From positions 1-48,113 of the IMG/VR virus record IMGVR_UViG_3300035210_000090: 48,113 nucleotides of DNA; one strand, 5' to 3'. The position numbers and the translations under genes are program-made. Below, piece by piece: positions 1 to 48,113 of this stretch (positions within the stretch are counted from its first letter, which is position 1; every line of letters begins with the position of its first letter). A model generated the notes under the pieces. The model was not told the origin of the DNA. It made no database searches and saw nothing but the letters and a program-made list of their open reading frames with translations. This DNA is from a virus.

Positions 1-127
1 CGATCCGCGAACTCCCCGGCAACCACCTGATCCAGCCCGACGCAGCCAAGCGGCCCAAGGTAAGTTCGTTGGTGAATATGCTGACGAAGACTGAGGACTT
101 TGCGGATGCTGCTTGGACAAAATTACA
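1..127. repeat. Terminal redundancy, left copy (circular assembly overlap)
   Basis: Bases 1-127 are identical to 47987-48113. An exact overlap of 127 bases is what a de Bruijn assembler leaves when it closes a circle at k=127, so I read this as an assembly overlap and not as a biological terminal repeat. The non-redundant genome is therefore 47,986 bp and is either circular or circularly permuted. The overlap lies inside a tail-fibre reading frame that stays open across the join. Confidence 0.9.
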
Positions 128-1109
128 GGTTACTCCGTCTGGATCAAGGATAACCACTACAGCATCGTCCGGAAATAGAAACATACGCCAAGATATGGCT
201 AACATTGTCCCAGGAAATATCATTTTTTCAGTGGAGTTCAAGCCAGGGACAGCCACGGATGTAAGCGTACGTTTTTTAGGCTCTGTTGATCTTAACGCGA
301 GATTTAACTTAGCGACGGGGACCGTCATTGCTGGGCCAGGGACAATTAAGGCTACGACCGATGGTTATTATCTATGTACGGTATCTGGTGCAAATACAGC
401 AACAAGCGCTGGTGCATACATTTACATAAATGATGTTGTTGTTGGAGCATATGCTGATATACGGAAGCCAGACTCCCGACCCGCTAACGCAGGCTCCCGG
501 CTGCCACCGTACCAGAAGGTCAATACGATCACTGACTACGACCCCGTAGGCTTCCCTGTCCGCTTGCAGCAGAATCTCGCTGGCACTGCTTCCATGGTTA
601 CGGCAAGCACGATTGATTGCACAAACACCAATAAGATGACGGTGTTTGCTGGGGTAAGGAAGCTAAGTGATGCAAGCGCTCAATCACTAATTCAATTCGG
701 GACGATTTCATTATCGCCAGGGTCGTTTGAATTATTAGCTAATAATGCTGGCGCGGTTCAGGCATACTCTGGTGGATCAACTCCTGCGTATGGCGTTCTT
801 AGTATTGTTAGCAGTCCTAATTTCATAGCACCAACGTCATTTGTGGCAACAGTGAAGGCAAATATAGGTGCACCTTCGCTGTATTTCTCAATTAAAAATC
901 AAGGCTACAGTCTTAGTGGAACGTCCGTACAGTCACAGGGTACTGGAAATTATGGCAATCGATCTATGTACATCGGTGCTAGGGCTGATGGTTCGCTTTC
1001 CTTTATAGGCTACATTTACCAATCGCTAGGCTGTGGCACACTACTCTCTGACTACGCAACGAAGCGCATAGAGCAATGGACCGCTTACAAAATGGGAATC
1101 ACACTATGA
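1..1109 (+). CDS. Tail fibre / receptor-binding protein, C-terminal part (continues from 47050)
   Basis: This is the 3' part of one gene that starts at 47050 and crosses the circular join in frame; the full product is about 681 aa. The TTG at 69 is not the real start, because the frame is open from the first base and matches the frame entering from the other end. After a GC-rich linker comes a beta-rich module of the kind 'NMLTKTEDFADAAWTK', common in phage tail proteins and carbohydrate-binding modules, ending near base 470. A second GC-rich linker leads to a C-terminal region (about 590-1109) that reads like a concanavalin/laminin-G type beta sandwich ending in 'KRIEQWTAYKMGITL', a typical ending of phage tail proteins. 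Its likely role is host recognition at the tail tip. The exact fold is inferred. Confidence 0.85.
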   Translation, partial: IRELPGNHLIQPDAAKRPKVSSLVNMLTKTEDFADAAWTKLQVTPSGSRITTTASSGNRNIRQDMANIVPGNIIFSVEFKPGTATDVSVRFLGSVDLNARFNLATGTVIAGPGTIKATTDGYYLCTVSGANTATSAGAYIYINDVVVGAYADIRKPDSRPANAGSRLPPYQKVNTITDYDPVGFPVRLQQNLAGTASMVTASTIDCTNTNKMTVFAGVRKLSDASAQSLIQFGTISLSPGSFELLANNAGAVQAYSGGSTPAYGVLSIVSSPNFIAPTSFVATVKANIGAPSLYFSIKNQGYSLSGTSVQSQGTGNYGNRSMYIGARADGSLSFIGYIYQSLGCGTLLSDYATKRIEQWTAYKMGITL

Positions 1110-1498
1110 CCCAATACCTAACAGCCGATCATCTCCCTGCCCCGCAAACTGTCACTACTCCAGATATGATGGTCCACCCCACCGCGCTTGCAATCGAGCA
1201 GGGGCAGACTGCTTACCTTGCTACCCTTGGTATATTCCCGCATCAACACCCAGACGAGCCTGCCCCGCTTGGTATCGACTGGGAGCTTGTGAATGGAACC
1301 TATATCGGCACGCCAGCCGGTAATGAAGCAGATCGTGTGGCTGCACTAGCCGCGCAAGAAATGCTTCGCTTACGCAGGGATGTTTGGCCGCAACAGTATA
1401 AGCAGCGTCGGGTTCGTGAAGCTAACGATGTGCTTGCTGATCCTGACTCAACTCCCAATCAGCGTATCGAAGCGCTGCAAACCCTTAATACCCTTTAG
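1106..1498 (+). CDS. Hypothetical protein after the tail fibre (possible fibre-assembly partner)
   Basis: A 130-aa protein starting at ATG 1106, whose ATGA overlaps the fibre stop (1107-1109). A longer frame from 1076 would overlap the fibre by 34 bases and is less likely. The C-terminal third is helical and rich in Arg, Gln and Glu (motif 'AGNEADRVAALAAQEMLRLR'); the N-terminal half is Pro-rich. No catalytic motif is visible. Small proteins translationally coupled to a tail fibre are often fibre chaperones or minor fibre subunits; that role is inferred from position only. Confidence 0.7.
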   Translation: MTQYLTADHLPAPQTVTTPDMMVHPTALAIEQGQTAYLATLGIFPHQHPDEPAPLGIDWELVNGTYIGTPAGNEADRVAALAAQEMLRLRRDVWPQQYKQRRVREANDVLADPDSTPNQRIEALQTLNTL

Positions 1499-1507
1499 GA
1501 GAGTGCT

Positions 1508-1819
1508 ATGGCTACCATGACATTCATTGATGAGAAGAGCAAAGAAGGAGCTGACACCTTGAAGTATAAGGATATGATCAAGGATGGACTTGCTGGATTG
1601 CGTAAGCAGGAAGGAACGCGTGCACATTCGGCAGCAACAACAGTGGGGCCAATGAAGGTTATTTTTGGTATCAGTAATAGCGAACTTACTGAGCAGAATA
1701 CCAATCTCAATGCAGGAGCGGAAGCATTCCGAGACAGGCTCAATGCAATCAATGGAGGCAACCTTACTGGATTGCAAGAGTTCTGCGATGTTACCCTTGC
1801 TGATCCCACAAAAGTCTGA
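1508..1819 (+). CDS. Hypothetical 103-aa protein
   Basis: ATG 1508 is preceded by AGGAGAG, a good ribosome binding site that overlaps the upstream stop. The product is soluble, without membrane segments or cysteine clusters apart from one Cys near the C-terminus. I do not recognise the family. It sits between the tail-fibre partner gene and a membrane-anchored coiled-coil gene, so it belongs to the late tail/lysis block. Confidence 0.75.
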   Translation: MATMTFIDEKSKEGADTLKYKDMIKDGLAGLRKQEGTRAHSAATTVGPMKVIFGISNSELTEQNTNLNAGAEAFRDRLNAINGGNLTGLQEFCDVTLADPTKV

Positions 1820-1840
1820 AGCTAAGGTAAGGAGCTTAGT

Positions 1841-2200
1841 GTGAGCGATCCAGTAGAGGAACGCTTCGATAAGGTAGAGCAAGGAACGCTCCTTAATGCT
1901 GAAGCAATAGGAAGGATAGGGCATGAAACAAGGGACTTGCATGGATGCTTTGTTAGCCTATCTGCTGATGTACGCGCACTTGAGCGCAACTATGCCCGTA
2001 TGGATGAAAGGGAACATGCTACTACTGCCACAGTAGGTGAGATAAAGGCAGTTGGAAATACCCTTACTGGACAACTACATGCTATCATTCTTCGTATTGA
2101 GCAAATGCAGCGTAGTTGGCAAAATCAGATACTTACGCTTTCTGTTACCGCTATAGGTATACTTGGAATAGCTGTCTGGCAGTGGGTGATTAAGTTATGA
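1841..2200 (+). CDS. XhlA-like coiled-coil protein with C-terminal membrane anchor
   Basis: A 119-aa protein starting at GTG 1841, with AAGGAG-like bases 8-14 nt upstream. Residues about 5-90 are charged and helical, suited to a coiled coil. Residues about 95-116 form one hydrophobic segment (ILTLSVTAIGILGIAVWQWV) ending in Lys-Leu. The plan (helical N-terminus, one C-terminal anchor, about 90-120 aa) matches haemolysin XhlA family proteins, which assist holins in some phages. It is far from the holin gene at 35.6 kb when the window is read linearly, but both are in the rightward late set. Alternatives are a tail-associated membrane protein or a spanin-like protein. Confidence 0.65.
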   Translation: MSDPVEERFDKVEQGTLLNAEAIGRIGHETRDLHGCFVSLSADVRALERNYARMDEREHATTATVGEIKAVGNTLTGQLHAIILRIEQMQRSWQNQILTLSVTAIGILGIAVWQWVIKL

Positions 2201-2568
2201 GCAGACAACCTTATCCGCTTGCTACCACGTCGGGGCTAAGCATCCCTTTGGATGTGCTGTATCCAGAATTTAGCTTTGCGGTAGCGGATGATGAAGTGCT
2301 TGAAATGGGGATTACAATTGGGCAGCTTATTCGTGTGTGGTCCGAAGCTCCTATGCGTGTGTATATTGGTGCAGTGAGTACAGTCAGTATGTCGTCTGCT
2401 ATGCTGGCTAACAGTATTTATGTGCCTGCAAATAAGCCTGTAGTACTATACGCACAAGGGAGCTGTGTTGGGGCTAAAGCACAGGATGCGTCAGCTAAGC
2501 CACTCTATGTAACCCTTCTTGCGACTTGGGAAGGATTGATTGCTACGAGGTTCATGGACAATGGCTAG
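2197..2568 (+). CDS. Hypothetical virion-region protein, 123 aa
   Basis: ATG 2197 overlaps the previous stop by four bases (ATGA), showing translational coupling. The protein is beta-rich, with alternating hydrophobic residues around 60-95 ('NSIYVPANKPVVLYAQGS'), consistent with a small structural subunit. No catalytic motif or membrane segment is evident. Position between the coiled-coil anchor gene and further structural genes suggests a minor tail or decoration protein; the family is not recognised. Confidence 0.7.
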   Translation: MSRQPYPLATTSGLSIPLDVLYPEFSFAVADDEVLEMGITIGQLIRVWSEAPMRVYIGAVSTVSMSSAMLANSIYVPANKPVVLYAQGSCVGAKAQDASAKPLYVTLLATWEGLIATRFMDNG

Positions 2569-3361
2569 GCCCATTTATGTAGCGGATATTGAGAAGGGAC
2601 TTGTGTCTCCTTTCCCTGACAATCTTCCTCGTCTTACAGATGAATACTCGGCTAGAGGGCAATTCATGCCCTCTATGCAAGTAGTGGATGCTATCAATGC
2701 ACTTCCTACCGAGAAAGGATACATCTCCTACTTTGGCCAGGATCTTTCACTTGGTGCGGTAACAGAGGAACCTTATGTACAAGACTTATTTGTTCTTAGG
2801 CTTGATGGTAGAATCACTGTCTTGGTTGCTATGTGTCCTGGTGGGCTTTATCTTTGCTGCCCTGGCAATAACACACCCGGTACGTTGGTCACTACTACAC
2901 CAGTGCCGGCTATCACGCATCTGGTTGCACAGAAGACAATCTCTCTTGTTGACGGTGCAGGCTTTGGATGGACTAAGATAGTTGAAGCACTAGCTACATC
3001 TCCAAGTCCTTGGATGTTGTGGAGTTATGCAGTAGTGCGTAATAGGAATTACTTCTATCAGCAAGGACTTGGTGCGCTGCTCAGGATAAGTTCGGTTGAT
3101 GCGCGTACTGTGCTGCTTGAATGGCTTAATCCGTCGTCTATCATTGGTACTGTAGATGCGTACAAGTGGACGATAGAAGGTAGCATAGACACAGCTAGCG
3201 CCACAGAGCATACACTTACTTTTGATTTTGGAACTGAGCTTGGCCAGCTTGCTATTTCTCATATGCATAAGGCGCATGTAGCTGCTGCTTATGCTGCTAC
3301 ACTTTCATCACAGTTGCGCGCTTTCCTTGGCGCGACCTCAAAGACCCTTGTACTTCCTTAG
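2561..3361 (+). CDS. Hypothetical virion protein, 266 aa
   Basis: The chosen start is ATG 2561, which overlaps the previous gene by 8 bases and has GAGG about 10 nt upstream; an upstream TTG at 2540 would deepen the overlap. The protein is beta-rich with Gly and aromatic residues and no recognisable enzyme motif. The C-terminal 50 residues are Ala-rich and helical ('HKAHVAAAYAATLSSQLRAF'). It is followed 15 bp later by a 524-aa structural candidate. A tail or adaptor component is likely from context only. Confidence 0.75.
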   Translation: MARPIYVADIEKGLVSPFPDNLPRLTDEYSARGQFMPSMQVVDAINALPTEKGYISYFGQDLSLGAVTEEPYVQDLFVLRLDGRITVLVAMCPGGLYLCCPGNNTPGTLVTTTPVPAITHLVAQKTISLVDGAGFGWTKIVEALATSPSPWMLWSYAVVRNRNYFYQQGLGALLRISSVDARTVLLEWLNPSSIIGTVDAYKWTIEGSIDTASATEHTLTFDFGTELGQLAISHMHKAHVAAAYAATLSSQLRAFLGATSKTLVLP

Positions 3362-3376
3362 CAAGACAGGCGCGAT

Positions 3377-4951
3377 ATGGACCTTCTAATTGCCACGCTA
3401 GTATTGGAGCATGATGGAGATGCGGCTACACTTGCTTATAGCTGGGATAGCCTTACTGGCATTCTTGCTCTTACTGGCTTTCGCACTGTGTGCAGTACAA
3501 TCAGTTATGTGCGTGTGAAGCATACGCTGTTGTCGGACCTTGACACGGAGATTAGTGCTACACTGTTAATAACAGAGTACATGGATAGCAATGACATTAA
3601 AGAAGCCATTCTCACTTATCTGCTTGGAGCTATCTCAGGTGCACAAGTTGAGGTAGTAGCAGAGATACCTGCTGCTGTGACATGGGATTATGCGATTGAA
3701 GTTACATATTTTGATTTTCATGCTATCGAACCAGCGTTAGTAGCTAGCATTGATGCAGTTGGCATGGCGGACCCCACCACAACGGAAGTGATTGTTCCTA
3801 TTCCGCTTGCTTCTGTAGCAGGGATCACACAGGCACGTGGACGCTTGATGGCATGGGAGACAAGCGGTAGCATTTACAGGTCCGCAATGCTAGACGAGCT
3901 TGACTTCACTCCTGCTATCAGCACACAAGCAGGTGTAGGTAAGCCACAAGCAATGCGGGGACAGCTTCTTTTGCTTGCTGGCTACGAGGATGGATTTGCC
4001 GCATATACCACAGACAATGTAATCATTGCTACTTATACAGGTGATGACTACGTATTTCGCTATACGGAGCTTGTAGACTTTGGTATTGTTGATCCTCGTC
4101 ATGTGTCGGCTGGGCAAAACAAGCAACTTGTATATACCTCTAGTGGGCTTTACTTTGTCACTCCTGCGTCAAGTAAGTATGAGGTAGTGTCGGATGTGCT
4201 TGATAGCTACCTGGCAGCATATCCTTGGCCATTGCAAGTTCGTTATCTTGAGAATCGTTTCATCTGTATCGGGCTTCCTTTCCTTCTGGAAACAGATATA
4301 CTGTTGCGTAGTAACCGTGGCTTACCTGCTGTACCTGTGCCTCAGCTCATTGATAATAACTTTGTGGCTTTCGAGCGTTGGATTGTATTTGATACTGCGC
4401 TAGAGAAGTGGGGAAGCTGTGATACCGGTGCAGCTCTACTATTTGGCCTCACTGCTGCAAATAGTAACAGTGTGCGCTTGGATAAGTCTACTGCTGTGGG
4501 AGCTTGTGGAGTGCAACAACCTTTGCATACTTCACAGCTAGCACAACAAGTATCTGCTACACGCAACCCTATCGAAGCTTGGTCGCTTGAAGGGCGTGGG
4601 CTAGGGATGGTTATGCCAGATGGGGAAGTTTTCCTTGCTTCCAATCAGCAAGCAGATAGCTCTGTGTTCATTGGCTTTCCTCGTGCACAGGCTCTTGGCT
4701 GGACTACTTATGTGGAAGCGCATGTGGAGCTTAGCAAAGCCATCGGACCTTGGACCTTTGATCTGTGGGCATACGATCAAGAAGGCACTGCCATCACAGC
4801 GCAACACTATGCTAGCGCACAACAAGACGCGCTGACAAAGGCTAGTCGTTTCTATCTAGATTCTACTGCGCACTACGCTATGCTGCAAGTAGCTGGCATG
4901 GCGGACCTTAAACAACTTCGCTTATCTTGTTTTGCGCAAGGAGTACTCTGA
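3377..4951 (+). CDS. Large hypothetical virion protein, 524 aa (possibly tail-hub or stabilisation type)
   Basis: ATG 3377 has only a weak Shine-Dalgarno (AGG). The product is beta-rich throughout. Residues about 185-310 alternate short hydrophobic strands with turns ('QLLLLAGYEDGFAAYTTDNV', then 'QLVYTSSGLYFVTPASSKYE'), a pattern that would suit propeller-type tail stabilisation proteins such as P22 gp10. That resemblance is by eye only and weak. It lies immediately upstream of three genes that look like ejection proteins, a usual place for tail-tube or head-tail stabilising proteins in podoviruses. The stop overlaps the next start by one base (TGATG). Confidence 0.7.
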   Translation: MDLLIATLVLEHDGDAATLAYSWDSLTGILALTGFRTVCSTISYVRVKHTLLSDLDTEISATLLITEYMDSNDIKEAILTYLLGAISGAQVEVVAEIPAAVTWDYAIEVTYFDFHAIEPALVASIDAVGMADPTTTEVIVPIPLASVAGITQARGRLMAWETSGSIYRSAMLDELDFTPAISTQAGVGKPQAMRGQLLLLAGYEDGFAAYTTDNVIIATYTGDDYVFRYTELVDFGIVDPRHVSAGQNKQLVYTSSGLYFVTPASSKYEVVSDVLDSYLAAYPWPLQVRYLENRFICIGLPFLLETDILLRSNRGLPAVPVPQLIDNNFVAFERWIVFDTALEKWGSCDTGAALLFGLTAANSNSVRLDKSTAVGACGVQQPLHTSQLAQQVSATRNPIEAWSLEGRGLGMVMPDGEVFLASNQQADSSVFIGFPRAQALGWTTYVEAHVELSKAIGPWTFDLWAYDQEGTAITAQHYASAQQDALTKASRFYLDSTAHYAMLQVAGMADLKQLRLSCFAQGVL

Positions 4952-6066
4952 TGTCGCAATCTAGCAACCAGCTTAATCAGCAGAACACAGGCAAGAAGAG
5001 CTGGAATAGTGCAAGTGGTGGAAGCACTACTTCTTCGCTCACAGACTTGCTTAAACAATCTCTTAACTTGTCAGGTAGTGCACCTGCTTCTACCTCGTCG
5101 CAGACAGCACAGACATCAGAGCTTGTTTCAGGCGCTAAGCGTACAGTACAGAATACTACAGGCACTGAGCGTGAGACAGGGACTATTGTCACCGACAACA
5201 TGGACCCTGCTGGCCGTGCTGCGCTCACAGCATTGCTTGCTCAGCTTCAACAAGGAGGATCAGCACAGCAGAAACAAGCAGTAGCAGCTCTGCAAGCTCA
5301 GCTACAGAACGCCACAGCGAATCAAGAGCAATACACTGTACAAGCGGCACGTGAGCAAGCACAACGAAGCAATGCTCTCTATTCGCAGCAATTCTTAGAG
5401 CAAGTGATGCCGCAAATCAATGCTGCTATGGAAGCCTCAGGCTCTAGTGGTGACTCTATGAATGCGCTTCTTTCGCAGGATGCAGCTACTAGGACCGCAG
5501 CACAAGCAGCCGCAGCAGAAGCAGGGCTTATTACCCAGTACGGTCAGTTGCTTAAGGGACAGCAAGATGTGGTAAGCACTACAGCCGAACAGATGGGTAA
5601 TGACCCAGTGCAAAATGCGCTTATACAGGCGCTTGGAATCAGCAAAGGATCTATGTCAACAGAGACACGCAATCTGTTGAAGCAAATCAGTGGGCAGAGC
5701 ATCACAGATGAGACAAGCACAAGCAATACAAGCAAGTCAGCTACAGGATCTAGTACAGAGACTGATCCTATCAAATGGATGGCTGGTTTGATTGGACTAC
5801 AAAATGCTAACACAGCAAGTACTACTGCGGCGAATGACAACACTGCGGCTATCATGAATGCACAAGCCAACCAGGCCAATGCAGCCAGCAATAGGATCAC
5901 TGCGCGAACTAATCAGGCACAAGGAGCAGCAGAGAGTAATTATAAATCTGGTTATTTAGAATTGCAAAAGCTGCTTGGTGTAGGTGAGACATACACTGGT
6001 GCACAACAAAATGCTTCTAAGGGAGCTACTGGTAACTTAGAGCTGCTGCTAGGGATGTTACGCTAA
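4951..6066 (+). CDS. Putative internal virion / DNA ejection protein, 371 aa
   Basis: ATG 4951 overlaps the upstream TGA and has AAGGAG at 4938-4943, so it is preferred over an upstream in-frame start at 4927. The protein is very rich in Ala, Gln, Ser, Thr and Asn, with long helical stretches (about 85-180) and Gln/Ala-rich repeats, and has no catalytic motif. Composition, and its place directly before two giant coiled-coil proteins, match the trio of ejection proteins found in podoviruses (T7 gp14-16, P22 gp7/16/20). The assignment to that role is inferred from position and composition, not from a motif. Confidence 0.7.
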   Translation: MSQSSNQLNQQNTGKKSWNSASGGSTTSSLTDLLKQSLNLSGSAPASTSSQTAQTSELVSGAKRTVQNTTGTERETGTIVTDNMDPAGRAALTALLAQLQQGGSAQQKQAVAALQAQLQNATANQEQYTVQAAREQAQRSNALYSQQFLEQVMPQINAAMEASGSSGDSMNALLSQDAATRTAAQAAAAEAGLITQYGQLLKGQQDVVSTTAEQMGNDPVQNALIQALGISKGSMSTETRNLLKQISGQSITDETSTSNTSKSATGSSTETDPIKWMAGLIGLQNANTASTTAANDNTAAIMNAQANQANAASNRITARTNQAQGAAESNYKSGYLELQKLLGVGETYTGAQQNASKGATGNLELLLGMLR

Positions 6067-9000
6067 TGGCTTCATCTTCGCTCGACTCATTGCTGGCTCC
6101 GCTTCTTGGCCAGCCTGCACCCTCCAATCAAGGCCCTGTAACAAAGGCTGATGCGCTCAATGCAGCTCCTATGGTGGCTGCTATTGGTGAGATGCTTCGT
6201 ATGGATATACAGCGCTCATCTGGGGGTCATCAACCTTGGCAGCCTGAGTTCACAGACAGTCCTGTGATTGCTGCAAGAGGTGATAACCCTTGGACACCTA
6301 GCAAAGAAGTGCCTGTCTACATTCAGCCCACTGGTGTCTATGGGCAAGGCAAGGCAAGTAAGATAGGGCAGACTGCTGCACTCACTGCGCCTGATAAAGT
6401 TCCGCCCACAGGTGTGCCAACGATTGATGCTTGGCGTGCTATGGGACAGAGGATTGCGGACGGAGATATAGCTGCATCTGGGCTTATTCAACAGCAGGTT
6501 GCACCAATAGATGAACGGATAGCAGCACTCACTACAAAGAACAATGAATTGCATGAGCAGATTCTACTTTATGGCTCAAGTACATTAGCTAAGGATCTAA
6601 AGACACAGCAAGAAGGTGTAGCTGGGATGTTGAAGGAAGCTCGTGTTGAGCGTGAGTTTGCGCTTGAACAGGTAAAGCAGCATCCAGATGTAGTGCAATG
6701 GCTAGCTGATAGAAGCACACTAGAGCAAGAGCAAGGCTTGCTTGAGAAGACACTGCAATCAGAGACTCAGATACAACAACAAGAAGCCACAGCAAAGGCT
6801 AGAGAACGTATAGCACTTGAGAATGCACCGGCTAAAGCAGAGGCACGTGCTAATGCAGAGAAGCGCCTTCAGCAAGCTAGAGCTGAAGCCAAGCTAGACG
6901 TTTTTCCAGCGCAAACACAGGCTCTTGTACAACGACAAGGAGAATTGCTTGCTGCCAAAGCTAAGCTTAAAGCAGAAGGAGCACCGGCAGAACAGCTTGC
7001 CAAGGTTGACACAGAGCTGGCTATCTATAAAGGCAAGCTAAGAGAGAAGCGTGCAGACCTTACAGACAATCAGAAGGCTGACCTGGATCGCTTCAGTGCA
7101 CGCCAAGAAGTTATCTATGGTTTCGATAAGCAAGGAGCAGATTACAAGCAAGCTTTACATGATCGTTCTGCTGTCTTCCTTATGGATGAAAGCACCAAAC
7201 GACAGAAACAGATGCTTGATGCGCGTACAGAGAAGCAGCGTGAGACTTGGCAGCAGCAGCAGAAAGCTATCAATGCTATCACAGATGAAAAGGAACGTAA
7301 GAGAGCGCAAGCTGCATTAGATAAGCAGCAATTGACCTTTGCACAGCAGGATAAGCGTGATAAGGCAAAGCGCACAGCGAGTAATGAAGATTGGGATAGG
7401 CGCCAGGCAGCAGTAAATGCACGCACTGATGCTAAGGATAAGGAAAAAGCGCAAGCAGTATTGGATAAGGAGATGAGAGCAGCAGGACGTAATGATTTAG
7501 TATTTGCGCGTGCTAATACAGAGTATGATAGGCGTCAGAAAGAGATCAACATAATAAAGGATGCGAATGCTAAAGCTACTAAGCAGGCTGCGCTAGATAA
7601 AGAAATGCGTGGCTATACAATGACCTTTGTGCGTGATGAGCTAAAGGACACAACGAAAGCAGCAGAGTGGGACAGACAACAGACTGCTGTCAATGCAATC
7701 AAGGATGAGAGACGTAAGCAAGATGCACAGGCTTCGTTAGACAAAGAGATGCGCTCTTATGCTTTTAGAGCTGACCAGTCTGATCTTTCCTTTACTCGCC
7801 AAGCAGAAGAGTTTGATAGGCGTAGACTTGCAATAGATGCAGAGCAAGATACTGACCGCAAAGCTAAGCTAGAAGCAGATTTCCAGCTCTATAAAGACAA
7901 GGCTATCTTCGGTATCGAGGAAGTCATCCCTCGTAAGGATGCGCTAGAGCTGGATCAGGCTCAGAAGCTTATACAAGCAAAGCAAGAGGCTGAGCTTAAT
8001 GGGCTTAGTGTAGAGAAGGCTGATATGGAATACGAAAATTGGTATCGCAAGTTTGCTACCACTGCTTCAGCGGGTGCAATGAAGGCCCTGCAACGTATGG
8101 AAGGTGCTAAAGATCTTAAAGCTTTCTCTGCTGAGGTTGAAGCGCTCTATGCTCCTACCAAGGAAGACAAGGCGGCTGAAGCTGCGGCTAAGATGGCAGC
8201 CAATACAGATGCAAAATATCAAACACAGGTTATTCTTGCTAATCAAGGATTAGGTGGAGAAGCTACGCAGCAAGTATATCAAGAGGCTGTAGGTACATCT
8301 TATGGTGAGAGTGTTAATGATCCATTGAGGAATAAGAACGCAGAGCAGATATTAGCAGATGCTCAGTCAGCTAAGATATATGGTGAACAAGGCTATTCAC
8401 CACAAGCTATAAAGAACCTAGGCAGGCCAGTTTGGCAGCAAGACTTTGCTTCTCGTCTTATGGCTAATAGGCAATCATCTCCTGAAGGGCAGCAAGCTAT
8501 GCGTGCCTACAGTCAGGAGCTAATGCAGATTAAGAATGATGAAAGAGTCATAGAGCGTATTGCTCCAGACCTTAACTTGCGTCCAGACTTGAAAGAGAGC
8601 GTAGATAAGGCTTATCTTCAGCTATGGAATGCCAAACAAAGTGCTTCAGGTGACACTGCTAAAGCAGAGAGTCAAGGCCAGATAGATGCTTGGGTGGCCA
8701 CACAGCTAGGCTCAAATAGAGACGGCTTGGCTTCACAAGCTGTAGAGCGTGCAACCCTTCGCTTTGCTAAAGGTCAGTTTGTGACGCACAATGATGAAAT
8801 GCAACGTGCATTGCTTGCTAGCATAGATGTCTCAGGTCCGCAAGAAGAGGTGAGAGCACAGCAAGATATGGTACGCGTGCTTGACACTTCAGCTTGGCTT
8901 AGCTGGGGAACACTTGCTCTTGCGCTACGTGATGCAGCAGAATGGAACACAGATGTCACACCTACTGGGCTTACTGTGTCTGGCAAATCTGGCATTGAGC

Positions 9001-9422
9001 GTATGCGTGCATTAGAGCTTGCTGGGCAGATGCTGCACAGAGTTGTGAAGCTTATAGATGACAGGACGGAGAACACTCTCAGCAAATCTGGCTATGAAGC
9101 GCGTCAGAGTATTGAAGCAGGCTTGGCAGCAGCTAAGGCAAAGACGCTTATGGAGTCTGTAGGTGCAGATGTGTTCTTACGCAGACTCGACGTAATGGAG
9201 CCTGCACAACAGATGACAGCACAAGGCCAATCAGCGCAAGGATATACTGGTGAGGTCATGCAAGCACGTCCTGGTTGGGTGGACCCACTAGATGCAGTCA
9301 GAGGGCTGCCTATGCCTAGCGCACCAGCTCCTTCGCAGCCTGTTAAGGTGCAGCCTTCGCAACCTGCTGCTAGGCCAGGCTGGGATAATCCTTGGCAACA
9401 GTTAACTAATGGAAAGGGATAA
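6066..9422 (+). CDS. Large coiled-coil internal virion protein with tandem repeats, 1118 aa
   Basis: ATG 6066 overlaps the previous TAA by one base. The protein is dominated by Lys/Glu/Gln/Ala helices from about residue 150 to 700. Five tandem copies of a 44-48 residue unit begin near residues 395, 443, 487, 535 and 583, each opening with [W/Y/F]-D-R-x-x and containing a core like 'AQAxLDKEMR'. The ends carry related aromatic motifs ('NPWTP' near the N-terminus, and 'RPGWVDP' and 'RPGWDNPW' at the C-terminus) that could dock partners. Length, helicity and place before the 1776-aa protein suggest an ejection protein forming a trans-periplasmic conduit or capsid core. No enzyme domain is visible. 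Confidence 0.75.
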   Translation: MASSSLDSLLAPLLGQPAPSNQGPVTKADALNAAPMVAAIGEMLRMDIQRSSGGHQPWQPEFTDSPVIAARGDNPWTPSKEVPVYIQPTGVYGQGKASKIGQTAALTAPDKVPPTGVPTIDAWRAMGQRIADGDIAASGLIQQQVAPIDERIAALTTKNNELHEQILLYGSSTLAKDLKTQQEGVAGMLKEARVEREFALEQVKQHPDVVQWLADRSTLEQEQGLLEKTLQSETQIQQQEATAKARERIALENAPAKAEARANAEKRLQQARAEAKLDVFPAQTQALVQRQGELLAAKAKLKAEGAPAEQLAKVDTELAIYKGKLREKRADLTDNQKADLDRFSARQEVIYGFDKQGADYKQALHDRSAVFLMDESTKRQKQMLDARTEKQRETWQQQQKAINAITDEKERKRAQAALDKQQLTFAQQDKRDKAKRTASNEDWDRRQAAVNARTDAKDKEKAQAVLDKEMRAAGRNDLVFARANTEYDRRQKEINIIKDANAKATKQAALDKEMRGYTMTFVRDELKDTTKAAEWDRQQTAVNAIKDERRKQDAQASLDKEMRSYAFRADQSDLSFTRQAEEFDRRRLAIDAEQDTDRKAKLEADFQLYKDKAIFGIEEVIPRKDALELDQAQKLIQAKQEAELNGLSVEKADMEYENWYRKFATTASAGAMKALQRMEGAKDLKAFSAEVEALYAPTKEDKAAEAAAKMAANTDAKYQTQVILANQGLGGEATQQVYQEAVGTSYGESVNDPLRNKNAEQILADAQSAKIYGEQGYSPQAIKNLGRPVWQQDFASRLMANRQSSPEGQQAMRAYSQELMQIKNDERVIERIAPDLNLRPDLKESVDKAYLQLWNAKQSASGDTAKAESQGQIDAWVATQLGSNRDGLASQAVERATLRFAKGQFVTHNDEMQRALLASIDVSGPQEEVRAQQDMVRVLDTSAWLSWGTLALALRDAAEWNTDVTPTGLTVSGKSGIERMRALELAGQMLHRVVKLIDDRTENTLSKSGYEARQSIEAGLAAAKAKTLMESVGADVFLRRLDVMEPAQQMTAQGQSAQGYTGEVMQARPGWVDPLDAVRGLPMPSAPAPSQPVKVQPSQPAARPGWDNPWQQLTNGKG
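7248..7955 (+). repeat. Five tandem 44-48 residue coding repeats
   Basis: Within the 1118-aa protein, units start at bases 7248, 7392, 7524, 7668 and 7812 (spacings 144, 132, 144, 144 bases). Each encodes an aromatic residue followed by an Asp/Gln-Arg-rich start, an 'A-[IV]-[ND]-A/I' block and an 'AQAxLDKEMR'-like block. The third spacing is four residues shorter, about one helical turn. The protein repeat is clear, while the DNA has diverged, so the repeats are old rather than recently amplified. Confidence 0.8.
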
Positions 9423-9436
9423 GGGAGCGCATTGCT

Positions 9437-12400
9437 ATGGGCACATACAGAGACATCGTTTCTCCGCTAATCTCTCAAGAGCGTGCTATAGGAGACAGCG
9501 GAGATGAGCCTACATCTTGGTTCTCCCATGCTTACAAATATCCGGTAGCTGTAGTGGGAGACTTAGGTCAGACAGTAGTCAATTCGGCTATCTCTGCTTA
9601 CAATTTCGTTGCTCCTGCTGCTATCGAAGCGGACCATGTGGATCGTTATGCTTTCATGAGCAATGATATAGCTGAGTATACTGCGCAACATAAGAGTGCT
9701 GTGGAGTTTGGCTCCTTCATGGCAGGTGCTATCATTCCAGGGCTTGGCATCTCTAAGGCAATGTCGCTTGCACGCACAGGCTCCAGTGCTTGGGGCTATG
9801 CTTATCGGGGAGTAGGGTTGTCTTCCTTCAATAAGAAGATAGAAGCAGCTACAGGCTTAGCAAAGACTGCTGCGATCAACGGTGGACGGCATACTACCGA
9901 ATACCAAACAGCTATGCGGTCTGCACGTGCATGGACCTATGGCGAAGCTCTAACAGAGAACGCACTCTTCGAAGCTTCCACTGTTGCCCTACTCAGTGAA
10001 CATACCTATTTTGAGGATGGCTGGTCCCCTACGCTTGGCTTAGGTGGAATCGCACTGGGCACAGGCATCACTGGTTGGCTCAAGTGGGCCAAGGTTGGTG
10101 GTGAGATTACCAAAGTAGCACAGCAAGGACAACGCTTGCAAGATATGGCATCTGCCGAGGCGGTTAAGGGACAGCTCTTTAAGTCTGCTTCACCTTTCTT
10201 AGCTTCCGAGTATGGTTGGGGAACTGTGCTTGAGGCTGAGAAGGGAAACTTAGCCGACTATGTAGGCGGCAACGAATATCTACGCAATTCAGTCGTGCTA
10301 GCTGGTATGGAGCCACAGGCTGACACAGTATTGAAGGTCTATGGCCAGCGTGCAGATACCATGCTTGCAGACCTCACACGTGCTACCGAAGATCGTGCGC
10401 GTGGTGTGCTTGAGAAGATGTCTACACCTGAGCTTGCTAAGATGGCACAGCCGTCAGAGCAAGGCAGGAAAGCTTGGGAGCTTGAATTTGCCCCTGCTCC
10501 GCTAGGCCAGACTGTGCCGCAGATAGCAGAGCCGGATAAAGCTCGTATGTCTTGGCATTATATTATGGGACAGAAGGGACAGGCAACCGGAGTAGAGCAG
10601 CTTACACATAAGCTTGAGAGTGCGCCGCTGGAAGCTTCACGTGCTCCTTTTAAGCAGGTAGGACATGGTAGGGTAGAGTTCCAGCCTACAGAACAGTTTT
10701 GGAACCTGCTTTCGCATGGCACTGAAGATAGAGTGTCTCGTGTGATTGATCCGCTTACTGGAACAGGTGTAGTTACAAAGCCTGATCGCTTTAATGAGAT
10801 TGACAGGATAGCTAAGTACTGGATGAATCCTAAAACAGGTGTGCACAACTTCGACTTGTCTGCTGTGAAAGGCCAGGAAGATGCTCTGCACTATCTGGCC
10901 TATCAAATCAATAGAAAGATGCCAGGCAATGCTGGTCAAGTACATGTTAATTTTGGTGGTGCAGGTAATCGACTTGACTATGTGTATCATGCTGCTATAG
11001 GTAAGGTCAATGAAGCTTTCACAAAGGACCTAGCTACTAAATATAATACCACAGAAGAAGCTTCAGCTGCCTTGCCTGGCTTCTTCTCTGAGTATCAAGT
11101 ACTGTCACGTTGGGAAGGACAGACGGTAGCACAAGGGTCCATTGAAGCCCATCTGACGAAGCGTATAGGGCACAAGGTGCAAGGCAACAAAGCTAAGCTT
11201 GGTATCCAGACTGAGCGTATGCAAATTGCCTCGTCCTCTGCGGCTAAGAAGCCTACCTATGGGCGTGAATGGAAGCCTATCGAACTTGCTTCGGTTCGTG
11301 GTCCTGTGCTGGCTGCTAGTGAAGAATTAGATGGGCAATTTGTTCGCGCTTACTTTGCCTTCGAGCCATTGAAGGGGAAGCTTAAACCTTCTGCATCCTC
11401 TAACCTTGCCGTCTCCCTGGATACAAACTACATTGCATCGAATGATGTGGCTCGCTTACAGGCTGCATGGCAACACGGTGCGATTGTGTCTGGCTATGGC
11501 GATCAAGCTTCCCTGTACAAAGGTTTGCAGTATGCTAAGGTAGAGAACCTTCGGCAGATGGTAGATACCTTTCCACAGCTCTCGCCTATGGAGCTTTCGG
11601 TGCGGCTCAACCTGCCTACCGACACAGTTGCGCTGCTAAGGCAGGGCTTGGAAGCTGAGGGTCCGCTTGCTCCTGCTTCACTTCTCATCCAACGCTATGT
11701 GCGTAAGACAGACCCAGAGCAGTGGATGGTCTACAAGGGTGCGAAAGACTATGAAGCTGCCCTGGCTGAGCCTTCGGTGTCTGTGCTTGGGCGTGCAGGA
11801 CATCAACTTCCTGCACATGAGATTGCAGCTAAGCTAGATCAGCAAGGCATGGAGCGTATGGCTGCTGACATCATCGACCAGGCTACCATACTGCGCACGC
11901 AAGATCCAGCCAACCAATACATGCGCGACTTGCATGAGAATCTGGTGCGCTCCTCCACTATGCAGGGTGTGCGAAACAATCTAGCTGAGCTTGCGGCTGA
12001 TGCAGGTGCAGGTAGCGTACTCACCTCTGCTGACTTTGCCTTGCGTCGCTTTGGTGTGCTGTCTGCCCATCTTACTGGTGCAGGTAGCCAGCTACAAGAG
12101 TACACCAATAATGCTATCACACGCTTCTCTGCACATGTTGGACCTGCTGCACGTGCTGTAGCAGACGACAAGGTATCAGCTACGCAATTCGAGTATGTGA
12201 AGAATCAGTTGGCAGGGCTAGATTCGAATGCTTTCGATCGCTCTGCTGGCTTGGTATTCACACAGGACAACAAGATCCTGTTGCGCAATGAAGTGCGCGA
12301 TAAGGTTGGTGTAGTCACACAGCAAGCAGAGTTCTTGCAGTATCCGCAAGGTGGTGATATCCAAGTCTCACAGTCTGTGCGTACCTTCATGGAGCGTACA

Positions 12401-14767
12401 GAGACAGCGGCTAAGGAGTTGTGGGCTATGCGTGAGACCATAGCACAGATTAAAGGACGTGCACTTACTTCCGATAGGCGTAACCTGTGGCTTCCTGCAC
12501 CTAGCTTAGACCATTCTATGCAGGCTTTCATCTGGAACAAAGCAGAGATGAAGGTCCAGCGCATCATTGGCAGGGACATGGAGTCTTTCACAGCTGAGGT
12601 TGCAGCTTTCAGACAAGCTAATTCTGCTGCGCTTGCTAGTGGTGACCTAACTCTCCATATGCGCAATGATGCAGAGCTGGGAGCTTGGTTGCGTATCCGT
12701 AACTTAGCTGAGCTTGAAGGAGTCACCACTGCGCTGCCTACAATGCGCAGGTCTGGCATTGCACAGACAAAGGTACGGGGCACACCACAGGCTGTCAACG
12801 AAACAATCAAGGACTTCGAAGCACAATATAACTCGCTTGGTCGCCAGTACTTACGCACTGCAAATGAGGATATCTTCACTAAGCTTGACTTGATTGAAGC
12901 TCAGCATACCACTGCTCGGAAAGCCGGACCTAGTGGAAGCAAGCTCCTGTCTATGCAAGAGAAGGTATCGCCTGCTACACAAGCTAAGGCTGCGCTACTC
13001 AATCTGTCCCAGCTTGGCTCGAACAAAGCACTTGCTGCTGCTGATGATGTGTTCTCCTATGCGGTAGACAAGGCTGCACAAGGATTACAGAGAGGATACC
13101 AAAGCTATCAGAAGTTTGCTGCACGCGGAGACTATAGTCCCGCTGCTTTCCAGCATATGCAAGACGAGCTTCAGCGTGCTGGTGTTCCTGTGCCTTGGCA
13201 AGATGCTATTCAGTTCGCAGCTTCTAGGTCTCCAGAATTAGGAGAGCAAGCTAAGTCTCTTGTAGCGCAGAGCAATTCTATCGTTGCCACCCTTGCCTTG
13301 CGCTTGTTTGACTTCTCACATCCTATCGTTACTACACTCACTGCACCACTTGTAATGACAGCAGAAGGTGTAGGACAGAATGGCATGAGCCATCTGGGTG
13401 CAATGAAGCTAGTATATGAGACAGGCAGAGATTGGATAAGGCAAGCTGTGAATGCACAGGCTGCACCTGAGGCTGCTGCTGTGCTAGCTGAAGGTGCGCG
13501 TTTAGGCCACACTGCATTGCGAGTCTCCGAAGCTACGCGTGTGCTGTCCTCTGGCTTTGGTTCTGTCTCTAAGTGGCAAGAGATAGAAGCATCCAAAGCC
13601 TTTGAATGGCTATGCAAAGCGTCTGACACTTCCGAACATGCTACACGTGAAGCGGCCTACCTAATGGGCTACAAGCTAGCTAAGCAGACCAGTCCTAATG
13701 CAGATGAAGCCTTCCTGCATTCGCACGCAGCCCTCTTTACTAACCGAGCGATGGGCAACTATGCTGCTCGCCAACGATCGGTCTTCTTCCAAGGTGCAAG
13801 CGGACAGGCTATCGGGCTATTTCAGACTTTCATGTGGACGATGGGGCAGAATCTGTTTCGCTACGCAGAGAACAAACAGATGAATGCTATCGCAGGTATG
13901 CTTGGTGGCTACACTGGACTTTTTGGCCTCAACTCGCTTCCCGCATATGCTACCGTAGATCAAGCTATAGGGCAGTGGAGTAAGTCTCCTGATGATCAAG
14001 ACATCACTTCCACTATCTATCAAGCCTTCGGTGACAAAGCAGGTGGACACTCGCGCTCTGCAGCGGAGTACATGCTCTACGGATTACCTTCCACTCTATT
14101 GCAGACAGCATTCTACACTCGCGGCGAGCTTCAACCTCGTTTACCTACAAATGCAGGTGGCTTACCAGTCCCGCCTGCGATAGCAATGGCTGGCAATGCA
14201 CTGGACACCGTTACTGGTATCGCACAGAAGACTGCATCGTTATGGGCGTCCAATGCACAAGTGGGGCAGGGAGGGGTGGGAAGCAAGTTTAAGGACGTAG
14301 CCACTGCTACTGCGGAAGGTGTCGCTACTCAATTCATCTGGCGTCCTGCTGCCAGGCTCACAGAGCTTGCGATAGGACATTCACTCGACGCTAAGGGACA
14401 GACGATTGCTTCCGGTGAGGATGTTCGTGGTCCTTGGCCAGCCTTTGCTCGCATACTAAGTGCTAGACCGCTAGAAGAGCAAGTCATACGCAATCAGAAT
14501 TTCCGGCACAGGCTGTATGACACAGCAGATAGCAGAAAGAATAAGCAGCTTATTAGTACGCTGCGTACGCAGGTTCGTAGTGGACAGCAAGCAGGGATTA
14601 GCGGAACAATGGGTAGGTACTTGCAAGCAGGCGGAACACCGGCAGGGTGGAGAAGGGCGCTTAATGAGGTAAGCATTACAGAGAGTGCGCCTGGAGCCAG
14701 TGCTTTGTTAGACGAAGTGTCTAAGCAACCTGGGATAGCCGCAATCATGGAGGGCTACGCTTTCTGA
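9437..14767 (+). CDS. Giant internal virion protein, 1776 aa (putative ejection protein)
   Basis: ATG 9437 follows a good AAGGGAG site. This is the largest gene of the window and the last of the rightward late block. Near the N-terminus are two amphipathic or hydrophobic Gly/Ala-rich segments (about residues 92-110 and 193-215) and more around 1290-1310 and 1480-1510, which could cross or disturb membranes. A C-terminal segment (about 1425-1500, with 'GASGQAIGLFQTFMWTMGQN') resembles stretches I associate with large internal proteins of podoviruses. I see no clear lytic transglycosylase motif and no polymerase motif. Size and position correspond to T7 gp16-like ejection proteins. The function is inferred. 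Confidence 0.75.
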   Translation: MGTYRDIVSPLISQERAIGDSGDEPTSWFSHAYKYPVAVVGDLGQTVVNSAISAYNFVAPAAIEADHVDRYAFMSNDIAEYTAQHKSAVEFGSFMAGAIIPGLGISKAMSLARTGSSAWGYAYRGVGLSSFNKKIEAATGLAKTAAINGGRHTTEYQTAMRSARAWTYGEALTENALFEASTVALLSEHTYFEDGWSPTLGLGGIALGTGITGWLKWAKVGGEITKVAQQGQRLQDMASAEAVKGQLFKSASPFLASEYGWGTVLEAEKGNLADYVGGNEYLRNSVVLAGMEPQADTVLKVYGQRADTMLADLTRATEDRARGVLEKMSTPELAKMAQPSEQGRKAWELEFAPAPLGQTVPQIAEPDKARMSWHYIMGQKGQATGVEQLTHKLESAPLEASRAPFKQVGHGRVEFQPTEQFWNLLSHGTEDRVSRVIDPLTGTGVVTKPDRFNEIDRIAKYWMNPKTGVHNFDLSAVKGQEDALHYLAYQINRKMPGNAGQVHVNFGGAGNRLDYVYHAAIGKVNEAFTKDLATKYNTTEEASAALPGFFSEYQVLSRWEGQTVAQGSIEAHLTKRIGHKVQGNKAKLGIQTERMQIASSSAAKKPTYGREWKPIELASVRGPVLAASEELDGQFVRAYFAFEPLKGKLKPSASSNLAVSLDTNYIASNDVARLQAAWQHGAIVSGYGDQASLYKGLQYAKVENLRQMVDTFPQLSPMELSVRLNLPTDTVALLRQGLEAEGPLAPASLLIQRYVRKTDPEQWMVYKGAKDYEAALAEPSVSVLGRAGHQLPAHEIAAKLDQQGMERMAADIIDQATILRTQDPANQYMRDLHENLVRSSTMQGVRNNLAELAADAGAGSVLTSADFALRRFGVLSAHLTGAGSQLQEYTNNAITRFSAHVGPAARAVADDKVSATQFEYVKNQLAGLDSNAFDRSAGLVFTQDNKILLRNEVRDKVGVVTQQAEFLQYPQGGDIQVSQSVRTFMERTETAAKELWAMRETIAQIKGRALTSDRRNLWLPAPSLDHSMQAFIWNKAEMKVQRIIGRDMESFTAEVAAFRQANSAALASGDLTLHMRNDAELGAWLRIRNLAELEGVTTALPTMRRSGIAQTKVRGTPQAVNETIKDFEAQYNSLGRQYLRTANEDIFTKLDLIEAQHTTARKAGPSGSKLLSMQEKVSPATQAKAALLNLSQLGSNKALAAADDVFSYAVDKAAQGLQRGYQSYQKFAARGDYSPAAFQHMQDELQRAGVPVPWQDAIQFAASRSPELGEQAKSLVAQSNSIVATLALRLFDFSHPIVTTLTAPLVMTAEGVGQNGMSHLGAMKLVYETGRDWIRQAVNAQAAPEAAAVLAEGARLGHTALRVSEATRVLSSGFGSVSKWQEIEASKAFEWLCKASDTSEHATREAAYLMGYKLAKQTSPNADEAFLHSHAALFTNRAMGNYAARQRSVFFQGASGQAIGLFQTFMWTMGQNLFRYAENKQMNAIAGMLGGYTGLFGLNSLPAYATVDQAIGQWSKSPDDQDITSTIYQAFGDKAGGHSRSAAEYMLYGLPSTLLQTAFYTRGELQPRLPTNAGGLPVPPAIAMAGNALDTVTGIAQKTASLWASNAQVGQGGVGSKFKDVATATAEGVATQFIWRPAARLTELAIGHSLDAKGQTIASGEDVRGPWPAFARILSARPLEEQVIRNQNFRHRLYDTADSRKNKQLISTLRTQVRSGQQAGISGTMGRYLQAGGTPAGWRRALNEVSITESAPGASALLDEVSKQPGIAAIMEGYAF

Positions 14768-14819
14768 TTTCCTAAGTCTGTTTCCCTTGCCATGATTGGG
14801 GCATCTTAGCCCTGCTTAA

Positions 14820-14851
14820 CCTCACTAAGTGCTTGCTTAGTGAGGCTTTTT
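14820..14851 (+). terminator. Strong intrinsic terminator of the late operon
   Basis: A perfect 10-bp stem, CCTCACTAAG (14820-14829) with CTTAGTGAGG (14836-14845), has a 6-nt loop and is followed by CTTTTTAG. It lies 53 bp after the 1776-aa gene and reads on the + strand; the reverse strand lacks a T tract. Confidence 0.9.
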
Positions 14852-14899
14852 AGTTTGCGTCGCTAAGATGTGGCGTGAGAGTCCGTAGCTCTCTTTGCA

Positions 14900-14922
14900 G
14901 CCCTGCTAGTCAGGGCTTTTTT
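14900..14922 (+). terminator. Second tandem intrinsic terminator
   Basis: A GCCCTG/CAGGGC stem (14900-14905 with 14911-14916), 5-nt loop, then six T (14917-14922). It acts on the + strand behind the first terminator. It overlaps the last codons of the convergent - strand gene ending at 14906, so it also keeps rightward transcripts from running into the replication operon. Confidence 0.85.
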
Positions 14923-15409
14923 GTGTCTGCGCAATGCAGGCTTGCAGTACCTTCTCAATAGTATGAAGCTGTATTAAATCATGTTCGTACATATCCATTA
15001 ATATAGCATCATTCTTCGTTTGATCTGTGCATTCTGTTTCTAGTCTAGTTTCAGTATTAGAGATGTGTGCACGTACCCAAAGCAGTGCATTGCTCATCTC
15101 CGAAGGGCTAGGTAAGTTTGCTAAAGCTGGCTGAACTATAGGTGGGGACGCAGGCCCTCCCATATGGCGTATGCGCTCTATGCTTGCACGTATGTCTGCT
15201 ATCTCTTGTTGCCATTTCCAGTGATCATATGCTGGGGAAGTAGGCTTGGCTTGGTAAGGCATGTTAGTTTCTTTTTGTTGCATTAGTGTCTGATGTACGG
15301 CTTTCAATCTATGTAAAGCTTCTACTTCGGCTATACTTAACATACTAGGTTTAGCCTGTAAATCACGTATGTGCAATTCAACCCATTGAATATCTGTTAT
15401 CGCTTTCAT
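14906..15409 (-). CDS. Hypothetical protein, last gene of the replication operon
   Basis: About 167 aa. The stop overlaps the hairpin of the second late terminator. The start is ATG 15409 (AGGAG 8 nt upstream), coupled by a TGATG overlap to the ATPase gene; a GTG at 15412 is an alternative. The protein is helical, with two long amphipathic segments (residues about 5-50 and 70-90, then 110-160) and no cysteine or enzyme motif. Coupling to the DUF3987-like ATPase suggests a partner, but nothing more can be said. Confidence 0.75.
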   Translation of the reverse strand: MKAITDIQWVELHIRDLQAKPSMLSIAEVEALHRLKAVHQTLMQQKETNMPYQAKPTSPAYDHWKWQQEIADIRASIERIRHMGGPASPPIVQPALANLPSPSEMSNALLWVRAHISNTETRLETECTDQTKNDAILMDMYEHDLIQLHTIEKVLQACIAQTQKSPD

Positions 15410-16674
15410 CACACTTTCTCCTCTGCGGTAAGGATGGTTTGGTCGAAGAAGGGGCTGTTCATCATCTCATCGCTTAGCTCCGTAACCGGCATGTATCTGT
15501 TGCCTGTTGCGCTCTTCATCACATCTATCTTGCCTGTATCCCGTAGCAATGCAAGATGGTCTTTAAGCTTCTCTAGTGTGCCTACATCTGCACCTAGCTT
15601 CTTGTATAGCTCACGCAAGTTAGGAGCTTTCTGTGCACGTCGTATGCTGTCTAGTACTATGTTGGTTGCTTGTGCTCCTGCTGCTATGCCAAAGTGGCCA
15701 AGTGCATGGGGCATTCCTATCTCTGCACGTGTAAGTATTGTGTTGCTTTCCACTACATCATCAACCGAGATCGTGGAGGAGTCTCTAGCACAGGCTGAGA
15801 TAAGGCACAGCTTGCGCAAATGGGTATGGCGTACTCCAGTATAGGAGTCAAAGCGTCCATCTGCAATGTGCGTATCCATATGATAGATAGTCTTCAATGC
15901 GGCCCTACTTTCTGTAGTGAGTGTGACTTCTCTGTCTCTCATAGCTTGCAGTGCTTGTAGTTCATGTATGAAGTATTCCCATGTGGTTATGTTGGGTATG
16001 CTTGGTTCGTCTATTTTCTTGCATTGCTCGCCATGTATAAGAAGGAGTCTTCGCATGAATCCTCCGCCTATGGCTGTAGGTGGCACTACTTCTGCAAAGG
16101 ATGTAGGAGTTGCACCGCCAAGCATGTTGAGTGTAGGAGCATGGATAAGCAAGTTCTCTTTTGTAGTACGCTCATAATCCCAGTCATCTTTGTTATCCCA
16201 TAGGTCTGTAAGGTTCACTACAAGCTCATTATCATACCCAACAAAGCTAATCCATTCTGGCGCTAGGATGTACATGTGTGCTACCTTTGGTTTGTTGTCT
16301 TCACCTAGTACTTCATCAAGGTCCATTTCTTCCACATCAAGCTCACCTGGTACAGCATTCATTCCATAGTCATTGCGCCCATAACGCACTAAGCGTGTCC
16401 ATAGTGCTTCCTTACGCCCTTTGTTTGGTGCGAAGTTAACGTAACCTGATTGCTTCAATAGCTTTTCAACTATTCTAGGCCCGGTATTCTTTCTTGCTCC
16501 AGACACACCCATCAGAATGATGTACTGATTAGGATAGATTCTGTCATACCCAAATGGTGAGTATGCGTTACGCGCTAGTGCTGCACCGTATGCTGAGATG
16601 ATAGACCAGCGAAGATAAGATGCTGGTGCTTCTTGCTCACCTAGCATCTCAATAAAGCGTGTGGAGAATTTCAT
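15409..16674 (-). CDS. DUF3987-like phage ATPase / putative replicative helicase-type protein, 421 aa
   Basis: The variant Walker A, GVSGARKNT (residues 56-64), Walker B-like 'MYILAPEWISFVG' (134-146, Glu140), a sensor-like 'LNMLGGATPTSF' (182-193) and 'GGGFMRRLLLI' with two candidate arginine fingers (R208, R209) follow the order seen in DUF3987/YfjI-type P-loop proteins. These occur in phage replication modules, often as a primase-linked helicase or loader. No primase (TOPRIM or AEP) motif is present here and I find none elsewhere in the window. It lies directly downstream of the DNA polymerase gene. ATG 16674 has no clear Shine-Dalgarno, so it may depend on coupling. Confidence 0.75.
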   Translation of the reverse strand: MKFSTRFIEMLGEQEAPASYLRWSIISAYGAALARNAYSPFGYDRIYPNQYIILMGVSGARKNTGPRIVEKLLKQSGYVNFAPNKGRKEALWTRLVRYGRNDYGMNAVPGELDVEEMDLDEVLGEDNKPKVAHMYILAPEWISFVGYDNELVVNLTDLWDNKDDWDYERTTKENLLIHAPTLNMLGGATPTSFAEVVPPTAIGGGFMRRLLLIHGEQCKKIDEPSIPNITTWEYFIHELQALQAMRDREVTLTTESRAALKTIYHMDTHIADGRFDSYTGVRHTHLRKLCLISACARDSSTISVDDVVESNTILTRAEIGMPHALGHFGIAAGAQATNIVLDSIRRAQKAPNLRELYKKLGADVGTLEKLKDHLALLRDTGKIDVMKSATGNRYMPVTELSDEMMNSPFFDQTILTAEEKV

Positions 16675-16688
16675 ATGTTGTGCGATGC

Positions 16689-19154
16689 TTATGCGTGCTC
16701 TGCTATGTTGGCTGTTGCTGCTTGCTCTTCGCTATCTAGTATATCCTCCATTTGCACTAGCTGTTTCTTCTCCTTAGGTTCCTTCCAGTGGAATTGAAGC
16801 TTGTCCAGATCGCAAGGGATGGCAAGCGGACCAAGCTCTGTTTCATATGGGCGTTCCATGATCTCCTTTACTTGTTGCACTAAGTGCTCGTGCCCTTCTT
16901 GCACTTGGCCAACAAGCGAATCATGCACTTGTCCTTTCAGTCTGAGGCTGAACTTGCTAGGTATCTGCACTTCATAAAAGACTTGTGCCATATTGCGATT
17001 GAGTGTGACAACACTGAGGCGTTGTGGCTGATGTGCTACAGCAGCAGGACTGAGTCCGCTGTATTGCCTAGGATACTTGAAGAAGTGGCGCACTGCACCA
17101 TCTGGTGTGCGCAGGTAGCCTGCGCTATCTACAAGTTCCTTTGTAGTACGTTTCCACCATTGCTTAATACCAGGAAAGGTAGCATGGAAACAGCCATCAA
17201 TAAGATGCGTGATGAATATCTTGGGTTGCTTAGGTCCTGTCCATTGTGCTAGTCGCATGAACTCGTATAGCTTTGTTATACCTACCTGGTCCAGAAATAC
17301 TTCCCATCCCATGCAGTATGAGGTAGCATGATTGACCTTCTTTGTCACCTGCCTGATTGGGTCTTCCTTATCCTCTGTGCACATACCAAAGAACCATTCA
17401 GCTAGCTTGAGATAGAAGTCCCTGCTGGTGTCTTGTATAGCTTGCGTGAACTTCTTGTCTCCACTGATGAGTGCAACACAGTGTGCTTCACTCTTGCTCT
17501 TGTCTATGTTCCAGATAAGGTAGCCTGGATCTGCGCATAGGGCTGTCTTATAGTATGGTGGTGCATTCTGTATCTGCGTACCATACTGTTTGATTCCGCC
17601 GGATATGAGCTGCCCACCCTTGCCTAGATGCTTAATGAATCGAAAGGAAGATGCATTGCATGAGTAGCGTCCTGTCTTTGTGCCATCAATCTGTAGCGTA
17701 TAGTATAGGCGTTTGCTCTCCCCATAGAGCGGTGCGTTATAGTAATTGCTTATGCTCTTTGCCATTGCCCTCATTGATAGTAGACTTGTAATGACACGTG
17801 CTGGTATGGGATGCTTGAGTTGTAGCTGCTGTAAGCTTATCTTGTCTGTTCCTGCACTGCTCTTGCCTGTTGCTTCCTTCACTTTCTTGCTAGCGGCTGT
17901 GATAGGTTTGCTCCAACCAAACACTGGACCTAGCACACGGTAGAGCAGGTGGCTTAGTTGCTTAGGTGAAGCTAAGTTCAGCGTAGGCACGCCAAGCATC
18001 ACCTTCACTTCCGCTTCGGTCCGCTTACGCACTTCCTCTGCGACTGTCTTAGCTGCGCTTAGCCGCTCTGTATCTGTGGCAAAGCCTTCAAGGTTGCACA
18101 TGACGGTGGGCAAGAATAGCGGTACCATTTGTGCGTAGTTTCGCCAAGCCCAGTCTGGCATCTCCTTGAATAGCCAAAGCAAGGAGCGTGCAGTATTGAT
18201 GCTGTCCTTTGCATTGTATCCTAGCGGGTCTGTCTCACCTTCAGTTTTCCAATAGATGTAATCAGGCAAAGCTAGACTGGATACGAAAGCTAGGCTTTTC
18301 TTGGCTTCAGCTTCCCAGCTATGCCACATGTATTCTGTGTCGAGATCCCAGTTAAGTACGCCTATCCTGTGTCGCATGAGTAGCGTCATGTCGAAGCATC
18401 CATTGTGAAAGCACTTGTGCGCTTCCGTCTGGCCTAACATATACGCACAAGCTAGATAGGCTTCCGTGAAATTACTTCCCCAATCTACAACATAGGTTCG
18501 TCCTATGAAATACTTTCCTTCGCTGTGCTTATGCACGCAAGTAAAGGCTATGCTAGTGATGAAGTTGTTAAGGTTTGTTTCAATGTCACAAGTGATAATG
18601 AATGCTTGCTTGCCATGCGCTATCATCTCCTCTAACTTCCACTGATCGTCAGCTCCATTAACTTCAATGTATCGGTAGTTGTATTGTCCCTTGTATGTAT
18701 TGATCTTGCTGAGATCCTTTGCAAGCAGCCATGTGAAGTCAGGCATAGTGTATTCCTTCTGCCGTCCTTGCTTGTCAATGAGACTGTGCACTAGCAGCGT
18801 GGGTATCTGTATTCCGCTTGGTGTGCTGCGTGCAGGTAATACAGAGCCTCGCCAAGCATCCTTGCTTCCTTCCTGATAGTAAGGTCCTAGCCCTTTGAAT
18901 GTTTCTTCACTTGTGACACATAGCATGTCATAGCGTCCACAGTTGGCTAGCTTAGCCAGTGCAGCTGGAGTCCTAGGTCCGAAGGCAAATGTACCTAGCA
19001 CCTTGTTGGCTACACACCACTTCTTTAGCACGTTGGTTGCTTGACGCTCTTGTTCGCTACATACGAATAGCACACGGCGAATAGCCTTGCCATCGGCTTT
19101 GTGTTCTTGTAACTCGCGCTTGACTCTAGCGGCTATGTCTGTTGTTGTGATCAT
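16689..19154 (-). CDS. Family A DNA polymerase with 3'-5' exonuclease
   Basis: About 821 aa from ATG 19154 (a GTG at 19163 would add three residues; numbers below use that longer form). Exonuclease motifs are intact: ExoI 'TCDIETN' (D193, E195), ExoII 'FHNGCFD' (N254, D258), ExoIII 'YNAKD' (Y316, D320). Polymerase motifs: 'DGTKTGRYS' (493-501), motif A 'DKSKSE' (D554, E559), motif B R604-x3-K608-x2-N611-H612-x3-Y616, motif C 'VHDS' (H747, D748). The residue matching E. coli Phe762 is His612, and motif C has Ser where HDE is usual. The first 180 residues match nothing I know. It is the replicative polymerase of the phage, in an operon with ATPase, exonuclease and helicase genes. Confidence 0.95.
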   Translation of the reverse strand: MITTTDIAARVKRELQEHKADGKAIRRVLFVCSEQERQATNVLKKWCVANKVLGTFAFGPRTPAALAKLANCGRYDMLCVTSEETFKGLGPYYQEGSKDAWRGSVLPARSTPSGIQIPTLLVHSLIDKQGRQKEYTMPDFTWLLAKDLSKINTYKGQYNYRYIEVNGADDQWKLEEMIAHGKQAFIITCDIETNLNNFITSIAFTCVHKHSEGKYFIGRTYVVDWGSNFTEAYLACAYMLGQTEAHKCFHNGCFDMTLLMRHRIGVLNWDLDTEYMWHSWEAEAKKSLAFVSSLALPDYIYWKTEGETDPLGYNAKDSINTARSLLWLFKEMPDWAWRNYAQMVPLFLPTVMCNLEGFATDTERLSAAKTVAEEVRKRTEAEVKVMLGVPTLNLASPKQLSHLLYRVLGPVFGWSKPITAASKKVKEATGKSSAGTDKISLQQLQLKHPIPARVITSLLSMRAMAKSISNYYNAPLYGESKRLYYTLQIDGTKTGRYSCNASSFRFIKHLGKGGQLISGGIKQYGTQIQNAPPYYKTALCADPGYLIWNIDKSKSEAHCVALISGDKKFTQAIQDTSRDFYLKLAEWFFGMCTEDKEDPIRQVTKKVNHATSYCMGWEVFLDQVGITKLYEFMRLAQWTGPKQPKIFITHLIDGCFHATFPGIKQWWKRTTKELVDSAGYLRTPDGAVRHFFKYPRQYSGLSPAAVAHQPQRLSVVTLNRNMAQVFYEVQIPSKFSLRLKGQVHDSLVGQVQEGHEHLVQQVKEIMERPYETELGPLAIPCDLDKLQFHWKEPKEKKQLVQMEDILDSEEQAATANIAEHA

Positions 19155-19212
19155 GAAACACACTCTGTGTAAGCGGACCTTCCTTGGCCCTGGATTGCTG
19201 CGCTAGCTTAGC

Positions 19213-19470
19213 TCAATTGACGCCGGGAAGTTTGCCTGCTTCAAGCAAGCTACATAAATGCTCTATATAGTTTAGCCCAGTATTTCGCTCATAGTCATGC
19301 AGGTGTTTGTCATATTTGATATCCGCAGTGATGCCATTATGTAGATAGCTTTGTAACCGGTCCTTGATTGCTATTGCTATCTTGGCCTCTATATCGTGTG
19401 GCATACAAAGGATTGCGCGTGGCTCTGTCATGTGTTGTGCTCCAGTTGGCAGTTGTGCATGGATAGTCAT
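19213..19470 (-). CDS. Small hypothetical protein, 85 aa
   Basis: ATG 19470 lies 4 bp after the upstream stop, and GGGA/GAG bases precede it. The product is mixed helix and strand, with 'DIEAKIAIAIKDRLQSYL' as a clear amphipathic helix. No family recognised. It sits between the DNA polymerase and a 130-aa gene that is coupled to the DEDDh exonuclease, so a replication accessory role is possible. Confidence 0.7.
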   Translation of the reverse strand: MTIHAQLPTGAQHMTEPRAILCMPHDIEAKIAIAIKDRLQSYLHNGITADIKYDKHLHDYERNTGLNYIEHLCSLLEAGKLPGVN

Positions 19471-19474
19471 CGGC

Positions 19475-19867
19475 TCATTCCCATTTCTTCCCTATCTGTG
19501 CACCAGCTCGCAATGCTTCTTCTAGCCCATCAGCACATGCGAATTGCCGTTGGTCTGGCATGAGCTTAAAGCCAGCTGCTAGCAGTGTGCTTCGATATTG
19601 CACATACATTGGACGAGGCATGACAATGTGCTCTAGGTCTACCGTAGCCTCGAACACATGGTCCATCCAAGGTATGTCTACCTCTGCCATGAGTGCTGCC
19701 ATTACAGGAAGCACTTGCAAGTATACTATGCTGAGAGCTTCCTCGCTTGTTGGTGTGCTTGCGCGTGTGGTGTCCCTTGCAACATGTACAGGGTCTGACT
19801 GACATTGAGCTAAGACGCGCTGTAGTTCCGGTGGCAAGGCTAGTTGCAGGGCTGGATCGTTGTTCAT
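19475..19867 (-). CDS. Hypothetical protein coupled to exonuclease, 130 aa
   Basis: ATG 19867 overlaps the exonuclease stop by four bases (ATGA), so the two are translationally coupled. The protein is acidic, with a central hydrophobic helix 'VYLQVLPVMAALMAEV' (residues about 48-63) that is too interrupted to be a confident membrane span. No motif recognised. Coupling suggests a partner of the exonuclease or a small replication factor. Confidence 0.7.
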   Translation of the reverse strand: MNNDPALQLALPPELQRVLAQCQSDPVHVARDTTRASTPTSEEALSIVYLQVLPVMAALMAEVDIPWMDHVFEATVDLEHIVMPRPMYVQYRSTLLAAGFKLMPDQRQFACADGLEEALRAGAQIGKKWE

Positions 19868-20448
19868 GCTTGCTTAGCTCTGTGCTCTAGTGTTGCGTAG
19901 TTATAAATAGCTTGTAGATGTTGCGCTTCATTGCACGCATCCGCCATTGCTGTGTGCTCGATCCCTTTGAAGGCTGGCTTGCTTACTTGTGGATACATTG
20001 CACGTAGTGTGCGTAAGCAACGTGCACGACTGTAGTTCCAATTAGGGAGCTGTAGTCTAGCGTCATCTAGTGCGTGCCAAAGGATAGCAAGGTCGAAGTC
20101 TGCACCATTGCCCCAAAGGTAGTATCCGTTTGCATATGCAGGCTCAGCAAGGAGTACGTATAGCCCGTGCAGTGCGTCCTTCAGTTCATATTTGTTGGCA
20201 CAGAGCCGTATGTAGTCATAAGCTTGCTTCTGTGCAGGTTGTTCCCACCATGCTATTGTATTGATGTGCGCGTCTCTGTAGTTCTGGTGCCTTCGTGTGA
20301 TCAACCATTCGCTCCCTGCGACGCCTTCCTTGTCCAGCCACACCTCTGCCATCCCTAGCGCAATCACCTTTGCTTGTGGGCATAGTGCTAGTGTCTCCCA
20401 GTCTAGTACAATATGCGGACGTGTGGTATCCCAGAAGGGTGTGTTCAT
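19864..20448 (-). CDS. DEDDh 3'-5' exonuclease (Rv2179c-like), 194 aa
   Basis: The acidic core residues are visible in order: 'IVLDWETL' (D16, E18), 'LWGNGADFDLAIL' (D119) and 'HTAMADACNEA' (H165, D170), with the intermediate 'TIAWWEQ' block (64-70). This matches the Rv2179c-like exoribonuclease family of the DnaQ/RNase T fold, which removes nucleotides from RNA or DNA 3' ends. It is about the usual length for the family. Start ATG 20448 overlaps the upstream gene by ATGA. It is a second 3'-5' exonuclease besides the polymerase domain, so a role in RNA or nucleotide turnover is as likely as replication. Confidence 0.85.
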   Translation of the reverse strand: MNTPFWDTTRPHIVLDWETLALCPQAKVIALGMAEVWLDKEGVAGSEWLITRRHQNYRDAHINTIAWWEQPAQKQAYDYIRLCANKYELKDALHGLYVLLAEPAYANGYYLWGNGADFDLAILWHALDDARLQLPNWNYSRARCLRTLRAMYPQVSKPAFKGIEHTAMADACNEAQHLQAIYNYATLEHRAKQA

Positions 20449-20654
20449 GTTTGCTTCTCTGTGTGTTGTATCGCTAAGAGTGCCTTAGCGAAGATGGTTG
20501 CGTTTGCTGGGCTTTGGAAGTATTCCCAGCCTGTGCTTGGCCCGGTCCATACTCTCCACAATCCTTGTGAGCGTACTGCAATTCTTATCGTTCCTAACTT
20601 GGGTGGTAGCCGTGTGCTTGGTATATGTGAAGGAGCGAGTGCATTGTGGCTCAT
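20445..20654 (-). CDS. Small hypothetical protein, 69 aa
   Basis: ATG 20654 has a strong AGGAGG 8 nt upstream, one of the best ribosome binding sites in the leftward operon, and the stop overlaps the exonuclease start. The protein is basic with several Trp ('GLWRVWTGPSTGWEYF') and lacks membrane segments. Family unknown. The strong start and ATGA coupling suggest it drives translation of the downstream exonuclease. Confidence 0.75.
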   Translation of the reverse strand: MSHNALAPSHIPSTRLPPKLGTIRIAVRSQGLWRVWTGPSTGWEYFQSPANATIFAKALLAIQHTEKQT

Positions 20655-20657
20655 TTG

Positions 20658-20963
20658 CTAAACCTCCTCTTTTAGCATTCTAATTATCAATAAGAGCCGC
20701 AGTATATCCTTGATGGTAAGCGTTGCATCTTCTTCCATCCAGTTTATTATCTGCCCCACTAACCATACAGTGTGATGACGTGCACAATGGCGCAGGCCAG
20801 GTAGCATAGGGTGTTCCCAATATAGGCCACATAGCAGTGCATTTTTTGTGCCTATCTTTTGCCAATCATGGTGCTCTAGCTTGAAGCCAAGGGTATAAAG
20901 CAAAGCATATGCACTGGCCTCTGCTAAGTTGCGCTCATCTTGTGTTTGTTTTGTATTACTCAT
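20658..20963 (-). CDS. Hypothetical protein, paralogue A, 101 aa
   Basis: ATG 20963 is preceded by AAGGGG about 7 nt upstream. The protein shares a layout with its upstream neighbour (20974-21321): 'LYTLGFKLEHHDW', 'YWEHPMLPGLRHCARHHT', 'INWM' and a Leu-rich tail. The shared positions T-L-G-F, W, H, M-P/L-P, CARH, T, WM point to an old tandem duplication. The His/Cys cluster 'RHCARHH' might bind a metal, but one Cys makes that uncertain. The product family is not recognised. Confidence 0.75.
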   Translation of the reverse strand: MSNTKQTQDERNLAEASAYALLYTLGFKLEHHDWQKIGTKNALLCGLYWEHPMLPGLRHCARHHTVWLVGQIINWMEEDATLTIKDILRLLLIIRMLKEEV

Positions 20964-20973
20964 TTATTTCCCC

Positions 20974-21321
20974 TTAGTGCTTAGTTGCTTTGCTGGCTTG
21001 TTGCATACGCACTTTGCCTTGTAAGTGCACTAGCAACTGAGCTACAGTCTGATTGTCTGGCTCCATCATCCAATGCGTAATAGCAGTGGTGAGTTCTTCT
21101 GTACGATGCCTAGCACAATATTGTAGTTCTGGCATGAACTTGTGCTGCCAACGCATTGCACATTCTATAGCATCTTCATGCTCGATTGTATTTAATTCTG
21201 TCCATGTATAGCACACAAGCTCAAACCCAAGTGTGTGTAGAAAGACAGGCAAGAATTCTGGCATATGTGTCTTCTCTGTGCATGGTTGCTGTTCTTCTGC
21301 TGTACATATTCTTATGTGCAT
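20974..21321 (-). CDS. Hypothetical protein, paralogue B, 115 aa
   Basis: Start ATG 21321 with GGGGAG 9 nt upstream. It is related to the next gene downstream through 'LHTLGFELVCYTW', 'RWQHKFMPELQYCARHRT' and 'THWM'. It has about 20 extra N-terminal residues; an internal Met at residue 20 would make both copies similar in length. It probably arose by tandem duplication with its neighbour and then diverged. Function unknown. Confidence 0.75.
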   Translation of the reverse strand: MHIRICTAEEQQPCTEKTHMPEFLPVFLHTLGFELVCYTWTELNTIEHEDAIECAMRWQHKFMPELQYCARHRTEELTTAITHWMMEPDNQTVAQLLVHLQGKVRMQQASKATKH

Positions 21322-21327
21322 GCTTGC

Positions 21328-21936
21328 TTACTCCCCGTCATCATCTAAGCTGAGTTCTTGTGGCTCACCCCAAGGAAGTCCGTAGCGCTCAGCACACACC
21401 GGACCATATCCTACAGCCACACTTCTGTCATCTGTTAGCTGGCGTGCACAGAAAGCACAGTTACCAATAGCATGTCCATAGGCTACTGCTGCTTGCACAG
21501 GATCTTTTTCTAAGAGAGCCAGCGTGTCTTTGAAACGCGCCAGACGCTCAGCCGAGATGACGATTGTACCTGTGCTCTCTAGCCTGCCTACGTACTCGCC
21601 GTTGTTGAGTGCATCTGTGATGTGGAAGCAATTAGGGTAGCGCGTGTAAGCTGTGCCTGTGTACTTAAACTGAAGGATAGCTTCGCCTACTTTGAACAAC
21701 ACCTTGCCAGGACTGCGTTCAAGAAAGCCAAGGGTTGTGCGAAGCAACATATGATTAGGCCAGCCATATGCTTTGCCCATTCTTCCTTGTTGCTTGGCTG
21801 TTAACTTATCATATAGCGCTTGTTGTGGTCCAGTAAGTTCCTTTCCACTGTCCTTTCTATTGGTGATATCCCTTAGCGCGTTCTGTTCCCAAGAGTTTAG
21901 ATTGCTGTTGTTGATGTTGTGTTGAGTATTGCACAT
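21328..21936 (-). CDS. DUF6011-like zinc-binding protein, 202 aa
   Basis: The C-terminal part (about residues 155-190) carries 'NCAFCARQL' followed by 'VGYGPVCAERYGLPWG'. This C-x2-C ... GYGPxC arrangement is typical of the DUF6011 small zinc domain found at the end of phage and bacterial nucleic-acid proteins. The N-terminal 60 residues are helical and polar; the middle is a beta-rich domain. A DNA- or RNA-binding accessory role in replication is likely, but no enzymatic motif is present. The acidic tail ends in 'DDDGE'. Confidence 0.75.
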   Translation of the reverse strand: MCNTQHNINNSNLNSWEQNALRDITNRKDSGKELTGPQQALYDKLTAKQQGRMGKAYGWPNHMLLRTTLGFLERSPGKVLFKVGEAILQFKYTGTAYTRYPNCFHITDALNNGEYVGRLESTGTIVISAERLARFKDTLALLEKDPVQAAVAYGHAIGNCAFCARQLTDDRSVAVGYGPVCAERYGLPWGEPQELSLDDDGE

Positions 21937-21980
21937 GATAATGATGTTTGAGTGTTGGGTTTGAGGGTTAAGTTGTTGTG

Positions 21981-22160
21981 CTATTGAAAGCTAAGCACAG
22001 TAGCTTTGAAATCGGATTGTTCCCATTCTGATCTGTAGTTCTGTTTACTCTTCACCATAATATTGATATCTTTTGTTTCTACCTCAATGCCCTTCTTACT
22101 CAGGGCATCTTGAATTATCTTTCGTACTTCGGCTTCAGTGATGGTGATTTCTATTTGCAT
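21981..22160 (-). CDS. Very small hypothetical protein, 59 aa
   Basis: The preferred start is ATG 22160, with AAGG about 12 nt upstream; an in-frame ATG at 22199 would add 13 residues. The protein forms a strand ('MQIEITITEAEV'), a helix ('RKIIQDALSKKG') and a second strand ('DINIMVKS'), a neat alpha/beta miniature. Its base composition is more AT-rich than its neighbours. Function unknown; a small regulator or inhibitor is possible. Confidence 0.6.
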   Translation of the reverse strand: MQIEITITEAEVRKIIQDALSKKGIEVETKDINIMVKSKQNYRSEWEQSDFKATVLSFQ

Positions 22161-22229
22161 GATGAGTACCTTAGCTTTGGTTTGAGGGTTGTGGTGCACG
22201 TCCTTGTGCGTGCTTGCTAGCTTGCGCTA

Positions 22230-22934
22230 TTAGTCGTCGCTTCCTTCATCCTTGCTGTCTTGCCTAGGTGTCCAGAAGTGCCAAGCTTCCAGCTCTTCTT
22301 CGTTCTCGAAGATACCTTCACCATCGGACCCAACCAAGGGGAAGCTAGGATCAATTACCTTCACCTTCTTGATGTTGATAAACTGATTACCTGCTGCGTT
22401 GGGTTTGCTTTCCCTTGCAGTGATACGCACTTTAGCACAGACACCGGAAGCCTCTGTATCCTCATAACGCTCGTTTAGGCTGTCAAGTGCTTGCTGTCTT
22501 GTCAGTTCTGGTGCAGGCTTGAATGCAAGCAGCCGTGCGAGGAAGTTCTCCTTGCTATCGGGGAGTCTCTTAGTAGCCTTGTACTTGGCGAAGTCACGTA
22601 GTTTACCTCCCACTGTGAAGGTCTCCACAAATAGCCCACCGACTGCTTCGCTAGCTTTCTCACTCTCTGTAGCTAGCACTTCCATCGTGTGCCTTGCTAC
22701 AATCTCTGTACCTTGCTTGCCGCTGTCTTCGTCTTCCCAATCTTGCGTGTCCAGCTTCCAATGCGTACGCACATAGAAGATATGATTCCCCACAATAGGA
22801 TCAGTATACTCAGCCCTGGCTTGTACGCCTTCCATGGCAGCATCAAGGTCGAATTCGGCTAAGCTCACTTCGCTTGCATCATTGTCTTCGTAGTTGGTTT
22901 CAGCCAGATCATCAGTGTTCATATCATTCGCCAT
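22230..22934 (-). CDS. Putative single-stranded DNA-binding protein (DUF669-like context), 234 aa
   Basis: The protein has an acidic N-terminus, a beta-rich core including 'VCAKVRITARESKPNAAGN' followed by 'FINIKKVKVID', and an acidic C-terminal tail 'DSKDEGSDD'. The 'V-x-V ... G-x-x-xN-x-I' pattern resembles DUF669-type phage proteins that sit beside Sak4/RecA-like ATPases and are thought to act as SSBs. It lies directly downstream of such an ATPase here. The acidic tail is typical of SSBs, which recruit partners with it. Family membership is by eye and needs a profile search. Confidence 0.55.
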   Translation of the reverse strand: MANDMNTDDLAETNYEDNDASEVSLAEFDLDAAMEGVQARAEYTDPIVGNHIFYVRTHWKLDTQDWEDEDSGKQGTEIVARHTMEVLATESEKASEAVGGLFVETFTVGGKLRDFAKYKATKRLPDSKENFLARLLAFKPAPELTRQQALDSLNERYEDTEASGVCAKVRITARESKPNAAGNQFINIKKVKVIDPSFPLVGSDGEGIFENEEELEAWHFWTPRQDSKDEGSDD

Positions 22935-22979
22935 GTTGTATTTGCTCTTCAGTTTAGCGTGTGTTAGGTTAGGTTGTGC

Positions 22980-23990
22980 TTAGCGCTTGATTAAGCCAGG
23001 CTTAGCTGCTGGCTGTGCTTGTGTGCCTTGTGTGTTTTGCTTTGTTGCTGGTTGTGTCTTGTCCACAATGTATGTGCTTGCTTTATGTGCACGTTCACTG
23101 AGGCCAAGGAGATCCTCCATTGTTGGATTGCTGATCTTCGCTGTGTCTACGTTGAACCGACTCTTACCCTGTATTGATAGCCTTGTGAGTGGTGTGCTAA
23201 GACTTCTGTATTGACTATCACAATACATATGTACCACTGTGCCAAAGTGATGTCCTACCTTGGCTGAATAGTTAGCACTACCAAACCAAGGAAGTGTTCT
23301 TGCTTTCCTTGGCGGATCATCTGATGCTTCTATGTTTAGGCTGTGGCATATCATTATTACCGTACATTTGGCTGCTTGGATTGCGCTCAGCATAGCATTA
23401 GCATTGGTGGTAAATTCGTACCAATGCTTTTGTCCATGATTGTGGTCAGGATTGCTTGCAATCGCCAGGCTGAAGATGCTCGACGCAAGCTGAGTACCAG
23501 AATCTATGATGAGTACATCTTCCTTCTTCAGTTTGCCTAGGCACCAGGTAGAACAGTTTTCATTGCGAGTCTGTACCAGTTTACGTTCTACTGCGTCATA
23601 ATGCAGCGGCGTAGGACTTACAAGAAGTGGAAGCATTATCTTTGCTCCCTGTGCTGTACTAGCTCTGAATTCTGCTGTGTTAAGCCCTAGCAAGGCTGCT
23701 GTCCCTGGATCAAGCATTGTCTTGTCTGGAATAGGCAGATGTTCAAGCTTAGCTAGTTCTTCTGGCTTGAAGTAGTATTCATTTTCTGCTGTCTTGGCTG
23801 TTGCTATGGTAGCCAAGCCATCCTCAAGATCAGCCCAGATGATACGACCGAAGCCTGACATCTTGCTAATGGTGGCTGCTACCAGTGTCTTGCCTGATCC
23901 CGGAGGTCCATAGAGCAAGAACTTGTTAGGTAGGCTCTCTGCTTCTTCCCTTACTCGTTTTGCCATATCCCATACTGTTATGATTGCCAT
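22980..23990 (-). CDS. Sak4/RecA-like AAA ATPase (recombinase), 336 aa
   Basis: Walker A GPPGSGKT (residues 28-35), Walker B 'DVLIIDSGTQ' (D163) and a following 'CTVIMICHSLN' strand are clear. The N-terminal ATPase core without a RecA N-domain matches the AAA_24 / Sak4 group of phage single-strand annealing or recombination ATPases. The C-terminal 40 residues are a Gln/Thr/Pro-rich tail. It sits between a RecB/Cas4-like nuclease and a putative SSB, the classic phage recombination trio. ATG 23990 begins with the 'MAII' peptide shared by two other genes of the operon. Confidence 0.85.
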   Translation of the reverse strand: MAIITVWDMAKRVREEAESLPNKFLLYGPPGSGKTLVAATISKMSGFGRIIWADLEDGLATIATAKTAENEYYFKPEELAKLEHLPIPDKTMLDPGTAALLGLNTAEFRASTAQGAKIMLPLLVSPTPLHYDAVERKLVQTRNENCSTWCLGKLKKEDVLIIDSGTQLASSIFSLAIASNPDHNHGQKHWYEFTTNANAMLSAIQAAKCTVIMICHSLNIEASDDPPRKARTLPWFGSANYSAKVGHHFGTVVHMYCDSQYRSLSTPLTRLSIQGKSRFNVDTAKISNPTMEDLLGLSERAHKASTYIVDKTQPATKQNTQGTQAQPAAKPGLIKR

Positions 23991-24006
23991 GATTATGTTG
24001 CTCTGC

Positions 24007-24930
24007 TTATGCTCGTTTCATCTCATCGCTGAGTAGGGTTTGGATATGCATATCAAGGATGACATTACTGTCTCGTTCCTCATCCATCTCATTCTGCGCA
24101 TCTGTACTCTTGGTCTTGCTTGTCATTGCAAGCTGATCACATATGCCATAGTATTCACATACTCGTCCATAGTTTGTGCATACTCCACCCCATGTCTTAG
24201 GAAAGAATGCGTTCTCTTGCATCCTTCCTATGTACTCGTAGCGCATGAGCAATCCCATAAGCGCACTTAATCGTTCGGTGTAGTTGTGTGCTATATCAAG
24301 CACAATGATCTTAGCATCCCAACTATTGGGTACTTGATTGATAAGATACACAGTGTCCCAACTGTGCTCTGCATACTCTGGAAATAGGTAGGGCAGTGGA
24401 AGTGAATAGAGAATACTCTGTGGCGAGTTGGTGTACATAGGGCCTAAGTCACCTGTCCACTCTGTTGTCTTCACTTCAAATACCACCGGCTTACCTGTTG
24501 GCTTGTGTAGCATGATTGCGTCAGCAAATAGCACATAGTAGTCACGCTCTCCCTCTGCGTCTAGCCATAGCCTTGCACCTACTTCCATTGCTGGCCTGGT
24601 ATTGCCTTGCTTGTCCTTCATCTGTAGTGGTGCATATTCGTCGAAGGGAAACTGTTCTGCTACACGAATCAAGCTAGTGAAAAGCATCTGTAGCTTCTTC
24701 TTATTGCCCTCAACCCTGTAGTCCCAACGAGTGAAAGCGGTAGCAATAGCTTGCTCTATGTCACCTCCTGTCTGTAACAGCATAGCCACACCATCACCAA
24801 AGGCATGGCCATACATAGTATGTGCGGTTGCTTCTCGCTCGCTGTATTCACCTGTCTCAAGCAGCTTATATAGCTGAAACTTGCGAGGACAGAAGTCGAA
24901 TAGCTTGTCTGACGACCAGGATAGTCTCAT
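24007..24930 (-). CDS. PD-(D/E)XK nuclease, Cas4/RecB-like, with putative Fe-S cluster, 307 aa
   Basis: Nuclease core: H42, D137 ('LFADAIML') and E152-x-K154 ('FEVKTT'), followed by Q171 in 'SPQSILY', the usual RecB/Cas4 order. Four cysteines, C14 ('FCPRKFQLYK') and C251-x6-C258-x5-C264 near the C-terminus, match the AddB/Cas4 arrangement that holds a 4Fe-4S cluster. The enzyme probably resects or trims DNA ends during recombination with the Sak4-like ATPase that follows. Start ATG 24930 has GGAG 9 nt upstream. No CRISPR array is present, so a Cas4-type adaptation role is not implied. Confidence 0.85.
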   Translation of the reverse strand: MRLSWSSDKLFDFCPRKFQLYKLLETGEYSEREATAHTMYGHAFGDGVAMLLQTGGDIEQAIATAFTRWDYRVEGNKKKLQMLFTSLIRVAEQFPFDEYAPLQMKDKQGNTRPAMEVGARLWLDAEGERDYYVLFADAIMLHKPTGKPVVFEVKTTEWTGDLGPMYTNSPQSILYSLPLPYLFPEYAEHSWDTVYLINQVPNSWDAKIIVLDIAHNYTERLSALMGLLMRYEYIGRMQENAFFPKTWGGVCTNYGRVCEYYGICDQLAMTSKTKSTDAQNEMDEERDSNVILDMHIQTLLSDEMKRA

Positions 24931-24969
24931 TGCGTTGTGCTCCTATGTTCTGCTGTGTGTTGTACGCGG

Positions 24970-25143
24970 CTAGTACACTGCATATATATTAGCGTCACTA
25001 CCTTCCTCTAATATCCAATTTATTCTATTCTTCGCCATAGTTGCTACCTTGAGTTTGTATTTATTGGCCGTATGTTGTCGCCAGAATACTTCGTTGTATT
25101 CACGTAGCACATAGGCTTCATGCTTCGTCTGTTGTGTGCTCAT
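24970..25143 (-). CDS. Small 57-aa protein, translationally coupled
   Basis: Read from the reverse strand: ATG at 25143-25141 overlaps the upstream TGA (25142-25140) as ATGA, and the frame closes with TAG at 24972-24970. The product begins 'MSTQQTKHEAYVLREYNEVF' and ends 'GSDANIYAVY'. It is polar, helical and basic in the middle. It fills what would otherwise be a 210-bp gap in a very compact operon. No family recognised. Confidence 0.75.
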   Translation of the reverse strand: MSTQQTKHEAYVLREYNEVFWRQHTANKYKLKVATMAKNRINWILEEGSDANIYAVY

Positions 25144-25808
25144 ATCTCAAGCTCCTCTGGCTCTGCTTCGCCAGCTGCAATCGCTTTCGCTTTCTTGTTT
25201 GTTGCTCTCTTAGCTTGTCCTGCCTCTCCTATCTCCACACTCACCTTGCTTAGCATCTGTGCAGCAAGACAGAGTTCGCCTATGTGTGTAGGTAGCATGA
25301 TCTCTGTGCATTTGGTAGGATCATCTAGCAAGATTTGATTCACTTGGATGAACCCAGTGCGCAAGGCTTCCAAGTCTACGCCCTCTCTGTGCACCAGTGT
25401 CATGAGTCCCTTCATAGCTGCATGAAGATCTCCACCATAGACATCAGCATGCTGGTCCACGCTATCTAGTGCAGCATCCAGATCGAAAGCAGCTAGCACT
25501 TCTTGCTTTGTGGTAGGTTGCTCGTCCTCGTTGCTCCCGCTACGTCGCTGCGCTCCTTGCTCTCTCGGCTCTGGCTCATATTCGATTTCTACGTCATCGC
25601 TCTCTAATAGCTCATCCAGCGCTGTTAGGCTGTCATAGCTAATAAGTTCGTCATGTGCTGCTTGTAGCTCGAATGTTATGGTTTCGCCTGATGCAGTTAT
25701 TGCGGTTGCCGTACCCTGCTGCTCCTCAGCCACCGTTACTGGATTAGGTGTGGGTGTGGGTGTGGGCTTAGCCTTGGGTGTGAGTATTTTGCGCTTGATG
25801 ATTGCCAT
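25140..25808 (-). CDS. Hypothetical acidic protein with Pro-Thr linker, 222 aa
   Basis: Start ATG 25808 with GAGG 9 nt upstream; the N-terminus 'MAIIKRKIL' shares the MAII start. A 'PTPTPTPNP' linker (about residues 15-22) is encoded by a TGTGGG-type DNA repeat (about 25752-25768). Residues 60-100 are strongly acidic. The C-terminal half is helical ('AAFDLDAALDSVDQ'; a similar 'AEFDLDAAMEGVQ' occurs in the putative SSB at 22230-22934) and ends in a basic then acidic tail. That shared FDLDAA motif may be a docking peptide. Function unknown, probably a replication or recombination accessory. Confidence 0.75.
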   Translation of the reverse strand: MAIIKRKILTPKAKPTPTPTPNPVTVAEEQQGTATAITASGETITFELQAAHDELISYDSLTALDELLESDDVEIEYEPEPREQGAQRRSGSNEDEQPTTKQEVLAAFDLDAALDSVDQHADVYGGDLHAAMKGLMTLVHREGVDLEALRTGFIQVNQILLDDPTKCTEIMLPTHIGELCLAAQMLSKVSVEIGEAGQAKRATNKKAKAIAAGEAEPEELEI

Positions 25809-25818
25809 TGTCTTGCCT

Positions 25819-26217
25819 CTATTCTGCTTCGGCTTCGTCTGTTTCGAGTGGAAGTATGGTAGCCAGGGTAGTCACAGCTAATGCTGCTGGTGTGACCTTC
25901 TTGCGTATCTCGGGTACAATACTTGCTTGTTGTTGCTGCTTCTGTTCTCTGCTGTCAAGGGTAAACAAGATGCGTGTGTGTGGTATCGCTGTTGCTTGTT
26001 GTGCTTGCTCTGCATACAAGTCTGTGAAGATGCGACGACTGTCTCCATCTTCCTTCATACGCCTGTTGTATGCTTGCTTAGCGTATGTCATTGCACGCCT
26101 GACGGCAGAGACATTGTGCGTAGGGCAAGTGAGTACAAGCTGTCCCTCATCGAGCAACTGTTCATAGAGTGTTGCAAAGGAAGGAAATGTGGTAGTGTCT
26201 GTGCTGAGGTCATTCAT
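25819..26217 (-). CDS. Hypothetical protein, 132 aa
   Basis: ATG 26217 has only a weak AGAG upstream, like several genes of this operon. The N-terminal half is helical and basic ('RRAMTYAKQAYNRRMKEDGD', residues about 40-60). A Gln run ('EQKQQQQAS') separates it from an Ala-rich C-terminus with acidic end. No known motif. It lies 10 bp upstream of the acidic Pro-Thr protein gene. Confidence 0.7.
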   Translation of the reverse strand: MNDLSTDTTTFPSFATLYEQLLDEGQLVLTCPTHNVSAVRRAMTYAKQAYNRRMKEDGDSRRIFTDLYAEQAQQATAIPHTRILFTLDSREQKQQQQASIVPEIRKKVTPAALAVTTLATILPLETDEAEAE

Positions 26218-26234
26218 TGTAGTGTTGCTCTGTG

Positions 26235-26567
26235 CTAGAAAGGAAGTTCTATTGGAATAGGTGTCTTCATTACATTCTTATCTGTGCGAATACCTGTTGG
26301 TTTGATATAGAAATGTAAGATCATTAAGGGTTCATTATGCTCACCTACATGTGGCTCCATCCTAGTGTGCATACGAATATCACCTGTCTTATTGAAATAG
26401 CGAAATTTTACGCGTCCAATGACCTGTTTAACCTTTGGTATCTGGTCATTGCGCATACATAAGGAAAGCTTTTTGCGCTCAAGTAGCACAGTGTAGATAA
26501 GAAAGTATGTATGGCAAGAGTAGTCTGCTGGTGCGACAAGGTAGCCATTGTTTGTTTTGAGTGCCAT
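26235..26567 (-). CDS. Hypothetical protein, 110 aa
   Basis: ATG 26567 lies 14 bp downstream (in reading direction) of a five-copy pentamer repeat, so its ribosome binding site region is unusual. The product is beta-rich and basic ('KVKQVIGRVKFRYF'), ending with the strand-turn 'ILHFYIKPTGIRTDKN'. It is AT-richer than its neighbours. The family is not recognised; a small nucleic-acid-binding beta barrel would fit but is speculative. Confidence 0.7.
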   Translation of the reverse strand: MALKTNNGYLVAPADYSCHTYFLIYTVLLERKKLSLCMRNDQIPKVKQVIGRVKFRYFNKTGDIRMHTRMEPHVGEHNEPLMILHFYIKPTGIRTDKNVMKTPIPIELPF

Positions 26568-26581
26568 GATGAAAGTGTTGC

Positions 26582-26606
26582 CTATGCTATGCTATGCTAT
26601 GCTATG
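26582..26606. repeat. Pentanucleotide microsatellite, 5 x CTATG
   Basis: Five exact copies of CTATG (CATAG on the coding strand) lie in the spacer between two leftward genes, about 15-39 bases upstream of the ATG at 26567. Slippage here would change leader length without breaking a reading frame. Confidence 0.9.
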
Positions 26607-26645
26607 TGTGTTGTGCAACGTCCTTGTCGCTTGCGTTGCTTGCGT

Positions 26646-26876
26646 TTATCCTGCGCTGTCTTGCTTGCTTGTCTCAGGATCTACATCATAGACTTGCGTT
26701 CCTTTACAATACTCCCTGGCTTCTTCTACTGTCTCTGCCACATGTATTGTTTGCCAGCCAGTGTTGGTCAGCACTTGTACTACCTTTCCTTCCCGTAACA
26801 TGGAGTTGCCTGCTGCTTGTGCTGCCCGCTGTGCTGGGGTACGGGTGTCTACTTGCTCTGCTTGTGTGTTATTCAT
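26646..26876 (-). CDS. Small hypothetical protein, 76 aa
   Basis: The preferred start is ATG 26876, with GAGG 9 nt upstream and 7 bp after the preceding stop; ATG 26924 would overlap that gene by 41 bases. The protein has a polar N-terminus, then 'KVVQVLTNTGWQTIHVAETV' (a beta hairpin) and a helix 'EEAREYCKG'. No known family. Its place next to the helicase-linked gene suggests an accessory function. Confidence 0.65.
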   Translation of the reverse strand: MNNTQAEQVDTRTPAQRAAQAAGNSMLREGKVVQVLTNTGWQTIHVAETVEEAREYCKGTQVYDVDPETSKQDSAG

Positions 26877-26883
26877 TGGTGTG

Positions 26884-27315
26884 TTAGCCTCGTGTGTTAG
26901 CCTTGTGGGTTGTGGGTTGTGCATACCATTGCAACCAAGCTGTCCTTAGCATGTCCCTTGTCCATCCATACTCTGCTTGCAAGAAGCTCCAGATTAGTGC
27001 TTCGCCTGGGAACTCTGCAATGTTGTTTGCATTACATCCGTATAATAGTGCACCTGTTTGGCTGTGTCCTTGTATTTGTAGGCATCCTGTGCACAGTATA
27101 GGCAAGCGATAAGGTTGCTGTCCTGTGAGTACTGTCCAGTATGCGTTTCGCGCTGTAGCATCAAGCAGTAGGCTAGGGTGATGCCTCGTCTGTACAAGGT
27201 AAGAGATTGTGCTTAGCTTGCTCTGTGTCTGCCGCAATCTCCAATGTATGCCGAACCACACTTGCATTTGTGCAGGAACATAGAGCGTGAAAGGTAAGGA
27301 TGCGGGTATGCTCAT
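26884..27315 (-). CDS. Hypothetical protein coupled to helicase, 143 aa
   Basis: ATG 27315 overlaps the helicase stop as ATGA, so this start is preferred to ATG 27324. The protein is Trp- and Gln-rich, with two Cys in 'LCTGCLQI' (a C-x2-C pair) and one in 'YGCN', which might hold a metal. The C-terminus is helical with three Trp residues. Coupling to the helicase suggests a helicase partner; no family is recognised. Confidence 0.7.
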   Translation of the reverse strand: MSIPASLPFTLYVPAQMQVWFGIHWRLRQTQSKLSTISYLVQTRHHPSLLLDATARNAYWTVLTGQQPYRLPILCTGCLQIQGHSQTGALLYGCNANNIAEFPGEALIWSFLQAEYGWTRDMLRTAWLQWYAQPTTHKANTRG

Positions 27316-29654
27316 GCTGCGCACTCTATGGCTTCGTCGGCTAGTTTAATTTTGCTCATATCAATGGTGCGTAGATCTCCCTCATTGAAGCAAGCTATCT
27401 TCTCTGCTAGGCTATTGCCCTTTAGCCTTGGCCGTTGTATTGCATCCTGATAGATAGACAAGTCTCCCAGTAGTGCACAACGATTCCTTGCTCTAGTAAT
27501 CGCAGTGTAGACTAGCTCTCTGCTAGCCATAATGTTGTGCGTAGCATGAAGCAGCACGAATACTCTATTCCATTCGCTACCTTGTGCTTTGTGTACTGTG
27601 AGAGCATAGCCTAACTGGAAGTTGCTATCTGCAAAGCTGCCTACCGAGCTAATACATATTAGCTCGCCCGTGTCTAGTTCTATGCTTACAGTGTGCGATG
27701 CTTGCCTCACTTTAGCTTCTGCTGCCTCAGCTAGCTCTGCTTCACTCTCACTAGCTGAGCCTGTACGAGCCTGCATAAGTGCCTCATATGCTTCATCTGC
27801 ATCACTTTGGTCGATAGTTTCTAACTCGAAAATAGCTTCGCTATCGCTAGCTAGCTCATATGCACCTGCGCTTGCACCTGTGCTCTGTAGTTTGTGGCCA
27901 AAGTAGTTTATGTGCTTGCCCGACTTAGCGTGTGGTGGTGTCTTACCTGAGTATGCTGGGTTGTCTGCTATCCCTACAACTACACCTTCAATTTTGTTAA
28001 CTAGCACTCTGTCACCTTCTGCAAGGTAGAGAGTCTGTTTAGCCTTTGTTCCACCTGCATAAATAGCATAGACAAGTCTGTCATGTCTGTATGCTAGTTC
28101 GCTTGCAATGATAGCATTAGCTGTCTTAGCATTCACATATTCCTGGTATTCGTAGCGTGCAGCTGCTAAGCTTATCTTACCTTCACGTTGTTGCCGCTTT
28201 AGCCGAGCAAGAATATGTGTGTTATCTTCCTTGTACATAGGAATAAGGAATATGTCCTCGCCTGGAGTAAATTCATCTCTATCTAGCAATACCTTAATAC
28301 ACTTAGCAAGGTACTCCCCATGCACTAGTGCAGCTGTATTCTTGTCAGGCTTAGGCGAACCATACTTTGCTTGGTTCTTCTGTTGCCAACAGATCACAGC
28401 AAACTCATCTCCAGTGCTTTCATTCTTTGCTGCTTGTGGAAACTCTCCTCGAAGGATGCTATGTGCTGCTGCGATGATAGGGGACTCTGCTGCTTGCCTA
28501 TGGAAGAAGGTTAGCTCAATCACAGGCAGTTGATTGAGTCCGTAAGATAGTATGCTCTTTCCTCCTACAGGTGGCAGCTGGTTGATATCCCCTACTAGCA
28601 CAACTTGCGTACCCTGCTCTGGAGATAGCGCATCATAGAAGTATGACCATATCTGGCGTGCTGCTAACTCATCCTCTCCAGTGTCTTCGTTAGCTACACC
28701 TACACCTATCATGCTTGCTTCGTCCAGCACTGCACAGGATAGCCCTACCAAGGGATTGCACTTTGTACGTCCAGGCATAAACTGACGCGACAGTCTAGGT
28801 TGTCCATCTTCTGTTGTGCTTTCTACTTCTACAGGCTCAAACTCACATAGCCCATGCAAGCTCATCATATTAGGGCCGAATCCAGCATAAGCTAGCTCTG
28901 CGCTAGCTAGTACCTTTTGCCTTAATACACCTACTGCTTTGTTAGTGAAGCTTCCTATGTACATAGCTGGACCTAGCTTGTGCGTGTCCTTCTGACTTGT
29001 ACGCATATGCACTGGAAGCTTATACTCGTAGCGTAGTTCAGGATTCTTACGTGCCCATGCTATTGCGATAGCTTGCAACAAGAGAGTCTTTCCGCTGCCT
29101 GCTGGACCAGTGAGCACAAACGAGCTTCCGCTCCAAAGGAACCAAGCTACTGCATAGCATTGGTCTGCATCCAGTGTGAGTATCTGTCCAGGATAGCGAG
29201 GATTAGGGACTTCCCATACCATCCAAGGGAGCATAGAATTGATTGTGTCGTAGGCTGCTTGCAGTGTTGCTTGCTTATCCTTGCGTTTCATGGTTGCCCA
29301 CATAGCAGGAAAGGGCAACATGAAGGATGCGCTATCTGTCCATTGTGCTGCTTGTGTAATTACCTTATCTTTCCATGTACTGTAGGCTTCTTGTATAGTT
29401 GCGCGTATCCATGCACGTGTTTCGCTATCATGCACACCTTGCTGTGTAGTGCTGAGTGTGCAAGTAATGCTGTGTGCTAGTGTGCGCTTATGCCAAGCAA
29501 TCGGCAGAGGATAGGTGAAGGCTACTAAAGTTGGTTGTGCTTTTTGGATCGCGCCAAGCTTAACAGTGGAGCCAGTTGTGCTGCTTTGTCCTTTGTATAA
29601 GGTAGCTTGCGTGTGTGCTGCCCGTTTGTATCTGTTGTTCTTAATGATTGCCAT
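27312..29654 (-). CDS. SF1 DNA helicase, RecD2/Dda-like, 780 aa
   Basis: Helicase motifs are in order: motif I GPAGSGKT (183-190), motif Ia region 'GSFTNKAVGVL' (234-244), motif II 'VLDEASM' (D311, E312), motif III 'LVGDINQLPPVGG' (353-365), motif V 'LTVHKAQGSEW' and motif VI 'VYTAITRARN' near the C-terminus. This is the RecD/Dda subgroup of SF1B, 5'-3' helicases used in phage replication initiation and recombination. The first 150 residues are a separate domain I cannot assign. Between motifs IV and V an acidic Ser/Glu/Ala-rich insertion (about 600-650) interrupts the usual SH3-like region. ATG 29654 has weak Shine-Dalgarno and an 'MAII' start. Confidence 0.92.
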   Translation of the reverse strand: MAIIKNNRYKRAAHTQATLYKGQSSTTGSTVKLGAIQKAQPTLVAFTYPLPIAWHKRTLAHSITCTLSTTQQGVHDSETRAWIRATIQEAYSTWKDKVITQAAQWTDSASFMLPFPAMWATMKRKDKQATLQAAYDTINSMLPWMVWEVPNPRYPGQILTLDADQCYAVAWFLWSGSSFVLTGPAGSGKTLLLQAIAIAWARKNPELRYEYKLPVHMRTSQKDTHKLGPAMYIGSFTNKAVGVLRQKVLASAELAYAGFGPNMMSLHGLCEFEPVEVESTTEDGQPRLSRQFMPGRTKCNPLVGLSCAVLDEASMIGVGVANEDTGEDELAARQIWSYFYDALSPEQGTQVVLVGDINQLPPVGGKSILSYGLNQLPVIELTFFHRQAAESPIIAAAHSILRGEFPQAAKNESTGDEFAVICWQQKNQAKYGSPKPDKNTAALVHGEYLAKCIKVLLDRDEFTPGEDIFLIPMYKEDNTHILARLKRQQREGKISLAAARYEYQEYVNAKTANAIIASELAYRHDRLVYAIYAGGTKAKQTLYLAEGDRVLVNKIEGVVVGIADNPAYSGKTPPHAKSGKHINYFGHKLQSTGASAGAYELASDSEAIFELETIDQSDADEAYEALMQARTGSASESEAELAEAAEAKVRQASHTVSIELDTGELICISSVGSFADSNFQLGYALTVHKAQGSEWNRVFVLLHATHNIMASRELVYTAITRARNRCALLGDLSIYQDAIQRPRLKGNSLAEKIACFNEGDLRTIDMSKIKLADEAIECAA

Positions 29655-29695
29655 GATGCTTGTGCTCTATGTGGGGTAGCCTATGGAATACTCTA

Positions 29696-30781
29696 CTAGT
29701 CAATATCCAGTATCTCTGGCTCACCAAAGGCTTGCTTAGCTTCGTTAAGCATCTCTTGATCTGCTTGGGATAGCTTGCTGAGCATTGCAACATTACTTGT
29801 GCCTTGTGCTGTTTCTCTGTCTAGCATAGCCTGATACTGGACGAGTGCAAGGGAAAGCACACGCTCGTATCTAGCACGTGCAAGCAAACTAGGAAAGGTA
29901 CCAATAAGTCCTCCTTCTTTTGTGTGCACATTGCTCTTGGTAATTGAAGTTGCTTTAGCTTCTTGGAAGAATGCACAGACTTCTTGCAAGTCTGCCGCAC
30001 ATAAGCTTGTGAGTGATTGCGTGCGAAGCAGGCTTAGCATGTCTTTCCATGCTTGTGCAGTCTTAGGTGTAGGTTGAGATGGTTTGAGTACAGCTAGCCA
30101 TGCTGAAGCATTGCTGAGTGCATCTGCGATAGGAATGCTACGCGTGTTGCGTACTAGTGTGTTATGCGCTTCGCGCTGTGGTGCATCAATAGGCCGAGCA
30201 ATCTGTTCTAGTTTTTCTCGCTTAGCTTCTATGTGCTGTTTCCCTTCTAGTGTGCTATGTACTATGAGGTCTGCTATTCCTTGTGCAAGGAGTGCAACAG
30301 AAGTGTTTCTTGCTCCTGTGTCTTCTGTTCTACATGCTTCAATCAGTTCTTCTAGGCTTTGCTTCCTATCTGCAAAGGAAGCACACATGCAGGCTTTCCA
30401 TAGCACACAAAGTTGGGAGTGTGTTGTGTGCTCGCAGAGTGCTGCATTGGCTAATGCCAAGTGTTGCGCGGTAGTATGATGTAGCACAGGCAAGCAAGTA
30501 GCGCCATGTGCTGTTGTGCGTGCAGTAGTAAGGTGCCATAGAATGTCACCCACTACTACACATGACGGGATGCTATCCCTTTCGCTACTTGTGCCTTGTG
30601 CTAGCTTGAATCGAAGGCTCTGGAGTGCTTTGCTATCCTGCCATAGCGGTGCAAGGGCTACATGGGAAGTCTTGTATGAGCCTAGCGCGTATTGGGTAGC
30701 GTAGTGGGTTTCTAGTCCGGTACGTGGACAAAGCAGTGAATACTGAAATAGTGGAAGTGTGTTTTCGTTTGTTGCTTGCAT
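29696..30781 (-). CDS. Hypothetical protein, 361 aa
   Basis: ATG 30781 has AGGA 9 nt upstream. The protein is helical, with a His/Cys-scattered middle (about 85-140) and Leu-rich helices around residues 230-330; the C-terminal tail is acidic ('EPEILDID'). The scattered His and Cys do not form a standard zinc motif. It precedes the helicase gene and may be a replication partner or loader, but no family is recognisable. Confidence 0.75.
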   Translation of the reverse strand: MQATNENTLPLFQYSLLCPRTGLETHYATQYALGSYKTSHVALAPLWQDSKALQSLRFKLAQGTSSERDSIPSCVVVGDILWHLTTARTTAHGATCLPVLHHTTAQHLALANAALCEHTTHSQLCVLWKACMCASFADRKQSLEELIEACRTEDTGARNTSVALLAQGIADLIVHSTLEGKQHIEAKREKLEQIARPIDAPQREAHNTLVRNTRSIPIADALSNASAWLAVLKPSQPTPKTAQAWKDMLSLLRTQSLTSLCAADLQEVCAFFQEAKATSITKSNVHTKEGGLIGTFPSLLARARYERVLSLALVQYQAMLDRETAQGTSNVAMLSKLSQADQEMLNEAKQAFGEPEILDID

Positions 30782-30816
30782 GATTGCTTATCCTATGATG
30801 TGTGAGAAGTAGTGAG

Positions 30817-31323
30817 CTAGTTAGTTGTGGTCGTTTGTGTTGTGTGTGCTTGTGCTTGCTGTAGCCTACGTGTCAGCAAGCTAATCAGTTTGCGTACCGC
30901 TATGTAGTGTTCCGCACTTTCCATTGCATAGCTGTGTGTATGAAACCCCTTAGCTTCGCACCACACAAAGACTGTTCTTGCGCCTGGACGCTTCTCGCCT
31001 AGCTTATTAGCTTGGTGTGCAGTCCAGCATACTCTGAGTCTGTCGTGCTTCATTTGGTAGACTTCTATTGCACAGACTAGCTGCGTGTTACTGCCCTTAT
31101 GCCTGTATAGTCTGCTTTCACTCATATGTTGTGCTGCATTTTCGCCTATCTGTTCGATTGTGTAGGCTAGTCGTTGCATAGCTGTGAGTAGCTTATCCCC
31201 TAGCGGGTATTCACCTTGCCTTGGCTCCCCATTGTTGTATGCATCCCATGCGTCTGTGTATTCTATTTCTATTGTTTGCATTGCATGTGCTGCATGTGCT
31301 ACGTGTGCTGTTTGTGCTTTCAT
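30817..31323 (-). CDS. Hypothetical protein, 168 aa
   Basis: ATG 31323 overlaps the stop of the upstream gene as ATGA. The N-terminus has an Ala-His repeat ('HVAHAAHAM'), encoded by a low-complexity GCATGTGCT-like DNA stretch; an internal Met at residue 15 could be the true start. The middle is alpha/beta ('CAIEVYQMKHDRLRVCW') and the end is a Gln/Thr-rich tail. It is the second gene of the leftward operon. No family recognised. Confidence 0.7.
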   Translation of the reverse strand: MKAQTAHVAHAAHAMQTIEIEYTDAWDAYNNGEPRQGEYPLGDKLLTAMQRLAYTIEQIGENAAQHMSESRLYRHKGSNTQLVCAIEVYQMKHDRLRVCWTAHQANKLGEKRPGARTVFVWCEAKGFHTHSYAMESAEHYIAVRKLISLLTRRLQQAQAHTTQTTTTN

Positions 31324-31667
31324 GCTTGCGTCTCTTGTGTCCCTTGGGTTCCCACTACTTCACCAATAAGAAAACCTATCCATGTAGTGCGATCCATGTT
31401 ATTGCGTGTCAGACTCACAAGATAGAGTGAATCTAATTTAGGCGACCAAACCATTGGTATACTTGCACTTGCACTTTCGCTTTGTATGCTGTTGTGTGCT
31501 GTGTGTGCCCTAATTGCTGTGCTGCTAGTGTGAAGGAACCCAATCTTCCCATCTCCTATCCGCTTGTATGCCTGTTCTTTCCCCGCTTGTGCTGGCATTG
31601 CACGCACTAAGCAAAGGTGTGGGAGTGTCTGTGCGTATGCAAAAGCGAAAGAGTCGCTGATTGTCAT
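31320..31667 (-). CDS. First gene of the leftward operon, hypothetical, 115 aa
   Basis: ATG 31667 lies about 80 bp downstream of the leftward promoter candidate at 31756-31785. The protein has no strong motif: a mixed N-terminus with one Cys, a Ser/His/Ala-rich middle, then 'DSLYLVSLTRNNMDRTTWIG' and a short hydrophobic stretch (GFLIGEVVG). The Shine-Dalgarno is weak. As the first gene after an early promoter it is likely a host take-over or regulatory protein, which is inference from position. Confidence 0.7.
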   Translation of the reverse strand: MTISDSFAFAYAQTLPHLCLVRAMPAQAGKEQAYKRIGDGKIGFLHTSSTAIRAHTAHNSIQSESASASIPMVWSPKLDSLYLVSLTRNNMDRTTWIGFLIGEVVGTQGTQETQA

Positions 31668-31755
31668 GCTTGTGTTGCCTATGAGGTGTTGATATGGGCT
31701 AAGGTAGGCTAAAAAGTGCTGCCAGAGTGTGTCCGGTTTGCGCCGACACTTCCCG

Positions 31756-31785
31756 ATTGTCGCATAAAAGGAAATGTGGTGTCAA
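31756..31785 (-). promoter_or_regulatory. Leftward sigma70-like early promoter
   Basis: On the - strand a perfect TTGACA (31785-31780) is followed after 18 nt by GACAAT (31761-31756; 4/6 match to TATAAT). The spacer begins with CCACATTT, a copy of the repeated motif of this region, so a protein binding that motif would sit inside the promoter. The predicted start is near 31749, about 80 nt before the first leftward gene. Confidence 0.6.
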
Positions 31786-31913
31786 GTAGAAATGTGGATT
31801 TTTTCTGTGTATTTCCTGAAATTTCAACGATTTAAGAAAAAATGTGGAATTTTGTCGATTGTGGCTGTAATTTTCCCATTTATTTTTCTTCAGTCTTTTC
31901 ATTAGCTTGCGAG

Positions 31914-32014
31914 CGTGTCAAGCGTTAATTTGTCCACATTTGCCAAATGTTGCAAATATTGCCTGTTTTAGGGGTGCCCGAGTGCCCTTAGCCGCAAATA
32001 TTTCGCTTGACACG
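31914..32014. repeat. 11-bp inverted repeat around a paired ACATTT site
   Basis: CGTGTCAAGCG (31914-31924) and CGCTTGACACG (32004-32014) are exact reverse complements, 79 bp apart. Between them lie CCACATTT (31934) and AAATGTTGC (31945) in inverted orientation. Each arm contains TTGACA, facing outward from the left arm and inward from the right, but I find no convincing -10 for either. It may be an operator or an origin structure. Confidence 0.6.
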
Positions 32015-32300
32015 TCTTTTTTCTCGCCGATGTGCTTCCTTAGACCCTTGGCATAGCTTATTTTGCCTATCCTTAGCTATTTAGTACCTTCTTAGGCCCT
32101 GCCAGACCCTCTGCGAGCGCGCTATCTTTCCCCTCTGTATTTTTTATTAAAGGATGAAGAAAAAATTAAGATAAGAAAAGGCGCTAAAACACTATGTACA
32201 GCCTTAGTAAGAGAATACTAGAGAGCATCTGGCAAGGGTTTTTAGTACTAGCTTAGTAATATTGAGAGCGTGAAATCCGGTTTTAGAGTGCGTGGATATT

Positions 32301-32329
32301 AGAATCCCCCCGGACCCCCCCTTTTTTTG
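32301..32329. repeat. C-tract repeat, copy 1
   Basis: AGAATC, six C, GGA, seven C and seven T in a row. A near-identical copy in the same orientation is at 33069-33093, with shorter tracts. The complementary strand carries two runs of six to seven G separated by TCC. It sits at the left edge of the dense ACATTT cluster. Possible roles are a replication start, a packaging signal or a transcription element; none is shown. Confidence 0.85.
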
Positions 32330-32704
32330 CAATATCTGCCACATTTTGCTACATTTTGCTACATTTACAAAATAAGCTCTCTATGTTGTTGTTTCCATTA
32401 CATATTGCAACTGCTTCAAATGTGGATCCACATTGCTAGTGCTTCACAACATTTTGCGACATTTGCATTGAAAGTGCTCTATCCTTTTGTTTCGCTTAGC
32501 TTTTCAAATGTTGCAAACCAAATAACGACATTTAGCTGTGCTTTGCCACATCTGCAACATTTGCACGTTTTTGTTCGACATTTCTATTTTAGTCTCTCTT
32601 TAGCTTGTGTTGCTTGTGTTGCTTGCTGCTTAACTTTTTGTGTACGAATTGTCTTACGCGCTTGCTTGGGCTTTGTTGTATTTCCTTATTCGCCTCTATA
32701 TGGT

Positions 32705-32803
32705 CTAAGCATATGCTATTTTTCCTCTTGCAGCTTTACTATTGCTGCGTGTGCCATATACCAGCCTTGCTATTGCTGGTTGATGCTAAGCATATGTTAT
32801 TTT
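32705..32803. repeat. Imperfect 81-bp tandem repeat with CTAAGCATATG
   Basis: CTAAGCATATGCTATTTT (32705-32722) recurs as CTAAGCATATGTTATTTT (32786-32803), 81 bp later. A smaller shared word, CTATTGCTG, is found at about 32738 and 32770 between them. Nothing else is visible in the stretch 32584-33060 except T-rich, low-complexity sequence. Confidence 0.65.
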
Positions 32804-33068
32804 AGCTCTCGCATAGTTAATTTAACCAATTTAGTCCGCCCGTTTTGTTTTTTAACAAAATCGGCTTTTTCATGCCTTTTTCGCAAAACGTGTTTACTAA
32901 TCCTTAGCAATTTAGCTTGTACTATTGAGCTTGTGTTGTTCTTCCGTGATTACCAAAGTAGGCTTTGCCGAGTTCGTTCGCTTTTTCGCTTGACAGTTTG
33001 TCTTTCGCTGTGCTATTTGCGCACGCGCACGTTCTATTGATTGTTTTAGCTAGTTGCTTGTGTTTGTA

Positions 33069-33093
33069 AGAATCCCCCGGACCCCCCTTTTTT
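33069..33093. repeat. C-tract repeat, copy 2
   Basis: AGAATC with five C, GGA, six C and six T. Same orientation as the copy at 32301-32329, 768 bp away. The tracts differ by one base each, which suggests slippage in homopolymers (or sequencing error) on an otherwise conserved element. Confidence 0.85.
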
Positions 33094-33179
33094 CCCATGA
33101 CGCGCTCATGGTTATTTTCTTGTTTAGCCTGTCTTGCTAACCTTGTGCTGTTTTAGCCTTGTACTAGCTTAAAAAGGTG

Positions 33180-33208
33180 TTGACTCTGCTTTGTTGCGCG
33201 AGTAAGAT
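33180..33208 (+). promoter_or_regulatory. Rightward sigma70-like early promoter
   Basis: TTGACT (33180-33185, 5/6) and TAAGAT (33203-33208, 4/6) are separated by 17 bp. The predicted start is near 33215, leaving a leader of about 88 nt before the ATG at 33304. It points away from the leftward promoter at 31756-31785, so the 1.4 kb between them is the divergent control region. Confidence 0.6.
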
Positions 33209-33303
33209 ACTTTTCATGGTGATCTGCTTCTCGCAGGTTTCCAAGGTCCGGAAAATCTCCGGTATGCTTTTCCTCCTAATCCTTTGTTACGAGTATTTGA
33301 ATC

Positions 33304-34368
33304 ATGGCTACCAATAAGACTGTTGCTGCTTCTGAGTCTGCTTCCACTAATGTTGCTGAGCAAGAAAACCTTGCTCCGCTTGTTTCCGCTCACTTTGCCT
33401 CGCTTTGCCCAATTGGTTGGGGGCAAATTACACTTGGCAAACAAGCGCAAGTTCGTATTGGCAATAAAGACAATAAGAAGAAACCTACCATTTGCTACAT
33501 TCCGCTTTCGCTTCCTTATCCTGACTCTGCGCTTGGAACTCCTGTGCAAGATTCAGACGAGTTAGCATTCTTGCGTGAACTCAAGGCTAAGCAAGACAAA
33601 GAAGCATTATCCGGTGTTGCTTCTGATTCTACTGAGTCTGCTTCGTCTGCTTCTGATACCAGCGAAGAAAATGGTGATAGCGAAGAAGACGCTGACAGTG
33701 TTTCGTTGGTTGACAATCCTGAAACCGATCCTAGAGTCTGGACATATAAAGAGCCAGCATTGCGAGTAATGCACAGCGTTACTCTTAACGCGCTCAAGTC
33801 TCTCGCACTCATGGGCAAGGTTTCTGGTGCGGGCACTGTTCGCAGCCCTGTTATCTTTCCTGATCTCGCTACCGCTGTTGACGCTGTTACCTTTTCTCCA
33901 AAGGTAGAAACTTTGCCTGATAGCTGGCAAGCCTACCTCGCTTTGCTGGAAGCTAAGGGAACGCGTCTCACTCCTGCTCAGAAGCGTGCTAGTCTGATTG
34001 CGGCTGCTAATTCGCTTAGTGCTGCTAATCCTACGCTTAACATCCTCAAGATGCTTGTGGATGCTACCGGAACAGTGCGCTCTGTGCTGCTGTTCTGGCT
34101 TAATAATAATCCTGGTGTTCCTACCGCCCAAGGATGGGCTAACATCATGCGGAATTGTGAGTATGTTGAAAAGGCTAAGCGTAATCCTGCAAGCGAAGCT
34201 AAGCTAAGCGATTATGGCCTCAGTGAAGGTTGGGAACAACTTGCACTGGCTAGCGAAAAAGGAGAAGGCAAGGGAAGTGTTGCCGTAGCAAGCGATATTC
34301 GCTCAGCACTGGCTATCGTTAACGCTGGCAGTGTCGAAACTGACTCTGGGGAAATCCTGGAAATCTAG
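33304..34368 (+). CDS. Early rightward hypothetical protein, 354 aa
   Basis: First gene after the rightward early promoter; the Shine-Dalgarno is weak. The N-terminus is Ser/Ala-rich. Residues about 30-80 form a beta-rich segment ('LCPIGWGQITLGKQAQVRIG' is the clearest part). About 100-140 is an acidic Ser/Glu/Asp linker. The C-terminal 200 residues are helical, with a repeated 'AANSLSAANPTLNILKMLVD' style. Two domains joined by an acidic linker would suit a DNA-binding or replication-initiation protein acting on the adjacent repeats, but I recognise no DNA-binding motif. Base use is T-rich at third positions compared with the late genes. Confidence 0.8.
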   Translation: MATNKTVAASESASTNVAEQENLAPLVSAHFASLCPIGWGQITLGKQAQVRIGNKDNKKKPTICYIPLSLPYPDSALGTPVQDSDELAFLRELKAKQDKEALSGVASDSTESASSASDTSEENGDSEEDADSVSLVDNPETDPRVWTYKEPALRVMHSVTLNALKSLALMGKVSGAGTVRSPVIFPDLATAVDAVTFSPKVETLPDSWQAYLALLEAKGTRLTPAQKRASLIAAANSLSAANPTLNILKMLVDATGTVRSVLLFWLNNNPGVPTAQGWANIMRNCEYVEKAKRNPASEAKLSDYGLSEGWEQLALASEKGEGKGSVAVASDIRSALAIVNAGSVETDSGEILEI

Positions 34369-34379
34369 GATCGGTCGCC

Positions 34380-34432
34380 GATTCGATTCTGGGGCCATTT
34401 TCAGCCGCTTTCAGGCGTTTCCAGATCGAATC
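34380..34432. other. GC-rich intergenic hairpin region, possible structured RNA
   Basis: The 158-bp gap between the two early genes (34369-34526) is GC-richer than its surroundings. GATTCGATTCTGG (34380-34392) and CCAGATCGAATC (34421-34432) can pair over 12 bp with one bulged T, closing a 28-nt loop that holds a second small stem (CGC/GCG). No T tract follows, so this is not an intrinsic terminator. It could be a small RNA or a processing site. Confidence 0.4.
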
Positions 34433-34526
34433 TGCTCAATCGTATGCCGGGCGCACGGAAGCGCTCAGAAGGGCGGAAAAAGGGAAAGGTGGCTCAAGCA
34501 ACATCACATAGGTTAGGTAACATATC

Positions 34527-34979
34527 ATGCAATCTTACAATGCTCGTCGCGTTTCTGAATCTGCCCGGTACATTGCAGACAGCAAGCGCACTATTCGCTT
34601 AGAGCAAAAGCGTCTGGTAGCACTCTCGCATCCTGCAATGCGCAAGCTAGTAGACGAGTCTGCTTCGTTTGCTTGGAATACTGTGGTAAATGTAGTAGAC
34701 AAGCAATTGCGTATCGACGAAAGGTATTGGCACAGCGATACGGAAGAATGCGGCACACATATCACTGCGCTTAATGCAACCGATGTAGATAGCCAGTCTT
34801 ACAAACTTGAACAGATCGTGGAGCGAAAGATAGCTGGTATGCGTGGCTGGAAAGTACGCTATGAGATAGTGGCATACTCAGCTATTTCGGAAGAAGATAT
34901 GCAAACCTTGCGTGATCTTGGCAAGCTAGTGAAGCAGACTAGCACACAGACTTATGAGACAATGGTGTGTAGTAGGTAG
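34527..34979 (+). CDS. Early hypothetical protein, 150 aa
   Basis: ATG 34527, with GGTTAGG about 10 nt upstream. The protein is basic at the N-terminus ('RRVSESARYIADSKRTIRLE'), helical through the middle, then alpha/beta ('WKVRYEIVAYSAISEEDMQ'). It has no membrane segment and no recognised motif. As a short, basic early gene it may be a host-inhibition or DNA-binding protein; this is inference from position. Confidence 0.75.
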   Translation: MQSYNARRVSESARYIADSKRTIRLEQKRLVALSHPAMRKLVDESASFAWNTVVNVVDKQLRIDERYWHSDTEECGTHITALNATDVDSQSYKLEQIVERKIAGMRGWKVRYEIVAYSAISEEDMQTLRDLGKLVKQTSTQTYETMVCSR

Positions 34980-35063
34980 CCTGTAGGCTGCTATTCCGTG
35001 TCTATGATAGGGTACCCTAGCACTCGCTGGGGTATCCTGCTATCTGGACCCATGAAATAGGTG

Positions 35064-35093
35064 TTGCATTGGGGTAGCAAGGTGCGGTAATAT
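35064..35093 (+). promoter_or_regulatory. Weak promoter candidate before the 70-aa early gene
   Basis: TTGCAT (35064-35069) and TAATAT (35088-35093), 18 bp apart, lie 67 bp before ATG 35160. Upstream, AGGGTACCC (about 35008-35016) can pair with GGGTATCCT to form a 9-bp hairpin. Either element may control the next gene; the evidence is weak. Confidence 0.3.
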
Positions 35094-35159
35094 GGCAGTG
35101 TGCTATAAGCACGGGCCAAGCCTATCAACCCCTCAACCACTGACCATAGGATACCGAAC

Positions 35160-35372
35160 ATGAACATTCTCACCATTTTGCGCACCGATTGTGTTGATTG
35201 CTCGCCAGTGCTGTTAGCCAATTGGGATGTGTTTTACCGGGACTTCTCTTTTCTCAAGCAAGTGTCCAGTGCGTCCTATAACAAGGGTAAGGGTATGCAG
35301 TACAAGTTTAAGGATACCCTGATCGACACCAAGGCGCGCTATACCGTTTGGGATAGTGCAGTACAGGTCTAG
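35160..35372 (+). CDS. Small early hypothetical protein, 70 aa
   Basis: ATG 35160 has AGGA 8 nt upstream. It carries a Cys pair ('DCVDC', C-x2-C) near residue 11, then an aromatic, basic middle ('WDVFYRDFSFLKQ') and 'KGKGMQYKFKD'. One C-x2-C pair alone is not a complete zinc site. It is the last gene before two terminators, hence the end of the short rightward early unit. No family recognised. Confidence 0.7.
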   Translation: MNILTILRTDCVDCSPVLLANWDVFYRDFSFLKQVSSASYNKGKGMQYKFKDTLIDTKARYTVWDSAVQV

Positions 35373-35390
35373 CCTAGCACTCTACCAACT

Positions 35391-35426
35391 AGCCCCCAGT
35401 GCTCAAGTAGCCTGGAGGCTTTCTTA
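35391..35426 (+). terminator. Intrinsic terminator after the early genes
   Basis: AGCCCCCAG (35391-35399) pairs with CTGGAGGCT (35412-35420), 8 of 9 positions, with a 12-nt loop, followed by TTCTTA. It lies 18 bp after the 70-aa gene. Confidence 0.6.
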
Positions 35427-35510
35427 GCACTGTACCGTACACGGTGTGTGCTCTGCGAGGCAAGAGAAGAAGCAAGGAATAGCTTACTATCGTTCGCTAT
35501 GCCGTTAGGT

Positions 35511-35528
35511 AGGGTCTCCGACCCTTTT
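35511..35528 (+). terminator. Second intrinsic terminator before the lysis genes
   Basis: AGGGTC/GACCCT stem (35511-35516 with 35520-35525) with a 3-nt loop and a TTTT tail. With the upstream hairpin it separates early from late rightward transcription. Between the two terminators (35427-35510) I see only a small ACCG-TACA-CGGT hairpin and no gene. Confidence 0.6.
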
Positions 35529-35553
35529 ACCCTGTCGCAAGCGACTGTATCAT
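35526..35553 (+). promoter_or_regulatory. Candidate late promoter before the lysis cassette
   Basis: TTTACC (35526-35531, 4/6) and TATCAT (35548-35553, 5/6) are spaced 16 bp. The spacer contains the perfect inverted repeat GTCGC-AA-GCGAC (35534-35545), a possible activator or repressor site. It directly follows a terminator and precedes the holin by about 55 bp, the expected place for a late promoter. Confidence 0.4.
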
Positions 35554-35613
35554 AGGCACCATACCCAATTTTCTAAATTTTTCCTTCACTACTAACTTTG
35601 GCTTAGCAACATA

Positions 35614-35922
35614 ATGAATATAGGCACAACACAGAGCACTGGACCTCTCTACGCACTAAGCTATGTGCTAAGCGTGAGCATATTAGGGATGATAGGGGCA
35701 GGCATATGGGCAGGCAAAGTGTCAGCGGATAATCCGATCAGCATGCTAGTCATTGGGAGCTTGCTCACGATGCTAGGGCAGATTGTAGGGTACTGGTTTG
35801 GGAGCAGCGCAACACAAAGGCAACAGACGCGCGCAACAGACCAGCCCACGCAGCCAGGCACACAAAGCCTAACGACTACGCAACAGAATGTAGAGACAAT
35901 CGTGGAGCGAATGAAGCTATGA
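35614..35922 (+). CDS. Holin, two membrane segments, 102 aa
   Basis: Two hydrophobic segments (residues about 12-33 and 42-63) separated by a short polar loop, then 'GYWFGSSATQRQQ' and a polar Gln/Thr-rich tail. The second segment ending in an aromatic-Phe-Gly-Ser-Ser motif is common in phage holins. It is coupled by an ATGA overlap to the endolysin gene, which supports the call. It would oligomerise in the inner membrane and release the endolysin. The Shine-Dalgarno is weak, in keeping with tight timing of lysis. Confidence 0.85.
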   Translation: MNIGTTQSTGPLYALSYVLSVSILGMIGAGIWAGKVSADNPISMLVIGSLLTMLGQIVGYWFGSSATQRQQTRATDQPTQPGTQSLTTTQQNVETIVERMKL

Positions 35923-36539
35923 GCAGCACACAAGCACACGACTACATGAGCCAACAATGGCTAGCACACTTCTTTGCAGGATGGAGAGTAGCATTTAGGA
36001 AGCTGAGCAGTACACAGCAGGTGGAAGGGATCGAATGGCTGCTAGCACAGCAGACACAAGCAGGGCTAGATGGGTATCCGAAGAACAATCTGGCACTAGA
36101 CAGATGGCAACACAGCTATGTGCTCGCCACCATTCACTGGGAAACTGGGACACGGATGCAGCCTTGCAGGGAAGCACCAAACAGCACAGAGGAATGGCGT
36201 GCGAAGCACTTACGCTACTGGCCATACTATGGACGAGGATATGTACAGATCACACACAAATACAACTACGCATATGCAAGGGAACTAACAGGACTAGACT
36301 GTGTCGAGCAACCGGATCTTGTGCTTGACAAACGCATAAGCTATATGCTATGTGTACATGGAATGCTGAGCGGGCAATATGGGAGACCGCTTGGCAGATA
36401 TGTGGATAAGCAAGCAGGACGCAAGCAATACACAGCAGCAAGGCAAAGTGTCAATGGCAAGGACAAGGCAGCTGAGATAGCAGCAATCGCAAGGGAATAT
36501 GAGAAGCTGCTAACGCAAGCGAGCACACTAGCACACTAG
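35919..36539 (+). CDS. Endolysin, GH19 chitinase-type muramidase, 206 aa
   Basis: GH19 signatures are visible: 'ATIHWETG' with the candidate catalytic Glu75, a second acidic residue at Glu85 ('PCREAP'), and 'YYGRGYVQITHKYNY' (103-117), the hallmark substrate-binding loop. It would cut the glycan strands of peptidoglycan. There is no signal peptide, so export depends on the holin. The start overlaps the holin stop. The last codons and the stop lie inside an 8-bp tandem repeat (36523-36570), so slippage would change the C-terminus after residue about 201. Confidence 0.92.
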   Translation: MSSTQAHDYMSQQWLAHFFAGWRVAFRKLSSTQQVEGIEWLLAQQTQAGLDGYPKNNLALDRWQHSYVLATIHWETGTRMQPCREAPNSTEEWRAKHLRYWPYYGRGYVQITHKYNYAYARELTGLDCVEQPDLVLDKRISYMLCVHGMLSGQYGRPLGRYVDKQAGRKQYTAARQSVNGKDKAAEIAAIAREYEKLLTQASTLAH

Positions 36540-36570
36540 CACACTAGCACACTAGCACACTAGCACACTA
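36523..36570. repeat. Six copies of the octamer GCACACTA
   Basis: Six exact head-to-tail copies run from 36523 to 36570 and contain the endolysin stop codon (36537-36539). The unit length is not a multiple of three, so gain or loss of a unit shifts the frame of the endolysin end. Confidence 0.95.
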
Positions 36571-36572
36571 AT

Positions 36573-36662
36573 ATGATAAGAGATACACCATTATGGATAT
36601 TCATGGCTTGCCTTATGTGCTTACTGGTGGGCATAGCCATAGGTATCCTAACAGGAAACTAG
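36573..36662 (+). CDS. Tiny single-span membrane protein, 29 aa (possible lysis accessory)
   Basis: ATG 36573 directly after the octamer repeat, stop TAG 36660-36662. After 'MIRDTPL' comes one hydrophobic span, 'WIFMACLMCLLVGIAIGILT', ending in Gly-Asn. Position after the endolysin suggests an antiholin, spanin or holin accessory. There is no Shine-Dalgarno. A second frame (about 36592-36763, ATG then 55 aa, 'RKLETRLARHQNAQATLL' in its middle) overlaps it at -1 and could be the cytosolic or periplasmic half of a spanin if the two were joined by frameshift. The gene is short, so confidence is limited. Confidence 0.45.
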   Translation: MIRDTPLWIFMACLMCLLVGIAIGILTGN

Positions 36663-36746
36663 AAACTCGTCTGGCGCGTCACCAAAATGCGCAAGCAACC
36701 TTACTAACACTTCCTACAGCCTCAGATGAGGCCGGACCGACGCACC

Positions 36747-37394
36747 ATGAGCAGCACTAACGCACCAACAATCATTCCACTAGCTGGACAATACAAGATA
36801 GGGTTACCCACTGAGCCTGTGCTGCTTACCTTGCACGCATACAGTAGATATCCCACAGCAGTTAGCATCTCTGACTGGTGGCTGACAGCGCCTAACGGAA
36901 GTGTGATAGAGCAGATTGATTGGGGGCAATTCTTGCTTACCATGCCAGGGATATACACTGGAGGGCCACTAGCAAGCGAAGGGACAAGGCTAATAGAGGA
37001 GCAGCCAACGAGCTTTCCAGTCTATACAAGGAGCCCAAGCGTACATAGCACTTGGACATGGATGGTAGCAGACACAACTCAAGTAGAACATGACTACACG
37101 TTAGCAACACAGAGCACTTTCCTGGATCTTACCTTCGTAGCAGCAGACACGCTTGCACCACTATCCTACACAGAGGTGCAGATGCTAATACAGGCCCATC
37201 AATATGGAGCAGGAGCCTACACAGCAAGTGCAGAGGGCAAACTACAGGTGCTTACCTGGATAGCAGACTGGCTCACTTGCATAGCGTACAGAGAAGGTGG
37301 CAGATACGAGTTAAGGATAACAAACTTTTGGGAGTTAGCACAACCAGGTAGCACTACGCAACTCACCTTACAGCTGGCTTGGATAGCAGACTGA
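36747..37394 (+). CDS. Hypothetical protein between lysis and packaging genes, 215 aa
   Basis: The chosen start is ATG 36747 ('MSSTNAP'); ATG 36726 would add seven residues, and neither has a good Shine-Dalgarno. The protein is beta-rich with many Trp, Tyr and Thr residues ('SDWWLTAPNGSVIEQIDWGQ'), no membrane span and no catalytic motif. The pattern suits a virion or small structural protein. It is followed 25 bp later by the small terminase. Family not recognised. Confidence 0.75.
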   Translation: MSSTNAPTIIPLAGQYKIGLPTEPVLLTLHAYSRYPTAVSISDWWLTAPNGSVIEQIDWGQFLLTMPGIYTGGPLASEGTRLIEEQPTSFPVYTRSPSVHSTWTWMVADTTQVEHDYTLATQSTFLDLTFVAADTLAPLSYTEVQMLIQAHQYGAGAYTASAEGKLQVLTWIADWLTCIAYREGGRYELRITNFWELAQPGSTTQLTLQLAWIAD

Positions 37395-37419
37395 GTGCAA
37401 CGAGCCTAGAGAGTAATAT

Positions 37420-37980
37420 ATGAGCCTACCAACAGCACACAGAGAACGCATTGCAGAACTACTGTCACACAGAGTTCCGCAAGTAAGGATAGCTGCGGCT
37501 GTAGGAATCACACCAGGCAGGTTGAGTCAGATCATCGAAGAGGATGCAGGACTACACAGTCTTCTTACGCAAGCAGATGCTAAGAAGGTAGACCAGGATG
37601 TGCGTAGAGGCAAGGCATATGAGAACATAGAAGGCATGATGATTCGCAAGATGCCAGAGATGGTAGGTGAATGCACTAGCTTAGGAGAGCTTACTCGCTC
37701 GCTTGCTATCCTTCAGGACATTCGCAACAAGGAAGCAGGCTATGCGCTACCTGGGGATAGCACAGGCATTGGAACTGGGGTGCAGATCAATCTATCTGCT
37801 GTCGCTAATGCACAAATAAATGTTGTAATTGGGCCAAACAGGGCTATAATAGAACTAGCAGGACGCAATGTGCATCCTATGACGCGACGCAACGCAGAGG
37901 ACTATCTCAGAAATGAACACCCTACGCTCCCCGAACAACAAGGTCAGGTCCGCTATGAGCCGGAAATCCTCCCCATTTGA
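37420..37980 (+). CDS. terS: Small terminase subunit, putative, 186 aa
   Basis: The N-terminus is a helix-turn-helix: 'RERIAELLSHRVPQVRIAAA' then 'VGITPGRLSQIIEED' (residues 8-42), as in DNA-recognition subunits of terminases. A helical middle (60-110) would serve oligomerisation. It lies just upstream of the clear large terminase. It would bind the packaging start site and load the large subunit. AGAGAG precedes ATG 37420 by about 6 nt. The assignment relies on the HTH and position. Confidence 0.75.
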   Translation: MSLPTAHRERIAELLSHRVPQVRIAAAVGITPGRLSQIIEEDAGLHSLLTQADAKKVDQDVRRGKAYENIEGMMIRKMPEMVGECTSLGELTRSLAILQDIRNKEAGYALPGDSTGIGTGVQINLSAVANAQINVVIGPNRAIIELAGRNVHPMTRRNAEDYLRNEHPTLPEQQGQVRYEPEILPI

Positions 37981-38116
37981 GCTTGTGCGCTGCGAGCATA
38001 CGCACACTGTACCTAAGCAAGCACAGCAAGCTTACGAAAGCATGCAGAAGAAGGGTCTGCAAGGGCTGATGAAGCAGCTTGGGTACACAAGCGAGCAATT
38101 GGCTATAGCTGCATAG
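37955..38116 (+). CDS. Small basic protein between terminase genes, 53 aa
   Basis: The frame is open from ATG 37913; the later ATG 37955 ('MSRKSSPFELV') has an AGG-type site 6 nt upstream and overlaps terS by 26 bases instead of 68, so it is preferred. The protein is helical and basic, ending 'MKQLGYTSEQLAIAA'. It stops one base before the large terminase start. It may be a packaging accessory. The start is uncertain. Confidence 0.6.
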   Translation: MSRKSSPFELVRCEHTHTVPKQAQQAYESMQKKGLQGLMKQLGYTSEQLAIAA

Positions 38117-38117
38117 C

Positions 38118-39650
38118 ATGGATGCCCATTCGCAAGCATCGCCAGACCAGATCAGGAGACTAGCCAGCGTACAGCTTGATGTGTTCGCTGGCTTAGTCAT
38201 GCCTGAAATCGCTATCTATGCCTTTCCTCCCTTCTATCAAGAGCTATGGATACTCTGCATTCGTAGCTTTATGGAGCTTAGCCCGGATAACAAGCTCTTC
38301 AAGCTCCTGCTTGTGCTTCCACGTGGACATGCAAAGACAACCTTCATTAAGCTGCTTGTTACTTATTTGCTCATTCACAGGCTAGCGGATTTTGTAATGG
38401 TGCTCTGCGCAAGCGACAACAATGCAGAGAGCTTTGCAAAGGACGTTGGTACAATGCTAGCGCATGCCAATGTACGCAAGTTATATGGAGACTGGGAAGC
38501 AGGGCTAAAGGAGGACAATGCAGCTGAGAAGGTAGCATACTTCATGGGAAGGAAGTGCATACTGAAGGCAGCTAGCATATTGTCTGGCTCCGTGCGTGGC
38601 ACACAGAAGGAGATGAAGCGGCCAGACGTGATTGTGTTCGATGATGTGCAGACTAAGGAGGTAGCAGAGAGCGAAAAGAAGACAGAGGTGGTAGAGGATG
38701 CTATCTTTGGTACAGCCTTGCTTGCTGCTTCCCCACACAGATGCGGAATTGTCTACATAAGCAATAGCTATCCGCGCAATTGCATAGCAGATAAGATAGC
38801 TGCATCAGGCGAATTCATCACATTGCGCACTGGTGCTATCCTTGCCAGTGGTGACGCGCTTTGGCCAGAGTTACATAGCATAGCCTCGCTTAGGAGTTCA
38901 TGGAGAATAGCGGCAGCAGTTGGTAAGGGTCACTTGTGGATGGCGGAGATTCAAAATTCTCCCCTAGAGAGTGATGGGGTTCGTCCTTTGCTTCCTGACG
39001 GTGACTTTGCTCTAACGATACTTGACCCCGCTTACCAAAAGATTGGTGCTTTTGTTACCATAGATCCAGCAGGTAGTAATAAGGGAGCTGACGATACCGC
39101 AATAGGGGGCCATGTAGTATATGAGGGCAAACAAATAGAGTTGGCAGCACTAGAAGCTGGCTTAATGGACCCAAGAAAGACTATTATGACTGCACTAAAA
39201 GTAGCAGAACAGGTACATGCGTCATTGATCTTTGTTGAAGCTGTAGCTTATCAGGCTTCGTTATCATTTTGGGGTAACGAGGTACTAAAGGAATTATACT
39301 TAGAGAATTCCTATCGCTTTGTTCCTTTACAGGCAGGCAGGGCTAGCAAATTAGCCCGCATAAGGGCCTGGGTAGGCGAATTACTGGGCACGCAATACTG
39401 CATAACAGATAAGGACATTAAGCAACAGATATTATATCAAGCCCTAGTATTTGATGCTAGGAAAAATGACAATCGTGATGATCTTTTGGATACAGCCGCG
39501 TTTGGTACAATAGTAAGAAACAATTACATGGATGAGGTAATTGAAGCTAGTTATCAATTCGGGCTGTTCCAAGACAAGCTACCGGTTGAGCAGACTAGCG
39601 GAAGCGGACTAGGAAGGCAGATAGCGCTGACTTACAGTGGTAGGCAATAG
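38118..39650 (+). CDS. terL: Large terminase subunit, ATPase and nuclease, 510 aa
   Basis: Walker A 'LPRGHAKTT' (67-75), Walker B 'VIVFDD' (171-176) and coupling motif 'SNS' (215-217) form the translocation motor. The nuclease residues D316 ('VTIDPAGS'), E374 ('IFVEAVA') and D454/D455/D458 ('NRDDLLD') form the RNase H-like headful or cos nuclease. It packages DNA through the portal. Base composition drops within the gene: lines sampled by hand before about 38990 are about 47-58% GC, several between 39181 and 39540 about 35-47%. The change is near the ATPase/nuclease boundary, so the 3' part may come from another phage. Confidence 0.95.
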   Translation: MDAHSQASPDQIRRLASVQLDVFAGLVMPEIAIYAFPPFYQELWILCIRSFMELSPDNKLFKLLLVLPRGHAKTTFIKLLVTYLLIHRLADFVMVLCASDNNAESFAKDVGTMLAHANVRKLYGDWEAGLKEDNAAEKVAYFMGRKCILKAASILSGSVRGTQKEMKRPDVIVFDDVQTKEVAESEKKTEVVEDAIFGTALLAASPHRCGIVYISNSYPRNCIADKIAASGEFITLRTGAILASGDALWPELHSIASLRSSWRIAAAVGKGHLWMAEIQNSPLESDGVRPLLPDGDFALTILDPAYQKIGAFVTIDPAGSNKGADDTAIGGHVVYEGKQIELAALEAGLMDPRKTIMTALKVAEQVHASLIFVEAVAYQASLSFWGNEVLKELYLENSYRFVPLQAGRASKLARIRAWVGELLGTQYCITDKDIKQQILYQALVFDARKNDNRDDLLDTAAFGTIVRNNYMDEVIEASYQFGLFQDKLPVEQTSGSGLGRQIALTYSGRQ

Positions 39651-39728
39651 AATTACTTTACTTTATGTTGCTTATGGAAAGAGCCGCAGGCGGTAATACA
39701 CCTAACACAATTGACCCGGTATACTACA

Positions 39729-40271
39729 ATGGCACTTATTAAGAAACCAGCACAGTCAATATTAAAATTAGTAAAAAATACAGGAAGCAAGATAGTGGCT
39801 AAAGCTGTACCAAAGATGCAAATGTACAGTACAAGTCAACATATGGATAAGACTAGGTCCGGTTCTCTAGATTGGTATATAGAAGCTTACTATGCTTCTC
39901 AATGGCAAATGACAACGCGCCAAAAGGAAGTATATCATAAGCAACAAAAAGGAAAGATTGGTCCTGGGATGCTGTACTACTTACAGGGAACTAATAAGCT
40001 TACAGGTGAGGCTGTATACGCACTTACTTACACGAGTAAATTAAATAGAGGACATAGCAAATTCTTTACTACTGCGGCTCTTATGAGTGGTGATTTAAGA
40101 GTAAGTGTACTTGGTAAACAGCGTTTTGAGAGTAGTAAAGATGCCTGTGCATGTAAGCACTTTATTCTTCTACAATGGGCTATGCAAGGACAACAACTAA
40201 TAGGGCCTGAGTGGATTGATGTACTAGCTAGTTTGCATTATTTTGCTTCGCCATTAGTAGAGCACCAATGA
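39729..40271 (+). CDS. GIY-YIG-like protein A, AT-rich, 180 aa
   Basis: ATG 39729 ('MALIKKPAQ'); an in-frame TTG at 39711 is possible. The C-terminal half has 'GPGMLYYLQ', then 'AVYALTYTS', Arg and 'KFF', and a later acidic/Lys helix, aligned by eye with its downstream neighbour. These positions correspond to the two tyrosine strands of GIY-YIG nucleases, but the Gly of YIG is replaced. DNA is strongly AT-rich (about 25% GC in the line at 39721, by hand). The 78-bp gap before it holds no clear promoter. It might be a diverged nuclease acting with the terminase, a homing enzyme, or inactive. The fold call is tentative. Confidence 0.6.
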   Translation: MALIKKPAQSILKLVKNTGSKIVAKAVPKMQMYSTSQHMDKTRSGSLDWYIEAYYASQWQMTTRQKEVYHKQQKGKIGPGMLYYLQGTNKLTGEAVYALTYTSKLNRGHSKFFTTAALMSGDLRVSVLGKQRFESSKDACACKHFILLQWAMQGQQLIGPEWIDVLASLHYFASPLVEHQ

Positions 40272-40708
40272 GCACCCAGCACCTATACAATCTGGCTGCC
40301 CTAGCAACAGGCATAGCCAAGGCCAAAGAGAGTGTCTTCGTAAGAACTCTAGCGGCTATGGAAGGGCCAGCATGGGTCTACTATGCACAAGTGAGCAAAG
40401 GACGTGAGCACTGCTACTACCTAGGCTACACTTCTAGGGACCCAGAGAGTAGATGCAAAGAGCTTGTGCGGCCTAGCTTGCGCTCAGTCTACACAGTGCA
40501 GCTGCTAGACAAGTTGAAGTGCGCTAGCACACTAGAAGCGTATGAAAGGAAGCGCTGGCTAGTAGAACAGATAGATCGTTACAGAGAGCAACATAAAGTA
40601 CCTTATGTTACGACTACCTGGAAGTATGCTGTGACAGCAGCACCAGAGCTTCATTCATTTAACATACTTGAGATCGGTCCTGCGATCCTACATACAGAGC
40701 GCGAATAA
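40268..40708 (+). CDS. GIY-YIG-like protein B, 146 aa
   Basis: The start overlaps gene A as ATGA. Residues about 32-65 read 'GPAWVYYAQVSKG' then 'CYYLGYTSRDPESRCKEL': a VYY strand, a YLG strand and an Arg eight residues later, the order of GIY-YIG nucleases (GIY, YIG, Arg). A downstream Glu in 'STLEAYERKRWLVEQ' could be the metal ligand. It is related to gene A across about 85 residues but has ordinary GC content. Position between terminase and portal suggests a packaging-linked nuclease, as HNH proteins are in some phages, or a homing remnant. Not proven. Confidence 0.65.
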   Translation: MSTQHLYNLAALATGIAKAKESVFVRTLAAMEGPAWVYYAQVSKGREHCYYLGYTSRDPESRCKELVRPSLRSVYTVQLLDKLKCASTLEAYERKRWLVEQIDRYREQHKVPYVTTTWKYAVTAAPELHSFNILEIGPAILHTERE

Positions 40709-40709
40709 G

Positions 40710-42593
40710 ATGGCCAAAGCCCCATTTAGCATGAAGTCGCACGATCTGCTTCTCGACTATGTTAAGCAGATGGCTAACCAACAAGGTGCTTGGTGGAGGA
40801 ATAAGCTTGAGGCAACAGACCTTCTATACTATTGTATGTCAGGAGACATAGCTAAGTCTACAGCTATACAACATCGGCTTGAAGAGCTTGAGCTTGATAA
40901 GAGTGCAGTGCTTGAAGCTCCTGTGATTATCTCGCAAATAGAGACAGCAGTGGCTGTGCTCATGGACACCTTCCTTAGTGGGTATCCACTCTTTGGTGTG
41001 GTCGCTTCGCCAGAGAGACAGCAACAAGCACAGCAAGTTGAGACTCTCATTGCGTACTATGATGAGCGTGGAGCATGGAAGAACAACCTTATTCGTTTCT
41101 TTCGTGCTGCAACCAAATACTATGTTGCGCCAATAGGACTGGCAGACAAGTATGGATATGATCTTATGGCAGAGATCGACTTAGGAGATACTACAGGGAG
41201 TAAGGCGCGTAAGGTGAATGCCTATGTGCTTCCGGACCTTATTACTCCGGACCCTTACAACATGCTCTTTGACTACAGAGTGTTGCCTGCCGAGCTTGCA
41301 ACACAAGGAGACTATGTAGGCTATGCAAAGATGATGACGCATGTCAGTGTGCGCGCAATGATCACTGCAATGCAGAATGCAGGGAATCTTACAGGAGAAG
41401 GATTGGTCAATTTAGATAAGCTTGACGAGACAACGATTCCTTATGATAAGTACTACATGCATCCTGTGATAAATGATGTAGGAACTTCGCCGCAAGGAAG
41501 ATGGGATATCTGGCTTGCTGGAAATGCTCGGGTACGCAACAGACTTACAGCGGAAGCATACTACTACAACAAGCATGCTTTTGTACGCAGGCTATGGATA
41601 CGCATCTTGCCTGAGGATTTTGAACTAACTCGTTATGCAAGCAGGACACCGCATGTATTTGAGCTTATAACATTCAACGATCAATACATCATCTACTTTC
41701 AGCCAGTCTACCTACGGGACAATTCATTTCCGCTTGGCATGGTAGACATGCAGAATGACGACTTTGGCTACAATGGCAAGAGTGAGGTAGACTTATTTGC
41801 GCCTTTTCAAAGAGCTGCAACCACCCTTCTAACAGCGGCTGCACTAGGAGCAGAGAGGTCTGTAGATGACAGAGCAATCTATGATCCCAACTACATTAGC
41901 AAGGCGAACCTAACACGCAAGTCTGGATCAGCCTACATACCCCTCACTAAGTCGCTTGCAATGGACAAAGCCATACCGCAGGTCTATCACAGCACACCCT
42001 TTGATGCTAGTGCTTCCTATGCACTTCCTAGCCTTATAAGGGAGATTGTGGGTACAGCACAGATGTTTCGTGGACGTAACAATTTTGCACAAGGATTACC
42101 ACAGAAGGGTAATAGGACGCTTGGAGAGTTCTCTGAAGTGCAACAGAACTCAGATACGAGGCAACAGATGCCTGCAATGCTGCTTGAAGCCACAGCCTTC
42201 ACAGATTGCAAGAGCTGGATCAAGCAATGGATCACAAACAAAGCTACACCTACCACACGACTCAATCAGCGTACTAAAGCTGCTGTGCAGATCGACCCAC
42301 AAACCATTGCAGAGATCGACTACGAGTTTGCGCTTAGCACAGGCTACTTCAGCAAAGCGATGTTAGCTGGGTCTGATGTAGTGGAGCAAGCATTACAGGC
42401 TATCATCACAGTGCCTCCGCTACAGCAAGGCTACGATTTGCCTAAGCTCTTTGCGTACTTGATGAGCCTTAAGGGAGCTAAGGATCTAGATCAGTTCCAG
42501 CTTGCGCCCCAGCAACAGCAACAGAATGCAGCATTAGCAGCGCAAGCTGAAGGTGCGCCACAACAACCACAGGTGCCTGGAGTACCAATGTAA
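40710..42593 (+). CDS. Portal protein, 627 aa
   Basis: ATG 40710 ('MAKAPFSMKSH') lies one base after the previous stop; an in-frame extension from 40668 would overlap it. Size, position between terminase and scaffold, an N-terminal helical region ('WWRNKLEATDLLYYCMSGDI'), a central alpha/beta region with 'YVLPDLITPDPYNMLFD' and a Gln-rich C-terminal tail ('LAPQQQQQNAALAAQ') are typical of podovirus portals. It forms the 12-mer ring at the DNA entry vertex. No single diagnostic motif exists for portals, so the call rests on context, size and composition. Confidence 0.85.
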   Translation: MAKAPFSMKSHDLLLDYVKQMANQQGAWWRNKLEATDLLYYCMSGDIAKSTAIQHRLEELELDKSAVLEAPVIISQIETAVAVLMDTFLSGYPLFGVVASPERQQQAQQVETLIAYYDERGAWKNNLIRFFRAATKYYVAPIGLADKYGYDLMAEIDLGDTTGSKARKVNAYVLPDLITPDPYNMLFDYRVLPAELATQGDYVGYAKMMTHVSVRAMITAMQNAGNLTGEGLVNLDKLDETTIPYDKYYMHPVINDVGTSPQGRWDIWLAGNARVRNRLTAEAYYYNKHAFVRRLWIRILPEDFELTRYASRTPHVFELITFNDQYIIYFQPVYLRDNSFPLGMVDMQNDDFGYNGKSEVDLFAPFQRAATTLLTAAALGAERSVDDRAIYDPNYISKANLTRKSGSAYIPLTKSLAMDKAIPQVYHSTPFDASASYALPSLIREIVGTAQMFRGRNNFAQGLPQKGNRTLGEFSEVQQNSDTRQQMPAMLLEATAFTDCKSWIKQWITNKATPTTRLNQRTKAAVQIDPQTIAEIDYEFALSTGYFSKAMLAGSDVVEQALQAIITVPPLQQGYDLPKLFAYLMSLKGAKDLDQFQLAPQQQQQNAALAAQAEGAPQQPQVPGVPM

Positions 42594-42862
42594 TGCTTGA
42601 ACAGATAATTGGCATATGCCCTAATGTATTTGGACCTATGCCTACTTTCACTGAGCGTGAGCAGGCAGAAGTCGATGCACTGCGCAACCTACCTATTCTG
42701 CACAAGCTGCTACAGTTTCATCTACAGAATGAATATCAGCTTATGATGGAACGTAATCCACTTGTAATGGATGGTGAGGCTTTGCGTGTGCATCATGCTT
42801 ATGTAGCTGGTTGTTATGCACTGGCTAAGAATCTCTGTGACATTCCTTCCCTGCCTGAATAA
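42593..42862 (+). CDS. Hypothetical protein after portal, 89 aa
   Basis: ATG 42593 overlaps the portal TAA by one base. Mostly helical: 'EREQAEVDALRNLPILHKLL' followed by 'FHLQNEYQLMMER'. No membrane span. Small genes at this place in podoviruses may be scaffold-linked or minor head proteins. No family recognised. Confidence 0.75.
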   Translation: MLEQIIGICPNVFGPMPTFTEREQAEVDALRNLPILHKLLQFHLQNEYQLMMERNPLVMDGEALRVHHAYVAGCYALAKNLCDIPSLPE

Positions 42863-42876
42863 GCGAGCAATACAAC

Positions 42877-43065
42877 ATGCGCACTTCTACCCTCTCTATA
42901 GTGACTGCTGAAGTACAAAAGCGGATTGAGTCTGCTATAGGGATGAATATCACAAATATACAGATACAGATATCGGAAGAGTCTTGTAATATTATGTATG
43001 CAGATGTGCGCATACGAATACATTATAATGCGTTAGACAAAGCGAGTAAGGAAGTAAGCGAGTAA
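42877..43065 (+). CDS. Small hypothetical protein, 62 aa
   Basis: ATG 42877, 14 bp after the previous stop. A strand-helix-strand layout: 'TLSIVTAEVQKRIESAIGMN', then 'ITNIQIQI' and 'ADVRIRIHYNA'. The layout recalls the 59-aa protein at 21981-22160, although identity is low. It is AT-rich like the promoter region that follows. Function unknown. Confidence 0.65.
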   Translation: MRTSTLSIVTAEVQKRIESAIGMNITNIQIQISEESCNIMYADVRIRIHYNALDKASKEVSE

Positions 43066-43104
43066 TGAAGTCTTAAATATTTTAACTATTTAATTCTTTC
43101 GTAA

Positions 43105-43113
43105 TGGTATAAT
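43105..43113 (+). promoter_or_regulatory. Extended -10 promoter before scaffold and capsid
   Basis: TGGTATAAT (43105-43113) is a perfect TATAAT with the TGn extension. No good -35 lies 17 bp upstream, as is usual for extended -10 promoters, and the upstream stretch is very AT-rich. It sits 16 bp before the scaffold ATG (43129), so the transcript would have a very short leader. It would boost expression of scaffold and capsid genes. Confidence 0.6.
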
Positions 43114-43128
43114 AGCGAGTAAAACAAC

Positions 43129-43866
43129 ATGAGTGCATTTGGTGATTTCTTCTTCAAGGCTGAGCCTGCAACGTCAGCTACTACTACTGGGGTAGGCACT
43201 GATAGTACAAGCAACACAGGCCAAGGACAAGGAGCGGACCCAGCAGAATCCGCAGGCAACGATAGCAAGGCAGACAGTGGCAAAGCGAGTCCGCCAAAAG
43301 ACCTTGACGGCTTCTATGCGCTTATGCAACAATCGTCGAAAGGTGAAAAAGGCGATGCTACGCCTGCTACACCTATTGACTTGGAAGCCTTCAGTAACAA
43401 TCCAGAGGCTATCCAGCAGATCGCTGGTAAGCTAGACTTCACTGAAGGACTCTCCGCTGAGATTAAGGCTGGCATCGAGAATGGTGATGCTAAGTCTATC
43501 TACGCAGCCATGCAAAGTATGGCTCAATCCTCCTACGCTGCCTCGCTTCGACATGCTTTGCTTCTCGCAGGCAAAGGTGTCTCATCTCAATCAGCCTCTT
43601 TCGACTCTCGTGTGCGTGCTCAAGTGCAGACTGCGTTAGCGCAGCAGGCAACTGAAGCTGCACTCCCTCCCGATGCTCATCCAGCTACCGCCCTTGTGCT
43701 TAAGAGCACTGCTGAAGGTTTACGCAAAGCTGTTCCAAGCATGACTGTACCAGAATCAGTACGTGCAGCAGAACAGTTCTTACGTGAGATGACAGGCAGT
43801 CTCGATAAGAAGAAGGTAGATAGCCAGAAAATGGATTGGGATGCTTGGATGGCTAAGGGAGGCTAA
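43129..43866 (+). CDS. Scaffolding protein, putative, 245 aa
   Basis: Located directly before the major capsid gene. The N-terminal 55 residues are a low-complexity Gly/Ser/Thr/Asp/Ala-rich segment; the C-terminal part is helical ('DSRVRAQVQTALAQQATEAA') and ends in a basic then Trp-containing tail ('KMDWDAWMAKGG'). This disordered N-terminus plus helical C-terminus is typical of phage scaffolds, which guide capsid assembly and leave the head. No protease motif is seen. Assignment is by position and composition. Confidence 0.8.
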   Translation: MSAFGDFFFKAEPATSATTTGVGTDSTSNTGQGQGADPAESAGNDSKADSGKASPPKDLDGFYALMQQSSKGEKGDATPATPIDLEAFSNNPEAIQQIAGKLDFTEGLSAEIKAGIENGDAKSIYAAMQSMAQSSYAASLRHALLLAGKGVSSQSASFDSRVRAQVQTALAQQATEAALPPDAHPATALVLKSTAEGLRKAVPSMTVPESVRAAEQFLREMTGSLDKKKVDSQKMDWDAWMAKGG

Positions 43867-43913
43867 TCAAAATTGATTTATACCCATAGTATCTTTATCC
43901 TTGGAGCACTAAA

Positions 43914-45161
43914 ATGGCCGAAAGCCTTGCAACAATGAACCCTACTGGGATCTTCTCCGAAAGCTACAACGGAGATAAGGTCAATAAAGACAGCTTTGCT
44001 AACTTCATGATTCGTACCTTTCCTCGCGGTGCGCATCCTATGCTAGCTATGAGCCAGTACTGGAAGCCTATGCCTGGCGGTCCCGTGGTGCGTACCGAGC
44101 ATGGCTATCATGTAAAGAAGTTCATCTTCGGCCACATCAAGATCAATGCCGTCGGTGGCTATGACAACGATGATGTCACATGGACGGTGGATAGCACTGC
44201 TGGCTTGATTCCTGGCGCAACATTCCAGGTGCCTGCCACACGTGAGATCATTCGCATTGTATCTGTTACCTCGGCGACGGTAGTAGTGGTTGCGCGTGCT
44301 TTCGGTCGTGTGGCTGCCAACGTAGTGGCTGACGATGCTGTGCTGTTCTGCACTGGCAATGCTCATACCGAAGCCAGCACACGGCCGGTAGGACGCACTA
44401 CCAAGAGCCTCTATGTCCCCAACTACACAAGCATCTTACGCAATGCTTGGGGCATCTCTGGCTCTGCTGCTGCTTCTATGACACAAGTGAAGGGATACAA
44501 TAACCTTGCAGAGACCAAGGAAGAGTGCGTGATGTTTCATGCGCTCGATTGGGAGCGCATTGCTATTTGGTCGCAGCCTATTGCGCCTGCAACTGATGCA
44601 GCCACTGGCAAGCGCATTCATGCTACGCAGGGCTTGGTTGATGCTATCTATCAACACGCGCCTAGCAACATCTATACTGCAGCCAGCACTACCACATATG
44701 CGCAGCTTGAAGCTATGCTTGAGGCTGCACTGATGATGGGTACGTCACTTGGCGCAAGCAGTGAACGTATCATTCTGACTGATACCACTGGCTACAAGGT
44801 CATCAGCAATATTGGTCGCATAGTCACCGCTACCATTGTGCAGATGGACTACGGCGCCACAGGCTATGGTCAGCGCTTCAACAAGGTGCGTACCACTCTT
44901 GGTGACTTCACCGTAGTTGAGGATGTGGTACTCAATGGCAACAACCAGCCCACTGGCATGGCCATCGTAATGGATCCAAGTATCATGGCAGTTGGCTACC
45001 TTGGTGGCAGAGACAGTATCGAAGAGTCCATCGAAGGTATTCGTGATGGTAAGGCTGATGGTCTTGACGCACAGGTAGGTGGTCTACTTACTGAGATGGT
45101 CATTGCTACACACGTGCCAAGCAACTGTGTTGTCATCAATGGCCTGACTGCGGCAGCTTAA
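43914..45161 (+). CDS. Major capsid protein, HK97-fold (SU10/DUF5309-like), 415 aa
   Basis: GGAG 7 nt before ATG 43914 is one of the strongest ribosome binding sites of the window. The sequence shows the features of phage capsid proteins of the SU10/DUF5309 kind as I know them: 'GYHVKKFIFGHI' early, an Ala/Val beta-rich insertion (about 85-145), 'SGSAAASMTQVKGYNNLAET' (about 183-205), a long spine-like helix ('LEAMLEAALMMGTSLGAS') and a C-terminal 'VVINGLTAAA'. Third positions are GC-richer here, as expected for a highly expressed gene. It forms the head shell. Confidence 0.88.
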   Translation: MAESLATMNPTGIFSESYNGDKVNKDSFANFMIRTFPRGAHPMLAMSQYWKPMPGGPVVRTEHGYHVKKFIFGHIKINAVGGYDNDDVTWTVDSTAGLIPGATFQVPATREIIRIVSVTSATVVVVARAFGRVAANVVADDAVLFCTGNAHTEASTRPVGRTTKSLYVPNYTSILRNAWGISGSAAASMTQVKGYNNLAETKEECVMFHALDWERIAIWSQPIAPATDAATGKRIHATQGLVDAIYQHAPSNIYTAASTTTYAQLEAMLEAALMMGTSLGASSERIILTDTTGYKVISNIGRIVTATIVQMDYGATGYGQRFNKVRTTLGDFTVVEDVVLNGNNQPTGMAIVMDPSIMAVGYLGGRDSIEESIEGIRDGKADGLDAQVGGLLTEMVIATHVPSNCVVINGLTAAA

Positions 45162-45179
45162 GCTTCGGAGGATAGTACT

Positions 45180-45389
45180 ATGGCAGCGGTAACATACAGT
45201 CAGCTTACCAATGCTGACTATCAGCCACTCAATGTGGCCAGGCACATAGCAGTCAATGTGCCTGCTCCAATCATCTCGTTTGTGAATACTGAGGGAGTAG
45301 GTTCTTACACTACCTCAGATGCAGGCGAGCAAACATTCCTTAATGCGCTTATCGTGTCGCATCCTACGCTGCTTAAAGTAGCCACATAA
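45180..45389 (+). CDS. Small virion-region protein, 69 aa
   Basis: GGAGG 8 nt before ATG 45180 predicts strong translation. The C-terminal half 'SFVNTEGVGSYTTSDAGEQT' resembles 'MVNFNAEGYFTTDDARLAKE' of the next gene, so the two are probably distant paralogues. High expression next to the capsid gene suggests a head decoration or minor capsid protein; the role is inferred. Confidence 0.75.
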   Translation: MAAVTYSQLTNADYQPLNVARHIAVNVPAPIISFVNTEGVGSYTTSDAGEQTFLNALIVSHPTLLKVAT

Positions 45390-45401
45390 ACGAGTATTAC
45401 T

Positions 45402-45719
45402 ATGCCAAACATCGAGATGCAGCCTATCCCTCCTGTGACATTTAAGCAGCTTGAGGGAGCTGGCTCAGTGCCTCTTAACTTGGCTGTGCAAATAGGGGAG
45501 CACCAAGTACTGATGGTAAACTTCAATGCTGAAGGGTACTTCACTACTGATGATGCACGGCTGGCCAAGGAACTTCTGCGTAGTTGGAGTCGCCACTGTG
45601 CTGAAGCTCACTTCGAAGATGTGCAGGTAACGCAGCGAGTGGAGACAAAGCCAACGCATCCAGTGCAGCCTGCCAAGGTGGATCGTGTAGTAACAGCACG
45701 TGCTGTGCAGCCAGGTTAA
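45402..45719 (+). CDS. Small virion-region protein, 105 aa
   Basis: ATG 45402 with ACGAG about 8 nt upstream. It shares the 'VN..EG.YTT.DA' pattern with the preceding 69-aa protein and adds a helix and a Pro/Gln/Val-rich tail ('TKPTHPVQPAKVDRVV'). The tail may be disordered and contact the head surface. A capsid decoration role is possible; no family is recognised. Confidence 0.75.
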   Translation: MPNIEMQPIPPVTFKQLEGAGSVPLNLAVQIGEHQVLMVNFNAEGYFTTDDARLAKELLRSWSRHCAEAHFEDVQVTQRVETKPTHPVQPAKVDRVVTARAVQPG

Positions 45720-45740
45720 GCAAGGAACGTAGAGTAGCAT

Positions 45741-46322
45741 ATGGGTACCTTTCTGGAAGCACAGACAGCAGTAGCTACACTAACTCGTCGTGGGGCTGAT
45801 AAGGCTGACTTCATTAAGCAGAAAATCAATTCTACTGTGCGATTTATTTCTGCTACAGGAAGGTATCCAGCTGATCTCTCTGAGGTAACTTACACAGGGG
45901 CAGCAATTGTGGCTGCTAATCTTAGGCAGTCTCTTATTTTGCCTGAGCGCACAAGAGTCGTTGCCTATGTACAAGATCCAGCCAGGAATGAACGAATCAA
46001 TGTAGAGGAAGTTGGCTACATTCTGGATCGTCCTCTTGCGTTGGATGTAGCTTATCAAGCAGGGAATGTATTGCAAGTGCGTATTGCAGAAGCGCCTACT
46101 ACGCTAAACGTGGGTGTATATAGGTATCCTGCTATGCTTGTGGCTGATAACGATATCAATTGGATTTTGGCAGATTTGTTTGACCTTGTTACTGACTACA
46201 CTGCTGCACATGTGCTTACTCTGCTTGGTGAAAAAGAGCTTGTGAGTTCTATCACACAGTTTGCTGGTTCGCAACTGCAAGTGTATGTGCAGGATCGGAT
46301 CAATGCACTATATGGAAGATAA
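45741..46322 (+). CDS. Head-tail adaptor protein, putative, 193 aa
   Basis: The protein is alpha/beta with helices at both ends: 'RGADKADFIKQKINSTVRFI' at the N-terminus and 'TLLGEKELVSSITQFAGSQL' at the C-terminus. Adaptors of podoviruses (P22 gp4, T7 gp11-like) have such helical cores, and this gene sits after the capsid genes in the common order. The TAGAG before ATG 45741 is a weak ribosome site. The family cannot be confirmed by motif. Confidence 0.65.
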   Translation: MGTFLEAQTAVATLTRRGADKADFIKQKINSTVRFISATGRYPADLSEVTYTGAAIVAANLRQSLILPERTRVVAYVQDPARNERINVEEVGYILDRPLALDVAYQAGNVLQVRIAEAPTTLNVGVYRYPAMLVADNDINWILADLFDLVTDYTAAHVLTLLGEKELVSSITQFAGSQLQVYVQDRINALYGR

Positions 46323-46334
46323 GGAAGCAGAGTA

Positions 46335-46541
46335 ATGCCAAGCAATATTCCTCCCCAATACAGGCCGCCTAGGGCTACACTTGTGCCTATGGTATCGCGC
46401 AGGCAAAGGCAATGGATTGCTGCTTTGCAAACACAGGCACAGACTACTGGAGTGACTGCGGCAATCACTAATGACGCAGGCACTAAGGTGATTACAAACG
46501 ATGCAGGGACGCATTACTTAACTTGGCAGGAGACAGTCTGA
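46335..46541 (+). CDS. Small protein with internal repeat, 68 aa
   Basis: AAGGA 8 nt before ATG 46335. The N-terminus is Pro- and Arg-rich; the C-terminus has a duplicated 'ITNDAGT' motif ('AITNDAGTKVITNDAGTHYL'). Such short repeats occur in structural or fibre-linked proteins. It overlaps the next gene by one base. No family recognised. Confidence 0.7.
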   Translation: MPSNIPPQYRPPRATLVPMVSRRQRQWIAALQTQAQTTGVTAAITNDAGTKVITNDAGTHYLTWQETV

Positions 46542-47047
46542 TGGCTAATGAATTAGAGCCGCAAGGGCATAATGCTTGGGCTGCCAGTCTTCCTGCTGCG
46601 AGTGCGCTGACTGGATCAGAGCTACAAGTCGTGGTGCAGGGAGGTGCAAGTAAGCATACTTCAATATTTGCGGCTGTAATTGCTAAGCTTGCATCTGGTG
46701 TCTCTGTACTGCTTTCTTCCTATACGGTACCAATTACTGTGCTGGTAGCGAGCGGCAGTACAGTCACTGTTGCACTCGCTGGTGGAGTCTACAAGTGGCA
46801 ACCAACGACCGGCACCAATATCACAACCTTCAATGTCACCATGCCACCGGCTGGACAAGTTGGCTATTGTTCTATCGACGTTGAGCAACCTAACCCTCCT
46901 ATCACTATTGTGCTACCCGCTAGCCGTGGAGATGGATACTCGACAGCAATGGTAGAAACAACCGCTGGCTCACGCACTCGTATTGAACTATACACCAATG
47001 CATTTGGTGAGCTTGAGTGCCGTACTAGCATCTCGACAGCAGCATAG
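46541..47047 (+). CDS. Hypothetical structural protein, 168 aa
   Basis: ATG 46541 overlaps the previous TGA and has CAGGAG 8 nt upstream; an extra in-frame start at 46523 is less likely. The protein is beta-rich with many Val/Thr/Ser residues ('VLLSSYTVPITVLVASGS' and 'YKWQPTTGTNITTFNVTMPP'), suggestive of a beta-sandwich decoration, fibre-base or spike-like protein. It lies directly before the tail fibre (2 bp), so a tail attachment role is plausible. Confidence 0.75.
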   Translation: MANELEPQGHNAWAASLPAASALTGSELQVVVQGGASKHTSIFAAVIAKLASGVSVLLSSYTVPITVLVASGSTVTVALAGGVYKWQPTTGTNITTFNVTMPPAGQVGYCSIDVEQPNPPITIVLPASRGDGYSTAMVETTAGSRTRIELYTNAFGELECRTSISTAA

Positions 47048-47049
47048 CC

Positions 47050-48113
47050 ATGTTACGCCCTTATACTCCACGGCATCCTTTCAACCCACTCATGGTACTG
47101 CCTCGCACGGCTGGTGTACCTACGTGGTTTTACGATCCGTCTGACCTGTCAACGCTGTTCCAGGATAGCGCAGGGACGATACCTGTCACTGCGATGGAGC
47201 AGAGTGTTGGGCTTGTGCTGGATAAGACACCGCGTCCGCAGCCTGCGTCTACTGTTGAGTTGGTGACGAACGGTGGGTTTGATAGCGATACTTGGTGGAC
47301 GAAAGGAAGTGGTTGGGCGATTAGTGGGGGATTGGCGGTAGCTAGTGCTGCGGAAGCAGCTATTTCTAAAAGCGGAATACTTGAAATTGGAAAATGCTAC
47401 AAGGTTACATCGACGATCACTGTTATTTCTGGAACTGCAACGCTCCCGTATGATGGGGATGTAACTAACAGAGTAACAAAGACGGTATCAGGAACGTATA
47501 CTTCTATATTTGTAGCTAAGACATATAACTTATATGCTTGTGTGCCAATTGGCCCTTTTACTGGAACAGTAGACAACGTATCCGTCATCGAATACAACGG
47601 CTACAGCAGAGACCCAGTAAGCAAGCTGGTGGTTGGGCCTGAGTTGGTTGTGAATGGGACGTTTGATAATGATAGTAATTGGAACAAAACTCTTGGCTGG
47701 TCTATAGCGAATGGTACCGCTGTTGGAACAGCAGCGTCGGATTACGTTCTGTATCAGAACATTAATCATTCTGTAGGCAAATCTTATTTAGTTTCGTTTG
47801 ACGTAGTATCTATTTCCGCTGGGTCTTTAGCTTATGTATACTTAGGGACGAATATTTTCGCTAATAGACTTTTTACTACGGGGATAACGGTAGCAAAAAG
47901 ATACACTGGAATAGTAACTCCAACAGCTTTGGGTAACTTTGCGTTTTATCCGACTGGATCATTTACAGGAACCATAGATAACTTATCGATCCGCGAACTC
48001 CCCGGCAACCACCTGATCCAGCCCGACGCAGCCAAGCGGCCCAAGGTAAGTTCGTTGGTGAATATGCTGACGAAGACTGAGGACTTTGCGGATGCTGCTT
48101 GGACAAAATTACA
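47050..48113 (+). CDS. Tail fibre / receptor-binding protein, N-terminal part (continues at 1)
   Basis: ATG 47050 lies 2 bp after the preceding stop; the frame stays open to the end of the window and continues at base 1 to stop at 1109 (about 681 aa in total). After an N-terminal segment rich in Pro and aromatic residues come two related beta modules: 'ELVTNGGFDSDTWWTK' ... 'DNVSVIEYNG' (about 47250-47600) and 'ELVVNGTFDNDSNWNK' ... 'DNLSIREL' (about 47640-48000). This pattern is typical of carbohydrate-binding (CBM4/9-like) repeats in phage tail proteins. GC-rich linkers separate AT-richer modules. Likely host binding. Confidence 0.85.
   Translation, partial: MLRPYTPRHPFNPLMVLPRTAGVPTWFYDPSDLSTLFQDSAGTIPVTAMEQSVGLVLDKTPRPQPASTVELVTNGGFDSDTWWTKGSGWAISGGLAVASAAEAAISKSGILEIGKCYKVTSTITVISGTATLPYDGDVTNRVTKTVSGTYTSIFVAKTYNLYACVPIGPFTGTVDNVSVIEYNGYSRDPVSKLVVGPELVVNGTFDNDSNWNKTLGWSIANGTAVGTAASDYVLYQNINHSVGKSYLVSFDVVSISAGSLAYVYLGTNIFANRLFTTGITVAKRYTGIVTPTALGNFAFYPTGSFTGTIDNLSIRELPGNHLIQPDAAKRPKVSSLVNMLTKTEDFADAAWTKL
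47987..48113. repeat. Terminal redundancy, right copy
   Basis: Identical to bases 1-127. See the left copy. Any annotation that starts a gene at base 69 would cut a continuous fibre gene. Confidence 0.9.

Follow-up and report, generated by a model that had tools for sequence, protein, structure and literature searches.

Paired inverted repeat arrays upstream of the helicase gene in PaP2/119X-like podophages: a candidate early operator and replication origin

Known repeat-based origins and control sites

Iteron origins, as known from lambda (ori with the O protein) and from the plasmids P1 (oriR), R6K (gamma) and RK2, are built from repeats of ~17-22 bp. In lambda OL/OR and other looping operators, two separated site clusters serve one protein, and one of them overlaps an early promoter. 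Satellite phage P4 combines two sets of short (~8-bp) repeats in both orientations within one replicon, and these sites, ori and crr (alpha protein), lie kilobases apart. Centromeres of the ParM type (parC) have a promoter flanked by two groups of 10-11-bp repeats, and the known parC clusters are direct repeats. Besides its role at the origin, an iteron initiator may repress its own promoter as well (PMC5043065). For the PaP2/119X group of phages, no origin or early-control site was found described in the open-access literature that we searched.

The window, i.e. the whole stretch of DNA analysed here, is a 48,113-bp IMG/VR virus record. Identical ends of 127 bp show the assembly to be circularly closed; the record is a complete podophage genome of 48 kb, for which a single, nearly identical sister contig was found. 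The leftward genes (31667 down to 14906) code for a Dda-like helicase, a Sak4-like ATPase, an exonuclease, a family A DNA polymerase and a primase, and the rightward genes (33304 across the record junction to 14767) for an endolysin, terminase, portal, capsid and very large structural proteins. This gene plan is common to the window, the PaP2/119X phages (Fredfastierviridae), Polaromonas phage Tiera and EBPR podovirus 3; of the PaP2/119X-type plan, the leftward helicase, polymerase and primase as well as the rightward terminase, portal, capsid and a very large structural protein are all present in the window. Its polymerase is nearest (28-31%) to those of EBPR podovirus 3, Tiera and the PaP2/119X group of Pseudomonas phages. 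Judged by these similarities, the window belongs to the same broad group as PaP2/119X, with identities of only 23-35% and no claim to same-family status in the ICTV sense.

Between its two gene arms, the window carries a dense cluster of the word ACATTT, which is probably one case of a layout that recurs across a poorly studied podophage family, with a different repeat word from phage to phage. This layout shares with iteron origins short repeats that are specific to the replicon, a helical phasing, here of 10 bp, an AT-rich neighbour, replication genes alongside and, near some of the elements, host DnaA boxes. However, the units here comprise 6-10 bp and form two mutually inverted arrays ~300 bp apart, the AT-rich core lies between the arrays with a purine/pyrimidine switch at its centre, and no O/Rep homologue was found. 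The lambda-type looping operators are alike in their two separated clusters, one of them at an early promoter, but here the second cluster is promoterless, the units are tandem and 6-10 bp long, and a symmetric AT-rich core lies in between. P4 resembles the element in its two sets of short repeats in both orientations and differs in the kilobase distance between them; no P4 alpha-type primase-helicase was recognised here. Short repeats in two groups beside a promoter are also typical of parC, which differs in its direct repeats, its short spacing and its parM/parR operon, no such operon being recognised here. Archaeal ORB origins (Orc1/Cdc6) differ as well, as we deal with bacterial viruses in which no Orc1/Cdc6 gene was recognised and with sites that are short tandem arrays of phage-specific words.

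The ACATTT cluster of the window

The original prediction had described at least 14 motif copies within 0.8 kb, and this was borne out by 15 exact ACATTT words in 31772-32583 (Table 1). The window contains 25 copies of ACATTT/AAATGT in total, and with 10 copies spread over the other 47 kb, the motif is not as frequent elsewhere in the genome as it is here. The proposed comparison with shuffled sequence pointed in the same direction: whole-genome dinucleotide shuffles (n=300) held as many copies as the real sequence (mean 25.6), and never more than five of them in the densest 812-bp span, compared to 15 in the cluster. Shuffling the 1.6-kb region alone (n=1000) yielded at most six copies, and ACATTT forms the strongest hexamer cluster of the window (multiple-test E ~1.5e-14). 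The predicted 10-bp spacing is exact, with sites at 32341, 32351 and 32361 representing three head-to-tail units of TGCYACATTT (32337-32366), which were also detected by Tandem Repeats Finder. The repeat unit is better written as TGCNACATTT, of which three perfect 10-bp copies follow a degenerate one at 32328. A further pair with the same spacing is located at 32449/32459 (units 32445-32464), the expected 16-bp palindrome AATGTGGATCCACATT is present at 32419-32434, and single copies on either strand extend to 32583. The left set reads CCACATTT and surrounds a promoter-like sequence (31772-31845). Taken together, clustered and phased repeats lie beside an AT-rich region, as is typical of iteron origins.

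Table 1. Features of the control region and its surroundings in the window, and DnaA-box clusters in relatives
Feature	Position	Strand	Remark
Dda/RecD-like helicase, 780 aa	27312..29654	-	anchor for the search of relatives
361-aa ORF immediately upstream of the helicase	29696..30781	-	position matches the conserved PaP2 gp56-like family; homology not detectable
Noncoding region between leftward (replication) and rightward (lysis/packaging/structural) arms	31668..33303	.	1.6 kb; from ORF list and module assignments
Leftward promoter-like TTGACA-18-GACAAT, TG ahead of -10	31756..31785	-	consensus match only
Motif copy CCACATTT within the -35/-10 spacer	31772..31777	-	
Motif copy CCACATTT immediately upstream of -35	31790..31795	-	
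Motif copy CCACATTT	31840..31845	-	
Left (helicase-side) inverted arm	31927..31962	-	GCAATATTTGCAACATTT at 31962-31945, plus facing CCACATTT at 31934-31941
Core between the inverted arms, 366 bp	31963..32328	.	pyrimidine-rich to ~32148, purine-rich beyond
AT-rich core centre, candidate unwinding element	32138..32183	.	AT peak is the family pattern, weak in the window
CCCCCCGGACCCCCCC run, inner side of the right array	32305..32320	+	second copy 33073-33087
Right array: TGCAATATC, then 10-bp units TGCCACATTT TGCTACATTT TGCTACATTT	32328..32366	+	
Seven more exact ACATTT	32418..32583	both orientations	32418-, 32449+, 32459+, 32506-, 32528+, 32557+, 32578+
Degenerate ACATTT copy	32544	+	in the stretch 32418..32583, which includes the 16-bp palindrome
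Rightward promoter-like TTGACT-17-TAAGAT ahead of the 354-aa gene	33180..33208	+	consensus match only
DnaA-box (TTATMCACA) clusters in relatives	L065 3039-3290, L072 3918-4137, L074 467-486, L082 515-547, L089 1531-1575, L097 5013-5045		

The position of a motif copy between the -35 and -10 boxes of a leftward promoter was also correctly predicted (TTGACA 31785-31780, motif 31777-31772, GACAAT 31761-31756). The promoter itself is a consensus match only, and the number of promoter-like matches in the noncoding region (four observed, 3.1 expected) is not above chance. The description of the 354-aa protein as an early protein is unsupported: its gene heads the rightward arm leading to endolysin, terminase, portal and capsid, and nothing marks it as early. 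For its suggested role as the binding protein, we found no detectable relative or domain and no link to the sites. A 237-aa ORF within the region (32327-33040) was judged non-coding, having a TTG start and a Cys/Phe/Leu-rich reading of T-rich DNA.

The inverted arms at 31945-31962 and 32329-32346 (GCAATATTTGCAACATTT and GCAATATCTGCCACATTT) are identical in 16 of 18 positions, lie 366 bp apart and represent the best inverted pair of the region, exceeding all 40 of 40 region shuffles. The strongest switch from pyrimidine to purine in the whole window genome (rank 1 of 131 blocks) is positioned 2 bp from the midpoint between the arms. The AT content by core thirds is 0.56/0.58/0.54, in contrast to a clear central peak in the family mean, and the palindrome score of the core is not significant (z 1.4). 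The pair is also weaker and more widely spaced than in most relatives, reaches a score of only 6 in the strict word-pair detector (threshold at least 8), and more than half of the motif copies fall outside both arms.

Outside the window, the only viral contigs with the 10-bp three-unit array were the sister contig and that of a Mu-like phage without relationship to the window, and among 85,000 genomes it was detected only at three cyanobacterial loci; the Mu-like and cyanobacterial matches were judged a coincidence among 10-bp tandem repeats. The Mu-like phage (L020, 2216-2261) has the 10-bp unit GCTACATTTT five times in tandem by its terminase genes, probably by coincidence, and its array is flanked by a similar poly-T stretch. 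A nucleotide search of the region against known phages gave no match above chance, and no Rfam match to a structured RNA exceeded chance either.

The region contains additional repeats. The original prediction had overlooked CCCCCGGACCCCCC at 32307 and 33074 (0 expected), which is part of a longer C-rich repeat, AGAATCCCCC(C)GGACCCCCC(C)TTTTTT, present twice at a distance of 768 bp (32302-32327 and 33070-33093; 0 expected by chance). A CCCCCCTCCCCCCGGACCC run resembling it lies near position 2090 of PaP2; the C-rich repeat itself was found in the sister contig only and was dismissed as a shared motif. A possible regulatory repeat, CTAAGCATATGYTATTTT, occurs at 32705-32732 and, 81 bp further, at 32786-32813, with a weaker third copy at 33135. 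At the end of the endolysin ORF (36522-36570), the 8-bp unit AGCACACT is found in six perfect copies without an inverted partner, and the sister contig has one more unit, so that copy number differs between strains.

Paired inverted arrays in relatives

The helicase served as anchor for collecting 80 loci of relatives from IMG/VR, and 39 of the 44 contigs tested encode the same family A polymerase. In several of these polymerases (e.g. G026, G023, G030, G034, G044), an in-frame TGA or other stop interrupts the matched stretch, which may reflect frameshifts, introns or stop-codon reassignment. Upstream of the Dda-like helicase gene that they share, many relatives have noncoding DNA with two inverted arrays of 6-10-bp repeats, mostly spaced by 215-385 bp and with an AT-rich core in between. 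The words differ by phage, with AATCAT in L092, GTTACATG in L071, TAGGATAA in L082, TACACA in L084 and ACAGAAAC in L067, and ATGCCAGA is common to L063, L065, L066 and L072. CAAGGT arrays 285-294 bp apart are present in PaP2, 119X, PaMx32, FBPa48, 20Aug470, TF17 and Neko, and across PaP2, 119X and the five other Jamesmcgillvirus phages the CAAGGT units and their copy number vary. In the PaP2 record, the array pair extends from 43649 across the record junction to 226. Tiera has a small version, with TGTTCG twice and then CGAACA twice.

Most arrays escaped an initial detector of tandem arrays, whose criteria were too strict, and a word-pair detector was used instead. A score of at least 8 was reached by 12 of 70 upstream regions, none of 62 downstream regions, which are mostly coding DNA, and none of 700 shuffles. 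With the same detector, a held-out set of 49 new loci, from which duplicates had been removed, gave 12/49 upstream, 0/44 downstream and 0/490 shuffles; as near-copies occur among the loci (e.g. L111/L112), not all counts are independent. This strict test is passed by only about one fifth to one quarter of the relatives. Fragmentary contigs are numerous among them, and many of the arrays may be decayed. Within noncoding DNA, inverted array pairs outnumber direct ones by 22 to 7.

The statistics on core and promoter are based on 21-22 pairs hand-picked from the detector output. Over 22 pairs, the AT content rises from 0.42 beside the arrays to 0.78 at the core centre, and the purine-minus-pyrimidine balance changes from about -0.3 to +0.2 across the centre, without such a skew in the outer flanks. 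The right half of the core is the more purine-rich one in 18 of 22 pairs, and the switch that is strongest in the entire locus falls within 15 bp of the midpoint in eight relatives; PaP2 has no purine switch. About half of the relatives' cores are long imperfect palindromes. A -35-like TTGAC adjoins the helicase-side array (array 2) in 16/21 pairs and the mirror array (array 1) in 0/21, the latter being positioned in several relatives just downstream of a 210-220-aa gene and not at a divergent promoter. Besides, perfect DnaA-box clusters were found in the same noncoding region of six of the 80 relatives, compared to none of 400 null loci, and the cluster of L082 sits inside the core, between the two arrays. 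What is shown is a real and recurring element of dyad symmetry, whose repeat words are specific to each phage and whose one side has the position of an operator at the early promoter.

Our search for the cognate protein centred on the conserved neighbours. The PaP2 gp56 family (phrog_15420; 340 aa, e.g. L066 6612-7655) is encoded between arrays and helicase, with 65 proteins from 64 loci. As an initiator, this family is unsupported, its AlphaFold models being good (pLDDT 86-87) and without a fold match in the PDB; the same holds true for a 216-aa family, considered as an SSB on account of its acidic C-terminal tail (pLDDT 86-87, no PDB fold match). Neither family showed any likeness to a known initiator or DNA-binding fold, and neither HMM nor hhalign comparisons supported the 361-aa and 354-aa proteins of the window as members. 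No cognate initiator emerged from Pfam, PHROGs or fold searches of conserved neighbours, no cognate repressor was recognised among the scanned proteins, and no protein tracked a shared word among the relatives.

Operator, origin and alternative readings

Our reading, held tentatively and at slightly below an even chance, is that the cluster may be the window's version of a family-wide mirror-symmetric control element that combines repression of the early operon with an origin in the core. We infer that the sites are bound by a protein, that this protein is phage-encoded, that it acts as a repressor and that the core serves as origin. The two inverted arrays, ~300 bp apart, would be occupied by a DNA-binding protein specific to each phage's word. 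At the helicase-side array, which lies at the outward early promoter, binding would repress or time the early operon, and binding at both arrays would bracket, and probably loop, the AT-rich core, where the strands would open and replication would start.

Regarding the predicted choice between an iteron origin and a multi-site operator, this interpretation was supported in part. From its sequence context, a role of the arrays as putative operator is well supported: sites overlap a promoter, as seen from TTGAC at array 2, on one side only (16/21 versus 0/21), and from the window's motif copy in the promoter-like -35/-10 spacer. An origin role is likely in view of the layout (inverted arrays, AT-rich core), the adjoining replication genes, the DnaA clusters in six relatives and the fact that Shea, a PaP2-like phage, lives as an episome, and the core is a candidate origin. 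As Shea persists in this form, it must replicate as an episome, and the paper on it describes no origin (PMC13348215). GC skew, proposed as a check, was uninformative, as the cumulative minimum lies within ~2.3 kb of the arrays in four of eight genomes and the maximum does so in two others. It is possible, and we regard this with more doubt, that the family represents a new origin layout: mirror arrays of 6-10 bp around an AT-rich quasi-palindromic core, served by a phage protein that changes fast and doubles as repressor of the early promoter, in a large podophage family with at least one episomal member.

An alternative is that the element serves as an operator only. The arrays would then be repressor sites at an early promoter, looping like lambda OL/OR and setting immunity or the carrier state, and replication would begin elsewhere. 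This fits the one-sided -35 association, the motif copies surrounding the window's leftward promoter, words that differ between phages in the manner of immunity specificities, and the superinfection resistance of Shea carrier cells (PMC13348215). We nevertheless consider it somewhat unlikely, since the mirror array lacks its own promoter and follows, in several relatives, the 210-220-aa gene, an AT-rich palindromic core and nearby DnaA boxes would be superfluous for an operator, and no repressor-like protein was recognised. A partition centromere of an episomal phage (parC/tubC type), with clustered 8-11-bp repeats flanking a promoter, would also explain short, helically spaced repeats in two clusters with an adjoining promoter and would suit the maintenance of Shea as an episome (PMC13348215). 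It is quite improbable, as the arrays are inverted and known parC clusters are direct repeats, and as neither the window nor PaP2 has a gene of the ParM, TubZ or ParA kind among its annotated or scanned proteins; in the window, no segregation operon adjoins the repeats.

That the mirror arrays mark the end of a linear genome or a packaging cut is suggested by the PaP2 and 119X records, which start ~55 bp from the midpoint of the array pair. It is highly improbable, as the records of FBPa48, PaMx32 and 20Aug470 from the same genus run through the element unbroken, and in most relatives the element lies within the early region, away from the terminase genes. Neutral drift of functionless tandem repeats in T-rich noncoding DNA is scarcely credible: other short tandem arrays do occur in the window (e.g. 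36522-36570), with copy numbers differing between the two sister contigs, but slippage is not expected to give inverted pairing at a narrow distance, recurrence in a held-out set and exact compositional centring. Least probable of all is binding by host DnaA or another host protein, with the CCACATTT copies as variant DnaA boxes. Several left copies do share a TCCACA core, a box at 31930 is one mismatch off TTATCCACA, and true DnaA-box clusters exist in six relatives. However, the window's region has no perfect TTATMCACA box and only one with at most one mismatch, no more than elsewhere, the three 10-bp units (TGCYACATTT) are not DnaA boxes, and the word is entirely different between phages.

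In this context, phages of the PaP2/119X group infect Pseudomonas aeruginosa, and one of them is maintained as a non-integrating episome. A compact element with a recurring layout, now placed in the cultured phages PaP2, 119X, PaMx32 and FBPa48, offers a target for mapping the origin, the repressor and the carrier state. That phages otherwise alike have different words points to a specificity system comparable to iteron incompatibility or to repressor immunity, and such a system would predict which phages can co-occupy a cell.
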